Assembly (NCBI GenBank): GCA_943736015.1
Contig: OX031065.1
Span: 26,984,427 to 27,048,426 of the forward strand
DNA: 64,000 bases
Source of the DNA: Tridacna crocea
Lineage: Eukaryota > Mollusca > Bivalvia > Cardiida > Cardiidae
Direction of reading: 5' to 3'
The position numbers and the translations under genes are program-made. The notes under the pieces are model-generated. The model was not told where the DNA came from and searched no databases. It was given only the letters and a program-made list of their open reading frames with translations. The stretch's first letter is position 1. Every line of letters begins with the position of its first letter. Of this stretch, positions 1 to 64,000 are shown piece by piece.

Positions 1-59
1 ATTTCGGCATTGGAGAATCTTGTAGACTCCCTGTTGCAGAAATTTCACCATCAGCCACC

Positions 60-150
60 AGGCACGGTGATCCAGTCGGCGACATACACGGTTTGAAACC
101 TAGGGGTCGCAAGTTTGATTTCCATACCGGGAAAAAGGAATTTCTATCCG
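60..150 (+). repeat. possible decayed tRNA-derived SINE head
   Basis: TGATCCAGTCGG at 68-79 resembles a Pol III box A and AGTTTGATTTCC near 112-123 resembles a box B. Both depart from consensus and no cloverleaf closes, so this is only a weak suggestion. The rest of 1-390 holds nothing I recognise. Confidence 0.15.
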
Positions 151-390
151 AAGATTGACGAAGTCATTGCGATGAGACGTACTCCTCTCCTTCAGAAATT
201 TTTGATGTTAATATGGAAAAGCAGCCGGTGGCTTGGTTAGAGTGTTATGCAAAGTGACAGCCTGAATAGAGCACTGGCAGCCGTTATGTAGCCAAGAAAT
301 CGGGGTGAAACAAAGCCGAATCTCCCATTTTCTTGAATTTCTCTACTCAGATATATTTCCTTTACTTTATTGTTCAATGGAAGTTTTCAT

Positions 391-576
391 CAGTACTCAC
401 CAACCATTCTTACGAATATTCTTAGTGTCATGCTGAAGAATTTTCTAAATTTAAAAGTAACAAATTGCTGATTGGCTAAACCATCTGGTTCAGCCAATCA
501 GAAGTTGTGTTACTTTCACATGCAGAAAAGTTTTAAGAATTAGACAAGGAATTTTCTTCAGAATGGTTGGGGATAT
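391..576. repeat. family D palindromic element
   Basis: An imperfect palindrome. The left end CACCAACCATTCTTACGAA pairs with the right end TTCAGAATGGTTGG, and the centre is ATTGGCTAAACC / GGTTCAGCCAAT. Better-preserved copies lie at 18509-18708 and 39984-40189. No coding potential, so it is probably a non-autonomous DNA element. Confidence 0.6.
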
Positions 577-1120
577 ATCGATCCTGTTTCCCAATTCTTC
601 TCTGTTATTTCAACGATGATCTTGGGAGGGTCGACGCGGAGGCGACTGGCAGGTCTTAAAATAGCACAGATAGAAAAGGTTGAAATCACACAACCAATAT
701 CCCCTCCCGAAAGTTTTCCAGTAAAGAAGTAAACAGGACATTAGAGATGACACAGTGCATTAAGATTTCCATATAAATTGTCTGGAAAACATTTACGCGG
801 GCAATTTACCGGCGATATATGTTTTTGACGTTTGCTCAATGACAGAGAATTCCCCATGCCAATTTAGGAATCGAAAATATGAGGTTTATTAAAGCCTGCG
901 CTCATTCAACTGCACAGAACTTGTAATTTTTCCTTTTTCTTTCCGTGACCTTTCTAAGATACACACTTATACTTACACTTACACACACCAGAGAGCGAAA
1001 TAAAAAATGCGCAGCTGTTAAAATTGATAGACCGTAGAGTGGTTCAGAATATAGACAAATTACCGACATGTAATTAATGTGTATAAGGGATAGATATATA
1101 TATATATTGAAAATTTTCCA
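577..1120. other. no recognised feature
   Basis: AT-rich sequence with a short (TA)n run near 1094-1107. Open frames here are short and of low complexity. I see no gene or repeat family. Confidence 0.4.
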
Positions 1121-1352
1121 TTTAACCATTTATCAAACAAACCCTGGTTTTTACGACCCTTAGAAAGAAGTCTTTTGAAAACATTGTGTGAAAGGCAGAA
1201 ACTGCTGGTAACCAGCATTTTCTCAATTCGCACAATGATTTCTATCCTATTGGGAAAAAACTTCAATTTTTGAGTAACGTCAGTTATTTTGTCGGCTGCA
1301 AGTTCTTTAAATTGGACCAGTCTAAAATTTTGTCGTTTGGTAGAGAGTTAAA
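1121..1352 (+). mobile_element. family A TTAA-hairpin element, diverged
   Basis: It begins TTTAACCATTTATCAAACAA and ends TTGGTAGAGAGTTAAA. The hairpin centre GCTGGTAACCAGC is intact, but its right arm is degraded (TCTCAATTCGCACAATG), so this is probably an old copy. Confidence 0.7.
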
Positions 1353-1406
1353 ACCGGAAGCGTTACATCAGTGATTTTTTAAAGGTATTTCACAAATACT
1401 ATTTTT

Positions 1407-2361
1407 GTGGTATTTATCGAAGACGATACCATTATGAGTTCAATATTAAGTTTTTAAGGCCATATATCGTATTTTGTACAAAGCCGAAGAAAATAAACCC
1501 AATTAAACTGACTTCTTCTCGAGCAAATGAGTTTTTCGGTAGCACTCAGACATGTAATTGGAAATGGAATGTTGAAATACACTGAGTGAGGCCATCGGTC
1601 GTCGAAATACTAATTTTTGATTGAAATAGCTTTACACCCTCAAAGCCTTTCATTGGCGCAATGATACAAAATTAGTGTACCGATCGCTTGGTACTGGGGT
1701 TTTTCGCTCCAAAACCAGTTTGTCCCATAACTTGTTCATCCCATGATTGCGCGCTGCTCCATTTGATTGGGCATGAATATTTTTACATCGAATAATTGAT
1801 TGTAATGTTTGGAATTAAATGCTATCGACAAGAGGTATTTCAAAATCAAAGTTTTCGGGTAAAAACCAAATTCGATTGTTTCTCTCACCATCCTTCATGT
1901 AGCCTGTCGAGGGACGCTACTCCTGACTGCTAAGGATCAAAGGGAGACCACCAATACATTGATGATCTCATTATCTCCCGCTAGAAGACATCCTACAAAT
2001 ACACATCTACGTAATATGGGTATACTTAGTACAGAACCGGACTGCGCGACAACCGCTACACCGGCCATTTATAAAACAGGCCCTGCATGCTTGGGTAATA
2101 GCTTCGGTGTTAGCCCTACTTTTCCCTAGCATATTGGAACGGTGATGCGTGATAGCAGACAGGTCGAAACTACGAAGAATATGACATGCGCAGACAACGC
2201 AAATATGCTTAGCTTTGTCATGAGCAGTCAGAAAGGTTTCCATTTTCTTAGTAGGTTGATTCTCAAGTCAATATTTGAATAATATTTTTCTTTTTCTTTC
2301 AAATTATTACTTCCACACAATGGCTTCCTTGACAAAAACCACTTCAGCGTTCTCAACGCCT
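1407..2361 (+). repeat. family J dispersed repeat, interrupted
   Basis: It runs from GTGGTATTTATCGAAGACGA to TTCAGCGTTCTCAACGCC. Relatives are at 25225-25745, 32258-32570, 55795-56570 and 57640-58255, the last two in reverse orientation. It is about 700 bp once the inserted family I copy is removed. No protein is preserved, so it is probably a non-autonomous element of unknown class. Confidence 0.65.
1977..2190 (-). repeat. family I repeat inserted in J
   Basis: The reverse complement runs from GCATGTCATATTCTTCG to GATGTGTATTTGTAGGATG and matches 42536-42824 and 54770-55086. Other J copies read straight across this point, which identifies it as an insertion. The short open frame here is repeat-derived. 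Confidence 0.55.
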
Positions 2362-3480
2362 TGATTTTGTTCGTTTTTATGAATACAGTTCTTGAAAAGA
2401 AACTTTAGGGAAACCAGCATTTCTGCAGGGTTTTCCACAGTTATTTATAGGAAATACCGAGGCTATTTCCAAAGTCTGTAAGGGCTGTTTTTGGAAGTCG
2501 ATTACGTCAGTAATCGGTCTTCCTATGTGAACGCTCAGGCATTTGGGAAATCACCCAACAACACCAATATTAAACCAGCGAAAAAAAAGTTCTATGAAAT
2601 TCAAGAATTTAAACATATAAAACGATTGAATTTCAGATAAGAAATGAAATAAGTCAAACTATTGCACTAAACAGATATTTTCTTTGAACTGCTATGACAT
2701 TTCGATGAATAATTATCAAATCTTAATATTTGTTAATACACAGATCCTATATTTTTCTATATGAATGCGGACGAATCTAGCCATTCGGCATTACTCAGGT
2801 GTTGAGAGGGTGTCGCACCACTGCTAGACTGCTTCCGGTTCGTAGTCGTCCCAAGTGAAAATTTGCAGTGGCACTTTTGTTGCACTGTTGTATGGGGCTA
2901 AGAGGGCTTGGTGGTATATAATTTAGATTTGCTTCAAATATAGGCATTGGGGGACCACTCAGACGTATTTTTATTGTATATTGAGTGGACCATTTTGTGT
3001 CACTAGAGGATCAAAAAATTGGGGTCATGGCGGTGAACAGGTGTTTTTGAGAGGGAAAATTCTAGGGTGCCCGTTGTTTTTGAGATTTAGCGAAAAACGC
3101 AATCGGTTGACATGTTGTTTTTAATGCATTTTTTCGAAGGACTATGGACGTACTTTAGACAGCAAGAGACGGGAAAGCAAAATTTTTGCCATTAAGCGAT
3201 CTGTGAGGCTTCAAAGATGACCAATTTCACTCTATTTTCAACATGGCCAAAAACCACAGGTGTGACACCAGAGCCATCAAATCGGCCGAGATGTTACGAT
3301 TACCAATCGGGCACTATTTTATGAATGATATGTCACTCGGACCCATGTTCACATAAAAAATAGCTTTCGTTAAAAACGCATCATTAATATTCTTACCTAA
3401 AAAATTATTGGTTTGTTACACGTTTATTTTTCAAGGCATTTACATTTTCAACAAATATTTGCTTGAATGTCTGAAGTAAC
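2362..3480. other. no recognised gene; one small inverted repeat
   Basis: A small inverted repeat (GGACCACTCA / TGAGTGGACC) lies near 2952-2993. Nothing else here could be matched to a family, and no open frame stands out. Confidence 0.35.
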
Positions 3481-3599
3481 CTAATTTATTCATACGCGCA
3501 ACGTGACTTTCATCCACACCACAGCTTTGAAACGGCGGCGAGTGAAACGCAAAGAAACAAGTCACAATTTGATCTGAACAAACCCAAGGCTGCAAAGGT
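3481..3599 (+). other. possible 5' exon with splice donor
   Basis: The sequence before 3599 is less AT-rich than its surroundings and ends GGCTGCAAAG|GTAAAG, a good donor. One frame is open back from the donor but has no ATG before a stop, so it would have to be untranslated or part of a longer exon. It could be the 5' end of the weak gene signal at 6.8-8.4 kb. Very uncertain. Confidence 0.12.
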
Positions 3600-4204
3600 A
3601 AAGTTCAATGTATTTTTTTTTCTTTTTTGAAATGTGTTTTTGTTTTAAACGTGAAGGACAATACGTCCTTCCTGAAGTATTGTTCAGAAACGAAGTAGGT
3701 CAGTGGTTGTTTATAAAGATAACAGTCGCCATTTTGATTGATTGTAAGCTCGTGAAAGCTTTACGCCTGCGTTTCAGAAGGCTACATTAGTATATAAATA
3801 TGAATGATTTGTATTCCATTTGCTGCCATAACTAAATGTATTGCTCTTCGTCGAAGAAGAATATTTAACAAATCCCAAATGTCAACAGTCCTTACAGTGA
3901 CTGGAAATTTCGACCGATAACAATTTCGTCCCATTACAATTTCGGCCCATTCTCCTAACGTGAGTTTACATGGTTTGCATTTGTGTAATAAATCTTACAC
4001 CTTTATAATCTTCTAAACTTACCTTTCAGCACTAGGATTTTGTAGCCCTAAGGTGAAAGTGTGTTGAAATGTTGGAAAAATATAAAATGGTGATCTATTC
4101 TTCCCCTTTCATATAGTTAATTTTGACTTTAATGCTGTCAACCTGGATCTAACATATATATGCATTTAAATCTTTAAATTGGCTCAGCCAAAAGTATTGC
4201 AGCT
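3600..4204. other. AT-rich spacer with a 17-bp tandem motif
   Basis: Three head-to-tail units of the form AATTTCGNCCNATTAC occupy about 3904-3955. The rest, including a short T/F-rich open frame at 3608, has no recognisable content. Confidence 0.4.
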
Positions 4205-4855
4205 TTTGTACTTTCACTTAAAGGTGGCCCTTCAGATTTTTGGACGAAATTTATACAAAAATATTAAAATTCATCCTGATACTCCCAGTACTTTTAAATT
4301 TCATTCATAAAACCCCAGTAGTCGAAAACCATCCGACAACAAGAGAAATTAGAGATTTACTACGGCCCAGGTCAACACTGACGGGAACCATGGTCTGTTT
4401 TTAGATGAGCAACTTGCTCACTCACTTACCGGAAATACACAAATGATGCTTCAAACACATCGACTGAAGAAAAAGTTTATGGAAAATAACATGTTTGTTA
4501 TGTTATGGAATTTAAGAGTCATTAGTCACGTGCCAGTCACTTTACATTCCCACTATGCTTCTTTTGATTTTTGGTGTAAAATCTAAAAATACCTTAACCC
4601 TTTACCACACAATCCCGACTTTTAACACCCCTGTGAAAGAAGCCTTTTAAAAACATTGTGGGAAAAGGAGAAAATGCTGGTCACCAGCATTTTCTCCTTT
4701 TCCCACAATGTTTTCTTCCCTTCCCAAAATAAATTTTAATTCTTTAGTCACATTCATTTTGTCGTCTGCAAACACTTTCAATTTGGACCAGTCTATAGTT
4801 TTGTCGTTTGGTAAAGGGTTAAGAGGCTACATAGCCTTTTAAGAGAATACCATAA
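4205..4855 (+). repeat. family R repeat, split by an A element
   Basis: GGTGGCCCTTCAGATTTTTG through CCCCAGTAGTCGAAAACCAT and on to GCCTTTTAAGAGAATACCA is shared with 14515-14930. The family A copy at 4594-4822 interrupts this one but not the other. Function unknown. Confidence 0.7.
4594..4822 (+). mobile_element. family A TTAA-hairpin element, complete
   Basis: Reference copy. It starts TTAACCCTTTACCACACAAT and ends TCGTTTGGTAAAGGGTTAA. The hairpin at about 4650-4712 has the centre GCTGGTCACCAGC with arms pairing AAAGGAGAAAAT with ATTTTCTCCTTT. No coding capacity, so it needs a transposase supplied elsewhere. TTAA borders and CCC ends point to a piggyBac- or Kolobok-like source (inference). 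The related R repeat at 14515-14930 has no insertion here, which fixes both borders. Confidence 0.88.
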
Positions 4856-5040
4856 AAAAATGTATACAAAAAGTGTCATGGTATTGAAGTTTTTGAAGTT
4901 AATCGACATAATATTTAGTAGATTCATTCAATTTGGCTGGCAAGTATCTTGCAAAATTGATACCTGCTTCTGTAGAGAAAAGGGTTAAACATTAATATTG
5001 AAAAAAAAAAAACTAAATGAATGTGCATGCAAAACCGAAC

Positions 5041-5226
5041 AAAAGAAAACATTTGAAAACATTGTGGGAAAAGGAGAAAATGCTGGTAACCAATGTTTTC
5101 TTCTTTTCCTATAATGTGTTCTTATCCTTTACTGACAAATCTTATTACTTGTGCCACATTTACTATGTCTCTTGGAAATTCTTTCAATTTTGATCGGTCT
5201 GAATTGTGTTGTGTGGTAAAGAGTCA
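5041..5226 (+). mobile_element. family A element, 5' truncated
   Basis: It begins inside the left flank (ACATTTGAAAACATTGTGGG) and ends TGTGGTAAAGAGTCAAA. The hairpin has lost part of its right arm. Confidence 0.6.
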
Positions 5227-5293
5227 AATCTGATTTAAAAGGTTTTTTGAAAATTGTGTTTGCATAGGTAAAAAGGCTGTACAGTATGTGTGC

Positions 5294-5522
5294 TTAACTC
5301 ATTACCACACGAGAAAATTTTAGACTGGTCCAAATTGAAAGCATTTGCAGACGACAAAATAAAAGTGACTAAAAAATAGAAATGTGTTCTGGGAAGGGTA
5401 GAAAACACTGTGGGAAAAGGAGAAAATGCTAGTTACCAGTATTTTCTCCTTTTCCCATAGTGTTTTTAAAAGGCTTTTTTCTTAGGGGCGTCAAAAGTAG
5501 GGATTGTGTGGTAATGGGTTAA
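5294..5522 (-). mobile_element. family A element, first of three abutting
   Basis: It starts TTAACTCATTACCACACGAG and ends GTGTGGTAATGGGTTAA. The last TTAA (5519-5522) is also the first TTAA of the next copy. The hairpin arms carry the CACTGTGGG / CCCATAGTG variant. Confidence 0.85.
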
Positions 5523-5747
5523 CCCATTACCACACAGTCCCTACTTTTGACGCCTCTGAGAAAGAAGCCTTTTGAAAACACTGTAGGAAAAGGAGAAAAT
5601 GCTGGTAACCAGCATTTTCTCCTTTTCCCACAGTGTTTTCTACCCTTCCAAGAACAAGTTTCAATTTTTCAGTCACCTTTATTTTGTCGTCTGCAAATGC
5701 TTTAGATTTGAACAAGTCTAAAATTTTGTCATTTGGAAATGAGTTAA
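5519..5747 (+). mobile_element. family A element, second of three abutting
   Basis: Opposite in orientation to both neighbours and shares TTAA with each (5519-5522 and 5744-5747). Hairpin centre GCTGGTAACCAGC, arms of the CACTG/CAGTG type. A 163-residue open frame on the minus strand crosses this and the next copy and is purely repeat-derived. Confidence 0.85.
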
Positions 5748-5976
5748 CTCTTTCCCAAACAACAAAATTTAAGAGGGGTCCAAATTGAAAGCCATGCTGA
5801 TGACATAATAAATGTGGCTCAAAAATTGAAATTTGTTTAGGGAAGAATAGAAAACATTGTGAGAAAAGGAGATAATGATGGTTACCCACACTTTCTACTT
5901 TTCCTACAATATTTTCAAAAAGCTTCTGTCTCAGGATCGTTGAAAGTCGGGATTGTTTGGTAGTCTTAAGAGTTAA
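5744..5976 (-). mobile_element. family A element, third of three abutting
   Basis: It begins TTAACTCTTTCCCAAACAAC and ends AAGAGTTAA. The hairpin is eroded (GATGGTTACCCAC), so this copy is older than its neighbour. Confidence 0.75.
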
Positions 5977-6158
5977 AGGTATTAACCAGTGGCACTGTTG
6001 AGTTGATGCAGAATGCAAACCATTTTAGATATGTCTGTTTGGACTACTTTAGCTTTTAACAATTGCCACAGTCAGGGAGATTTGTCTGAAATGATTATGA
6101 TCCTTGATTGAACATTAAAACCAATATTTTATCATCTACAAAAGATGTGAAGCATTCT

Positions 6159-6347
6159 TTAACCTTTTACCACTCAGTGATGAGTTTTGACACCCCAAGG
6201 AAAGAAGCCTCCTTTTCCCACAATATTTTCTACTATGTCATAAGAACAATTGCAGCATTTGATTCAGATAATGAGATTGAAATTGTTGTCTGCAACTGCT
6301 TTCAATTTCGACAAGGCTAGAATGTTGTCAATTGGTAATGGGGTTAG
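6159..6347 (+). mobile_element. family A element lacking one hairpin arm
   Basis: TTAACCTTTTACCACTCAG at the left and TTGGTAATGGGGTTA at the right. The left hairpin arm is deleted, leaving only CCTCCTTTTCCCACAATATT. Confidence 0.7.
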
Positions 6348-6845
6348 ACCTGGTTTGTATGTGTTAGCATGATGCTTTCAAGTGGGATAAAGCAGTTAAG
6401 CTAAAGAAATGCGGGCTGAGCTTAACGGGAAGCCATAACCCCTATCTTGCCTATTGCAACATTGGTCATATTTGCTAATAGTGTAGACCAATGATCAACC
6501 TGCATAGCCATTCAGTCTGATGTTGGTCTGCACTGTTGGCAAATTTTACAGTGACTTAAATTCGGAAGCAAATCTGGAATAGTCTATTCTGGGAAATCAG
6601 CAGCATAAGAGGTAAAACTGACCCTTGAAAAGATTTTTGAAAAATGTTTTTGTTAAAGAAAAAATTGCTCAACAGTAAGGTGGGTAATTTTAGACAATCA
6701 AGGCCCTCTTCAATTCTTTGGACAATAACTTGATGTTGCATCAATCTACAATATGCATCTTTGATAAAAGAAGAATGTTAAGTTAAATACTGTTCAGATT
6801 TTTGTATGGCTATCATTTGGTTATATTTCTTTGTATCTGTTTTAG
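6348..6845. other. no recognised feature, intron-like
   Basis: Ends in a pyrimidine-rich tract (TTATATTTCTTTGTATC) leading into TGTTTTAG at 6838-6845, which would serve as a splice acceptor. No family match. Confidence 0.3.
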
Positions 6846-7059
6846 GAAGAGATTGTGCAGGTCAGAGGGACAGACGTCCAGGTCAAGACAGTTAAGATCT
6901 CAAGATGGCACAGATGACTTAAAGGTGTTACTCTGGAGGGAGTGGAGGGAGATGAGTTCAAAGAACCTAATGGGTCAATACATATAGCTAACAATTGTTG
7001 TTGTCAATACATACAGAGACGAGATGTCAGTGTCAACCAAAACAAAGACTGAAATTAAG
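6846..7059 (+). pseudogene. possible decayed coding sequence
   Basis: Right after an acceptor-like TTTTAG, one frame reads EEIVQVRGTDVQVKTVK, meets a stop, then continues LEGVEGDEFKEPNGSIHIA. After a one-base shift another frame reads TIVVVNTYRDEMSVSTKTK up to a donor-like AAG|GTATTA at 7059. The mixed, protein-like composition suggests an eroded exon or exons, but one stop and one frameshift break it. I recognise no family. It might instead be two separate exons or chance. The possible exon at 8254 would join it in phase 0. Confidence 0.2.
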
Positions 7060-7302
7060 GTATTAAATCCACTCTAGTCTTCCCAGGTTATCCCTAGTGC
7101 TCATGGTGAACAGTTGTGATGGGTTGGTATTTTGACTATTGTGTGTCTGTTCACCATTAGCACAAGCACATTTACATGTTGCTCCTGAAGTTCTATTTGA
7201 CAAAGCCCAGAAAAGCAATGTCACAAACTGGCTTTCAGTATCTTTAACAGAATCACTAAGATGTAAAACGATAATTAAACTTTTGACAGTATTGTCCTCA
7301 AG
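7060..7302. other. no recognised feature
   Basis: A spacer between the decayed coding signal and the next A element. It would be intron if the 8254 exon is real. Confidence 0.3.
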
Positions 7303-7531
7303 TTAACCCATTACCACGCAATCCCTACTTTTGACGACCTTTGGAAACAAGCCTTTTGAAAACATTGTGGGAAAAGGAGAAAATGCTGGTAAGTCGCATT
7401 TTCTCCTTTTCCCACAATATTTTCTACCCCTCACAAAACAAAGTTCAAATTTTCATTCACATTTATTTTTGGTCTGCAAATGCTTTAAATTTGGACAAGC
7501 CTAAAATATTGTCATTTGGGTAATGAGTTAA
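7303..7531 (+). mobile_element. family A element, complete
   Basis: TTAACCCATTACCACGCAAT to TTGGGTAATGAGTTAA. The hairpin centre is altered to GCTGGTAAGTCGC; the arms otherwise pair. Confidence 0.82.
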
Positions 7532-7896
7532 TCTCTTTCAGACCTTGCATGGCCCAACGTAAGATCTGGAAAAAGATTGATCTTATGCCGTTTGTTTACT
7601 AACATGTTGGGACATTCTTATTGGTGTATCAGCATTGATGATAATTCAACATTCTTTTTCAGGAGACTGAAATAGGGCTATCTTGACTCACTTGTTTCCT
7701 CAGTCATTTGCTATTGAAAATAATAGAACCACTGTGATTCTCTAAAATTCTCAAAGTAACTGTGACTCAAATTATATATTTCCATTATCACCAGAAATTC
7801 TAATTTCTATGGGCATAGATCAAGAAAAGTGCAGAGATACTGCAGAAAATCCTTACATTGCTAATGCATATTTCAGCTGATTGTTAGAAAACATAG
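7532..7896. other. no recognised feature
   Basis: AT-rich spacer with no open frame or repeat family that I can support. Confidence 0.35.
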
Positions 7897-8113
7897 TTAA
7901 CCCATTACCACAGAATCCCTACTTTTGACGACCCTAAGAAAGAAGCTTTTAGAAAACAGTATGGGAAAAGGAGAAAATGCTGGTAACCAGCATTCTCACA
8001 ATGTTTTCTACCCTTCACAAAACAAATTTCAAATTTTCAGTTACTTTTATTTTTTGGTCTGCAAATGCTTTTGATTTGGGGAAACCTAAAATATTGTTGT
8101 TTGGTAATGTTAA
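7897..8113 (+). mobile_element. family A element, hairpin arm shortened
   Basis: TTAACCCATTACCACAGAAT at the left and TTGGTAATGTTAA at the right. About 14 bp of the right arm are missing: CCAGCATTCTCACAATG replaces the usual CCAGCATTTTCTCCTTTTCC. Confidence 0.78.
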
Positions 8114-8253
8114 CTGCTACTAACACAAATTAGTGTGAAAAATAGCCCAGAATATTTTTTTGTGTGGGAATTTCATACTAACTTGTTTGTTTGATTTTCA
8201 AAAGTAAATTCTTTTTTTTTTTTTAATTTCAATGGCTTTTTTTTTTTTTTCAG

Positions 8254-8352
8254 ACTTGCCAGGAGCCATCCTCCCAAGTAGAAGGGGAGTTGCAGGCATA
8301 CATTGCAGAAAACAAGTACACCATCATTAAGAGCGACTACGTAAAGCACTAA
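8254..8352 (+). CDS. possible terminal coding exon, product unknown
   Basis: Two long T tracts (8211-8250) end in CAG at 8251-8253, a textbook acceptor. The frame that follows in phase 0 codes 32 residues and a TAA: it begins TCQEPSSQVEGE, continues LQAYIAENKYTIIKSD, and ends YVKH. It has a normal soluble-protein composition, unlike the chance open frames nearby. It can be joined in phase 0 to the donor at 7059. I do not recognise the family and no poly(A) signal is obvious before the A element at 8428. It may be the last exon of a small gene, a processed remnant, or chance. Confidence 0.33.
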   Translation, partial: TCQEPSSQVEGELQAYIAENKYTIIKSDYVKH

Positions 8353-8427
8353 ACTACAGCAGTGCAGACTCCGACTAATCTCTACAAAAGAAGATGTTTA
8401 CGTGCGTGCGTCCGTTAAACTTTTTCT

Positions 8428-8639
8428 TTAACCCTTTCCCAGACCGCAAATTCAAAGCATTTTGCCGATGACAAATTAACAGTTGCTTAAAAGATGATTT
8501 TTCTATATGATAGGGTAGAAAACATTGTGGGAAAAGGAGAATATGCTGGTTACCAGCATTTTCTCCTTTTCCCACAATGTTTCCAAAAGGCTTCTATTCC
8601 TTTCCCATAAAAACCAGGGATTGTTTGGGAAAGAGTTAA
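8428..8639 (-). mobile_element. family A element, complete
   Basis: TTAACCCTTTCCCAGACCGC to TTGTTTGGGAAAGAGTTAA. The ends use TTTCCCA where most copies have TTTACCA, a subfamily shared with 41032, 41516 and 56697. Hairpin nearly perfect. Confidence 0.82.
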
Positions 8640-8920
8640 AAAAAACTTCTCCTCAGAAACTATAGACTGGATTTCTACCAAATTTTACAGGAATGTTCCT
8701 TAGGTGGTCCTGTTTCAAATTCCTTCAAATAATTGTGTTCCATGAATAATTCTGGTTGCCATGGCAACCAAAGTAAAAAACCTTTAAAAATCTTCTCCTC
8801 CCAAACCACTAATTGGATAGCATTATTTTTTTGCAGGAATGTTCCTTAGATAGAGGTCTACAGAATTCCTTAAAAAAAAAAGATCCGTCAAAAAACATGG
8901 CTTTTATGGGAGACTCATTT
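8640..8920 (+). repeat. two diverged units of the family L repeat
   Basis: ACTTCTCCTCAGAAAC and CAGGAATGTTCCTTAG recur about 155 bp apart and match the 166-bp array at 31373-32110. Units are separated by GGTTGCCATGGCAACC, a perfect 16-bp palindrome. Confidence 0.5.
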
Positions 8921-9019
8921 TCCTTTTATGGTATAAAGTAAAATCTTTGAAAAATTTTTTCTCTCATACTATTCATTTTGATTTCATTGTTGTATTGGAG
9001 GTTAGTTCCTATGCTGGTA

Positions 9020-9245
9020 AGTCTTTACCATACAGTCCTGACTTTTAATGACCCTAAAGAAGAAGTCTTTAGAAAACACTCTTGGAAATGGAGAAAATGC
9101 TGGTAATCAGCATTTTCTCTTTTTCCCTCGGTGTTTTCTACTCTATCAAGGAGAGAAATCATCATTTCATCAATGTTTAATTTGTTGTCTGCAAATGATT
9201 TCAGTTTGGTCACATCCCAAATTTTGTCGTTTGGTAAAGAGTTAA
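9020..9245 (+). mobile_element. family A element without left TTAA
   Basis: Left end GTCTTTACCATACAGTCC, right end TTTGGTAAAGAGTTAA. The hairpin arms have drifted but still pair around GCTGGTAATCAGC. Confidence 0.75.
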
Positions 9246-9396
9246 AGATGGTTGCTTTACATAATCTATAATCCTTTTCATATAAAACAAGAGAACCTCT
9301 ACACTTTGATTAGTTCTGGTAAAGGTTTGTTGACCTACTGGTGACCTAGTACAAAAAGGGACAGGGCTTCACTGTTGTGATAAAGCATTTTGTTAT

Positions 9397-9593
9397 CCAA
9401 TCAAACTGATCCCTAACAAAGAAGACTTTAGAAAACATTGTGGGAAAAGGAGAAAATGCTGGTAACCTTTTCCCACAATGTTATCTACCCTTCACAAAAC
9501 AACCTTTAAATTTTCAGTCACTTTTATTTTTTCATCTACAAAATGCTTTCCATTTTGACAACCCTAAAATGTTGTCATTTGGTAATGGGTTAA
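9397..9593 (+). mobile_element. family A element with hairpin collapsed
   Basis: The left arm AAAGGAGAAAATGCTGGTAA runs straight into CCTTTTCCCACAATG, so about 18 bp of the palindrome centre are deleted. The right end GGTAATGGGTTAA is intact; the left end is diverged. Confidence 0.7.
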
Positions 9594-9790
9594 CGATAAC
9601 CAGAAGACGAAATTTTTATAACTGGCCATAATTGAAAGATGTTGCAGACAACATAATAAATCTTCAAATTAGTAAAACTTGTATCAAAAAGGGTAGAAAT
9701 TATTGTGTAAAACTAAGAAAATGCAGGTTACTTTTATTTTCTTCTTTTCTCACGTTTTCATTGCTTTTTTTCTTTTAAAGTGACCTAAAA
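9594..9790 (-). mobile_element. family A element, old and degenerate
   Basis: Follows the previous copy directly. CAGAAGACGAAATTTTTATA, a Cys-free TTGCAGACAAC segment and GGGTAGAAATTATTGTG keep the family order, but the hairpin no longer pairs well. Confidence 0.45.
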
Positions 9791-10225
9791 TGCAGGAATG
9801 AATGGTAATTGTTAAAAACTTCTCTTCACCGTTACAGAAAAATCAGGCCTGTGGAGCGATACAGGCGCTCAAGCGCCTCTAGTTTATAGACTTGAGGTAG
9901 AATGCTTTCGGAAACATTTTCGGTATACGAGAAAGTGCTTGTAATGCATATTTACTCCATTGGTCACCATGTTTTCTTTCTTCAAAAGGCTACTGCACAC
10001 TTTGAGCAAAAGTTCATTTCTTGTTTGCAAATCTTTTCTAGACTAAATTTTTTTTTATGTAGATAGAGTGATAGATTGATATTTTACATGCACATCATCT
10101 GGCTAGTCAGGTTTTTGTGTATATATTTTCACTTGATTACTTTTTGGTACATGTTCATTATGTTTTTGCCACAACCTTTATGTTTACATGCTGTATCTTA
10201 CTATATTTGCCTGTTCTTTAACCAA
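9791..10225. other. no recognised gene
   Basis: Contains a small palindrome AGGCGCTCAAGCGCCT near 9866-9881 and a faint A-like stretch at 9895-10050. The 68-residue frame at 10076 is a run of hydrophobic residues without a family signal. Confidence 0.3.
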
Positions 10226-10454
10226 TTAACCCTTTACCAAATCATCCCTGGTTTTCACGACCCTGAGATAGAAGGCTTTTGAAAAAATTGTTGGAAAGGG
10301 AGAAAATGCTGGTTACCAGTAATTTCTCCTTTTTTCACAGTGTTTTCTGCCTTGCCTGAAAGAAAACTTTAATTTTTGAGTTGCCTTTATTTTGTTGTCT
10401 GCAAGTGCTTTCAATTTAGACCAATCTAAAATTTTGTTGTTTAATAAATAGTTA
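10226..10454 (+). mobile_element. family A element, right TTAA lost
   Basis: TTAACCCTTTACCAAATCAT at the left. The right end reads TTTTGTTGTTTAATAAATAG. The 173-bp tandem repeat starts within this end. Confidence 0.68.
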
Positions 10455-10786
10455 CTAGCAGACAAAAGTTAAATTGTCCCAGATTTCAGCAGACAATTTC
10501 GAAAAACGGCCAAAAAAGTGCAAAAGGTACTGAAAGGATAAATATAAACATTATTGGAAAGAGACACTATTTGGATTATATGAAGAAAGCATTGTGTTGC
10601 AATGTACCAGTGTTTAATAAATAGTTACTAGCAGACAAAAATTAAATTGTCCCAGATTTCAGCAGACAATTTCAAAAAACAGCCAAAAAAGTGGAAAAGG
10701 TACTGAAAGGATAAATATAAACATTATTGGAAAGAGACACTATTTGGATTATATGAAAAAAGCATTGTGTTGTAATGTACCAGTGT
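10441..10786 (+). repeat. 173-bp tandem duplication
   Basis: Units 10441-10613 and 10614-10786 begin TTAATAAATAGTTACTAGCA and differ at only a handful of positions, so the duplication is recent. It starts at the end of an A element, so its first bases are A-derived. No open frame. Confidence 0.85.
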
Positions 10787-10879
10787 TTATCTGTAGATTC
10801 CTTTGACATAGTGAGCAAGTTGTTGGCTAAATACATGTACTCATGTTTTCTTTTTAAAAATCATCATCAAGTATAAGAT

Positions 10880-11027
10880 TTTGAGCTTTTTTTACTTTCA
10901 TTTATTTGCAACTCAAAGCATCAGCAGAGATGAAAATGCTTGTCACAAGCATTTTTACCTTTGGACACAGTGTTTTCAAAAATATACCGAACAACTTTAA
11001 AAATCGGGCTAGTTGGCTATGGGTTAA
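10880..11027 (-). mobile_element. family A fragment
   Basis: AACTCAAAGCATCAGCAGA, a short hairpin AAATGCTTGTCACAAGCATTT, and GGCTATGGGTTAA at the right. The left third is missing. Confidence 0.5.
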
Positions 11028-11329
11028 GTTTTGATTCAAGGGCCATTTATTTCTCTTTATACAAGTGGTACGGTCCCTAAATTTGTCTTAAAAGTATTCT
11101 CTGCATTAAACAAGTTTAACAGTATGAGAATATACTCTAGCTGAAGTATTAAAATATACTTTCAATGTTCATCATACTACCAATTAAAAAAAATATCAGA
11201 AAGATCTTTACAAGCTATTATTACTTATTTTGATGTTTCGAAAATATAAGAAAAATATGAGATTTTTGTTTTGGTCCCTTGAAATATTATGCAATAAAAG
11301 CCACATTTTCTTTTTTATGCAGTGCAAAG
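11028..11329. other. no recognised feature
   Basis: AT-rich spacer. The open frames that enter it come from the next A element. Confidence 0.35.
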
Positions 11330-11579
11330 TTAACTCTTTACCACACGACAACATTTTAGACTGGTTCAAAATGAAAGCATTTGCAGACGACAATATAAAG
11401 GTGACTGAAAAATTGAAATTGGTTCTGGGAAGGGTAGAAAACACTGTGGGAAAAGGAGAAAACACTGTGGGAAAAGGAGAAAATGCTGGTTACCAGCATT
11501 TTCTCCTTTTCCTACAGTGTTTTCAAAAGGCTTCCTTTTCAGGGGCGTCAAAAGTAGGGATTGTGTGGTAATGGGTTAA
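11330..11579 (-). mobile_element. family A element with duplicated hairpin arm
   Basis: TTAACTCTTTACCACACGAC to TGTGGTAATGGGTTAA. The segment AACACTGTGGGAAAAGGAGA occurs twice in a row (11439-11480), adding 21 bp to the left arm only. The 113- and 61-residue open frames here are hairpin read-through. Confidence 0.85.
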
Positions 11580-11659
11580 ACTTCCTAGTCTTTTTGCGAG
11601 CCTTTTTGACAGGTCTTAATTGGGACAAAGCACTGGGATAAGAATGTAACACTTAGTAT

Positions 11660-11747
11660 TCAATTGTTTTCTACTTTTGCCACAATATTTTCAAGCTGCT
11701 TCTCTCCAAGAGTAGTCAAAAGTCGTCATTGTGTGCGAAAGGGTATT
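11660..11747 (-). mobile_element. family A right-end fragment
   Basis: TTTTCTACTTTTGCCACAAT followed by GTCAAAAGTCGTCATTGTGT and AAAGGGTATTGA. The left two thirds are absent. Confidence 0.5.
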
Positions 11748-12069
11748 GACATGTCCTGCTTGAGATGGAGGTGTTTATTCACAAATATACTGTTTACTTG
11801 TTTCAACTACCTTTACATAATATTCATTTTGTTGTGGTACTCGATTCATGTTACGAGAAGATGATACTTCTTTCAAATTAAAGTGAAAAAAAAAAAGAAG
11901 CTTTGTTTCTGTTCTTCTTTTTGTTTAACTGTTTCACCTTAAATAGTATTGAGTTTTTTGACTATTTCACTCTGCACATGATGAGAAACTTTTGGTCACA
12001 TCCAAATTGAACGCACCTTCAGACCAGGGAGAACGATTTCTTCATTTACTCAATCTAATTCTAGAATCG
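11748..12069. other. no recognised feature
   Basis: AT-rich with an A tract near 11886. Nothing supported. Confidence 0.35.
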
Positions 12070-12290
12070 ACTTCCATGAGTACTTTCAGTACTTTGATTA
12101 TAAGTGACTGGTGCATAGAATATTTGCCATAGCTGGATGAATCGTATCAGGTAGCGTTTCATGGAGTAAACGTTTCTGTTGAAATTCGAAGTCATGGATG
12201 TCATTTTGAAGGCAGTCCGACTTTGTACACAGAATGCCCAAATCAGATAGAAGAATCTGTATTTGAAAAATACCATTTAGCGGAAGATAA
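12070..12290 (+). repeat. family I repeat, diverged
   Basis: GGAGTAAACGTTTCTGTTG and GTACACAGAATGCCCAAATC through ATACCATTTAGCGG match the better copies at 42536 and 54770. Confidence 0.5.
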
Positions 12291-12718
12291 TACTCAAGCT
12301 TTTAGCGATAGGCCGAAGCAGGGGGATCAATGAGTACATCGATTAGTGAGTGATTTATACTCGTAGGTCTGTCCTGACCGTGTATGTCCTGGGAATGGAA
12401 CAAAGCAATTTTTCCTACCTTTTCATGCGGGGGCTTTCGCAAAGATATATTTTCCACGGCTGACCCGAAAACCAAATGTCTTCTACCTGTCACAAATGTG
12501 TACACGTGGGTCGACAAATTATAGACTAGCAATAATTTATAAAGAAACCATGCTCTGTGAAATAGCCGTTAACTACATCTGCAAACATTTTCGACGCAAA
12601 AATTGGCGAAGTTTTGTGCTAGTGGTCAATTTTCTGCGGTTCAACAGATCGATTTGCCCCATAGTCAATCTGGTTATTTGACAAAGCGCATTCTACGTCC
12701 CTGATGTGATCTACATAT
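12291..12718. other. spacer with a decayed B-like stretch
   Basis: 12575-12660 shows the flank sequence of family B (CAAACATTTTCGACGCAAAA, TGGTCAATTTTCTGCGGTT) without its hairpin. The remainder is unassigned. Confidence 0.35.
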
Positions 12719-12786
12719 GCAAAAAGTTTCGACCTAGATCAGCCTGCGCTATCCGCGCAGGCTGATCTAGATCGAAAGTTTTCGCC
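12719..12786. repeat. family B hairpin
   Basis: GCAAAAAGTTTCGACCTAGA pairs with TCTAGATCGAAAGTTTTCGC around AGCCTGCGC / GCGCAGGCT. Short palindromic non-coding repeat. Confidence 0.75.
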
Positions 12787-12885
12787 AGTGTTCAATTTTC
12801 TGCTGCTTAACTAACCAGTTTGTGTAACGTTATGATTCATTTGGTTATTTAGCAAAGTGCATTTTATAGATCTATGCATGATTAT

Positions 12886-12956
12886 GTGCATCTTCGCAAG
12901 CCAAGACCACAGTATATAAACGAACTGTACCCAAACCGGATCTTGCGAGTAAATTC
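12886..12956 (+). repeat. G-related terminal repeat with TATATAAA
   Basis: It starts GCATCTTCGCAAGCCAAGA, like the end of element G, then runs through CACAGTATATAAACGAACTG to TCTTGCGAGTAAATT. Its last 48 bp recur in reverse at 16240-16287. The TATATAAA could act as a promoter but no gene follows. Confidence 0.5.
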
Positions 12957-14514
12957 CATGAATCGATTGGTGAAAACAGATGGGTACCTTTGAATAATTG
13001 AGAATGACAGGTTGTTGTGACTTTCATGCAACTTGCAAACATTTGCATCATTGAATGAAATAATGTATCTTTCAAATAAATACACCACTTACCATCTTTG
13101 GCCGTGTAATTGCTGATAAAGTGCAATACTCGTCTTCACTTCTTTTGCTCACTACTATACATGCTGTTTTCACAAGGCAATTTATGTATAATTCGGTCTA
13201 TTTATCCGATACCCATTTGTAAAGTTTTGTTTCTAAATGTATGCTCTTCACAAAACAGCCAATATATGCCGACAAAATTTGTTAAAATTACCTGAAAATG
13301 TATGGAAATTCTGCATGGCGAACGGTTTGATACTGTACCCTTCTTGCAAATATCAAGTAAATGATCTGTACATTACTTGCGAGTTGGCTGAACAAATTCT
13401 TGCGAGTACCATACAGGGATTTCCATTGCTTTATACCTACACAAGAGCGAAGCATCCATTACGCACGTTACTAGAGTGCTCAATACAAACTTTGTTTCGC
13501 AATTTATTCCTTACAATGTCATTTCAATGCAGTTGTACTGAAGAATCTTTGAAATTTTGTGGCAAAAGGTGGAACTCGTTACAAGCAATTTCAACCTTTG
13601 CCACAACACTTTGTATGCTGTATAAAATCTAATATATCACAAGTAAAAAAATATTAGCTGTGATTATATGTGAATCATTTCTAAGTATACGTTCAAAATA
13701 ACACGACTTTGTCTCATTGGCAAAAAAATAACATGAGCTTCGCACAGCAGTGCATATACGCCCAAAGGGGCTTGTCAGTGAAATGGGTTAAAATCTAGAA
13801 CCCTACAGAGATCCAAATTTGAAAAGTCACATGCAAAACCACACATCATAGAGATTTGACATTGTAGTAAGTTTCAAATCATTCCGATGGAAACTGTGGG
13901 TGCATACAAAAAATGCTAACGGTGACCGACCGTGGCCATAACATAATGCAACCCTTCCATCGTATAAAAAAATCAAAGTGCTGTCAGCACTGTAATCCGT
14001 CGACACTGAACAATCTCAAACCTAGCCATTCGACCCCTCATCTACCCATCATGTGTACAACCTTATCCTCGTACCACCACATATGAAATACGCTATTTTA
14101 TATTATAAAAGTGGAACAATGATTTTGTTCTTCTGTCATCATCAGTGCCATTTCTGAACACCATTCGTTGTATGTTTTGTTGAACGATTATGTGTCACAA
14201 GGACTATGTGTCACATTTTATTTGCGTCTTTAGTTCATGCAGAGTGTACTGCCCAGCTCTTTTATTACAGCAGGGTATGGGTGGAGCTGTATTTTATTTC
14301 CATAAGTTAGTGTTGAAATCGGTGATCAAGGCGGACCAGAATAAAAGACAATATCAAATATGAAACACGGGGAGATATGTAACGGCTGCGACAGGTCATT
14401 GAACATCTATTCTTGTGGCTGTAAACAGCCACTGAAGATCAGGTTTTTGAGAGAAAAGCAGCCAAACATAATAGTATAAAAAGACTCGGGTTTTATTCTG
14501 CTTCCTTTTCATGA
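12957..14514. other. long stretch without a supported gene
   Basis: Includes a 131-residue open frame on the plus strand (13237-13632) with many Cys, Leu and Thr, no signal peptide and no recognisable motif; I treat it as chance. No repeat family was identified except short AT tracts. Confidence 0.3.
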
Positions 14515-14930
14515 ACTACAGGAGGCCCTTCGGATTTTGGGACAAAAATTTTACAAAATACAAAAAAAAAAAAATCTTTATACTCCCAAAGCCGTATAAT
14601 TTTCTTTCATTAAACCCCAGTAGTCGAAAACCATCCGAAAACAAGAGAAATAAGAGATTTACTACAGCCCAGGTCGACACCGACGGAACACACTGTCTCT
14701 TTTTACAATTTGCTCATTTACATACTGGAAAATACACAGACGAAGCTTCAAACATAGCGTCCGAAGAAGACATTATGGAAAATAAATACATGTTTCTTAT
14801 GGAATTTAAGCGTCATTAGTCACATGCCAGTCACTTATTTAAAATTAACATTCCCACCATGCTTTTTTTTTTTTTTTGCGCGAAATCTAAAAATAGCCTA
14901 ATGGGCAACGTAGGCTTTTAAGGGAATACC
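14515..14930 (+). repeat. family R repeat, uninterrupted
   Basis: From ACAGGAGGCCCTTCGGATTT to GGCTTTTAAGGGAATACCA. It parallels 4205-4855 throughout but reads AATAGCCTAATGGGCAACG where the other copy holds an A element. The 102-residue open frame here is part of the repeat. Confidence 0.7.
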
Positions 14931-15199
14931 ACCCCTAATTTTTTGTAATATTATGATTCTTAATTATTGATAATTCGTATTGTTTTTTCATATTAATTTC
15001 AGTGATATATATATTATTTAATTTTGTGTGATGTGAAAAACCTATATGCCGACCTTTAAGGAACAGAACGAATTCATGCAATAAAATTTCACAATTCGTA
15101 TTCATCCGCTAATAGATAAAAAGAGGGATTCATCTGCTTAAATAGATAAAAAGAGGAATTACCATTTCCTGATACGGCATCTTGGACTCATCCAATTTG
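14931..15199. other. AT-rich spacer with a short duplication
   Basis: AATAGATAAAAAGAGGGATT and AATAGATAAAAAGAGGAATT lie about 30 bp apart at 15112-15162. Nothing else. Confidence 0.4.
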
Positions 15200-15340
15200 G
15201 GAGAATTTAGGGGAAAATTTACAGATCTGCTTAATAAAAGTATAATTTTGAAAAAGAATAGAACATGTAACGAGAAAGGAAGAAATTGTTCGTTGAGTGT
15301 AATTTCTTCTCAAATTCTTACAATATTTTCTTAAGTCATT
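15200..15340 (-). mobile_element. family A fragment, degenerate
   Basis: AGAATAGAACATGTAACG, an AGGAAGAAATTGTTCG arm and a matching AATTTCTTCTCAAATTC arm keep the A hairpin layout of the GAAATTGCTCG subtype, but neither end is preserved. Confidence 0.3.
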
Positions 15341-16236
15341 GACTGATGACTCATTTCTATGAGGAATAGGAATAACCACTATAAAACAGTATTTTGCATT
15401 AAACATTCAGATTCTTCAAGAAACTTGTGAACATCCCTCACTGGTGTCTTTTTTTATGGGGCTTTTTTAAAATGGTGACACATAAACAAGCCTTCAAACT
15501 CACTGTCTTAGTATCACCATTAGGTTGCAGAGGCCTGTTCCATAGCTTCAAATCTTTTGGAATACTTATGAAGTTTTTTTTTATACGAAATTGTTTCTTT
15601 TCTTTGTGAGTCAAATTCTGAAATTTTGATCTTGAGGTTTTTCCTATATGGATTTCCAAATTATGATTTATTTATATCACAAAAGCTTGTGGTTGACAGT
15701 TTGCTGTAAAGGCATCTGAATTACTCCATTTTATACAGATTTATACCATCAGGCATCAGATTTGTTATCCCAAGAACCGTACAGAATATTTGAAAAAACT
15801 CCCAAGACATCGTACAGATAGATTTCGTAAACTCGCAAGTAAGGGTACGAATCATCAGCAAGAAACGTACAGTTGACCCACTTTACATAGAGGCATTAAT
15901 TCTTATTTTTTATGTTCAAAATCGAACTTTAAAATGCCCAATGCCGCAAATGTCTTTTTTAATTAATTAATTGCACCGGTTCAAACTCAGAAAACGTGTT
16001 TCAGCCAGCCTTAACATGATAAAAGCTGATTTAAGATCGGGTCTACTGCAAATGACGCTGTAGCCTGCGGTGAGTATTGAGAATTTCAATGTTTTAAAGC
16101 TAAGAATGATTATATAGCAGTTTATGTATTAACTATAAAGGTTTGGCATAAACTATAAATAAAGATTCACACATTCAGCAGTATGAAAGACGCAACAATT
16201 TTTATCTCGGCTGTCTCTAATGCAAAGTGGACATCA
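15341..16236. other. no recognised feature
   Basis: Two opposite open frames near 15430-15660 overlap and neither shows a family signal. Confidence 0.35.
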
Positions 16237-16239
16237 CTG

Positions 16240-16287
16240 AAATTTACTCGCAAGATCCGGTTTGGGTACAGTTCGTTTATATACTGT
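16240..16287 (-). repeat. inverted copy of the TATATAAA repeat
   Basis: The reverse complement equals the 3' part of 12886-12956 (CACAGTATATAAACGAACTG, then TCTTGCGAGTAAATT). It sits directly against the truncated end of the G copy that follows. Confidence 0.55.
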
Positions 16288-16680
16288 GAAGACTGACGAT
16301 TCACTACGTAAATCTACCCTTGGCGGATCGAGCTTGATTTTTACATTCACCCAATACGCTTTTTCATTGGATGCAGCCAGCTCTAGCTGCAACGAATGAA
16401 ATCACTCGTAGCATTTCATCTATGATAAAAACAGAACAAGGTCTCTACCTTTCGAATAGGAGGTAAACATGGAAACCCACGTGGATGTCTGCTTATCGCT
16501 TCACGTGTATTCGTAAGCGGTTTGTAAAACGATGATGTTTCATTTGCTTTTAGAAATATGATGTGAAGGGGGGTAATAACCAACATGCAATAGAGGGCGC
16601 ATCGCAGGAATCTCGAAATCGGGCTCAATCAGCCAAGGTAAGATCCACGTTGTGATCGTAAACTTGGCTCGCAAAGATGG
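16288..16680 (-). mobile_element. element G, copy without inner insertion
   Basis: The reverse complement begins CCATCTTTGCGAGCCAAG and follows the G copy at 23244-23915 through GATTTCGAGATTCCTGCGAT and TTGCAGCTAGAGCTGGCTGC to CGTAGTGAATCGTCAGTC. It lacks the roughly 250 bp inserted at 23468-23716. One terminus is truncated. Confidence 0.75.
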
Positions 16681-16771
16681 ATTATCTGATAACTTGTTTG
16701 GTATCATGCACCAAGGAGATGCATTGAATTCCTTTTCAAAGAGCGTGCCTCAAATATATTTTTGTTTATCA

Positions 16772-16835
16772 GTGTGTGTGTTTGTGTGTGTGTGTGTGGG
16801 GGGGGGGGGGGGGAGGGGGTTGTTTGTATGTGTGT
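16772..16835 (+). repeat. (GT)n and poly-G microsatellite
   Basis: GTGTGTGTTTGTGTGTGTG runs into about 16 G residues and then GTTTGTATGTGTGTGT. The cysteine- and glycine-rich open frames here are artefacts of it. Confidence 0.9.
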
Positions 16836-16844
16836 GTATTTTGT

Positions 16845-16972
16845 GAAAGATCGAAATTTATTTCATCTCGTGAACATCATCGGTACATTTCGCCCCAGGC
16901 TGCACGGTTCATAAAATTATTTACGATGATTTCACTTGATGAAAAACTGAAAATTTCGATCTTTCAGCCAAA
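16845..16972. repeat. family E palindrome
   Basis: GTGAAAGATCGAAATTTATT at the left pairs with AAAATTTCGATCTTTCAG at the right. The inside is looser (CATCATCGGTA / TACGATGATT). Confidence 0.65.
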
Positions 16973-16978
16973 AAAAAT

Positions 16979-17055
16979 CGTCGGTGTACTTCCAAAACCT
17001 AGTAACTACAGCTTGTAACAAGCTGTAGTTACGAGGTTTTGGAAGTACATCGACG
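16979..17055. repeat. family F palindrome
   Basis: CGTCGGTGTACTTCCAAAAC pairs with GTTTTGGAAGTACATCGACG around CTACAGCTTGTAACAAGCTG. Lies 6 bp after the E palindrome. Confidence 0.8.
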
Positions 17056-18508
17056 AAATATCCTTTATGTCAACTCCACAATAATTTCCATACTTTTAAA
17101 GTGTTACAATTTGTATCTATATGCATTTTAACATCCGCTTTGTTTACCTTTGGCAGCCATTGTTACTTTAAAGAGGAGTGTAAAAGTTATTAGATTCTTC
17201 ATTGAGACAGGCTGGGGTAGACCTGTCTCTTACATTCTGCACTTAACGGTCTTTGAACCCTGGAGAATCCTATAACCATATTCTCTAGATTTCAATCGGC
17301 ACTGGTATCCTCCCACATACATGTTCAACGTCTTAAGTTTATGATTTAGCTTTACAACTTTTTCAGTCAAATTCCTGACATAGATTTATAGATTTAAATG
17401 GAAATTATCGAGTCTTGAGGTAAGAAGCGGAGGAGGGGTCGAATAGAACGTGGAAAATGTTTCGACAGTTAAGGAACTTTAAAAATAACTAACCGTGATA
17501 AAGGTTACGTTTGTATCTGAAGCATTAATAACTTGTGCAAAACGTGTTTTCTTAATAGCTACCTACTGTCATACACTTCTTATACAAAATGTCTGTCTGA
17601 AGAAAAAAAATGTACATTCTGCTGGAATATATTGTATGCGTGTGTGTGTTTTTGTCTGTCTGTGTGTTGTGAAGTTCATCAGAAACATCGAGGGCTCAGG
17701 TGTTAGGATGCCAATGACAACATGATTCCTTTGTTTTAAACAATTTTGTCTCTTATAGTTTCTGGATCTTACAATTTTTAGGGCAGCATTGCTACCATTG
17801 ATACCATTGAACAAAGTTTCAAAAAAAAAAAAAACCCATAGTTCTTTTTTTTTCGTAAATGTCTGGATGGCTATCCTTGGAATTTAGAACTTGAAGTATT
17901 TTTTTGGAATGGTCGATGAATATGGCCCATAAATGTACCCATGTAGAGGGCTTATAGCAGTTTGGAGGCTGTATTGTTGTATTTTGACCTTCTGAAAAAG
18001 GAGCAGAAAATTGGCAGAATTGACGTGTACATAAGATGTACAGCCATTATACTGAATTTTAATTATGACTTTTTTTCTCACCCTCGAATAGCATACGTTG
18101 TTTTTAGGAGGGTCCTAAAAGACTACTTTGCGGTTGAGACAACAGCATGAAAATACAGATTGACTTTGCTCATGATCTTTTTAAAAAAGAGTCAACTAAC
18201 TCAATAACAAATATGAAAAGTTTTTAATGTATTCTCAGTTGGATTTACAAATGGAGGAAAGATGCTACGATGTTGCCCATGCAAAAGGTATGATAACTTT
18301 TTTGTTTATATGTACATTTTTTAAAAAGGGCACTACCTTGCAGATATAAGGAATTCGATAAGTATTCCAGACGTCCTGGGTTGATTCTCAACAAGGAAAA
18401 TACATGGATAAGTGAGGTGTCGCCATGAAAATTTCATTGAAAGCGGGTATAGTTTAACACTATGAAATGCTGTGGAAATAAGACTGCTGGAGCTCTTTGT
18501 CGTTAACC
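17056..18508. other. no recognised gene over 1.4 kb
   Basis: Contains short GT runs near 17640-17667 and A and T tracts near 17820-17855. Open frames on both strands are short and overlapping, with no family signal. Confidence 0.35.
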
Positions 18509-18708
18509 AGGGCCCGTATTCACCAACCATTCTTGAGAATATTCCTAGTCTTATTCTCCAAGGTTTTCTAAATTTATAAGTAACACATATTCTGATTGGA
18601 TAAACCGAATGGTTTAGCCACTCAGACGTTGTGTTACTTACAAATGTAGGAAATTCTCGAGAATAAGACAAAGAACCTTCTTAAGAATGGCTTGTGAATG
18701 CGGGCCCT
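18509..18708. repeat. family D palindromic element
   Basis: CAGGGCCCGTATTCACCAAC pairs with AATGCGGGCCCT, CTTGAGAATATTCCTAGTCT with AAGAACCTTCTTAAG, and GTAACACATATTCTGATTGG with CAGACGTTGTGTTAC. The 112-residue open frame on the minus strand crosses it and is not a gene. Confidence 0.78.
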
Positions 18709-18819
18709 AGTGTTTGGTGTTAATGAGTTCTATATACATGAAATAATATTTCATACAACGCTTATCGACAATGTTTGAATACATCGGTAACTCACGTGTG
18801 TGATAACTTAGGTTACGTT

Positions 18820-19620
18820 GCACTTACTCGGTATTGAGAATGTTGGAGCCCGTCAATAACCAAATTACATGATAAATGAACTGTAAAGTTATGTTTCACA
18901 CCATCCATACCGAGGATATCGTTGCTCCTTCTCGACTAATATAGCTTGTGATGAATGCAGTGTAAAGTAGGTTTTTCATTCCTTTGTAACCGAGAATATT
19001 GCAGCTCTTCCTCGATAATCCAGGGCTGTAAAGAATGGGTTACGGTATAAGGAACCGTTTGACGCATTGCATGCCGAGGATCTTAAAGCTCCTCCTCTGT
19101 TATTGAGGTGCATATGAATGAAGCTTACGGGTATGTTGTACACCTTGTTTATCATGGAGACTCGAGCTTCTCCTCGGTATCTCTGATGCATGAAGAATGT
19201 TTTGTGAGATAGCGTTTCACACCTTGCGTGCCGATAATTCAGGGGTGTAAAGAATGGGTTACGGTATAAGGAACCGTTTGACGCATTGCATGCCGAGGAT
19301 CTTAAAGCTCCTCCTCTGTTATTGAGGTACATATGAATGAAGCTTACGGGTATGTTGTACACCTTGTTTATCATGGAGACTCGAGTCTCCTCGGTATCTC
19401 TGATGCATTAAGAATGTTTTGTGAGATAGCGTTTCACACCTTGCGTGCCTATAATGGTGAAGCCTCTCTAAAGCAACCAAGGAAACAGATGAATGAAGCG
19501 TAAGGTGGTGTTGTTTCCCTTGGTTATTGGAGATGATGGAGCGTCTCTTCGGTAACCAAGATGCATTTTAATGACATGTAACGTAATATGGCAATCTTTG
19601 GTTATCGAGGATAGTAAACT
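18820..19620 (+). repeat. degenerate satellite with a 219-bp duplication
   Basis: A unit of roughly 70-75 bp (GAATGAAGCTTACGGGTATG, then CCGAGGATCTTAAAGCTCCT) repeats with much drift. Two blocks, 19021-19239 and 19240-19458, are almost identical and mark a recent higher-order duplication. The 132-residue open frame on the minus strand, with its repeated internal segment, is a product of this. Confidence 0.8.
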
Positions 19621-19804
19621 CCCATCGGATAGAAGGGCCAAAGCAGATTTAAGAAACCAAAAAAAAAAAGAACCCACACACACACGCGCAAAGAATTTTG
19701 ATGAACCTTTATGTAACTGTTGGTAATGAACATTGAACGGACTGCAGTTATAATATAAATCTATTAACAAATAAGGTCGGCGGTCAACTATAGGGGACAA
19801 AAAT

Positions 19805-19948
19805 GATTCTTTCCACCTTTCCCCACAATATTTGCTATCTTTAAATTAAATAGACGATTTTTATATTTTAGCCGTTTAAAACTTTTCGTCTGCAGGTGCT
19901 TCCGAAACGGACGAGTCTAAAATTTTGTTATCTGTTAAAGAGTTGAAA
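19805..19948 (+). mobile_element. family A right-half fragment
   Basis: CCTTTCCCCACAATATTTG, then TCGTCTGCAGGTGCTTCC and AAAATTTTGTTATCTGTTAA. No left half. Confidence 0.5.
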
Positions 19949-20299
19949 AAATACATTCAAATAATCGCAGGTTTGAACAACCGACTTTTGGCATATATGA
20001 TATTCTAATTATCGTGTTCTACCAAAACCCTGTGGAACATAAGAACACTTAACAATATAATTGAAACCTGGTGTGACTAACATGGATTGTAACGTGGATA
20101 CTGGACGTTAACGAAAAATTATCCTTTTTCCACAATGGTTTTATATGCTGAATTTATAATTTAACCTTGACTCTTGAATGCACTTACTACCCATACACGA
20201 ATGTCACTCGGCACAGCTCGTCCGATTCCGTACTAGATCAACGGATCACCCGAGGTTTGCCAAATGACACGGATGTGTGCACAGGCGTTGGTCTTTTTG
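19949..20299. other. no recognised feature
   Basis: Spacer before the minisatellite, with a short A-like piece near 20115-20140 (TTATCCTTTTTCCACAATGG). Confidence 0.35.
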
Positions 20300-20916
20300 C
20301 AACAGTGGTTTCAATAATATAGCAATTCCTGGTTATTGCAACAGTGGTTTAGATAATAGCAATTCCTGATTATTGCAACCGTGGTTCCGATAACAGCAAT
20401 TCCTGATTATTGCAACAGTGGTTTCGATAACAGCAATTTCTGATTATTGCAACAGTGGTTTCGATAATAGCAATATCTGATTCTTGAAACAATGTTTTCG
20501 ACAATAGCATTTCTTGATTATTGCAACAGCGGTTTCGATAATAGCAAGTTCTGATTCTTGCAACAGTGATTTCAACATAGAAATTCCTGATTATTGCAAC
20601 AGTGGTTTCGATAATAGCAATATCTGATTCTCGAAACAATGTTTTCGGCAATAGCGATTCGTGGTTATTGCAAGAGTGGTTACGATAATAGCAATTTTTG
20701 ATAATTGCAACAATGTTTTCGACAATAGCATTTCCTGGTTATTGCAAGAGTGGGGTTACGATAATAGCAATTTTTTATCATTGCAACAGTGTTTTCGATA
20801 AAAGCAATGTCTGTTCTTGCAACGGTGTTTTTGGATATAGCAACTCCTGATTATTACAAGAAAGTTTTCGACAATAACAATTTCTAATTCTTGCAACAAT
20901 GTTTTTTGACAATTTT
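20300..20916 (+). repeat. 37-bp minisatellite, about 16-17 units
   Basis: The unit reads GCAACAGTGGTTTCGATAAT then AGCAATTCCTGATTATT. Successive GCAACAGTGG marks at 20338, 20375, 20412 and 20449 are exactly 37 bp apart; later units drift. The 93-residue frame rich in TVAIIRN on the minus strand is translation of the repeat. Confidence 0.92.
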
Positions 20917-20951
20917 ATGCAGCAAAACGATGACAGTCATCTCAACATTTG

Positions 20952-21161
20952 ATCAGACGACAAAATTTTAGGCTTGTCCAAATCAAAAGTTTTTAATGGA
21001 GTTTCAATCACGATATAGAATTAGTTTCTGAAAGGGGGAAAGCGTTTTGGAAAAGGGAGAAAATGATGCTTACAAGTGTTTTGTCAATGTTTTCAAGAAC
21101 CCTTTTCTACGTGAACCTAAAGACACGGGATTGCTTGGAAAAGGAAAACAAGGGGTTTAAT
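20952..21161 (-). mobile_element. family A element, old, 3' of the SK gene
   Basis: TGATCAGACGACAAAATTTT to GGGATTGCTTGGAAAAGG and GGGGTTTAAT. The hairpin is largely lost. It lies about 270 bp beyond the stop of the SK reading frame, so it may fall in the gene's 3' untranslated region. Confidence 0.6.
21155..21160 (-). promoter_or_regulatory. possible ATTAAA poly(A) signal
   Basis: On the minus strand this is ATTAAA, the commonest variant of AATAAA, about 270 bases after the SK stop codon and inside the end of an A element. No transcript evidence, so this is a guess from position. Confidence 0.2.
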
Positions 21162-21430
21162 TGAGTGTAACCATGGCGTCATATACAGGTTTTTACCATC
21201 TACCTGTTGTGGATAGTATCCGTTGAGAACGCAACACCCTATTTAACTACGTGTAATTTAACTGTTAACTAATTTTATATGGAGTTCACAACTACACGTT
21301 TAAACACTATATTACCAACACCAATATTTTTGGTCTTTCTACAACATGTAAGCTATAGTTATCATTCAATTCGTAGATAAAGTATGTAATTCATTCATAC
21401 TTGTCACACATGTAAAGATCCATACCCAAC

Positions 21431-22816
21431 CTATCTTTGTCCTGATATCAAAACGTCCAATTTTTTGTCTATTGAGTGTATTTTCTCTTCTAAACTTATT
21501 ACTTTGGTCTGTAGATTTGTCTGTTCTTCTTGCACCTGTTCTACTATCTCATGCACGTCACTGACTGACTTAGAGATTTCAATAACTCCAACAGCACTTT
21601 CGCCAATGGACAATCTTTCATTCTTGGCTTCCCTCATGGTATAAATAGCCTGCAATAATTTACCGTAGATTCGTAATCTTCTGTTTCCATCTATGACTCC
21701 ATGTCTGCGCATTCGCCATAACGACAAAGCGTGTTTTATGACGTCAGATGCCGCATTCTTACGGATTTTATCCAACTGAACTCTTGTGACAAAATTATGA
21801 ACATATTTCTCTGGTCTAGTTTGCTCCAGTTTTGAAGCCAAAACGGCGACAAGTAAAGCTGTAGTACCGACTCCCATTAAACCAGTCAAGACGGAAACGA
21901 ATCGGCCGCAGTAAGTACTCGGCGTCATGTCGCCATAACCAATTGTCAAAAAGGTAATGGCTATCAGCCACATGGAGTTCAAGTAGCTGCTCTCTGGGGA
22001 ACCAGGGTGGTAATAAATTTCGCATGTACGCAGAGACCAGCTGTCTACCACCAATATAAATATCATCAAAATTGAAAGCATGGTACCCGGCATAGTGGAC
22101 ATCAAGGCTTTAAACACGAATGCCGTGTTTATCTTGACTTTATTTAGAGCACCAAGACTTTGAGTAGAAGTGTCCGTCAGTAGACGATGATGAACAACCG
22201 TAAATTTACCGACGATGTAAAATCGACCAAGCATAAGAATAGAAAAAATGGCATCCAAAGACACCATCCGATATTTGCCGTCGACGCCATATGAGGGCAC
22301 AAGAATATTTCCTGGTATAGGATGTATACAACATACTAACAATTCTAGTAACACTTTCAGGTAAGTCCATGGAAAGTCCATCGCCAGCCTCCAATCATCC
22401 CAACTATTGTCCGTCATTTGTAGCTTGATCCCGGTCACGTGATACGAAATAATAGCACAGAGTAGAACTAACGTAGTTAGGGATATCACAGACTTTATAA
22501 TGATGGAACCAGGGGACGTTTTGGTTACAACACCCTGTATAAACAGTTCTGTCTCAACCAACATCAGAATAATACCCAACATTGCCATGGTGAACTCAAC
22601 ATTAACGATCATCCGTCGACGGTTCACAAGCTGTTTTCTACGGCCAAGTTTGTATCCTATGTTGTCGAATCGGCTAGTGATCCCAAGGGCTGACGTCATG
22701 GCGTCACCGGAAGAAGAAGCGCTGATATTGTCTTCTTCAACGTATTTGTTGTATTTACCGTTAGTTCGATTGACGAGTGGAATTCCCGGATCCTCTATGA
22801 TACTGTTTCCACTCAT
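21431..22816 (-). CDS. SK-type Ca2+-activated K+ channel
   Basis: Predicted tetrameric plasma-membrane K+ channel of the KCNN (SK/IK) family, opened by Ca2+ through bound calmodulin and not by voltage. In the 461 residues: S1 about 70-97, S2 105-129, S3 152-172, S4 185-210, S5 236-260, pore helix and filter 281-299 with TIGYGD at 291-296, S6 305-329. The calmodulin-binding region follows at about 330-400 (HNFVTRVQLDKIRKNAA), then a predicted coiled coil at about 418-457. The start is the Met of MSGNSIIEDP: an upstream Met in the same frame lies within the polypyrimidine tract of a splice acceptor (AG at 22823-22824), so it would be intronic. The whole frame is one exon, whereas vertebrate KCNN genes are split, so it may be a retroposed or intron-poor lineage copy. 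The filter has Thr where mammalian SK has Ser. The segment after KNAA is diverged and lacks the LRETW motif. Which KCNN paralogue it matches is not clear. Confidence 0.95.
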   Translation of the reverse strand: MSGNSIIEDPGIPLVNRTNGKYNKYVEEDNISASSSGDAMTSALGITSRFDNIGYKLGRRKQLVNRRRMIVNVEFTMAMLGIILMLVETELFIQGVVTKTSPGSIIIKSVISLTTLVLLCAIISYHVTGIKLQMTDNSWDDWRLAMDFPWTYLKVLLELLVCCIHPIPGNILVPSYGVDGKYRMVSLDAIFSILMLGRFYIVGKFTVVHHRLLTDTSTQSLGALNKVKINTAFVFKALMSTMPGTMLSILMIFILVVDSWSLRTCEIYYHPGSPESSYLNSMWLIAITFLTIGYGDMTPSTYCGRFVSVLTGLMGVGTTALLVAVLASKLEQTRPEKYVHNFVTRVQLDKIRKNAASDVIKHALSLWRMRRHGVIDGNRRLRIYGKLLQAIYTMREAKNERLSIGESAVGVIEISKSVSDVHEIVEQVQEEQTNLQTKVISLEEKIHSIDKKLDVLISGQR

Positions 22817-22822
22817 CTTATT

Positions 22823-22842
22823 CTGAAAGTAGAAAACAAACA
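22823..22842 (-). other. splice acceptor for the SK exon
   Basis: Minus-strand sequence GTTTGTTTTCTACTTTCAG followed by AATAAG and the ATG. A pyrimidine-rich tract ending in CAG implies an intron in the 5' untranslated region. The upstream exon and promoter were not located. Confidence 0.7.
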
Positions 22843-22897
22843 ACTTAGGCGGATCGCATTTAATTACCTAAAGACAAAATACGAGTCTTGTCTATAA

Positions 22898-23106
22898 CTC
22901 ATTGCTTTAGGCTTGTCCGAATCGAAAGCATTTGCAGACGACAAAATAAAAGTGACTGAAAATTTGAAATTTGTTTTGTGAAAGGTACAAAACTGGGGGT
23001 AAAGGAAAAAATGCTGGTTACCAGCATTTTCTCCTTTTCCCACGATGTTTTCCAAAGGCTTCTTTCTCAGGGTCATCAAAAGTAGGGATTGTGTGGTAAT
23101 GGGATA
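22898..23106 (-). mobile_element. family A element in the presumed 5' intron of SK
   Basis: CATTGCTTTAGGCTTGTCC at the left, hairpin GCTGGTTACCAGC in the middle, and GATTGTGTGGTAATGGGAT at the right. TTAA is mutated at both ends. About 80 bp upstream of the SK exon on its own strand. Confidence 0.72.
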
Positions 23107-23243
23107 AAAACGGTTGCAGCAATAAAGGATAATCAACTGGTTGTGAATGATATAAAAAAAATCTGTCAATAGTAAGGGATGTGATGCTGTTGAAAAACGA
23201 GTCCGTCCAAAGGATTCGGGATTTTAACTGCACCACAAGTCAT

Positions 23244-23915
23244 GCATCTTCGCGAGCCAAGGTTACGATCACTACGTGGATCTTACCTTAGCTGATTCAG
23301 CCCGATTTCGAGATTCCTGCGATGCGTCCTCTATTAGATGCTGGTTATTAACCCCCTTTACATCATATTTCTAAAAGCCAATGAAGTATCGTTTTACAAA
23401 CCGCTTACGAATACAATCATTCAACATGAAGCGATAAGCAGACAAACCGTGGGTTTCCATGTTTACCATCCTCGGATACCCCGGGGTCTCCCTATTTGCC
23501 ACGCTACATCGACCCCTGGGACAATTGACTAATAAAACCTTGAATCAGCCACCGAAAATCGATACGAAACGTCATAGCGTACAGTCCACTCGCCCATCAT
23601 AAAATGATGATGGAACCAATGAAAAGCCAGCATGGTAAAGCGAGGAAAATTCAATTAATTGTCCCAGGGGTCGATGTAGCGTAGCAAATAGGGAGACCCC
23701 GGAGTATCCGAGGATGCATGTTTTACCTTCTATTCAAACGGTCGCGACATTATTCTATTTTTATCAAAGATGAAATGCTACGAGCGATTTCATTCGTTGC
23801 AGCTAGAGCTGGCTGCATCCAGTGAAAAAGCGTATCGGGGGAATGTAAAAACCAAGCTCGATCCGCCAAGGGTAGAGTAGCGTAGTGAATCGTCAGCCTT
23901 GGCGTGCGAAGATGC
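23244..23915 (+). mobile_element. element G with 7-bp target duplication
   Basis: Ends are inverted: GCATCTTCGCGAGCCAAGG at the left and CCTTGGCGTGCGAAGATGC at the right. AAGTCAT flanks it on both sides (23237-23243 and 23916-23922). 672 bp including an inner insertion. No transposase frame, so non-autonomous. A 7-bp duplication does not by itself settle the superfamily. Confidence 0.8.
23468..23716. mobile_element. palindromic insertion inside element G
   Basis: CCTCGGATACCCCGGGGTCT pairs with AGACCCCGGAGTATCCGAGG, and GACCCCTGGGACAATTGA with TCAATTAATTGTCCCAGG. Flanks read CATGTTTACC and CATGTTTTACC, a likely target duplication of about 10 bp. The G copy at 16288-16680 has this site unfilled. 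Confidence 0.78.
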
Positions 23916-23922
23916 AAGTCAT

Positions 23923-24394
23923 GCGAGTGACAGATTTTTTAATATCAATCACAATAGGTTGATTATTCTATTTACTATATTCGTAGCTCACCCTTTTTGT
24001 TCTAATTATTATCAAGAATGGTACAAAATGAGCAATATCGGAAAAAAAATAGTTCCGGCAAATATTTTAAACTATATCGTCAAACTATATTTATCTGCAC
24101 TAGTTGCTTTTTTTTTTCACTGTGAAATCCTTGTAGTTCACTAATAAGAATATAATTAAACGTTCTAATCGTATTAAATAATAGATTTTGTATCTGAGAG
24201 GACAAAAAAAAAACACGATTTATCGATGTAACATCCCCCACCCCCCTTTACGCTTTCTGGTAAAGAGGTTACACGACACTTTTGGACGTTATCATTCCGA
24301 AAGTGTGTGCGTTTAAAAATGGTTGTAAGTCTAAAAAAAATCTGGTATATGTTGTAAAAGTATTTTTAGAATTAAATGTAGCTCATATGATGTA
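23923..24394. other. no recognised feature
   Basis: AT-rich, with poly-A and poly-C tracts near 24206-24246. The 81-residue open frame at 23899 has no family signal. Confidence 0.35.
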
Positions 24395-24440
24395 ACATGG
24401 AGAAAATGCTGGTAACCAGCATTTTCTCCATTTCACACAT
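24395..24440. mobile_element. family A hairpin core only
   Basis: ACATGGAGAAAATGCTGGTA pairs with ACCAGCATTTTCTCCATTTC. The flanks typical of the family are absent or unrecognisable. Confidence 0.5.
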
Positions 24441-24896
24441 TTTTTTTAGAGAAGATTCCGTGGGATTGTTGTGAACATAAAGGATCGTTTATTATGCGGT
24501 TAATTGACAGTATTCTTCCGAGACAGTGAGTGTCTAATATAACGAATTTTTAATCTCTATTCCCTCAATATCTGCACCTTTTCGACCTTGAAGTGTTATT
24601 AAGCGTCTGGCGAAATAAAGCGCATTACCGCACAAACCCACTACAAATATCATAATTCAATAACTAGCAGACAGAGAGTTTCTTAAGGGCTTTTATCATC
24701 AGTTATTAGACGGTGTTGTTTTTTATTTTTCTTCGTAAAAATTACTAAGTTAGCTTTTTCCCATTTCCCCATTTGCATGATCTAATGTAGTAACTGTTGT
24801 CTTTTGAAGACCCGAGGGAAAGAATGGTTTTGGAAACACTGAAGAGGCAAAGGAGAAAAATCAAATTCATCCGACATTCAGTATGCTGTCTACAAA
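24441..24896. other. no gene; faint A-like stretch at its end
   Basis: 24800-24880 has GAAGACCCGAGGGAAAGAAT and GGAAACACTGAAGAGGCAAA, reminiscent of a left half of family A. The rest is unassigned. Confidence 0.3.
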
Positions 24897-25125
24897 TTAA
24901 CCATTTTCCAAACGACAAAATTCTAGACTAGTCTAGTTTGAAACCATTTACAGACGACAAATCAAATGTGAATAAAACGTTGAATTTACTTTTGGGAAGT
25001 GTAGAAAACATTATGGGAAAAGAAGAAAATGCTGGTAATCAGCATTTTCTTCTTTTCCCATAATGTTTTCAAAAGGCTTCTCTCTCAGGGTCATTAAAAG
25101 TCGGGATTGTGTGGTAAAGATTTAA
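24897..25125 (-). mobile_element. family A element with covarying hairpin
   Basis: TTAACCATTTTCCAAACGAC to GTGTGGTAAAGATTTAA. The arms read CATTATGGGAAAAGAAG and CTTCTTTTCCCATAATG: both departures from the family consensus are present in both arms, so pairing is kept. Confidence 0.85.
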
Positions 25126-25224
25126 ACTTCGATATAGAAAAGTCTTATATTTTGTTACCTAATATAGAGTAAGGGTAAGACTGCATACGGGCATAGTTAG
25201 CCCAAAATATAGTGTATACAAATG

Positions 25225-25745
25225 TTATACCGCCGTGCGAAATGCCGAGGCGCAATGATACATAGTTTGTCTACTGATCTCTTGGTCCTGGGCTTTTTCG
25301 TTCCAAAACCAGTGCGTCCCATGGCTTGTTCATTCCATGAATTTTCGCTACTCCATTTGATTGGGTATGAATATCTATAGATTGAAATAATTGATTGTAA
25401 TGTTGGGAATTAATAATTAACGGCCAGATTTATTTCAAAATTATAGTTTTCAGGTACAAACGTTTTATTCGATATTTTCACATGGTTTTTTCTTTCTATC
25501 TATGACACATCCTACTGTCAAGGGATGTTACTCCAGACTTCTAATGACCAATGCACAAATAATCCTTACTTTGTCATGAGTACTTTTCCTTCAACCAATA
25601 TTATATGGTATTCATTTGCTTTGTTATATGACTTTAAAGCCAGTTTTTGAATATAATTTCTCTGTTTCCTTCAAAAAGTTGAATCCACACAATGGTCTCC
25701 TTGACAAATACCACTTCAGCGTTCTCAACGCTATTATTTTTACGT
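25225..25745 (+). repeat. family J repeat
   Basis: GAGGCGCAATGATACATAG through TCCATTTGATTGGGTATGAA and ACACAATGGTCTCCTTGACA to GCGTTCTCAACGC. It reads across the point where the 1407 copy holds family I. Confidence 0.65.
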
Positions 25746-25884
25746 ATAGGCAGTTGTATGTGTATGTCCTTGACTCAGTTATGTCCCTGTATTTATTGAT
25801 ATCATGGCGCAAAAAAGGACACCCAAGATGTAGATAGTGGGTGTCTGTGGGACGGACCAGCTGTCTCATGGCAATAATAACACT

Positions 25885-25998
25885 GGTTTGACCCTTCACC
25901 AAATAGCCATATGTTTAAATAACCCTGTACAAGAAGGTTTTTTGAAACTAGTGTTGGAAAAGGAGAAAATGCTGGTCCCTTTTCCAATATTGTTATCA
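25885..25998 (+). mobile_element. family A, collapsed short derivative
   Basis: TTTGACCCTTCACCAAATAG at the left. The left arm GGAAAAGGAGAAAATGCTGG is followed at once by TCCCTTTTCCAATATTG. The right half is missing. Confidence 0.5.
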
Positions 25999-26022
25999 AC
26001 GCCTTTTACAACTTAAACCACC

Positions 26023-26251
26023 TTAACTAATTAGCAAACAACAAAATTTTTGGTTTGTCCAAATCGAAAGCATTTGCAGACGACAAAATAAAAGTGACTG
26101 AAATTTTGAAATTTGTTTTGTAATGGATAGAAAACATTGTGGGAAAAGGAGAAAATGCTGGCTACCAGCATTTTCTCCTTTTCTTACAATGTTTTCCATG
26201 AGCTTCTTTTTCAGGGTGTTAAAAGTCGGGATTGTGTGGTAAAGAACTAAA
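26023..26251 (-). mobile_element. family A element, complete
   Basis: TTAACTAATTAGCAAACAAC to GTGTGGTAAAGAACTAA. Hairpin with a GCTGGCTACCAGC centre. A right-end fragment of another copy (TCTTCTGCATATTATTTG, then TCACTTGGTTTAA) follows to about 26310. Confidence 0.8.
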
Positions 26252-26309
26252 TTGGTCTTCTGCATATTATTTGAAGTTGGACAAGTCTGAAATTTTATCA
26301 CTTGGTTTA

Positions 26310-26574
26310 AATTTAACCGGAATTTGACTCTGGTTAAAGTTAACCAGACCTTTATACAATCGCTAACCAACAATTTAACCCAGACCCCCTCTCAACCAAA
26401 CTTCTAACCCAGTGCTTAAATTCAACCAACGTTTATACAACCGGGTGCTGGTAACGAGTTAGCTCTTGAGTACGCTGATCGGTTACTACATGGGACTTCA
26501 AGATCCAAAATCAGAACTTGCAGTACAATTCTTTACCAACACTGGTCCTGCATTTGCTAAAGAATGGATGGCCA
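26310..26574. other. repetitive TAACC-rich stretch
   Basis: GGTTAAAGTTAACCAGACC, TTTATACAATCGCTAACC and a second TTTATACAACC suggest a short diverged duplication. No gene. Confidence 0.3.
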
Positions 26575-26622
26575 ATCCGCGCAGGCTGACCTTGGTCGAA
26601 ACTTTTTGCTTTTGATAAATTG
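26575..26622. repeat. family B hairpin, right half
   Basis: CCGCGCAGGCTGACCTTGGT then CGAAACTTTTTGC. The left arm is missing. Confidence 0.55.
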
Positions 26623-27579
26623 TCTTTTTCGAAGATAATTCTAAACACGAATATGCATATCTTTTCGGAAGAAACTCGGGGATAAAAATGAAAGAGACAT
26701 AAAAAAACAACTGCACCATACTGTCAGTGATTTTTCTCTTTGCCAAAACAATTTCAAGGCACACAATATGATCTCAACTTTACATAGCAGTAAATAAATG
26801 GAGTAAATGTATTCAATAAATAGGGAAACATCCAGAACGTTCATATTCAAAGCTGTTTCCATTTAGTACCATAGGCACTCGAAGAGTGATCAGGTCAGCA
26901 TGCACCACAGGCATCCTTACACCGAATCACAGGCATCCTAAGTGTGGCGAGGCTATTTATCAATAATAATAATCCCCATCCGAAAATAAATCCATTAAAA
27001 ATCAAATGCAGACTGGTGTCTGAACATACTGACCATGTTATTCCAAGGTTTTATTATACTTGGTATACGGGGTATACTGGAAACGGCCTGTCTGTCCGTG
27101 TGTCTGTCCGTCCGTGTGTCCATCTGTTTACAAATAATTACCTGTTTCTGTTAAAGCGCCGGCGGGGTTATTTAGTCACATACAGTGACCCGTCTGGTTT
27201 AAACAGTAAGCTTGTTTTTCTTCGATACCAAGAAATAATTTTCGGGTTTAAGGAGAAGGGGATGTTCAAAGGAACTCGCACTTCGGGTGCCTGGGATGAG
27301 AATGTGGTACAAACTCCATCAGAAGACTGTATTCTACCAGGATCGACTACAAGTTGTAATTGACTCTGTAAGAAAATGCTGCCCAGGCTGTCCAAAATGT
27401 TGAGAAATATACAATGACACGAACGACCTTGCAATATATGGTATCTTGATTTTTTTACTCAAGAGACTTAATTTATTTAACACTTTAACTGATCAAAGAC
27501 TAAAATGTTTTGATTAAGATAGGGACATTAATGATGCGGTTTTCAAAGTTCTTTTTGCCTGATCAGTCTCGTGATATCA
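26623..27579. other. no supported gene; CTGTCCGTGTGTC motif
   Basis: 27080-27125 holds a short TGTCTGTCCGTG minisatellite. The 139-residue plus-strand frame starting at 26944 and the opposing frame at 27168 overlap and lack any domain signal. Confidence 0.35.
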
Positions 27580-27645
27580 GACAGTGTAAATTCAAGATCA
27601 GACTGCACGTTCTGTGCAGTCTGATCTTGAATCTACACTGTCCGC
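27580..27645. repeat. family C hairpin
   Basis: GACAGTGTAAATTCAAGATC pairs with GATCTTGAATCTACACTGTC around AGACTGCACGTTCTGTGCAG. Confidence 0.8.
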
Positions 27646-28087
27646 AAAAGTCACTTCTAGACGGCAAAGGATTAATTATTTCAGAGTTTAAGGGAGGCAA
27701 TAAAATCTGAATAACGTCGATGGCTGCGCCAGATGTTGGTAATGTTATTGCATCCTGAATGCATTCTTAATTGTGACATAATCCCGTGCAATAATAGCGC
27801 GATTGTCGTTCTCAAGTTGGCCGAAAATCAATGACATTTTGTTCCTGTTTTTTTCCCCAGCATAGGTGAAAACGCTGGCTTCAATTTACTTTTGGTTTTT
27901 ATGTACTCAAATAAATAATCGAGCAATTTGGGACTGATCAGAAAAAAATGTGAACCGGTGTATATTGCGAGGCTCCCGAGTAAATTTATGCCAACGATAA
28001 ACAAAGCTTTGCTATCGCTATTCGATACTCGATGACGCTTATTCACACCATAGCAAACGAATAATGATTTAGAGGATATTTGTTATT
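27646..28087. other. no recognised feature
   Basis: Spacer before the E palindrome; the 72-residue minus-strand frame is not recognised. Confidence 0.35.
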
Positions 28088-28206
28088 TTTTTCCGGTGAA
28101 AGATGGAAATTTATTTCATCGAGTGGACATCATCGGTAACATCGTGAAAATATTACTGATGGTGTTGACGAGATGAAATAAATTTCCATCTTTCACCGAA
28201 AGAAAC
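28088..28206. repeat. family E palindrome
   Basis: TCCGGTGAAAGATGGAAATT pairs with AATTTCCATCTTTCACCG; TCATCGAGTGGACATCATCG pairs with GATGGTGTTGACGAGATGA. Confidence 0.8.
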
Positions 28207-28505
28207 AAATATTCTATTTATTTCATGTTTTTGACCCCTTTTAGGAGGAGCTTTATCAAAATCCAGTACAGTTCTTTTCCGTTTTTCCCGTGGCGTACCC
28301 CTCCCGTATAGCAACGCATTACAATTTTACGTCAAGGGCGAGAAATTAAGGTAAATGACGTCATATTTCCATCTGGTTGTGAGGCACATGCAACTAACCT
28401 AGGCAACAAGAACATGAAAATCGGTATTTTCACTGGTTGTACCAGTGCATGATCGAAAAATATTTTCAATATTTTTTCTCGATATCCGACCGGAAAGCAT
28501 GAAAA
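28207..28505 (+). repeat. arm X, orientation a
   Basis: ATTCTATTTATTTCATG, CCCGTGGCGTACCCCTCCCG, GACGTCATATTTCCATCTGG and CCGGAAAGCATGAAA in that order. It forms an inverted pair with 28818-29130, and related arms lie at 37676-38017 and 38985-39505. Confidence 0.75.
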
Positions 28506-28817
28506 GGGTAATCTTCTTCTTGTTCTAGTGTTAACTCGGTATTTCTTTAACCGTTTACCTATAGCCCATGACTTTGTGTCGACATTTCACTTTGGTCACA
28601 TGATGTTTTTGCACCACCTGCTCTTTTTCTAACGATGATTTGGAAAAAAGTTTTTTGAAAAATTTCACTATGCATCCACATGCAAAACTATCAGGAAAAG
28701 ATTCAACTGCTCGCTTGGTTAATCTTTATTACTTCTCATTATGTTGCATATGACGAAACTCTTTCACATCTCAAAATGAAGAGAAATAATGATCGGTGAA
28801 CTCGCCTGTTTTGTTTC
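28506..28817. other. loop between X arms
   Basis: About 310 bp with no recognised content. Confidence 0.4.
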
Positions 28818-29130
28818 ATGCTTCCCGTAGGATGTCGAGAAATAGCGGTGAAAATATTTTTCGATATTCCACCGGTACGACCAATGAAAATACCGATTTT
28901 GATATTGTAGTTAACTAGGTAAAATGCGCATGACTCACTACCAGATGGAAATATGAGATCATTTACCTAACATTTCTTGCTCTTGACGTAATATTGTAAT
29001 GCATTGCTATGCCGAGGGGGTACGCCACGGGGAATAACTGAAAAGAACTGCATTGGAATTTGATAAAGCTTCTCCCAGAAAGGATAAAAAAAAAACCATG
29101 AAATAAATAGAATATTTGTTTTTGAAATCA
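28818..29130 (-). repeat. arm X, orientation b
   Basis: TTTCATGCTTCCCGTAGGAT, CAGATGGAAATATGAGATCA, GGGGGTACGCCACGGGGAAT and CATGAAATAAATAGAATATT mirror the arm at 28207-28505 at roughly 80 percent identity by eye. Confidence 0.72.
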
Positions 29131-29866
29131 ATTTTGATCTTCCACCGAACAAATATCCTCTATTTCCATAATTGTTTTGCATGTCGTTGAAAAATGACAA
29201 TTTCAATCAAAAGTTTTGTTTTGTTTTTTTCATTTTTTTTTTCAATGTGTAACATTAACCAATTAAACATCGTCGGTAACTTAGATGTAGTTGCTGCTGC
29301 GATTGCTATGTCTATAAAATTTATAAAGAGGTAAAGCAATGGGTAATCAGTAAAACTTTTAAGAATTATTTCCGGTGGTAACACAGGTCTGTATAATGTT
29401 GTCATAAATTTTCAATCAAAAAGGTCAACATCAGCACGCAGAATAAATATTTCAATTTTTTTTATCAATTGCAAAGCTTTATATGTTCATTACAGTAAAT
29501 CAGTATATAATTCTAACGTACGTTGTACTTGTATTTAGCTACGCCTGAAATAAAAAGAGAAGAAAGCAGAGTTTACACACTGAATTTGACGGAGTTCTTT
29601 TCTTGTTGGTTACTATAATATTATTGTATTAAGCCCCCTGACAGAGGATGCAAGTCTCGATGTCGCCCCATTGGCGTCACACCAATGCAACATTCTACGT
29701 TAAGTAGGTCAACCATAGTGGGTATGTTTATATTTCCGTATATTGTCTATATATATCTATCCACACCGCGTGAGAAAAGGGCAGGTGACTGTTGTATAGC
29801 TAAACTTATTCAAATATGAACAGCCGGTCTTGATCCGGGATATCGTAAATCCCACTCCTCAAATCG
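29131..29866. other. no recognised feature
   Basis: AT-rich. Ends of the X arm may extend a little into it. No open frame of note. Confidence 0.35.
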
Positions 29867-30103
29867 TTAATTCTTTATCTGACGATAATTTTCTCGATTC
29901 GTCCAAATTGAACGCCTTTTCAGACGACAAATGTAATGTGAACCAAATAATTTAACTTGATTGTAAAAGGATAGAGAGTATTGTGGGAATAGAAGAAAAT
30001 ACTGATTACCACCATTTTTCCTTTTCCCACAATATTTACAAAAAAGCGGTTTTTTTTTTCACCAGTTCCGGTTAACACTCGCGCTTGTGTGGTACAGAGT
30101 TAA
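29867..30103 (-). mobile_element. family A element, diverged
   Basis: TTAATTCTTTATCTGACGAT to TGTGTGGTACAGAGTTAA. The hairpin arms are degraded (GATTACCACCATTTTTCC). Confidence 0.7.
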
Positions 30104-30472
30104 ACTTCTTTCTCAACTCAAATATTTGATAAATCATGCAAAACGGTAGGGATTTTTGGATCACCTTAGCAAATGGTACCACATGGTTAGCTGTTGTGAT
30201 ACCTTGCCACCTGTCCTTTATGTCGTTTGTCAAAACATCCCCGGAACATATGGTCGGTTTAATTCAAAAACCATGTTTCATAGCTACGATATGCGGCCAC
30301 TCAAGTTCCACTTTTATATCAAGTGGTGTCTGGGCGGGGTTAAAACGATTCCTCAAATTCCAGTTTCTTCCTTCAAGCACTAAGGGGTCTGGCACATACT
30401 AGTATACAGTTAAAAATACAGTTACATGATAAACAATGATTGGCGTCCTTATGAAAAATCAAAAAAGAGCTT
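30104..30472. other. no supported gene
   Basis: Two plus-strand frames of 88 and 75 residues overlap at 30136-30402 in different frames. Neither has a motif, so they are taken as chance. Confidence 0.3.
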
Positions 30473-30682
30473 TTAACCCATTACCACTCCATCCCTCCTT
30501 TTGAAGACCCTGAGAAAGAAGCCTTAAGAAAACATTGTGGAAAAAGGAGAAAATGCTGGTAACCACAATGTTTTCTACTCTTCATAAACCAAATTTTTAA
30601 TTTTCAGTCACTTTTATTTTGTTGTTTGCAAATGCTTTCGATTTGGACAAGCCAAAAATATTGTCGTTTGGTAATGAGTTAA
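30473..30682 (+). mobile_element. family A element with shortened hairpin
   Basis: TTAACCCATTACCACTCCAT to TTTGGTAATGAGTTAA. AATGCTGGTAACCACAATG shows a deletion of most of the right arm. Confidence 0.78.
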
Positions 30683-31372
30683 ACTCATTGTTTTGCTTGA
30701 TCCACTCAGGCGCATTTGTGTTTAAAGATTGCTTATTGTCCAGATATGCTTTAGGTTCATATATATAACCATAACTGTCTGTATTATTGTTCAAATCATC
30801 TATTTCATATTACTTATTAGTATTACAAATGGACGCAAATACCAAAATACTATTTCATCTCCAACCCCCTAGAATCTGCTCCTCTAGAACCGGAAGTCGC
30901 ATGCCATTTACCAAATACATGTATGTAATTTGGAGCTGTAACATAATTTCTAGTTTGGTTTGCTTACTTCGATGTCATCAGCAATTTTTGTTCAAAGCAT
31001 ACCATTGACTACAAGAACGCTAAAATCAGGCATATAAAACAAACCAACAATTACAGTAGATTTATGGTCACATTTCGATTTCGTTTTCCCTCTCAGAAAA
31101 TACAGTACTGTCGTTTTGTCATTGTCAAATCCAATACGAAATTTTGGTCGTTAGGCAATGGACGGAGTTTCTATATAGGCCAATTTTGTCAGATATACCT
31201 GATATTATGTAGTATTAGCTTTCCTTGCGTTTGAATTTGATTGGAACAGCTCGAGAAACCTTGATAGTGCGTAGCGAGAAGCAAATATATGTACACTAAA
31301 AAGAAGTAGGAGATATTTGTTTTTTTTTTCGGTGAAAGATCGAAATCCATTTTCTTGCACTAGATCTATACA
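30683..31372. other. no gene; isolated E fragment at the end
   Basis: TTTTTCGGTGAAAGATCGAA at 31325-31346 is the tip of a family E palindrome. Nothing else recognised. Confidence 0.35.
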
Positions 31373-32110
31373 GAAATGAAGAAAATTCTTCTTCCTGAAA
31401 CTGCTTGTCAGTTTTTGAAATAATTTCATAGAGATGTTCCTTGGGTGACCCTTTTCAAAAAGTGTTTGTGAAATTTTGATTCGTCGAGAAACATGGCTCT
31501 GGTGAATTGGTGTTACTTGCACTATAGGGAAATGAAGAAATTCTTAAAAATTCTTCTTCTCTCGAACGGCTGGTCAGATTTTAAAATAATTTCACAGAGA
31601 TGTTCCTTGGGTGACCCTTTTAAAAAAGTGTTCGTGAAATTTTGATTCGTCAAGAAACATGGCTCTGGTGAATGGGGACTACTTGCACTAAATGGAAATG
31701 AAGAAATTCTTAAAAATTCTTATTCTCTGAAACCTGTCGTCAGATTTTAAAATAATTTCCACAGCAATGTTACTTTGGTGACCCTAATCAAAATCTATTC
31801 ACGAACTTTTGATCCGTCAAGAAACATGGCTGTGGTGAATGGGGGCTAGTTGCACTATACGGACATGAAGGAATTCTTGAAAATTCTTCTTCTCTAAAAC
31901 GGCTCGTCAGATTTTAAAATAATTTCACAGAAATGTTCCTTGAATCACCCTTTTCAAAAAGTGTTTGTGAAATTTTGATAGATCAAGAAACATGGCTCTG
32001 GTGAAAGGGGGCTACTTGCACTGTACGGAAATTAAGAAACTCCAAAAAATTCTTCTTTTCTGAAACTGCTGGTCAGATTTTGAAAGGACTTTTACAGGTG
32101 ACCTTTTGAA
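31373..32110 (+). repeat. family L tandem array, about 4.5 units of 156-167 bp
   Basis: Units starting GAAATGAAGAAATTCTTA or close variants at 31373, 31529, 31695, 31862 and 32028. Each carries AATTCTTCTTCTCTGAAAC, ACAGAGATGTTCCTTGGGTG and AAGAAACATGGCTCTGGTGA. Units keep no common open frame. Confidence 0.9.
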
Positions 32111-32257
32111 ATTACTTTGCAAAATAATGATTTTGTTTCCAGTGTTTCAATACCTCAAAATAAAAGAATGGCTATGGTCCTCGCAAAAATTCAGATGAGC
32201 GATCCAGGCGCATCTTGGCCCTCTTGTTTCACTATGCTACTTTCCTGGACTATTTTC

Positions 32258-32570
32258 GCGGCATTTGTCGAAGACAATACCACTATGAGTTCAATGCTAA
32301 ATATTCGATATTGAATTCTGAAGAGGATTATCGTATTTTGTGCAAAACCGAATGAAATAAACCCAATTTACACAAATAATGCAAACTACTTTGGCACCAG
32401 TACTCTTCCTTACACCAAAAAGATGTATTAATTAGCTCAGGAGAAGGATTTGCAAGTTAATGTTTGAATAGTAATTTCTCTTTTTTATCTTTTTAATGTA
32501 TAATTCTACACAATGGCTTCCTTGACAAATCCTACATTAGCGTTTAGAACGCTTTGATTCTTCAACTGGG
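32258..32570 (+). repeat. family J repeat, internally deleted
   Basis: GCATTTGTCGAAGACAATAC, ATCGTATTTTGTGCAAAACC and CACAATGGCTTCCTTGACAA are in J order, but the middle 500 bp are missing. Confidence 0.6.
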
Positions 32571-32904
32571 CTAATTGTCTTCGTTCTTATTGGGCGTGTT
32601 AGTAATTTATTAAAGAACCCGAAGGATAAAGATGCACGCAAACGTTTTAACAGCTCGTCCAATGAAGACATGGCCGACCACTTAAGAATTACCACCTCCT
32701 AGTCGCATGTCTAAAGACAATCCATTACAGGAATAAAGTACTTTGACACCACTAAAACATATATTAATATAGGTATGACGACCTCTAGCATACTCTATGA
32801 AGAGATGAGGCCAAGGCCCGCATGCGCATTGACCTTGACTCATATACACTAACCATTCCAAATTGAATATTTTTTTCACCATATATACGAAGCTTACACA
32901 GAAA
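32571..32904. other. no recognised feature
   Basis: Spacer. The 82-residue minus-strand frame has no family signal. Confidence 0.3.
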
Positions 32905-33015
32905 CAGAATTTCTGAATGGGCCAAACCAAATGGTACAGCCAGTCAGGAATAGCGTACCTCTGAATTTAGGAAAACTTTTTAGAATTAGACAAAGAACTG
33001 TCAATGACGGTACGG
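32905..33015. repeat. family D half element
   Basis: TTCTGAATGGGCCAAACC, GGTACAGCCAGTCAGGAATA and GAATTAGACAAAGAACTG correspond to the right half of D. Confidence 0.45.
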
Positions 33016-33447
33016 TCAGAAGGATATCAATGCACTGGTCTTCGATACCCACTTATTTTAAAATTCACTATATATCAGTGAAAACTTAGCAAGACTAAAT
33101 CACAAGGGTATAACGTTTTGGGATAGCTTGAACGGTCAAACGGTTTGGAATCTTAGTCCCGGATCGTAATCATTACTGCGACATCAAGCTATGGAAAAAT
33201 GTTGCAAGAATATAGAATCAATAACTACTATTTTTTAACTATAATTTAAAAATTTTGCTAAAAACTTCAACTTATTTAATTGCCCGTTCAGCAAAAGAGG
33301 GCGCTAAAAATAGTATCCTACAAAAGAAGCTTCATGTCGTCGTGCTCTAACTTTCTAAATCAAACATGCAAATAGCAATTGACAGATCTGTCAGTTGACG
33401 TGAAAACAAAGAAAGGTAATATTACACTTCTGTGTACCCATTGGGGA
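33016..33447. other. no recognised feature
   Basis: AT-rich spacer. Confidence 0.3.
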
Positions 33448-33532
33448 ATATCGTCGGTTTACTTCGAAAACCTCGAAACAATAGCTTGTTACAAGCTGTA
33501 GTTACGAAGTTTTCGCAGTAAACCGACGATAT
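33448..33532. repeat. family F palindrome
   Basis: ATATCGTCGGTTTACTTCG pairs with CGCAGTAAACCGACGATAT around TAGCTTGTTACAAGCTGTAG. Confidence 0.85.
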
Positions 33533-34050
33533 GTGGATTTATCATACATAACCTTTTAGAGATACTTTTCTATCTTTTATAACGAAAGAGTTTGGCACTA
33601 GTACTTGTTATCATACGGGAGTACTTTGGGTAAGCACATTGACCCGTCCGGAAGCATATTCAGCTGTATAAATACTGTCTTTCGTGACACCAGAACATCG
33701 TGCTATAACCACTACATCAAACATTCTTTAAGTAAGTGACATGTCTGTCAAGTAAGGTGAAAAGAAAAGAAGGCTGCTAGTATGTCACACTCGTTCCTCT
33801 TTCGGCAAAATATGACTTTTATCCATGAAAATACTGCTTAATAATTTTTTATTTTTGAAACAACCAGTATTGGAGCAGAAAGGGCCATATTTCGAGGCAA
33901 GTAATATGCCTTTTTGGGGACGCTATAAAAGTGTAGAATATTGCGGGAAAATGATTCTACATTGAGCAGTTGGTCCCTTTTCGTTCACAGTTTTTAACAG
34001 CTGGGCCGGATTTGAACGTTAAAAAGGTCGTGACTCTGTGGCGTCTCTCT
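33533..34050. other. no recognised feature
   Basis: Spacer before the small direct-repeat-flanked hairpin. Confidence 0.3.
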
Positions 34051-34060
34051 GCCGATATAT

Positions 34061-34138
34061 CATCCTCGGAACCCAGGTTTGCGCATTACGTTAATCTCCA
34101 TGCATAACGGAATGAATCAAAACTGGGTCAACGAGGAT
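34061..34138. mobile_element. 78-bp mini-element between 10-bp direct repeats
   Basis: GCCGATATAT flanks it exactly at 34051-34060 and 34139-34148. Inside, CATCCTCGGAACCCAGGTTT pairs imperfectly with AAACTGGGTCAACGAGGAT. It looks like a tiny insertion with its target duplication. Confidence 0.55.
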
Positions 34139-34149
34139 GCCGATATATA

Positions 34150-34636
34150 CAGGGGTAACAACCTACGTCATAGCATATGTCATCGGAGACATTTTAAATT
34201 CGCTGTTTTCGTTTTAGAAAGGGAAGTTTTTTAGCTTGTACATTATTGCTATTAAAGATCTGTCCAAACAAAGCAGTGTATATGGTACATGACAACTTTT
34301 TTCGTTAGTATACATTAATGTTTTGTCCATTAGTTTCGTTGATTTTGCAATTACCTCCGCACAATTTTCGAAGCCGGTGACACATGTGCGATCTAAAAAT
34401 AGATGTCGTATACAATGACGTTAAGAATAATTGTGTTGAAGTGTTTAGAGCTACAACATTGTTTCATGGCATTTTGATTTCACGAATAGGACAAATATAT
34501 TTACCGTCACCAGATGAAGTAGGTATTCTAAGTAAATTTTATATACATATATCTTTTTAAATTAATTAATCTGCACTTTGCGCACAGAATGGCGGCTATT
34601 CCGACACCTCTGCTATGACGTAGGTTGTCACCCTTG
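34150..34636 (-). mobile_element. element H, 487 bp, with 5-bp target duplication
   Basis: Ends CAGGGGTAACAACCTACGTC and GACGTAGGTTGTCACCCTTG are inverted and flanked by ATATA (34145-34149 and 34637-34641). The reverse complement follows the H copy at 42825-43279. No coding frame, so non-autonomous. Confidence 0.82.
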
Positions 34637-34726
34637 ATATAAGCACAATATTTGTTGAAAGAAAACACTTAAATGCAATGTATTACAATTGCAAATTTGT
34701 TTTGGTTGGAATATCTATCAAACAAA

Positions 34727-34795
34727 CGGACAATGTGGATCCAAGAATAGACTGCACGTTCTATGCAGTCTGATCTTGGATCTACACTGTTCGCA
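34727..34795. repeat. family C hairpin
   Basis: CGGACAATGTGGATCCAAGA pairs with TCTTGGATCTACACTGTTCG around GACTGCACGTTCTATGCAGT. Confidence 0.75.
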
Positions 34796-34970
34796 ACAGC
34801 TTATCACACTTTGCCTGTCATTCTATATAGTTAAAACGGTAAGGTCAAAAGTCAATTAACTTATTAGTGTGATGAATATAAGCCTTTATTCCCGGAGACA
34901 CGCGATAGGTCAACTGACCATGCTTAGATGTTTCCTCTCAGCTTCGGTCGATTTTCACAAAGAATTCTTT

Positions 34971-35240
34971 CTAGTCCAATGGCTCAGTTGTTAAGGTAGT
35001 AAACCGGGAGTTGTAAGTTCAAATCCAAGCTTGGTCAAAGCTCGTGTTGAGAACTGATGATGAGAACTGATTGGTCATCGTTTTTTTTCCCTTCGTATCT
35101 GTTTGGAACCTGTTTGCATAAGAAAACATTTGTAGGCTTGGAAACTTTGATAGAGCTTGGATCGTAGTCTACCTTCTCTGAAGAGAAACGTCAGTTACCG
35201 TCATTGATTGCACGGTAAAGCCAACGTGATATAATTGAAA
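34971..35240 (+). mobile_element. tRNA-derived SINE, candidate
   Basis: TGGCTCAGTTG at 34980-34990 fits a Pol III box A and AGTTCAAATCC at 35016-35026 fits box B, at tRNA-like spacing. The acceptor stem does not close, so this is not a working tRNA. The body to about 35240 is unrelated to the tRNA; its end was not defined. Confidence 0.55.
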
Positions 35241-35462
35241 TATTGTTGAAAACGGCGGTCAGATAATTTTTCTAGCACCATCCGTTTTTTCCGATATTTA
35301 TACCGTAATACCTATACAAAATTCCGTATTTGATATTTTTATCAACAAAATTTTATTTGCTGTCCAAAACTTAAACGTCATGTCTTACTATCTAAGGATT
35401 TGTAAATGGACCATAATTATGGCAAAAAGCATGAAAATACAGAAATAAATTTTGTTAAAAAA
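35241..35462. other. no recognised feature
   Basis: AT-rich spacer. Confidence 0.3.
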
Positions 35463-35790
35463 AAGTCCTTCCCTCCAGCTTTCCTCCCTTCTCTGTGTCT
35501 ATTTCTGCCTCTGATTGTCTCTCTTTCTATCTGTGTATGACTTGGAGCCATCTTCCCCCCCCCCCCTCTCTCTCTCTCTCTCTCCCTCCCTCTCTCTCAT
35601 GTCCTATCTCTATCTCCAAATCTTTCTCATGTCCTATCTCTATCTCCAAATCTCTCTCATTCACCTCCAATTTTTCATTTAAAATGTCTGAATCTTTCTC
35701 TGTCTCTAAATTTGTCTCTCTAAATATTTAAGTCTTTCTCTCTCTTTAAATCTCCATCTCTAAATTTATCTTTAAACCTCTCTGTCTCTC
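35463..35790 (+). repeat. pyrimidine-rich (CT)n tract
   Basis: CCCCCCCCCTCTCTCTCTC at the centre, with a duplicated CATGTCCTATCTCTATCTCC nearby and a long decaying TCTC tail. The serine-rich open frame here is a low-complexity artefact. Confidence 0.9.
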
Positions 35791-36057
35791 CCTAAGTCTC
35801 ATTCTGTTTGTTTTTGCCTATCTCTGTTTACCCCACATACCTATCAGTTTCAATAATTCAGTATTACATAATCAACAACGCAGACTTGCAAATCTGAGAA
35901 TTTTGTCAATACAAATAACTACAATCAATTTGTCGTCTGTCATAGGGATAATTTACATATCCTATGTCGTCTGCTGAATCATTATGCATTGCTGGATTTA
36001 TTTATGAGCTACGCTCAGTAAAAAGGGGGATAAATACATGTACATCTCCAAAATGCA

Positions 36058-36275
36058 TTAACTCTATACCAAACGACAAATTTATAGAGTGGTCCAAATT
36101 GAAAGCATTTGAAGACGACAAAAAATGACTGAAAAGTCGAAATTTGAAGGGTAGAAAACATTGTGAGAAAAGGTGAAAATGCTGGTTACCAGCATTTTCT
36201 CCTTTTCCCACAATGTTTTCAAAAGGCTTCTACCTCAGAGTCGTCAAAAGTTGTCATTGTGTGGTAAAGAGTTAA
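36058..36275 (-). mobile_element. family A element, complete
   Basis: TTAACTCTATACCAAACGAC to TGTGTGGTAAAGAGTTAA. The left arm has two changes (GTGAGAAAAGGTG) not matched on the right. Confidence 0.82.
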
Positions 36276-36374
36276 AACAAGCGGGACGTCATACGGTTAG
36301 GCACCATAACACACACACATAGTCTAACAACTGAATTATGAGGTTGTCTTGTCATTCAGAAAATTTACCAGTAA

Positions 36375-36440
36375 CAAAAAGTTTCGACCCAGGTAAGCCT
36401 GCGCTCATTGCGCAGGCTGACCTGGTTCGATGCTTTTTGC
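36375..36440. repeat. family B hairpin
   Basis: CAAAAAGTTTCGACCCAGGT pairs with ACCTGGTTCGATGCTTTTTG around GCCTGCGCTCATTGCGCAGG. Confidence 0.8.
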
Positions 36441-36556
36441 AGAGGCAGAAAACCCACAGAGCATGACATCACGTGATTAAGAACAATAAGCGACACACAT
36501 AGTCTAACAGTCGACTGAATTATGAGTGTCATATGTTGCAAAAGAACTGATCTATA

Positions 36557-36625
36557 GCAAATAGTTTTGGCCCAGGTCAGCCTGTGCACACTGCGTAGGA
36601 TGACCTTGGTCGATACTTTTTGCTG
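36557..36625. repeat. family B hairpin, diverged
   Basis: GCAAATAGTTTTGGCCCAGG and CCTTGGTCGATACTTTTTGC, with CAGCCTGTGC / CTGCGTAGGATG inside. It shares its 5' flank (CTGAATTATGAG) with the copy at 36375. Confidence 0.65.
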
Positions 36626-36790
36626 ATGCATTAAACTTCCTTTTCACACATCATTTCTCATATTTATAAACACACACTCGCATATTTGTTTTTTCTGTAA
36701 CATCCAAATGAATCCGAATCAAAATCAGGTAAAATAACTCGAATTTCACCAAAATTAAAAATCACCAAAGTTTCCTTTCAACCATTATAA
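36626..36790. other. spacer between B elements
   Basis: Nothing recognised. Confidence 0.3.
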
Positions 36791-37054
36791 TGGCTTGCAA
36801 CACGCAAAAAGGGACATTCGGACATCTGCGTAAAGTGTCGTCTCGGATCAGCCTGTGCAGTCCGCGCAGGCTAATCCGATACGGCACATTAGGACTACAT
36901 TAGATTTTGTGCTACAGTAGACTTGCGTATAAAACAGAAAATCACATACAATCGGAAAGTGTCGTTTCGGATTAGCCTGTGCGGACTGCACACGCTGATC
37001 CGAGACGACACTTTACGCAAATGTCCGAATGCCTCTTTTCGCGTGTTGCAAGCC
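36791..37054. repeat. long family B element with terminal inverted repeats
   Basis: TGGCTTGCAACACGCAAAAA pairs with GCGTGTTGCAAGCCA; each arm continues with CATTCGGACATTTGCGTAAA-like sequence, AAGTGTCGTYTCGGATYAGC and a GCGCAGGCT core. It shows that the short B hairpins are inner parts of a 264-bp palindromic unit. Confidence 0.8.
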
Positions 37055-37105
37055 AGTTATAGTATCTTACAACTGTTGTTGCCTTTGAAGTCAGTGCAGA
37101 TTAAT

Positions 37106-37186
37106 ATAAGACTACACAATTCAGGCTACTAAGATAAGACTACACAATTCAGGCTACTAAGATAAGACTATACAATTCAGGCTACA
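37106..37186 (+). repeat. 28-bp tandem repeat, three units
   Basis: ATAAGACTACACAATTCAGG plus CTACTAAG starts at 37106, 37134 and 37162, and the three units are nearly identical. Confidence 0.9.
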
Positions 37187-37235
37187 CAAAGCGTGCAGTC
37201 TGATCGTGGTTCCTCACTAGGCATTTTTCTATTCT
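37187..37235. repeat. family C, right half
   Basis: GCGTGCAGTCTGATCGTGGT followed by TCCTCACTAGGC. The left arm is missing. Confidence 0.4.
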
Positions 37236-37327
37236 GAATTGCATCGAAAACAGCTTTTCATCTGGACTAGAATTGTTAATGCAAGTTATCAACCCGGTTA
37301 TATATTCCTTTACTTGGCAGCGAAAGT

Positions 37328-37406
37328 AATGATAATAATAATAATAATAACAATAATAATAATTCGTTATTATTATTATTATTGTTATTATTATTATTAT
37401 TATTAT
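37328..37406. repeat. inverted (AAT)n / (ATT)n microsatellite
   Basis: An (AAT)n run to about 37361 and a (ATT)n run from 37366 to 37406 form an almost perfect 39-bp stem. Tyr- and Ile-rich open frames across it are artefacts. Confidence 0.92.
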
Positions 37407-37620
37407 CCCGCCAGGGTAGCTCAGTGGTTTGTGTATTTGATTGGTCAACCGGAGATTACTGGTTCGATACCCGGTTGCGACGAACCCCCTATCAGGCGAA
37501 TTTTCAGCTCCCATCTCTGATACATGTGAGAAAAGTAGTCAGTAGCTTTGGAAAGGAAGTTGTGACAGTGCTGGTGTGAGAAAGCCAGGAAACACTTGGG
37601 TGCGTCACTGACTGCCATTA
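37407..37620 (+). mobile_element. tRNA-derived SINE
   Basis: TAGCTCAGTGG (37417-37427) matches the Pol III box A and GGTTCGATACC (37461-37471) matches box B. The tRNA-like head runs from CCGCCAGGG to CCGGTTGCGACG and its ends do not pair as in a tRNA. The body has GGAAGTTGTGACAGTGCTGG and AGAAAGCCAGGAAACACTTG. The source tRNA is not clear. Confidence 0.8.
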
Positions 37621-37675
37621 TATGATCTAGGCTGTTGAAATGGAGTTTAACTCCAATACAAACTAAATATCATTA

Positions 37676-38017
37676 TTTTATGCTTTCCTTTATGCTATCG
37701 AGAAATATCGGTGAAATATTTTTCGATATTTCATTGTTACAACCAGTGCAAATACCAGTTTTTTTATATTCTAACTCTTCGATTGAAGGAGGAAATAGTT
37801 GTTCCCGCGCACTAGTTATCTAAGTAAATTGTGCGTGCCTCACAACCAGATGGAAATATGACGTAATTTACCTTACATTTCTCGTGTTTGACGTAATATT
37901 GTAATGCATTGCTATGCGGAAGGGGTACGCCACGGGGGTTAATCAAAAAGAACTGCCCTGGATTTTGATAAGTTCCCCCATAAACGCATGAAATAAATAG
38001 AGTATTTGTTTTTGTTT
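37676..38017 (-). repeat. arm X, orientation b
   Basis: TATGCTATCGAGAAATATCG, CACAACCAGATGGAAATATG, GGGGTACGCCACGGGGGTTA and CATGAAATAAATAGAGTATT mirror the arm at 38985-39505. Confidence 0.75.
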
Positions 38018-38155
38018 TTTTTCGTGAAATATCGAAATTTATTTCATCTCGGGAACATCATCAGTAATATTTTCACTCGTGGCTGCGCCACTCGTGTAAA
38101 TGTTACTGATGATGTTCACTCGATGAAATAAATTCCGATCTTTCACTGTAAAAAA
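38018..38155. repeat. family E palindrome
   Basis: CGTGAAATATCGAAATTTAT, CATCATCAGTAATATTTTCA and CACTCGTGGCTGCGCCACTC at the centre; the right arm ends ATTCCGATCTTTCACTG. Confidence 0.82.
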
Positions 38156-38267
38156 CAAAAATCTTCGATATCATCACTGTTGTTGTTGTCGAAATAGTTG
38201 TAGAATCATTATCTTTATAATCTTTGTAAATATGAAACATTCAGACAAATCTTTCAAGCAGCACAAC

Positions 38268-38345
38268 GTCGGTTTACCTCAAAAACCTCGTAACTACAGC
38301 TTGTAATAAGCTGTAGTTACGAAGTTTTCGAAGTAAACCGACTAA
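38268..38345. repeat. family F palindrome
   Basis: GTCGGTTTACCTCAAAAACC pairs with GAAGTAAACCGAC around CTACAGCTTGTAATAAGCTG. Confidence 0.82.
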
Positions 38346-38870
38346 ATGAAATTTAAAAAAAAAAAATCATGATAAATCTTTTTTAAATATCCATGGTACA
38401 CGTAAACAGCTTTGTACCGTTTTGAAGTCTCGGTCTCCAAGGAAAACGAGCAAGTTTCACTTTCTTTTAAAATCAACAATTACACGGTGGTTATTCTGTA
38501 AAACACGATCTAGCACTCTTTGTCGGAACACAATCAACGCTTGAAAAGATACTTTACGTGTCAAATATCCTTTTTGTTCACCTTTTGAAATTGGAAGACC
38601 TTTTAAAAGCCGATGGAAAGGGAAGTCGTTTGACATGTTTAAATGTCAACTTTTGTCTTTTTCCAGCTAAGTATTCATGGGCAATTCATTTGCTGTTCGT
38701 TTTATTTACTCTTTCAATGAAAAATAATCTACATAAATTCGTCTTATTTCGATAACAGAAACCGGTGTCTATTGGTACCCTTAGAATTATCGAGTTTTGT
38801 GCCTAGGGTACAACACAGAGAACCCACTTCATTTCTCGGAATGCAATGACCATAAACAGGGAGACAAAGA
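38346..38870. other. unassigned loop between X arms
   Basis: About 525 bp without a family match. The 65-residue plus-strand frame at 38558 has no motif. Confidence 0.35.
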
Positions 38871-38950
38871 GGATTTTTTTTCGGTAAAAAAACGAAATTT
38901 ATTTCATCGAGTGAACATTATCAGTAATATTTTTCACAAGTTGAAAAATA
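38871..38950. repeat. family E half
   Basis: TTTCGGTAAAAAAACGAAAT and TTCATCGAGTGAACATTATC, with no matching right arm. Confidence 0.6.
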
Positions 38951-38984
38951 GGTCTTTAATCGAATAAACAACAACAACAAAAAA

Positions 38985-39505
38985 GATCAAATTCAGTATT
39001 TAAAGTTTTTTTTTTTTTCAGTTATTCCTCATGGCATACCCCTTCGCCTCACAACGCATTCAATATTACGCTAAGAGCGAGAAACGTAAAGTAAATTGCG
39101 TCATATTTCCATCTGTTTTTGAGGCATGCACTACTTACTAGTGCGCGGGAACAGCTGTTTCAGCCTTTAACTCATCACCAAACGACAAAATTTTAGGTTT
39201 GTCCAAATCGAAAGTATTTGCAGACGACAAAATAAAAGTGACTGAAAATTTGAATTTTGTTTCGTGAAGGGGAGAAAACATTGTGGGAAAAGGAGAAAAT
39301 GCTGTTGAATAGCATTTTCTCCTTTTCCCACAATGTTTTCTAAAGGCTTTTTTCTCAGGGGCGTCAAAAGTAAGGATTGTGTGGTAATGGGTTAATTGAA
39401 GAGTAAGAATATAAAAATCGGTATTTTTACTTGTCGTAACCATGAAATACCGAAAAATATTTCACCGATATTTCTCGATAAACTACCTAAAAGCATGAAA
39501 TTAAT
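38985..39505 (+). repeat. arm X, orientation a, interrupted by an A element
   Basis: TATTCCTCATGGCATACCCC, GCGTCATATTTCCATCTG, TAGTGCGCGGGAACAGCTGT, then after the inserted A copy AATATAAAAATCGGTATT and CGATATTTCTCGATAAAC. Mirrors 37676-38017. Confidence 0.72.
39167..39395 (-). mobile_element. family A element inserted in arm X
   Basis: TTAACTCATCACCAAACGAC to TGTGTGGTAATGGGTTAA. Hairpin centre GCTGTTGAATAGC. In arm X at 37676 the same place reads CCTTCAATCGAAGAG when reversed, so TTAA arose from TTCAA or was there in the original arm. Confidence 0.87.
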
Positions 39506-39983
39506 GAATATTTCTCTGGATCCGCATTGAGCAACTACTCTGATAGTAGGGTTTTAATTCTTAGATCAAAGAATGTTTTCTTGGTTTATCAAGTAAAGGA
39601 AATTTTAACTGTCTAAACAATATCGTTTCGCTCATCAAAACTTGTGTTTCTTCGTAACTTTAGAAAAAAACTGAAAATGCATTTTCTCTAAGCATTTTTT
39701 TTTTACTTACGTTAGATCTAGTGCAATACAACAACTGTTTTCTTCTGTTTGATTCTACTGGTGTAAGAGAAGCAAAGGCGAAAATCTTAAAGCGATATCA
39801 GTACAATGTTCTTTAGAATGCTATGGTAAAAATAGCAGAAAAGAATGACAAGATTTTTACATGTCAAGTAAATAATCAATGGGATACACGACTACTATTG
39901 CATAAACATTGCAAGGAAGATAATAATTCAGAAGTTAGCAAACTTAAAAGCGAGGCAAAGGAATAAGACAGTGACTTGATTGT
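39506..39983. other. no recognised feature
   Basis: Contains a small inverted repeat TGAAAATGCATTTTC near 39671. No gene. Confidence 0.35.
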
Positions 39984-40189
39984 GACCTGGGCCTGTATTC
40001 ACCAACCATTCTTAAGAACGTTCTTTGTCTTATTCTCCAGAATTTTCTGCATTTGTAAGTAACACAAATTCTGATTGGCTAAACCATTCGGTTTAGCCAA
40101 TCAGAAGTTGTGTTACTTACAAATGCAGAAATCTTTGGAGAATAAGACTAAGAATATTCTCAAGAATGGTTGGTGAATACAGGCCAGGG
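39984..40189. repeat. family D palindromic element, best copy
   Basis: GACCTGGGCCTGTATTCACC pairs with GGTGAATACAGGCCAGG; AAGTAACACAAATTCTGATT pairs with AATCAGAAGTTGTGTTACTT; the centre is GGCTAAACCATTCGGTTTAG. About 85 percent of positions pair by eye. Confidence 0.85.
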
Positions 40190-40319
40190 ACATCACCGTT
40201 CTCAACAGTTGTAAACCCTTATCCTGCTATATAACTAAAATTATAATTTTTAATTCGATATTAATAACCCTAATATTGCTGTTTCAAACCTAGGTTTTGG
40301 GGAATGATATCTCCTTATC

Positions 40320-40389
40320 AGACAGTGTAGATCAAAGATTAGACTGCACGTTCTGTGCAGTCTGATCTTGATCTACACTATCTGCAAAA
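40320..40389. repeat. family C hairpin
   Basis: AGACAGTGTAGATCAAAGAT pairs with GATCTTGATCTACACTATCT around AGACTGCACGTTCTGTGCAG. Confidence 0.82.
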
Positions 40390-40420
40390 GGTCAGTAAGT
40401 CGTGCTCAGCCAGCAAATGG

Positions 40421-40868
40421 TTAACTGTTTACCAGAGGACAAAATTTCTGATTTGTCAGAATTAAAAGCATTTACAGATGACAATTGAAAAGTGACACAA
40501 ATGAAGGAACTACCGTAAAAAGCATTGTTAGAGAAGAAAGAAAATGTGACCTAGCACGCAAAAAGGGACCTTCTGAGAACTGGGAAAAGCGTCAACCCCT
40601 GTCAGACTGTGCGAATTGCGCAGGCTGACCAGAGTTGACACTTTTTGCATTTAAGATTTTTCTGTATAAAAAGCGGTCATTCTACCTTATACAATCATTT
40701 TTTAACTATCAACTTAAATTGACCAGCACTATCTTCGGTCCGTTTTCATTTAATTGTTGTACGGAATTCCAAGATTGCTCCTTTTTGCGTGACGAGTCGC
40801 AAACGTTTTCAAAAGTTTTTTTTTTCCCTCAGAGATGTTAAAAGCCGAAATTGTGTGTCAATGGTCAA
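40421..40868 (-). mobile_element. family A element split by a B element
   Basis: Left part TTAACTGTTTACCAGAGGAC to about 40550; right part TTTTCAAAAGTTTTTTTTTT to AATTGTGTGTCAATGG. The hairpin is missing, and a family B unit with some extra sequence lies between the halves. Confidence 0.6.
40556..40648. repeat. family B hairpin nested in an A element
   Basis: CACGCAAAAAGGGACCTTCT, AAGCGTCAACCCCTGTCAGA and GCGCAGGCTGACCAGAGTTG, then ACACTTTTTGC. The arms pair with several mismatches. Confidence 0.6.
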
Positions 40869-41031
40869 ACAATGTTGAAAAAGGAATTTTAGTTTTTTCT
40901 TAAACGAACTGCTTGTTTTCCTCTCAGTTTTTTTCATGTTTTGCCCGACTATCTCTTCTGCACTAATGACAACCATGTCCTTTACTGCGTAATGTGATAA
41001 TGGAGAAAGAATAGTGGCACCAAAATTCCAT

Positions 41032-41260
41032 TTAACCCTTTCCCAAACGATAAGCTTTTGGACTAGACCGAATTGAAAGCATTTGCAGACGACAATTCAA
41101 CTCTTGCTGAAAAGATGATTTCTATCTATGGTAGGGTAGAAAACATTGTGGGAAAAGGAGAAAATGCTGGTTACCAGCATTTTCTCCTTTTCCCACAATG
41201 TTTTCAAAAGGCTACTATTCCAGACCCATAAAAACCAGGGATTGCTTGGGAAAGGGTTAA
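41032..41260 (-). mobile_element. family A element, complete, TTTCCCA subtype
   Basis: TTAACCCTTTCCCAAACGAT to GCTTGGGAAAGGGTTAA. A perfect hairpin of about 65 bp with centre GCTGGTTACCAGC. Confidence 0.88.
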
Positions 41261-41292
41261 AATGAAAAATATAAAAAATGAAAACAATTTTA

Positions 41293-41475
41293 ATCTTTAC
41301 CAGTCTGTGAAAATAAAAGAATGGGTTCTTTTGTGGGCATTTGCAGACAACAAATTTTGTGTAGCTTATAAGGTGGAATTTGTCTTCGAAGAGTAAGAAA
41401 GCATCGCGTTAAAAGTGGAATATGTTGTTTCTCCTTTTCCCACGATGTTTCCGAAAGCCTTTTAAAATCGGATAA
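41293..41475 (-). mobile_element. family A element, degenerate
   Basis: ATTTGCAGACAACAAATTTT, GAGTAAGAAAGCATCGCG and TTCTCCTTTTCCCACGATG remain. Neither terminal repeat is intact. Confidence 0.45.
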
Positions 41476-41515
41476 TTTTGGCATATTGGTTATATTTTAT
41501 CTTGGAGAACTTAGT

Positions 41516-41742
41516 TTAACAGTTTCCCAAACGACAAATTTTGGACCCTTCCAAACCAAAAGAGTTTGCAGAGGACAACTTTAGACTTGGAGAAAATGGC
41601 AGAAAGTTCTCAAAAAGGGTAGAAAACACTGTGGGAAAAGGAGAAATTGCTCGTTACGAGCAATTTCTCCTTTTCCCACAGTGTTTTCAAAAGACTTTTA
41701 CTGCAGACACAAAAAAACAGGGCTTGTTTGGGAAAGGGTTAA
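41516..41742 (-). mobile_element. family A element, GAGAAATTGCTCG subtype
   Basis: TTAACAGTTTCCCAAACGAC to TTTGGGAAAGGGTTAA. The hairpin has 33-bp arms that pair perfectly around a single T, with GAAATTGCTCGT / ACGAGCAATTTC instead of the usual core. Closest to the copy at 56697. Confidence 0.88.
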
Positions 41743-41808
41743 TAAAAGAAAAAACAACTATTGCATTTAATGCACTGGTTGCTTTTGAATTGAACCACGA
41801 CCTACTTG

Positions 41809-41869
41809 TCGTCAACAAATGCTTTGAACTTAGACAAGCTTAAAATTGTGTTGCTTGGCAAAGAGTTAG
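41809..41869 (+). mobile_element. family A right-end fragment
   Basis: TCGTCAACAAATGCTTTGAA and GTTGCTTGGCAAAGAGTTA. Confidence 0.5.
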
Positions 41870-42172
41870 ATGGCGTCAAATGCGTTCAAACAAAAAAAAA
41901 AAACATCCGTTTTTTCTTTACCCACAATTACTGGGTTTCGTGCAAAGTGAAGGTGAACCAATCACAAAGTGTGAATAATTCACTCCAGACTACCACATAA
42001 TGTTCTTTTAAAGCCACATTAAATGCTGATTTAGATTTTAATTGCACATCCCTAGAATTGTTCAGCCCACGCGTGCCAGTGAATTGACTTCATTTTTTTC
42101 TGTTTTTGTTTCTTTGTTGTCAAACACATTTTAGTGTTTTTGAGTCTACAGGTATTGCCATGACAAAACCAC

Positions 42173-42241
42173 TTAACCTTTTCCCCAACAATTCCTGGTT
42201 TTTGGACCAGTATAAAATTTTGTCGTTTGGTAAAGTGTTAA
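42173..42241 (+). mobile_element. 69-bp internal-deletion derivative of family A
   Basis: TTAACCTTTTCCCCAACAAT to TCGTTTGGTAAAGTGTTAA with both TTAA borders but no hairpin. CTGGTTTTTGGACCAG marks the join. Confidence 0.8.
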
Positions 42242-42535
42242 CGGTGCATCCTTACAGCCAGATAGAAAAAACTACTAAAATTTGATACACTGGTTCAGAA
42301 TTTAGTCAGCTGCCGAAACATAGATAAATTACTGATATGTAGCCTATGGTTTTAGGGACGAATACATCTATCGGAAGTCTTGGATTTAAAACCGGAAATG
42401 TCACACGGTTATTTCTTTGATTGCCTCAAAAAAGACATGCATTTTCCGTCAGTTGTCGTCTTTGCCACCTTTCAACTGTCCGGGGCAACAATTTACATGA
42501 AGATGCAATAATGATTAAGGTTCGACGTTGTCTGC
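42242..42535. other. no recognised feature
   Basis: Spacer before the family I copy. Confidence 0.3.
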
Positions 42536-42824
42536 GCATGTCATATTCTTCGAAGCATGACGCATTACTCCCCCCATTTTTTCGGGGTGGGGGGATTGTA
42601 GTAGAACGCGCTATAAAGTACCAATGGAAAAAAAAAGACTTTTATCAATACGTTTGAGGAGAAATAAGGCCTGTTTTAACTCCAGACTTCTCTAAACTGC
42701 TGATCATAGCTGAATTATTGAGTAAACGTTTATTTTAGTTTGTAACTCAATGTAACGGTTCTAGCGTAGAATAGTAGTCCAGTTCTGTACCAAGTTAGAT
42801 GTGTATTTGTAGAATGCCATCTAC
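42536..42824 (+). repeat. family I repeat
   Basis: GCATGTCATATTCTTCGAAG to GTGTATTTGTAGAATGCCAT. Same order as 54770-55086. A C/G tract near 42571-42597 is specific to this copy. Confidence 0.65.
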
Positions 42825-45652
42825 AAGGGTGACAACCTACGTCATAGCAGAGGTGTCGGAATAGCAGCCATTTTGTGCGCAAAGGGCAGATAAATTACTT
42901 TAAAAATTACTTTAAAAAGATATATATATCTAAAATTTACTTAGAATACTTATTTCATCCAGTGACGGTAAATATATTTGTCCTATTCGTGAAATCAAAA
43001 TGCCATGACACAATGTTGTAGCTCTAAACACTTCAACACAATTACTCCTAACGGCATTGTACACGACATCTATTTTTAGATCGCACATGTGTCACCGGCT
43101 TCGAAAATTGTGCGCAGGTAATTGCAAAATCAACGAAACTGATGAACAAAATATCGATGGATACTAAAGAAGAAAGTACCATATGCACTGCTTTGTTCGA
43201 ACAGATTTTCAATAACAATAATGTACAAGCTGAAAAACTTACCTTTTTAAAACGAAAACGGCTGATTTAAAATGATGTATTATGGAACGCCATAGCTGTC
43301 ATATGTTGATACGTTTCGAGTTGTCGTATTCAAACAAACTTTTTTTGTGTCATGAAATGCATTATTTCGTCAACAGAGATAGTACTTTTCTCAATGCATG
43401 ATTTTGTTTTGTTTGAAATAAATGCCAAGTTGTCGACATCAATACTTATTAAACCTCAACACTATCTTATAATGTTAGTGGAATGAGATATCTGCTTGCT
43501 TCTTTGCGTTGTTATGTTGAAAGACAAAGATGACTTGTCAAATTGTGTTCCTGTTTGGTCGATGCGCTGTGTTATTATGTCCAACACACGAAAATTTTTA
43601 CTATGTCAATTAGACGTGTTGTTGCGTTAGCGTGGTACCAAGAGTTACATTATAGCGTTTATACACCATGTTGATCTGTTCATAGGCGATATTGATAGGT
43701 CAACTATTTGTTTCGTTGGGTTAAAAATAAAGGTATTATGTCTGCTTACTACTTCTGTTTGTGCGTAAACTATGTTGACTGGACTACTATTCGGGTCGTC
43801 GAGTTAAAAAAACACCGTTAGCTTGTCAATCAGTTGTGTCGTTATGTCTATACACCATGTTGTTGTGTTGATATAACATGTTGACCGGTAGATTATTTGC
43901 GCTGTTGGGTTAAAAGATAGTGTTGGGTTGTTGAAATGCTGTATTACTGTGTTTATCGAGCAAGTTGACCGGTCGTCCCTTTGTGTTTTTAGGTTAAGAA
44001 ACAAAGTTTAGTTGTCAACAGTTAGATCATTATGTCTACATGTCATCCTATTGCGTTCAAAAGAAATGTTAACTGGTTGATTCTTTGTGTTGGTTGGTCT
44101 GTGAACAAAGTCAGTTCATCAGACAGTTGTATTATGATGTCTACACGCCAATTTATTGTCTTTATTTGACATCTTGAATGGTTGAGTCCTTGTGTTGTTG
44201 GGTTAAAAATCAAAGTTGTTATGTTTGCATGCTGCCTTGTTGTGTTCATTTGGCATACTCACTGGTCGACTATTTGCGTTGTTGAGTTAAAAGATTGAGT
44301 TGTTGTGTCTGCATGCTGCGTTGTTGTGTTTATGAGACATGTTAATTGGTGGATTTTTTGTGTTGTTTGGTTAATATACAAAATTAACATGTCAGATAGT
44401 TAAATTAACAGGTCTTTACGCCATGTTATTGTGTTCATAAGCCATGTTGCCTAGTCTAGTCTATATACCTTTATACCAAACAATTTTGGGTTCTCTAATG
44501 GTTGAATTACTATGTTCACATAGCTTTTTATTGTGTTCATTTGACATGTTGACTGATCGACTAATAGTGTTGTGTGGTCAAACAACAAAGTTAAATTATC
44601 AAAAAGATGTATTATTACGTCTACGCGCCATGTTGTTGTGTTCACTGGACAAGTTGACTGTTGGACTTTCTGTTTTGATTTGTTAAAAGCAATTCTGAGT
44701 TGTGGAATAGTTGTACTTATATGACTACAAAGCATGTCATCGTGTTAATAGGATTTAATTATAATAACGCCGCATGCAGGCATACTAGCTTAGTTTTGTG
44801 ACACAAAAACACAACTAGTGACCAATCAATGTGTCACGTGAATACAACAACGTAGTACTTAGACATAATACCTTTATTTTCCAACCAAACAACATGAAGA
44901 TCAACCAGTCAACTTGGTGTACTAAAGCAATAACACGACTTGTAGACATAATAATACAACTTTTTAACAAGCTTACACTGTTTCTAAATCCAACAAAAAT
45001 AAGAATCGACCAACCAACATGTCCAATGTAAACAGTAACGAAGGACACAGACATAATAACTTGTATTTGAACACGACAACACAAATAGTCCACCACACAG
45101 CCTTTCCAACGGACACAATAACGTGTCGAGTAGAATTGGTGACATGACCAGTTGACCACTTAACTTTGTTTTTTAAGCCAACAACACAGAGGGTCGACAT
45201 GGCAACACGTCAGATGAACACAACAAAATGTCATGTAGATATAGCAATAAAACCATTTGACCAACCAACACTGTTTTTTAACCGTCCAACACAAATTGCC
45301 GACCAGTCAGCATAGCTAATTCACGCAATAACATAAGGTGTAAACATAATGATTCAACTGTATGACAAGTCACCATTCTTTTCTGACCAAACAACACAAA
45401 GAATCGACAAGTCATCATGTCTCCTTGACATTACAACAACATATGAAGACATAATAATACAACGGTATAACCAGTCAACATTGCTTTCAACCCCATAACG
45501 TCATGTATTTAGCATACCACATGCCAGGTAGACATATTAAAATAATGGTTCGACAAAGTGAAAATTCATACCAACAAAACACCTCAAATTGCATTAACTT
45601 ATGGCAGCTATGGCGTTCCATAATGTATGCTATGACGTAGGTTGTTACCTTT
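42825..45652 (+). mobile_element. element H carrying a nested foldback element
   Basis: AAGGGTGACAACCTACGTCA at the left and TGACGTAGGTTGTTACCTTT at the right are the H ends. 42825-43279 aligns with the H copy at 34150-34636 in reverse, and 45624-45652 supplies its other end. Everything between is the inserted foldback element. The outer flanks differ (family I at the left, an A fragment at the right) and no outer target duplication was found. Confidence 0.72.
43280..45623. mobile_element. foldback element with tandem-repeat arms
   Basis: It begins TTATGGAACGCCATAGCTG and ends CAGCTATGGCGTTCCATAA, flanked by TGTA on both sides (43276-43279 and 45624-45627). The left arm (to about 44760) is an imperfect array of 80-105 bp units such as CATGTTGACCGGTCG, TTGTGTTGTTGGGTTAAA, GTATTATTATGTCTACA-like and CCATGTTGTTGTGTTCAT. 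The right arm (from about 44815) has the same units inverted (ACAACATGAAGATCAACCAG, AGACATAATAATACAAC). No coding capacity: every open frame here is repeat translation. The layout is that of Foldback-type transposons. Confidence 0.75.
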
Positions 45653-45718
45653 ATTTTGTCGTCTGCAAATGCTTTCAATTTTGACCAGTCTATAATTTTC
45701 TCGTGTGGTAAAGAGTTA
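45649..45718 (+). mobile_element. family A right-end fragment
   Basis: CTTTATTTTGTCGTCTGCAA to TCGTGTGGTAAAGAGTTAA, directly against the right end of element H. Confidence 0.6.
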
Positions 45719-45986
45719 AATGATTCGTGTTTGTTATTTCGAGAAAAATAACAATAAGGTACTTGGATTTTTATCATGAAAAAAAACTCTTTTATATATT
45801 TTTTCGCAAGGAATGATAAAATGGACATTTCAAGGTGAAATTGAATTCGTCCTCTATGTCGCCAGAGCTACATATAAGACAAATCTGTTCGTTTTTAAGA
45901 ATTTTGTTGTGGCCGAACCTACCAGCTTGTATACAAAGTGAAAACACTGAAGTTGTAATAGCTTCATGAAAAGGTAAAAATATAGC
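45719..45986. other. no recognised feature
   Basis: AT-rich spacer. Confidence 0.3.
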
Positions 45987-46188
45987 TTAACCCCTTACCA
46001 CACAATGACGACTTTTAATGCCCCTGGGAAAGAAGCCTTTTGAAAACATTCTGGGAACAGGAGAAAATTCTGGCTTTTTCTACCCTATCAAGGAAACATT
46101 TAACTATTTTGAGCCACATCAAAGTATTCGTCTGCAAATTCTTTCAATTTGGACAAGGCTAAATTATTTTCGTGTGGTAAAGGATTAA
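45987..46188 (+). mobile_element. family A element without hairpin
   Basis: TTAACCCCTTACCACACAAT to TCGTGTGGTAAAGGATTAA. AGGAGAAAATTCTGGC passes directly to TTTTTCTACCC, so the right arm is gone. Confidence 0.75.
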
Positions 46189-46192
46189 TCGT

Positions 46193-46418
46193 TTAACAGA
46201 AGACATACATGCTTTTACCGTATCCAAATTGAAAGCAATCGCAGATGACAATGGAAATGTTGCTTAAAATAATGGGAGTTGTCTTTGAAAGGATTAAAAT
46301 CATTGTAGTAAAAAGAGAAAACGCAGGTTACTAGCATTATGGCCTTTTTCAACAACATTTACAAAGTTTTCTTCCTTAGGTTCCTTAAAACACGATTTTT
46401 TTTTTTCGGAAACGTTAA
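46193..46418 (-). mobile_element. family A element, old
   Basis: TTAACAGAAGACATACATGC to TCGGAAACGTTAA, with a weak hairpin (AACGCAGGTTACTAGCATT). Four bases after the previous copy. Confidence 0.6.
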
Positions 46419-46648
46419 CCATACAGAATTACGCGAAACAATGGATTTTATTTAATCAACACACAGGCTGAAAAACGTTAATAGACTTTGGGTGATACGA
46501 GTGTTCCGATAAGAATTCTCGATAGTCTTTGCAATATCATTGAAGCCATATCGAACGCTTCTAATCTAGCTTGGTTTGAGAAATCTGAAGATTGTCAACA
46601 GCACAAATCTATATGACCAATGCTCTGTGAAAATGTTACTCAGTGCAT

Positions 46649-46720
46649 ATGCGAAAAGTATCGACTCAGGTCAGCCTGCGCAGTCTGCGCAGGCCGAAGC
46701 TTTTCGCTATTGGCCAATTT
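46649..46720. repeat. family B hairpin
   Basis: GCGAAAAGTATCGACTCAGG, CAGCCTGCGCAGTCTGCGCA and GGCCGAAGCTTTTCGC. The right arm is shortened. Confidence 0.7.
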
Positions 46721-47023
46721 TATGTATGTCCAAGGACCAGCCTACCATATGATTAAGTCGGTTTGTTAAGAAAATAACTGTCATAGATCCATAACTATGA
46801 GATGGCTTGCTTTGTATAATGCGTCATGGAGATGCTTTGAGTCATCAGAGGTTTTTTTTTTTAGATTAACGAAAAAACTTCGTTCAAGATAAGTTCTAAA
46901 TACATGTACAAACTGCAAACTGAACCAAGTTCCAGGTTAGGATCAAAATTTAACTTTATGCTTCTCTAGATCTCAATTTCACATTTTTTTACTATTTGAA
47001 GCAAAGTTATACCTACATGTAGC
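46721..47023. other. no recognised feature
   Basis: Opens with the usual B 3' flank (GGCCAATTTTATGTATGTCC), then AT-rich sequence. Confidence 0.3.
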
Positions 47024-47300
47024 ATGGGTTCCAGAGCTCCAGATAGAGGGAGTGATTTTGATTTTCAAATGAAAAATATCATTCATTCTGCACAAAGCCC
47101 ATTTACGGATTTAGAATACCATCACTCCTCCTTATCTGGAGCCCTGGGTTCAGTTGAGCACCAGCACAGATTATTGTCAAGTATTTTGCCTTCCAATGAG
47201 GAAGTTTTCGTCCTCTGTAGAATGATATATGACAGAGACAGGACCTTGCCTCGGTGTCGTCATACATTCATTGGAACCAGGCGTCTGCCTAACTCTTTAT
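47024..47300. repeat. repeat with CCAGAGCTCCAGATA inverted pair
   Basis: CCAGAGCTCCAGATAGAGG (about 47030) pairs with CCTTATCTGGAGCCCTGG (about 47134-47151). A 94-residue open frame covers it, but the inverted pair lies inside that frame and no family is recognised, so I list it as repeat rather than gene. Confidence 0.4.
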
Positions 47301-47304
47301 CTTC

Positions 47305-47455
47305 TTAACCTTTTACCAGACGACAAAATTTTAGCATTGTTCAAACTGAAAGCATTTGCAGACGACAATCAAAATGTGGCTTAAATGGTGCGATTTTCTT
47401 TGATTGGGTCTAAAACATAGTGGCAAAAGGGGAAAATGTTGGTTACCAGCTGATT
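47305..47455 (-). mobile_element. family A left-half fragment
   Basis: TTAACCTTTTACCAGACGAC, AAAGCATTTGCAGACGACAA and GGTTACCAGC. The right half is absent. Confidence 0.6.
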
Positions 47456-48020
47456 AGTTCCTCTTGTAAGCAAATGATCGAGATTTTTCTTTTCCTGTAC
47501 ATGATGGCCCTTACTGTGGTGGAATTATTATCAGGTAAGTCATGGCACTTCTGTGACACCATACCTAAGTTAGATTTCATTATTTGCTCTTAAGTCTTAT
47601 TGAATTCTCGGAAAAATGTCCGAAGTATATAGATACGCCACGGGCTAATGTACATATAATAAGATTAATAACGGCAAACAGATTTTTGGTCGATAGAGTC
47701 CGAGTTAATTCGAAATAAACCCGAAAGGAGGCGTTGCCGACTGTCATCTATTTCCGGGAAGACATTGACGATGTCCTGATTTAATTGTCTCTCTTTTTTT
47801 GTTTTATATTCACAGAACGGAAATTACCTCGATTTTAGAGGTGAAATACAAGAACATTTACATGTCCACTGCTTTAAGCTGTATATAAAAATGTCTCTAT
47901 AACTGTCATAGAGGTCATGTGACACATACGCTGGTGAGTGCATGAAATCGTCAAATTCAGTACAGAAAAGACAAACAAGGGGATTTTATACATTTGCAAA
48001 AAGGGCATCGGCATATATCA
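47456..48020. other. no recognised feature
   Basis: No open frame or repeat family could be supported. Confidence 0.3.
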
Positions 48021-48535
48021 ACCTGTGCGGACTGAGTAGACACTTTTTGGTGATGATCAATTTTCTGCATGTCCAACGACAATTCTACCTCATGATTCAG
48101 CCAGCTATTGGACAAAAGGGCTTGCAACACGGTAAAAAAGACATTCGGACATTTGCGTAAAGTGTCGTTTCGGAGTCCGCGCAGGCTGATCCGAAACCAT
48201 ACTTTCCGTTTTAATGTATTTTTCTGTTTCATGCAAGTCTACTGAGGAACAAAATCTAATGTAGTCGTAAAGTGCTGTCTCGGATCAACCTGCGCGGACT
48301 GCGCAGGCTGATCCGAAACGACACTTTACGCAAATGTCCGAATGTCCTTTTTACCGTGTTGCAAGCCATTTTGTCCAATAGCTGGCTGAATCATGAGGTA
48401 GAATTGTCGTTGGACATGCAGAAAATTGATCATCACCAAAAAGTGTCTACTTTTCTGTAATGAATTTGTCGATTTCATCCGAGATGGCACTTTACGCAAA
48501 TGTCCGAATGCCCCTTTTCATGTGTTGCAAGCCAA
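48021..48535. repeat. long B element within a 415-bp hairpin
   Basis: Arms 48036-48174 and 48312-48450 (139 bp each) are inverted copies with only two mismatches seen. They contain the B end CTTGCAACACGGTAAAAA, the ATTCGGACATTTGCGTAAAG block and the B flank GATCAATTTTCTGCATGTCC. A further B right end (ACTTTACGCAAATGTCCGAA to TGTGTTGCAAGCC) follows at 48490-48535. Confidence 0.85.
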
Positions 48536-48615
48536 ATGGAATTGACGGATCAAAAAGCACGTGATGACGTATCACAGAGATGCATTAAACCCCTTTTTTC
48601 GCAAAGCATGGCCCG

Positions 48616-48685
48616 TTACTTTTGTCGTCTGCAAATGCTTCCAATTTGGACCGGTGTAAAATTTTGTCGTTTGATAAAGGGTTAA
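48616..48685 (+). mobile_element. family A right-end fragment
   Basis: CTTTTGTCGTCTGCAAATGC to TCGTTTGATAAAGGGTTAA. Confidence 0.6.
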
Positions 48686-48722
48686 CGGTGCATCCTTACA
48701 GCCAAAGAGAAGTCAAGATTGT

Positions 48723-49160
48723 TTAACGTTTTACCAACAATACCTGGTTTGTACGACCCTGAGATAGATGCCTTTTGAAAACATTTTGGGAAAAGGAGAA
48801 CATGCTGGTAACCAGCATTTTCTTCTTTTCCCACGATATTTCCTACCCTCCACGAAACAATTTTCAAATTTTCAGTCACTTTTATTTTGCCGGTGTAACG
48901 TTGTAAAGTGACCCCCATAGAATAATGACCCCCCGGTCATTATTTTATATAGAATATGGACCGGGGGGTCCATATTCTTTATAAAATAATGACCGGCGGT
49001 CCATATTCTTTATAAAATAATGACCGGGGGGTCCATATTCTATATAAAATAATGACCGGGGGGTCATTATTCTATGGGGGTCACTTTACAACGTTACACC
49101 GGCTGCAAATGCTTTCAATTTGGAGGAGTCTAAAAATTTGTTCGTTTAGTAGAGGGTTAA
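48723..49160 (+). mobile_element. family A element interrupted by a palindrome
   Basis: TTAACGTTTTACCAACAATA to TTTAGTAGAGGGTTAA. The normal ...TTTATTTTGTCGTCTGCAAA is split after TTTATTTTG by 215 bp of foreign palindrome. The A hairpin itself is intact. Confidence 0.85.
48889..49103. mobile_element. modular palindromic insertion
   Basis: GCCGGTGTAACGTTGTAAAG pairs exactly with CTTTACAACGTTACACCGGC, then GTGACCCCCATAGAATAATG with its mirror. Inside, a GACCGGGGGGTC-type 12-mer recurs five times about 31 bp apart (48928, 48959, 48991, 49022, 49053). A related but different unit is at 60038-60249. Confidence 0.85.
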
Positions 49161-49209
49161 GGGGAGAAAATTCTCAAAGTACAGATTGTTAATATAAGAC
49201 GTATTATAT

Positions 49210-49439
49210 TTAAACCATTACCACACTATCCCGAGTTTTAACACCTATGATGAAGAAGCCCTTTGAAAACATTGCAGGAAAAGGAGAAAATGCTGGTAAC
49301 CAGCATTTTCTCCTTTTCCCCACAATGTTTTCTATCCTTTCAAAGACAGATTTCATCATTTGAGGCATGTTTATATTGTCGTCTGCAAATGCTTTCAGTT
49401 TGGACAAGTCTAAGACTTTGTCGTTTGGTAAAGAGTTAA
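49210..49439 (+). mobile_element. family A element, complete
   Basis: TTAAACCATTACCACACTAT to TTTGGTAAAGAGTTAA. Hairpin nearly perfect; one extra C in the right arm (CCTTTTCCCCACAATG). Confidence 0.85.
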
Positions 49440-49487
49440 ACTGCACGTATGCTGAATGGTAGCCTCTGCTCATTCCTCTGAAGCCAT

Positions 49488-49570
49488 TTAATCCTTTATC
49501 TCACAATTCCGAATCCTGATCTAGGGGGCCCTTGAAAGAATTGCAGTTACCAGTATTTACCCTTATCTAG
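49488..49570 (+). mobile_element. family A fragment, degenerate
   Basis: TTAATCCTTTATCTCACAAT then GGGGGCCCTTGAAAGAATTG and CAGTTACCAGTATTTACCC. Confidence 0.35.
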
Positions 49571-49689
49571 CATTCTCCCTAAGAATCATGTAGATGGTGA
49601 TAAGTTACTAGTCATAGAATTCATTGGTTTTACTTCCATTTAATCAGACTTGTTGAAAAACTTTCCTAAAACAAAGCATTCCCTTTTTC

Positions 49690-50800
49690 TGATAGTGGTT
49701 GCCATGGAAACGAGAAATCAAAATTTCTCTGAGATTAGTCGAAAGTCGTCAGCAAAAAATTAAGAAAATTGACACTTTTCAGGGTGGTTTTTGACAAATC
49801 ATTATTGTTAAGATTATCTATACTAATACTTGTGCTAAAAGGAAGACATGAGTAGTACTTGAAATTACACAGAAAACTGAAAAAAAGTCACTTGTATTGT
49901 GTTGCCTAGCAACAGAAGTTTAGCCATAGAAACCAGTTTTTCAAACTTCCAATTTTGAATATTTTCAAACCAAATTATCTTTTAACAGCAAAGGTGCATA
50001 TGAAAAAATACATACACCGCCTAAATAAGCAACATCTGTTTTTTTCATAGGCAACAATAAAAAACTCGAAATGTTTATAATTTTTGTAACCGTGGCAACA
50101 AAACTATTGAACCGTCAGTGATTTTACAAAAAAGTGGTAATTTCAAAGCAATTTATCTCCCTTCTGCAGTGAGAAATATCGATAGCTTATATCCATATTA
50201 AATGATCCACATCTACCCAACCAATAGAGAAAAATTTAAGTCAGTCTGCAACAATCCAAATATTAGTTACCATGACAACCAAACTATCCAACAGTTGGCG
50301 ATTTTAACAAAAAATCAGCACATTCAAATGAAAACTACCGCCCATTATCAAAGGATTACATCGATAAGTTATACTTACTTAAATTACCCACATCTGTTTG
50401 TCAATATCAAAATGAAAAAAGAATTATTCAATGGCCCAATTATATGTTACCATTGCAATCAAATCAAAGAACCATCCCAAATAACAGTTTATTTAAATTA
50501 GATTAACTTCTTCCAGCTAAGAAGCATCTGAATAAATCAAACATACTTTAAATGATCCATATCTATTTTGCACATACAAAATAAAAAAAGAATTCAACAA
50601 CCCTGAAAAAAGAATGTTACCATGGCAACAGAAATAGTAAACTCATCCCCATAAAATATGGCAAAGTCAGTGCAAAGTAATAGCATCTTCCATTGACTTT
50701 TAAAAAAGCATTTTATGAGCTCCAAAAACATTTTAATAAACCGAATACCTAAAAGGAAATGCTTTAATTAGTCCTATAACAAGTAACCATGGTTACCGTA
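49690..50800 (+). repeat. degenerate tandem array marked by CCATGGCAACC
   Basis: GTTACCATGGCAAC-like marks at 49698, 49901, 50087, 50266, 50446, 50615 and 50782 are 167-203 bp apart. Between them ATACTTAAATTACCCACATC-like sequence recurs. Units are much diverged; no common frame. Confidence 0.7.
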
Positions 50801-50884
50801 TCAACAGTGATTGTACTGGCTAGAAGTCAGCAGAGCTTATGTCATGGTATGGTTTCCGTCATCTGTCCGTCTGTTAGTCTTTTT

Positions 50885-51800
50885 CTTGTTTACACGATAA
50901 AGTCTGCATTTGCTGTCAGATTTTGGTGAAACTTGCACAGTTATCTTATCTCATCAATAGCTTCAATCCTATTGGTTTTGAAAAAAAGTCCAATAAACAG
51001 ATTAGGTAAAGAAGCCATTTGAAGTTGAAAATTTCCATTTCTTGTTTACGCCATAAAGTCTGCAAATGTGGTCAGATTTTCGTGAAACTTGCTGGGTTTG
51101 TTTATCTCATCAATAACTTCAACCCTATTATTTTGAAAAAAAATCCAACAAATTTGGTATAGGAAAAGTAGCAATTTAAAGTTGAAAATTTCCATTTCTT
51201 GTTTATGTGATTAAGTTTTCATTTGTGGCTAGATTTTTTTGAAACTTGTACAGTTTTTTTATCTCATCAATAGCTTCAACTCTATCGATTTAAAAAAAAA
51301 TCCAACAAACGATATGGGGAAAGTAGCCATTTAAAGTTGAAAATTTCATTTGCTTGTTTACGCAATGGACTCGCATTTTGTGGTAAGACTTTCCTTAAAC
51401 TTGTAGGGTTTGTTTATCTCATCAATAGCTTCAACCCTATTGATCTTCAAAAAAAAGTCCATGAACAGTATAGGAAAAATTTCCATTGTTTTTGTACACG
51501 ATTTAGTCTCCATTTGGTATCAGATTTTTTTTCAAACTTGCACAGTTATGTTTATCTCATCAATAGCTTGAACCATACTGATTTTGAAAAAAAAATCCAA
51601 CAAACAGTGTGGGAGTATGGGAAAAGTAATTATTTGAAGTTGAGAATTTCCATTTCTTGTTTAGGCAATGATGTTCACAGTTTCGATCCAGTTCCTTTGA
51701 AACTTTCAAAGATTGTTTGGTTCACAAAGGGATTGAGCCCTATCAAAAGTGAAGAAAATATACTGATGTGTTTAGGAAGAGCAGCTATTTGATAACTTAG
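50885..51800 (+). repeat. 156-bp tandem array, about six units
   Basis: CTTGTTTACG-like starts at 50885, 51041, 51198, 51353, about 51490 and 51656. Each has ATCTCATCAATAGCTTCAAC, AAAAATCCAACAAACAG and GTTGAAAATTTCCATTTCTT. The 151-residue open frame at 51337 is a translation of the array. Confidence 0.9.
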
Positions 51801-52240
51801 TATTGTTTACTCAACAAAGTCAATATTATATGTCACATTTCTTTGAAATTTTCTAGGATTGTTTAATATAAGGTGCACTGAAACCCTGTCAAATTTGGCT
51901 GGTTATCCAAACATTTTTTTTTTTCAGAAATTGCACTTCATTTTTTTCACTGTTTGTTCAATTTACCATGCTGTCCTAGTGGGTTGAAACCTAATTATAA
52001 GAACACCCCGCTTTTTTGTGCGTGTTTTACCTTTTTTTCATTTTGTATCATGAATTTATGCTAACAAAAAAGAAAAATCACTACCAGTAGAGCGATTTGA
52101 CAGTTAGACCAAAGAATTATTTTCAGGAAATACTAAATACAAAGTGCAATGTAAAAATGTCGATAAGGTACACTTTTCTTATATTGCTGTTAAATGTAAA
52201 CACATATAAAATTAGACAAAAGAATCACTCTGTAAAACAA
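51801..52240. other. no recognised feature
   Basis: Probably a decayed end of the 156-bp array (TTGTTTACTCAACAAAGTCA, then CTTTGAAATTTTCTAGGATT). AT-rich. Confidence 0.3.
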
Positions 52241-52772
52241 CGGAGAGCAATAAATAACATATTATGAAAGGAAGTATGATCACTTTTGTGTACTGCACTT
52301 TTCCTCAGAGACAACTATCCAGCTGTGAAGTTAGTACAGCTCCATACAAAATTTATGTATGGAAAATAAAGGGCGATAACTCATAATCATGGAACAAAAA
52401 GTTATGGTTCTTATGCACCGCACTTCTCTTTGATGAGATCTATCCATCTCTGAAGTTTCATGTTTATCCCTCAAATAGTTTTTGTGTTATGCTCTAGACA
52501 AAATTTAAGTGAGAAAATAACAAAGGGCGATAACTCTTAAAACATGCAATCAAGAGTTATGGTTCTTATGCACTGCACTTCTCTTTTATGAGATCTATCT
52601 ATCTGTGAAGTTTCATGTTTATATCTCAAATAGTTTTGGAGTTGTGCTCCATACAAGAAATTGGGATGCCAAGAGGGACAGACAGAATGAAGGGAGAATG
52701 GACAGACAGATAGACGGACGGATGGCTACTATTACCATATCCCTAGCCGCCATTTTGGCGGGGGATAATTAG
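52241..52772 (+). repeat. 155-bp tandem array ending in GACGGACGG tail
   Basis: GGGCGATAACTC at 52371 and 52525, GTTATGGTTCTTATGCAC at 52401 and 52556. The tail has GACAGACAGATAGACGGACG and GCCGCCATTTTGGCGGGGGA, the latter containing a short palindrome. Confidence 0.8.
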
Positions 52773-52796
52773 CATGTAATCCTACTTTACCTAATA

Positions 52797-53830
52797 AATG
52801 AAAACTGACATGCCATGAACCATGTATGGAGGGTTTAAAGATTCCTAATTGCTGTTCATTATATTCGACAGATATTAATTCTTTACTGATATGCTGCCAC
52901 TTTGGCTGCCATGGTAACCTGGAGTATGATATGATATGCTCATTGTTATTTTTTCATCGACAACACATTAGATTAATAGCTATTTCTAAAACCATAGATA
53001 TTCAGTTTACTTACTCTTGTCTCTACAATTATGCCTTGAAAATAAGCAAGAATTGCAGTTTTATGCCAGTATCGAGATTCAGGTTGCCATGGAAACCAGA
53101 GTTTTGAAAGGAATCAAATTCTTTCAAAAAAATTCTAAAGAGGACCATGGCAGGATAATTTCTGTGAAGTTGCATTGAATTTGGATGGGTAGTTTCTGAG
53201 AAGATGTTTGAAATAAAATTTAACGTATGCACTCATGTACGTACGTATGCACGCACGGACGGATGGACGTACAGATGCAAGACAGATACTGGGCCATGAC
53301 ATAAACGCGTTGGCCTTCTGCCAGTGGAGCTAATGAAAACTGACATGCCATTAACCATAAATAGTGGGATATGAAGATTCTAAATTGTTGTTCTTTATAC
53401 TCGACAGATGATAGTATTTTCTCAATTTTACTGATACGTTGCCACTTTGGCTGCCATGGTTACCTAGAGTATGATAATTTATGATATGCTCATTGTTATT
53501 TTTTCATTGACAACACGTTAGATAAATAGCTATTTCTGAAACCAAAGTTATTTAATTTACTTACTCTAGTCTCTACAATTACGCCTGAAAATAAGCAAAA
53601 ATTGCAGTTTTATGCCAGTTTAGAGATTCAGGTTGCCATTGAAACCAAATTTAGACACAAAACTAAAATATCTTCTTTGCAGTTTTTCGAATTTGTATTA
53701 ATACTTCATATGTCATATAAACTGATGATCAAATATTTGCGTTTAGTGGTCATTTTATTGCATAGCGTACGGCATTTTCCAAATTTTACAAATCTGTTGC
53801 CACTTTGGTTGCCATGGTAACCGGACCTAA
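52797..53830 (+). repeat. 535-bp tandem duplication
   Basis: Units start AATGAAAACTGACATGCCAT at 52797 and 53332 and share TTGGCTGCCATGG, GCTCATTGTTATTTTTTCAT, AATAAGCAAGAATTGCAG-like and ATTCAGGTTGCCAT. A third partial copy of CCACTTTGGTTGCCATGGTA is at about 53802. Confidence 0.85.
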
Positions 53831-54769
53831 AAACATTTTGACTTTTTTTATTTTCTTATTTGTGACCCAATACATTAGTCTATATGCCCAGTATTGAAAC
53901 CTTTAATCCTATCTGTTGTTAGGAGATAATTGAAATAGGAATTTGTCAATTTAAGCCAACAGCAGAAATGCAAAATACAGCCTTTGTTCGTTGCCAAAAG
54001 GAATCAATTGCATTAACTTTTGTTGGTATTCTGAAAAAGTCACTTATCACGATTTCTACAGGGCCTGCATGATTCTTAGGGAGAATGCTAGTTATTACCA
54101 AAACGTTTTCTACTTTTTCTCAGACAGTGAGAGAGATGGGGTGTAAAATACCATTAAAAAAATCTTTTAATTAATTGATGGGTAAGATATATTGAAAACT
54201 AAGCATACAAACATGTAATTTTTTTTTTCTTTACAACACAGATCCGTTGTTTTTGACAATCGACTGCGAACAAGCTCAAGTTAAAACTAGATCGCGCCTA
54301 CATGCGTACAAAAAGTCATGACGTACAATAAAGCCAAAAATAATACGTCTTTAATGTCAACTGCTAAATTCGGAATCTTACGATTTCGTTTATAACAGTG
54401 TTACTTTGGGGACCTTTTCAAATACGGGAAATAATCGACCACGTGATCTATCCGATAACAGGAAGTGGTAGTAGACAGTTTTGACAGAATTGATTAGACA
54501 ATTGTATGTCTGTAGAAAGACCACCAGTAAACTCAGTAATTTTAGTATCTGGCCGCACAGGAATAGAACTGTTCACTTCGAGTACTTTCATACCGGTAAA
54601 TAAATGTCTGATTCAAGTTGTTCCAGGACAGTGCTTGTAAAAAGGCTTTAGAAACCAGTGAAGGTTTGAATGTTTGAGCAGTCTTGCAACCAACGTTATA
54701 CTCTGGCTAAAGGTTGTTTAAAACATTTCCGTATTATAATGATACAAAGCAAATCATTACATTATAATA
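53831..54769. other. no recognised gene
   Basis: AT-rich. 54080-54125 vaguely recalls an A hairpin arm (GGGAGAATGCTAGTTATTAC). Nothing else. Confidence 0.3.
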
Positions 54770-55086
54770 GCATGTCATATTCTTCGAAGATTCGATATGT
54801 CTGCTATGACATCACTCATCCCCCGTACACCTGGGAAAAGTAGGGCTTATACCAAAGCTATTAGCCTATTACACAAGCATGAAGGAGCTGTTTTAATAAA
54901 TGGCCTATGCATAGGTAACATGCTAGCCGATCATAGTTGAATGAATTGCACCGGGTAGGGTTTTATTGAGTAAACGTTTATTTCGTTGTGAAATTCAAAG
55001 TAACGGTTATTGTTTTGAAAAGTAGTCTGGTTCTGTACCCAGAACACCCAAATAAGATAGATGTGTATTTGTAGAATGCCATCTAG
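54770..55086 (+). repeat. family I repeat, best copy
   Basis: GCATGTCATATTCTTCGAAG, GGGAAAAGTAGGGCTTATAC, GTTTTAATAAATGGCCTATG, GAGTAAACGTTTATTTCG and GATGTGTATTTGTAGAATGC, then CATCTAGCGGG. Confidence 0.68.
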
Positions 55087-55188
55087 CGGGATATAATGCA
55101 TTATTATGGATCTACAAAATCCATTTGTATAACAATCGATCGAGTCATGAGGTAAACTGGTCCTCTGACATGTAGAAAATTTACCCAA

Positions 55189-55256
55189 AGCAAAAAGTTT
55201 CGATTCAGGTCAGCCTGCGCGAACTGCGCAGGCTGACTTGCATCGAAACTTTTTGC
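55189..55256. repeat. family B hairpin, near perfect
   Basis: GCAAAAAGTTTCGATTCAGG pairs with GCATCGAAACTTTTTGC around CAGCCTGCGCGAACTGCGCA. The 5' flank TAGAAAATTTACCCAAAG is the usual B flank inverted. Confidence 0.85.
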
Positions 55257-55794
55257 AATAATAGAAAACCACATTTTCACAGAATCCTTTTTACCTGTTA
55301 ACGTAGTTGACGCCTGATAGAAAACAGGTATTTCCACAATAATATGATGCTACAAAATTTGCTATGATTAAAAAAGCGTGTTATTTGACTGCTTTAACCT
55401 AGCCACTTTTCCCTTTTAGTCTTTTGTAGAATTATCCTCTATAAATCTAAAACAACTATGTTTTCCTTACAAAGAGAGATAGTAATTACCTCCCTTTTCT
55501 GAAAACTAACAAAAGTATCTACAACTATTTTCAAGATAGGCATAAAGAAATTTCTGGTCCGTTAAAAATGTTCAAAAGTATTATACCTGTATAAATCCGT
55601 ATTTACCATCTCTCAAGAGAACTTTGTGCAAATCAGCGCTAGAGGTAATAGGGGTCTACTACCTTAAAGGTCAAAATAGCTGCTATAAGTAAGCAAGGCG
55701 GGTGTGAAAAAGTGCATTGAAATTGAAATCATACCATTTAGAGGTTTGTAAATTACGAGCGTAGCGAAAATGACAATTTATTATGCACCGTTAT
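55257..55794. other. no recognised feature
   Basis: AT-rich spacer. Confidence 0.3.
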
Positions 55795-56570
55795 TCCAAG
55801 TATTACTCGCTGGTAGGAATCAAAGCGTTGAGAACGCTGAAGTGGTATTTGTGAAGGAAGCCATTGTGTGAAATTAATAATTTGAAAGACAAAAAAACAA
55901 ATATTGTTCAAATACTGGCTTCAAAGTCAATCTACTGAGAAAATGAATAACGTTTTGGTTGGAGCAGGGTATTCATGACAACGTTAGGATTATAATGTGT
56001 ATTTGTGGTTTCCCTTTGATCATAAGAGGAGTAAGGAGTAACGTCCCTTGAAAGCAGGAGCATGATGGATAGAGAGAGAAACCATGTGAATATATCGAAT
56101 AAAATAAAGTTTGAACCTGAAAAATATGATTTTGAAATATCTTTTGTCATTTACATTTAATTCCCAACATTACAATAAATTATTTCGATCTATAAATGTT
56201 CATGCCCAATCAAATGGAGTAGCCCGCAATCATGGGATGGAAAAGCCGTGGTGCGAACTCGTTTATGAACGAAAAAGTCTAGGACCAAGCGAGAGGCAGA
56301 CAAATTTTTAATCGTTGCGCCAATAGAAGGCTATGAGCGAGTGAAGCTATTTTCCATAAAAAAAAATGTCCTCACCCAGTTTATTGTAACATGCCATTTC
56401 CATTTACATATCTAAGTGCTGCCGACAAATTCATTTGCCTGAGAAAAACTGAGTTTAATTGGGTTTATTTCCTTCGTTTGCACAAAATACAATACATGGT
56501 CTTCAAAATTCAACAATGAACTCGTTGTGGTATTGTCTTCGACAAATAACACAAAAATGAATATTTAAAC
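55795..56570 (-). repeat. family J repeat, long copy
   Basis: CAAAGCGTTGAGAACGCTGA, AAGCCATTGTGTGAAATTAA, GCCCAATCAAATGGAGTAGC and GTGGTATTGTCTTCGACAAA in that order. Uninterrupted, so a useful reference for this family (about 770 bp). Confidence 0.7.
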
Positions 56571-56696
56571 TAGGTCAAAAGTTGCCAGGTCGCTCTATCT
56601 TTTTGTTTAATTTTCACTTGATTTTGAAATATCTTTTTTCTGCTGTAGCCTAATTTTACTATAAATTCACTGTTATTATATGAGAGGAAAGGGTGC

Positions 56697-56924
56697 TTAA
56701 CCCTTTCCCAAACAACAAATTTTTTACTCTTCCAAACCAAAAGAGATTGCAGACGACAATTTTACATTTTGGGAAAATGGCAGAAAGTTCTCAAAAAGGG
56801 TAGAAAACACTGTGGGAAAAGGAGAAATTGCTCGTTACGAGCAATTTCTCCTTTTCCCACAGTGTTTTCAAAAGACTTTTACTGCAGACACGTAAAAACC
56901 AGGGCTTGTTTGGGAAAGGGTTAA
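56697..56924 (-). mobile_element. family A element, GAGAAATTGCTCG subtype
   Basis: TTAACCCTTTCCCAAACAAC to TTTGGGAAAGGGTTAA. The same perfect 33-bp arms as the copy at 41516; the two differ at few positions. Confidence 0.88.
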
Positions 56925-57075
56925 ATATATCTCCGAGACTGCAGTTTACATATCTGGTAATAACATAGAAATAGATCCATGAAATCCTTTGTCTAACAAC
57001 GGATGAGGTAGAACAATCCTTTGACGTCGCAGGTTGATATGAAGCGATATTTTTGCATATGTATAAAACCCCCTT

Positions 57076-57305
57076 TTAACTCTTTACCAAATGACAAAAT
57101 TTTAGGCTGGTCCAAATTTGAAAGCACTTGCAGACGACAAAATAAAAGTAACTCAAAAATTGAAATTTATTTCCAGCACGATAGAAAACATTGTGGGAAA
57201 AGGAGAAAATGCTAGTTACCAGCATTTTCTCCCTTTTCCACAATGTTTTCAAAAGGCTTCTGTCTCAGGGTCGTAAAAACCAGGGATTGTTTGGTAAAGG
57301 GTTAA
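57076..57305 (-). mobile_element. family A element, complete
   Basis: TTAACTCTTTACCAAATGAC to TTTGGTAAAGGGTTAA. Left arm AATGCTAGTTACC has one unmatched change. Confidence 0.86.
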
Positions 57306-57506
57306 GCCCCTTTTCACAGAGCATGGTCCAACTGTACACAGAGACTCCGTTCTAACTACACACAACAATTAGTACCATCAACTAGTGGAGGTGATACCAA
57401 TGTTCCTAATTTGTCCAATTCACCAACACTTTCTCGGCAACAAGTTCTGCAAAATTTATGAGCTTTCTGCTTTATACCCTTACCCCACCACATCTTACTT
57501 GCTATT
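57306..57506. other. spacer
   Basis: Nothing recognised. Confidence 0.3.
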
Positions 57507-57574
57507 GCGGACAGTGTAGATCAAGATCAGGCTGCACAAAATGTGCAATCTGATCTTTGGTCTTCACTGTCAGC
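57507..57574. repeat. family C hairpin, core diverged
   Basis: GCGGACAGTGTAGATCAAGA and TGATCTTTGGTCTTCACTGT around GGCTGCACAAAATGTGCAAT. Confidence 0.72.
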
Positions 57575-57639
57575 TATGCGGAGACATTCAGGTTGATAGC
57601 GGCTTTGAAACCGGAATTATGTTCGTCTTTTTTTGCTTT

Positions 57640-58255
57640 ATTGGTTAAGGTAAATTTGCTATCTCGATAATTCCCCTTGGTAATCAAATCGTTGAAAATG
57701 CTGAAATGATATTTGTCTAGGAAGTCATTGTATGGAATTACTAATTTGGAAGAAAAAGAGAATTATTATTGAAATATTGAAAGTCAACCAGCTGATACAA
57801 TGAATACCTTTTTGGTTTAAGGGAGAGTACTCATGACAAAGTTAAGATTATTTGTATATGGGTGGTCAGCCTTTGATCATTAGGAGTCAGGAGTAACGTC
57901 CCTTGACAGTAAACAATCATGGGACGAACTGGTTTTGGAACGAAAAAACCCAGGACCAAGCTATCGGTAGACAAATTTTGTATCATTGCACGCATAGAAA
58001 GCTATGAGCGAGTGAAACTATTTTCAATAAAAAATCAGTATTTCCACGATCGATTGCCTCACCCAGTTTATTTTAACATTTCTTTTTTTAATTACATGTC
58101 TGAGTGCTACCGAAAAAGTCATTTGTCTGTGAAAAATTGAGTTTAATTGGGTTTCTTTTCTTCGGCTTTGCATAAAATAAGATACACGGTCTTCAAAATT
58201 CAATATTGAAACAAAAGTGGTATTGTCTTCGACAAAAACCACAAAAACGGCTTAT
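57640..58255 (-). repeat. family J repeat
   Basis: AAATCGTTGAAAATGCTGAA, GTCATTGTATGGAATTACTA, AATCATGGGACGAACTGG and GTGGTATTGTCTTCGACAAA. Shorter than the 55795 copy in its middle. Confidence 0.68.
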
Positions 58256-58949
58256 AATAGAATCTTCATTTTTTTTTACTACTCCTTCCCCGTTGTTTTG
58301 GCAGTTGAATGTTCATATTTCTTTTTTCATTTGACTCATACCTGTAAAAAATATTTTAGACCTATCTGAAATGTCATGAGGTTGACACAAAAGAAAAGAT
58401 TGAATTTTGAAGAAAAAAACTCAACGTTGAACAGTATGTAAACGTTGGTAAAAAAGAACAGAAGCTCCCTTTCCTTTCCTATGGTGTTTGGTATAACATT
58501 CAAATAAATAAATTTTAATTTTCGATTGGACAGAAATAAGGACGCGTTTTTTACCGGTCTTTAGAGACCGATTGGCGAGAAAATTTACGCCGTGTATTTT
58601 TGTTTTTAAGATATTTCTTGTTTCCCATTTTCCAAACCATGATCCCGGTGGTTCACTTAGTTGCGTTTGCAGTTGCTTGTTCGATGCTTGAATATGCCAT
58701 AGTATCCGAGATTCGATGCAATGTTTAGTAACAAAAATCCTGTATAGTTTCTAAGGATCGATGCAATGTTTAGTAACAAAAATCCTGTTTCTCCAACTTA
58801 AAATTCTATTGACTATAATATGGGAAAGAACAGTCGGTCCAAAGATAGTGTTGTATATGGTAAAAGAAGCACGCTGGATTGTATTTGCCAACCTGTCTTT
58901 GTTGCCTTTTAATTCTTATAATTTGTTAAGCCATTTCTATTTATTTTGA
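58256..58949. other. no gene; one 45-bp tandem step
   Basis: A 31-bp sequence beginning TCGATGCAATGTTTAGTAAC is repeated exactly at 58713 and 58758. The rest is unassigned. Confidence 0.45.
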
Positions 58950-59095
58950 AATTTCGAATGCTTAGCCAATCAGATTTTTTACTACTTTCTAAATTCACAA
59001 TTCTAATTCTCTAGAATTTTCCTAATCTCAGAAGAAGGCAACTTCCGATGGGCCATGCCATTCGGTTTAGCGAATCAGAAAGTTTATTACTTTTT
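58950..59095. repeat. family D element, degenerate
   Basis: GCTTAGCCAATCAGATTTTT and TTCGGTTTAGCGAATCAGAA, with CTAGAATTTTCCTAATCTCA. The order differs from intact D copies, so it may be a rearranged or merged pair. Confidence 0.4.
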
Positions 59096-59414
59096 AGCGG
59101 ATTTGCACAGCAAACCCGCTTCCCAAATACATCATGCGTAAAGACACATGCACGCTCACTTTCAGTTTTAACTGGCGAAGACTAACACTCTCCTAAAGTA
59201 CTTACATTACAACTGTATAAAGAAATGCCAGAGCTAATTACTTTGGTTGCAGAGCGTCCCTCTCTTTTGATTACCTTACTGCGAAATAAATATGTACTTG
59301 AATTAGGGAAATCTGTAGGCCTTAATTACTTAGTAGGCATATTGGAATTTGCTTATTCGACCTATATTTGCTAGAGTATTAACACTTTAGGCGTATTGAA
59401 CAACAGTTGGCATG
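59096..59414. other. no recognised feature
   Basis: Spacer before the family C copy. Confidence 0.3.
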
Positions 59415-59480
59415 CAGACCGTATAGTTCAACATCGGACTGCACATAATGTGCAGTCTGATTTTGATCTACACTTTCCAC
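59415..59480. repeat. family C hairpin
   Basis: GCAGACCGTATAGTTCAACA and TGATTTTGATCTACACTTTC around GGACTGCACATAATGTGCAG. Confidence 0.68.
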
Positions 59481-59528
59481 TTTGTCGAAATAATCTGGAT
59501 CAATGCACTAGTTTGGGACCGATAAGGC

Positions 59529-59727
59529 TTAACTCTTTACCAAAGAACAAACTTTTAGACTGGTCCAAATTTAAAGCATTTGCAGACGACAAAATTACTG
59601 TAACTTAAAAATTGAAATTTGTTTCCAACAGGGTAGAAAACATTGTGAGAAAAGGAGAAAATGGTGGTTACCAGCATTTTCTCCTTTTCTCGTGATGTTT
59701 TGAAAAGGTTTCTTTTTCAGGGCATTT
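59529..59727 (-). mobile_element. family A element, right end missing
   Basis: TTAACTCTTTACCAAAGAAC at the left. The hairpin right arm ends CCTTTTCTCGTGATG. The element breaks off after TTTCTTTTTCAGGGC. Confidence 0.72.
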
Positions 59728-59759
59728 ATTCTAAGATTTGTCTCCAAACTAGTGTTCCT

Positions 59760-61740
59760 TTATATGCTTGCAATCCGTAGCATAGACTAAGCCGTGCTTA
59801 GACGCAATGTGCACTACGGAGCAATACACGCTTTTGCGCAGTCTTTATTTTAGATCAAGGCGATTTTTGACGTACTTTGCTATTTGAGAAAGACTCGTTC
59901 GGGCACAATCTGTATGATTAAAAAGGTTCGCTTTCATCGCCACAGTTTAAAGCAAATTGTATAACATGTTTTCGCACAAATAATTGGCATAAACATTGTA
60001 GCAAGGCGCGTTTTGTAAAAATCTTCTAAAAGGCAAGGCCGGTGTAATGCAGAGAAATGACCCTCCCCTGCAATATGACCCATGGGTCATTTCACTACGT
60101 AAAGGAATGACCCGAATCATTATTCTACGCAGATAAATAACCTTCTGGGGACATTTCTTTACGTAGAATAATGACCCGGTTCATTCCTCTACGTAGTGAA
60201 ATGAGCCATGGGTCATTTTATAGGTGGGGGTTCTCTGCATTACACCGACTTTACTGGTTTAATTTATAGTGGGGCAAGACACAGTATGACGCAATCTGTA
60301 TGCAGAAACACATATTTAAATGCATTTTAGCAGTATGGAAGACAGGCTTAGGGCCCAATTTGTACCAAAATACAAGACCTGCTGTGTCAAAACCGTCAGC
60401 ATAGAGCAAAAACGCACTTTGTTGTTGCCATATTTAGCGCAGAGCAAGACGACCTTTGCTGCGATCGTCAACATGCAGCGAAAGGGGCTTTGACGTTACC
60501 AATAACATTTAGTAAGACATACTTGAATGCAATCTGAAATTTTAAGCAAGATGCGTTTTTGTACAGTCTATAACACCAGTAAAACACGTTCTTGTGGTCC
60601 CGCATGAGCAGTGGGGGGGGGGGCATTATATTTTTATTCACTTTTGAAAAGTACCCATTTGGTAATGTAGAACCTTGTTTTACTACTATTTTCTTGTGAT
60701 GTTTGCCGAATGACAACTACTTTTGTGCATAGTTTCAACTGAACTTATGTTAAATTTTGTCGAAGAATGGCTATGATTGTGTCTTACCATTATTACTTCT
60801 TTCTTTTTCAAGTTTTAATTCTAGGGATCGCTTAGGGCCTCTCAGTTCATTCCTCACCGATTTCTGCATAAATATATTTTGGACAATTTAAAATTCTGTA
60901 ATGTGCCATATATCAGAAAAAAACTGATTTACAGCGCCATTGATGTTATGCATCAAATTTTTCTTGTAATTCCATTTATACCACAGAACAGGACTGCTTT
61001 TGGTGTCGACGTTAGCGTATAGCAACTGGGCATTTGAAGCACTCTTAAACATACTGTGAAGCCGTATTTTCACACAATTTGTAGAAAACAGCTTGCCACC
61101 ATCCTCTTCATGAAGCAATATGCGCTATGATGCAGTCTATAGCATGTTTACTACGATGTATTTTGGAGCATACAGCAAAGGCTTTTTACGCAATGTGTGC
61201 CACAGAAAAGATCGCCCTATTTTGATACAGCGTGTAACATACAGTCAGACGCCCTGGTATTTAATCTGTACCTCAGAACAATCCATGCTTTCATGCAATC
61301 AACAGCATATAGCTAGACACATTTTGACACAATCAATTGTATAGTTCTAGTGGCATGTTGACGCAATTTGTGGCATAGAGCAGTTGTCGTGCTTCCAAGA
61401 CGTCCTTTACTGCACGGAGCAATACGCACCTTGACCCACTTAGAACCGCACATCAAGAGACGCCTTCACGCTAACCGTGGCATTGAATGGGACACTTTTG
61501 GATGCTAGGTCTAGGTCACACTATCTAATGACGCCTTCTTCTTCATAGTGCAACAAACCTTTTTGATACATTATTCAGTTTCACCCTGGTTCGATCTGGT
61601 GCCGTCTTAAGCATACGCTACAAGGTGCTTTATGATGCAATCTGAAGCGTTCAGCAAGAAAAGGTTTTACACAATCTGTTCGAATGAAGGATGTGATTTT
61701 ACAGAATCAGTCACATTGAAATAAATTTTGCAGAAGGCGT
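59760..61740 (+). repeat. degenerate satellite with GACGCAATCTGT motif
   Basis: TATGACGCAATCTGTATGCA, GTCAGCATAGAGCAAAAACG, GATGCAGTCTATAGCATG, TTTGACACAATCAATTG, GTTGACGCAATTTGTGGCAT and similar phrases recur every few tens of bases over nearly 2 kb. The units are too diverged to fix one period by eye (about 40-45 bp and multiples). No gene seen. Confidence 0.5.
60038..60249. mobile_element. palindromic insertion in the satellite
   Basis: GCCGGTGTAATGCAGAGAA pairs with TTCTCTGCATTACACCGAC. Inside, ATGACCCATGGGTCATTTCA and its mirror, and ACGTAGAATAATGACC modules. It resembles the unit at 48889-49103 in ends and layout but not in most of its sequence. Confidence 0.78.
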
Positions 61741-61789
61741 TGATCAAGATCACATTGCACAGAAGATATGGTTGATCGTCCATCTACAC

Positions 61790-62018
61790 TTAACTCCTTA
61801 CCACACGACAAAATTTTAGACTCGTTCAAATTGAAAGCATTTGCAGACGACAAAATAAAGGTGACTGAAAAATTGAAATTTGTTCTTGGGAGGGTAGAAA
61901 ACACTGTGGGAAAAGGAGAAAATGCTGGTTACCAGCATTTTCTCCTTTTCCTACAGTGTTTTCAAAAGGCTTCTTTCTCAGGGGCGTCAAAAGTAGGGAT
62001 CGTGTGGTAATGGGTTAA
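61790..62018 (-). mobile_element. family A element, complete
   Basis: TTAACTCCTTACCACACGAC to CGTGTGGTAATGGGTTAA. Hairpin of the CACTG/CAGTG type with one mismatch. Confidence 0.88.
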
Positions 62019-62031
62019 ACACTAGCTGATA

Positions 62032-62260
62032 TTAACCCTTTACCAAATGACAAGATGTTTGATTGGTCCAAATTAAATGCACTAGCCGACGACAACATAC
62101 ACGTAACTCAAAAAATGAAATTTGTTTTAAGCAGGGTAGAAAACATTGTGGGAGAAGGGGAAAATGCTGGTTACCAGCATTTTCTCCTTTTCCCACAATG
62201 TTTTCAAAAAGCATGTATCTCAGGGTCGTAAAAAGCAGAGATTGTTTGGGAAAGGGTTAA
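62032..62260 (-). mobile_element. family A element, complete
   Basis: TTAACCCTTTACCAAATGAC to TTTGGGAAAGGGTTAA, only 13 bp after the previous copy and in the same orientation. Left arm GGGAGAAGGGGAAAATG has two unmatched changes. Confidence 0.86.
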
Positions 62261-62612
62261 ACTAATACTAAAACTTCCTTCAGATATAAAGTATTATTGT
62301 AAGTTGATATCATCCCTCGAAAACAAAACAAAAATTTATGTTACGGCTGTGACTTAAATTATACTGTACCTAGAAAAAGATTCGTTTCCGATTAGAGTGC
62401 GTGTTTTTAAAGCCTGTAATTTGAAGCGAAATGGATCGAAGGAGTTCGAAATTTTATTGAGATTGAAATAAAGATTCCATATTGCAGAGAGAGAGATTTT
62501 CGTTCCCAAGAACTAGACAGATTTTGCGAAGCGATAACAAAAAAGGCAATTACGGATTATATAAAACGAAATGAATTTGTGGTCCCGCGGGCTTCTTTTG
62601 TCTTGAATTCAT
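62261..62612. other. no recognised feature
   Basis: AT-rich spacer. Confidence 0.3.
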
Positions 62613-62845
62613 TTACCCTTTACCACACAGTCCGGAGATTTTAACAACCATTGCTGGAAAAAAAGACTATCGAAAACGTTTTTGGAAAAGGAGAAAATGC
62701 TGGTAACCAGCATTTTCTCCTTTTCCAACAATGGTTCTTACCTTATCAAAGATAGATGTTATAATTTTTAAGTACATAAAATTTGTAGTCTGCAAATTCT
62801 TTGAAATTGGTCCAGTGAAACGTTTTGTCGTTTGGTTTATAGTAA
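62613..62845 (+). mobile_element. family A element, both TTAA lost
   Basis: TTACCCTTTACCACACAGTC at the left and TTTTGTCGTTTGGTTTATAG at the right. The hairpin arms have AAACGTTTTTGGAAAAGG. Confidence 0.72.
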
Positions 62846-62886
62846 AAGAATGCAGTTACAAGATTGTATGCGATTACCAGATTGTC

Positions 62887-63101
62887 TTAACGACAAAATT
62901 TTAGACTGGTCCAATATGGAAGCACTTGCAGACGACAAAACGAACGAAACTCAAAAATCGAAATTTGTTTCCAGCAATGTAGAAAATATTGCGGGAAAAG
63001 GAGAAAATGCTGGTTACCAGTATTTTCTCCTTCTCCCACAATGTTTTAAAAAGGCTTCTTTCTCTGGGTTGTAAAAACTAGGGATTGTTTGGTAAAGGGT
63101 G
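62887..63101 (-). mobile_element. family A element, ends truncated
   Basis: TTAACGACAAAATTTTAGAC lacks the usual CTCTTTACCAA. The right side ends GTTTGGTAAAGGGTGCC without TTAA. Confidence 0.72.
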
Positions 63102-63150
63102 CCTTTTCAATATTATGTCGTGCTTTTGAAACGCTGAGATAGGTTGCTTT

Positions 63151-63378
63151 TTAACCCATTACCACACAATCCCTACTTTTGACGCCCCTGAAAAAAGAAG
63201 CCTTTTGAAAACACTGCAGGAAAAGGAGAACATGCTGGTAACCAGCATTTTCTCCTTTTCCCACAGTGTTTTCTACCCTTCCCAGAACAATTCAATTTTT
63301 CAGTCACCTTTATTTTGTCGTCTGCAAATGCTTTCAATTTGAACCAGTCTAAAATTTTGTTGTGTGGTAAAGAGTTAA
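63151..63378 (+). mobile_element. family A element, complete
   Basis: TTAACCCATTACCACACAAT to TGTGTGGTAAAGAGTTAA. CACTG/CAGTG hairpin with GAACATGCTGG in the left arm. Confidence 0.87.
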
Positions 63379-63547
63379 AGCAGTGCAGGATCAAGATCAA
63401 AACTACCAGATTATCTCGTCCCTTCACCAAACGACATGGCATCTGTATGTATACATGATGAACAAGGATTTAGAAAACAAAAAAAAATTCAATCATACTA
63501 GCTTTATTAAACAAATGCAATAAGATTTTCCTTTTTTATCAAAGTAG

Positions 63548-63730
63548 TTAAAGTATTTAGGGTCTGATTTTGGTACAGAAGAAATATCAAATGCGTCTGA
63601 AATTATGAGATTTTGTCTTTGAAAAGCTAGGAAACGTTGTTGCAGCCAAGCAGTATTTTTTCCTCGTCCAAAAATGTTTTTCAAAAGCCCTCTTTCACAG
63701 GATCATTAAATAATACGGTAAATGTTTAAC
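63548..63730 (-). mobile_element. family A element, degenerate
   Basis: GGAAACGTTGTTGCAGCC, then TTTTTCAAAAGCCCTCTTTC and ACGGTAAATGTTTAA. The hairpin does not pair. Confidence 0.4.
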
Positions 63731-63869
63731 TGTCTTTTATAAATAACCTTTACATTAAAGTTCGTATGAGAGAGTAATGTACTAAGTTTAAGAAATCAGT
63801 GAGAAAAAAATGGCGGGAAAGATTGGTAGATGAATACTGAATATATTGCAAATGGTCATTGAGGTACCA

Positions 63870-64000
63870 GAAGTAAAAAGTCTAAATAAAGAAAGGTAGA
63901 AAAACTGAGAGACACGGACTGAGAATGGAATAAGCAGGAGGGAAATGGAGAAAGAAAGAAAAGATAAAGGAAATAAATGGGAGAGAAAGGGAAAAAGATA
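63870..64000 (+). repeat. purine-rich low-complexity tract
   Basis: GAGGGAAATGGAGAAAGAAA and GGGAGAGAAAGGGAAAAAG. Runs off the end of the window. Confidence 0.8.

Follow-up and report, generated by a model that had tools for sequence, protein, structure and literature searches.

The block at 43281..45622 of the window, by which we mean the whole 64-kb stretch of DNA analyzed here, is a real mobile DNA element with foldback arms, and it is inserted into a resident MITE-like element that we call H. We propose, with a probability of about 0.75, that this element, which belongs to a family that we name A, is a non-autonomous foldback of an IS3EU/GingerRoot-like clan, and that its arms are arrays of probable transposase-binding sites. 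The borders of the element, its 6-bp target duplication, its other copies and its oriented 21-bp period are directly observed, as are related families and a transposase lying between such ends. The preliminary description of this DNA had recognized a foldback-type transposon nested in H but had missed the 21-bp monomer, the five-fold higher-order repeat and the related families, one of which carries the transposase.

A Foldback Element Inserted into a Resident Repeat

The inverted ends reported at the outset are borne out by a 19-mer search allowing up to three mismatches, in which the 19-mer at 43280 gave exactly two matches in the 64-kb window, one per strand, against 0.02 expected, its sole partner being the inverted copy at 45605-45623. 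This search, together with the other copies described below, places the left terminal inverted repeat (TIR), TATGGAACGCCATAGCTG, at 43281..43298 (+) and the right one, a perfect 18/18 match, at 45605..45622 (-). The element itself, given on the + strand, is 2342 bp long and has the same borders as 14 other full-length copies. Taken alone, the window copy allows GT, TGTA and ATGTAT as equally symmetric readings of the duplication, and the 4-bp TGTA had been chosen initially. Since the other copies match over 6 bp, that choice has to be replaced by ATGTAT (43275..43280 and 45623..45628), with the ends at 43281 and 45622, and a 2- or 4-bp duplication is ruled out for family A. A terminal 5-bp stem, TATGG-AACG-CCATA, is a weak signal, because 171 of 5000 random 19-mers from the window have a comparable one.

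No protein-coding capacity was found in family A, the longest stop-free stretch of the copy consensus being 98 codons. The idea that the arms themselves are coding, 21 bp being seven codons, was discarded, as stop counts are not consistently depleted in any arm frame.

The insertion broke H into a larger part at 42824..43274 (-), which is 87.6% identical to 34190-34636, and another end at 45629..45652 (-), which is inverted to 42825-42849 and 24/24 identical to H copy 1 over 45626-45649. A simple H copy without the insertion lies at 34150..34636 (+). Taking out the insert and one duplicate leaves an H copy whose alignment to the simple one runs across the insertion point, with a 9-nt gap relative to the latter and a few further small gaps elsewhere, which agrees with the nesting first proposed. 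That the array is instead native to H or to the site, with no insertion at all, might be argued from the fact that this comparison covers two H copies. We give this explanation a negligible probability: the H copy at 34150-34636 runs uninterrupted through the site, copies of the 2.3-kb element occupy further genomic places where different 6-bp duplications flank them, and the 14 other full-length copies refute it for practical purposes.

Copies of Family A in the Genome

The left 121 bp of the element has 33 matches in the genome (1.05 Gb, 31 contigs). The preliminary description had looked to other genomic copies ending at the same two borders, and the 20 regions that we fetched contain 14 such full-length copies, or 15 with that of the window; regions L018, L027, L028, L029, L030 and L031, being rearranged, single-ended or short, were not counted as full-length. 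The 15 copies measure 2316-2352 bp and are 93.8-99.5% alike (mean 95.6%). Twelve of them are flanked by a perfect 6-bp duplication, one by a duplication matching at 5 of 6 positions, and two by none. The ends are conserved, diversity among copies being 0.011 and 0.009 in the terminal 30 bp, compared with 0.014-0.038 in 150-bp bins. One copy, L023, continues past its right end into 31 bp of a second left-type end (2942-2972), and the target duplication lies beyond this addition, an arrangement that recalls the alternative 23-bp end of FB in the portion of the FB literature consulted.

Several other arrangements of family A ends were noted. In L047 and L014 (C1:62.207-62.218 Mb), family A ends recur in the same orientation about 1.95 kb apart, and each of two stretches about 1.8 kb long corresponds to one and the same 79% of the element, a pattern that tandem amplification of a truncated copy might leave. 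An exact family-A end pair lies 15 kb apart at C16:37979520-37994585. Viral contigs contained 0 copies of the element, and prokaryote contigs contained 3 matches to the 18-mer end, which we estimate to be about chance level in 257 Gb.

Inward-Reading Arrays of a 21-bp Monomer

The left arm (43311..44752, +) consists of 70 monomers or part-monomers of a 21-bp repeat, 58 of which are exactly 21 bp long, and the right arm (44761..45591, -) of 42 that run the other way, 35 with a length of exactly 21 bp. The arrays start about 30 bp from either element end and abut near 44755, such that monomer order reads inward from both ends and flips there. This strand switch, expected near 44765 from the initial reading, occupies 44753..44760, without a unique middle region. 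The arms are unequal in length (about 1.44 kb on the left and 0.83 kb on the right), and their complementarity is about 65-72%. The predicted DNA folding of the whole element reaches -330.9 kcal/mol, compared with a mean of -240.4 (sd 8.1) for 24 arm-wise shuffles, and 502 of its 805 base pairs are cross-arm.

Autocorrelation of both arms peaks at 21, 42, 63, 84, 105 and further multiples, and many of the repeat spacings (63, 84, 105, 147, 189 and 210) are multiples of 21. The arms had been described as made of tandem units of 80-105 bp; they are indeed tandem, but these units are not primitive, those of 84 and 105 bp being 4 and 5 copies of the 21-bp monomer. The best period for a cyclic profile model is 21, with a score of 660; the neighboring periods 20 and 22 reach 395 and 247, and periods 17, 19, 23 and 25 no more than 155. 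Within the 64 kb, the 21-bp model marks just two stretches, 43311-44752 (+) and 44761-45591 (-), and it finds no matches in two shuffled windows; as it was trained on these same arms, the scan speaks to uniqueness and is not an independent test. In a model-free scan for period 21, the element's six 800-bp bins rank first among the 159 bins of the window, the other 153 having a mean of 0.08, an sd of 0.26 and a maximum of 1.24.

The monomers are organized into a higher-order repeat. With the left arm as training set and the right arm as test, units of one to seven monomers scored 241, 285, 305, 326, 352, 333 and 335, the best unit in this cross-arm comparison thus being five monomers; in the training data alone, a seven-monomer unit stands slightly above five (1180 vs 1165). 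The order of the five types is kept in 74 of 103 neighboring monomer steps, whereas permutation gave a mean of 20 and a maximum of 34 (2000 permutations), a result that we take as a consistency check, because the type consensuses derive from the ordered model. Identity between monomers of the same type is 57.0% within the left arm, 57.7% within the right arm and 58.4% between arms, compared with 42.3% for monomers of different types. Since same-type likeness is about equal within and between arms, neither arm is a separate lineage. The degenerate 21-bp motif has a core of about GTT-n-T-n-n-TGTC-n-A.

Elsewhere in the window, a repeat family of about 230 bp is present in more than 15 copies in 64 kb, among them 1121-1352, 4594-4822, 5294-5522, 11330-11580, 39167-39395, 57076-57305, 61790-62020 and 63150-63379. 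Self-inverted (palindromic) elements, at 82-84%, lie at 36786-37061 and 48035-48451, and tandem arrays with periods of 166, 157 and 37 bp at 31382-32085, 50882-51478 and 20297-20905, respectively. A single-exon open frame at 21431-22867 (-) encodes a small/intermediate-conductance calcium-activated potassium (SK) channel and identifies the sequence as animal DNA.

A Clan of Families with Shared Ends

The 18-bp end, with at most one mismatch, has 297 matches genome-wide, and the reversed pattern has 0. Termini of the form TATGG...CCATA (TA..TA) are found in the sampled members of family A, of families that we designate B, C and D, of MITEs and of giant copies. In a sample of 32 pairs, A included, the flanking duplication matches at 6/6 positions in 25, at 5/6 in three and at 2/6 or fewer in four, and in none of the 32 over 7 or 8 (or 8-9) bp. 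This sample includes L031 (534 bp), and L045 as a miss; L047, L048 and L050, as tandem or rearranged copies or with a flank not fetched, were left out.

The families differ in length and in the number of monomers per block, which is 3, 5, 7 or 8 of the 21-bp step. Family B is represented by nine elements with both flanks, of 4.4-7.3 kb, with a TIR of about 965 bp (95.7-98.6% identical) and three tandem units per arm of 167-168 bp, near 8 x 21. Family C (L037) measures 7.4 kb, with periods of 105 and 147, and family D (L039) 4.0 kb, with periods of 63, 126 and 189. The MITEs of the clan measure 120-1142 bp and also have 6-bp duplications. Families C and D show the 21-bp period clearly, and it is also present in the two B arms, whose mean z values at multiples of 21 are 2.7 and 3.8, but absent from the B middle region (mean z 0.3). 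MITE L043 gives a weak overall signal (1.3) but a z of 5.0 at shift 21 itself.

The motif itself recurs in these families. On the two arms of D the family-A model reaches 472 and 350, on those of B 48 and 37, and on those of C 12.6 and 22.3, in the sense direction only, the opposite strand giving at most 0.3 and shuffles at most 4.4. One arm of MITE L043 scores 111 (antisense 11) and the other, the left arm, 0. The correlation of motif profiles with A is 0.93 for the MITE, 0.81 for D, 0.63 for B and 0.47 for C, values that column-permuted controls reached 0, 0, 1 and 19 times per 500, respectively; the likeness of C to A is weak, and the MITE is not independent of A, as it aligns at 74% with A's right end over 452 bp. 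By BLAST against A, D gives two short matches besides the ends and C only the 28-bp ends, and the A arms give no match to family B at E 0.001.

These observations bear on a different account of the arms, in which they are inert satellite-like DNA grown by slippage or unequal exchange, the 18-45 bp ends suffice, and A amplified one frozen version. In keeping with it, family A copies share one fixed array: its length is nearly constant, the larger differences amount to few indels, and L012 has exactly one 21-bp monomer fewer than the other copies. The monomers of one type are, moreover, merely 57-58% alike within and between arms. Two tests gave no signal of constraint: an indel deficit, as helical phasing might impose, was unsupported (arm indel/substitution ratio.043 vs.039-.071 in other repeats), and the relation of between-copy diversity to motif information was not significant (rho -0.41, p 0.065). 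Finally, MITEs of 120-330 bp (L044, L046 and L049), with the same ends and 6-bp duplications and room for few or no monomers, have moved nonetheless. What weakens this account is that families whose arms BLAST cannot align, including the coding lineage described below, share the 21-bp period and have related core motifs, oriented alike with respect to the ends; neutral satellites are not expected to hold period and orientation across families. We therefore regard inert arms as rather unlikely, and favor arms that serve as arrays of transposase-binding sites; given that short MITEs with the same ends moved and that the two constraint tests were negative or not significant, such arms are probably helpful and not essential.

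The interior of L037 contains a 166-bp array, as does the window at 31382-32085, and L050 harbors at 3935-7702 (-) a nested retrotransposon gene. The corresponding 1255-aa ORF of L050 was rejected as a clan transposase, as it reads by eye as a non-LTR retrotransposon, and so was a nested 657-aa ORF of L048 (580-2550, +), which matches reverse transcriptase (Pfam). A 152-aa ORF of L040 has a Tc3-type HTH match below cut-off.

A Giant Lineage Encoding a Transposase

We searched the genome for a transposase using rva_4, an integrase-core family which we take to be associated with IS3EU/GingerRoot-like transposases, and obtained 147 matches in this genome, with none of 14 control genomes giving any. 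Among the five best matches, three, on C2, C16 and C17, are located inside elements that start with TATGGAACGCCGTAGCTGTCTTTTCTTT and have arm repeats resembling those of B (81-90%). An exact 31-mer end has six matches in the genome, forming three inverted pairs that delimit giant copies of 32,654, 32,368 and 34,399 bp (C2, 7933796-7966449; C16, 37486040-37518407; C17, 32241679-32276077). These copies, which were read in parts (L063-L067, L070 and L071), are flanked in 3/3 cases by a perfect 6-bp duplication (CCCATC, CTAATG and TACAGA). The right end of the C17 copy was outside the next 6 kb and was later located by pattern. In the C2 copy, 993 bp of both ends are 93% identical, and the fetched parts of the giant copies are 96.7-99.5% alike in long blocks.

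The transposase core is an open frame of 296 aa, complete in the other two giant copies at 99.7% and 97.3%, and of the N-terminal exon C17 has a complete version and C16 an interrupted one. The core matches rva_4 (5.6e-71) and rve (1e-7), as well as IS481 (3.6e-12) and IS3 (1.7e-5), the last two with scores below those models' own cut-offs. The N-terminal exon, searched alone and not as part of the full spliced protein, matches SAM just over cut-off and HTH below cut-off, with no zinc domain. D53, D110 and E143, picked by eye from motifs, are candidate catalytic residues; a structure prediction of the core, with a mean pLDDT of 35, was too poor for use. About 12.8 kb inside the C17 copy lies a HECT-domain stretch (6.2e-8; L066:3880-4200, -), a possible cargo.

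About 120 ends (61 + 60) match the 31-mer with at most one mismatch, and among the matches listed at least 37 B-type pairs have a median length of 5037 bp, a figure computed without singletons or the two pairs shorter than 400 bp. Of the 18 terminal bases, one distinguishes family A from the giant lineage. We did not find a transposase gene between family-A-type ends; rva_4 fragments near an A-type end on C4 were set aside, as that end belongs to a MITE and has no transposase link.

The transposase also allows us to weigh a Mutator- or P-type foldback, the kind to which most described cases belong and for which long tandem-repeat arms are on record in the accounts of Tm1, Muta1 and Galileo that we drew on. 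Against such an origin, 25 of the 32 sampled pairs have a 6-bp duplication and none one of 8-9 bp, and the transposase found between such ends has an integrase core and is neither of MULE nor of THAP/P type, which makes it highly improbable. An IS3EU/GingerRoot-like clan, by comparison, fits on ends, duplication and transposase kinship, and its membership in this group is likely. For family A this membership is likewise likely, judging by the ends, duplication and motif that it shares with the clan.

A Model for the Foldback Arms

We hypothesize that the gene-less family A, whose window copy is inserted into H between 6-bp target duplicates, is a cut-and-paste element moved in trans by a transposase recognizing TATGGAACGC ends. 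The strongest candidate for this enzyme is the integrase-core transposase of the 32-34 kb elements, which share the ends and arm plan of family A; it or a close relative may move family A, and the 21-bp motif may be its binding site. In this model, the inward 21-bp arrays would equip each end with numerous transposase-binding sites spaced by two helical turns, and could let a weak or short-site DNA-binding domain still pick the right ends. A precedent is provided by Galileo, whose transposase THAP domain binds sites in the arm repeats, the authors suggesting that many sites supply specificity, in the portion of PMC3688188 available to us; the same source notes that what repeats of this kind do in Foldback and Phantom elements is untested.

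More tentatively, and with somewhat less than even confidence, we suggest that the clan, from 120-bp MITEs to cargo-carrying elements of 32-34 kb, has built its ends into strand-ordered 21-bp ladders with 3-, 5-, 7- or 8-step repeats, and has in this way arrived at an FB-like five-step plan in an unrelated superfamily. If true, foldback arms would be a convergent answer, providing end specificity via a phased array, and the foldback plan would become linked with an integrase-related superfamily as well as with a giant element. The role of foldback arms and the transposases that move them are largely open questions, and this one genome offers a natural series for tests of arms and phasing: several of its families combine near-identical ends and a common 21-bp step with varied higher-order units, some copies are recent (up to 99.5% alike), and all three giant copies retain a transposase core that seems uninterrupted.

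Comparison with Known Systems

Among the papers listed in a literature search, judged by title and start of abstract, there was no molluscan foldback element and no foldback IS3EU, which is not proof of absence, and no paper on a foldback element with a 4-bp duplication came up. The Galileo/P superfamily has target duplications of 7-8 bp; the clan does not, having duplications of 6 bp. Galileo resembles family A in its long arms with internal tandem repeats, which in Galileo contain transposase-binding sites, and differs in having a P-superfamily THAP transposase where we find an integrase-core candidate (PMC3688188, in part). The Mutator foldbacks Tm1, Tetris and Muta1 likewise combine a terminal motif with subterminal tandem repeats, but their duplications, in the sections of PMC3169594, PMC4079207 and PMC5225508 that we used, are of 8-10 bp and not 6. 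The bivalve Helentron HINE is another non-autonomous element of a marine invertebrate with satellite-like arrays; as presented in the available part of PMC7492417, however, its arrays are central, between two modules, and Helitrons lack a target duplication, a feature of Helitrons and Helentrons that the clan does not show.

The plan that family A was initially said to share with FB, TU and Galileo elements is indeed similar, but the data do not support kinship. FB, in the excerpts of PMC7642927 at hand, is built of oppositely oriented blocks of five repeats of 27-31 bp in variable tandem number; it also has end sequences of 467-479 bp, a spacer and a middle region, and its target duplication measures 9 bp. 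Family A also has mirrored tandem blocks of five distinct short repeats, an analogy of plan; its repeats, however, are of 21 bp, it has neither a middle region nor long unique ends, its duplication is of 6 bp, and its array length is near-fixed, whereas the block number of FB varies between copies. Because duplications, ends and middle region differ, we consider FB a likeness of plan, not of membership.

The closest resemblance is to IS3EU and GingerRoot, which the part of PMC10045372 consulted describes as one lineage related to IS481EU and similar to IS3 and IS481. According to the same part, TA..TA termini are invariable in complete IS3EU families and 6-bp duplications usual, and GingerRoot has 6-bp duplications and mostly TA..TA ends. 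Foldback arms phased at 21 bp and a coding element of 32-34 kb, both found here, go unmentioned in that description. What the clan has in common with this lineage is its TA..TA termini, its 6-bp duplications and, in its coding lineage, an integrase core related to IS481 and IS3.
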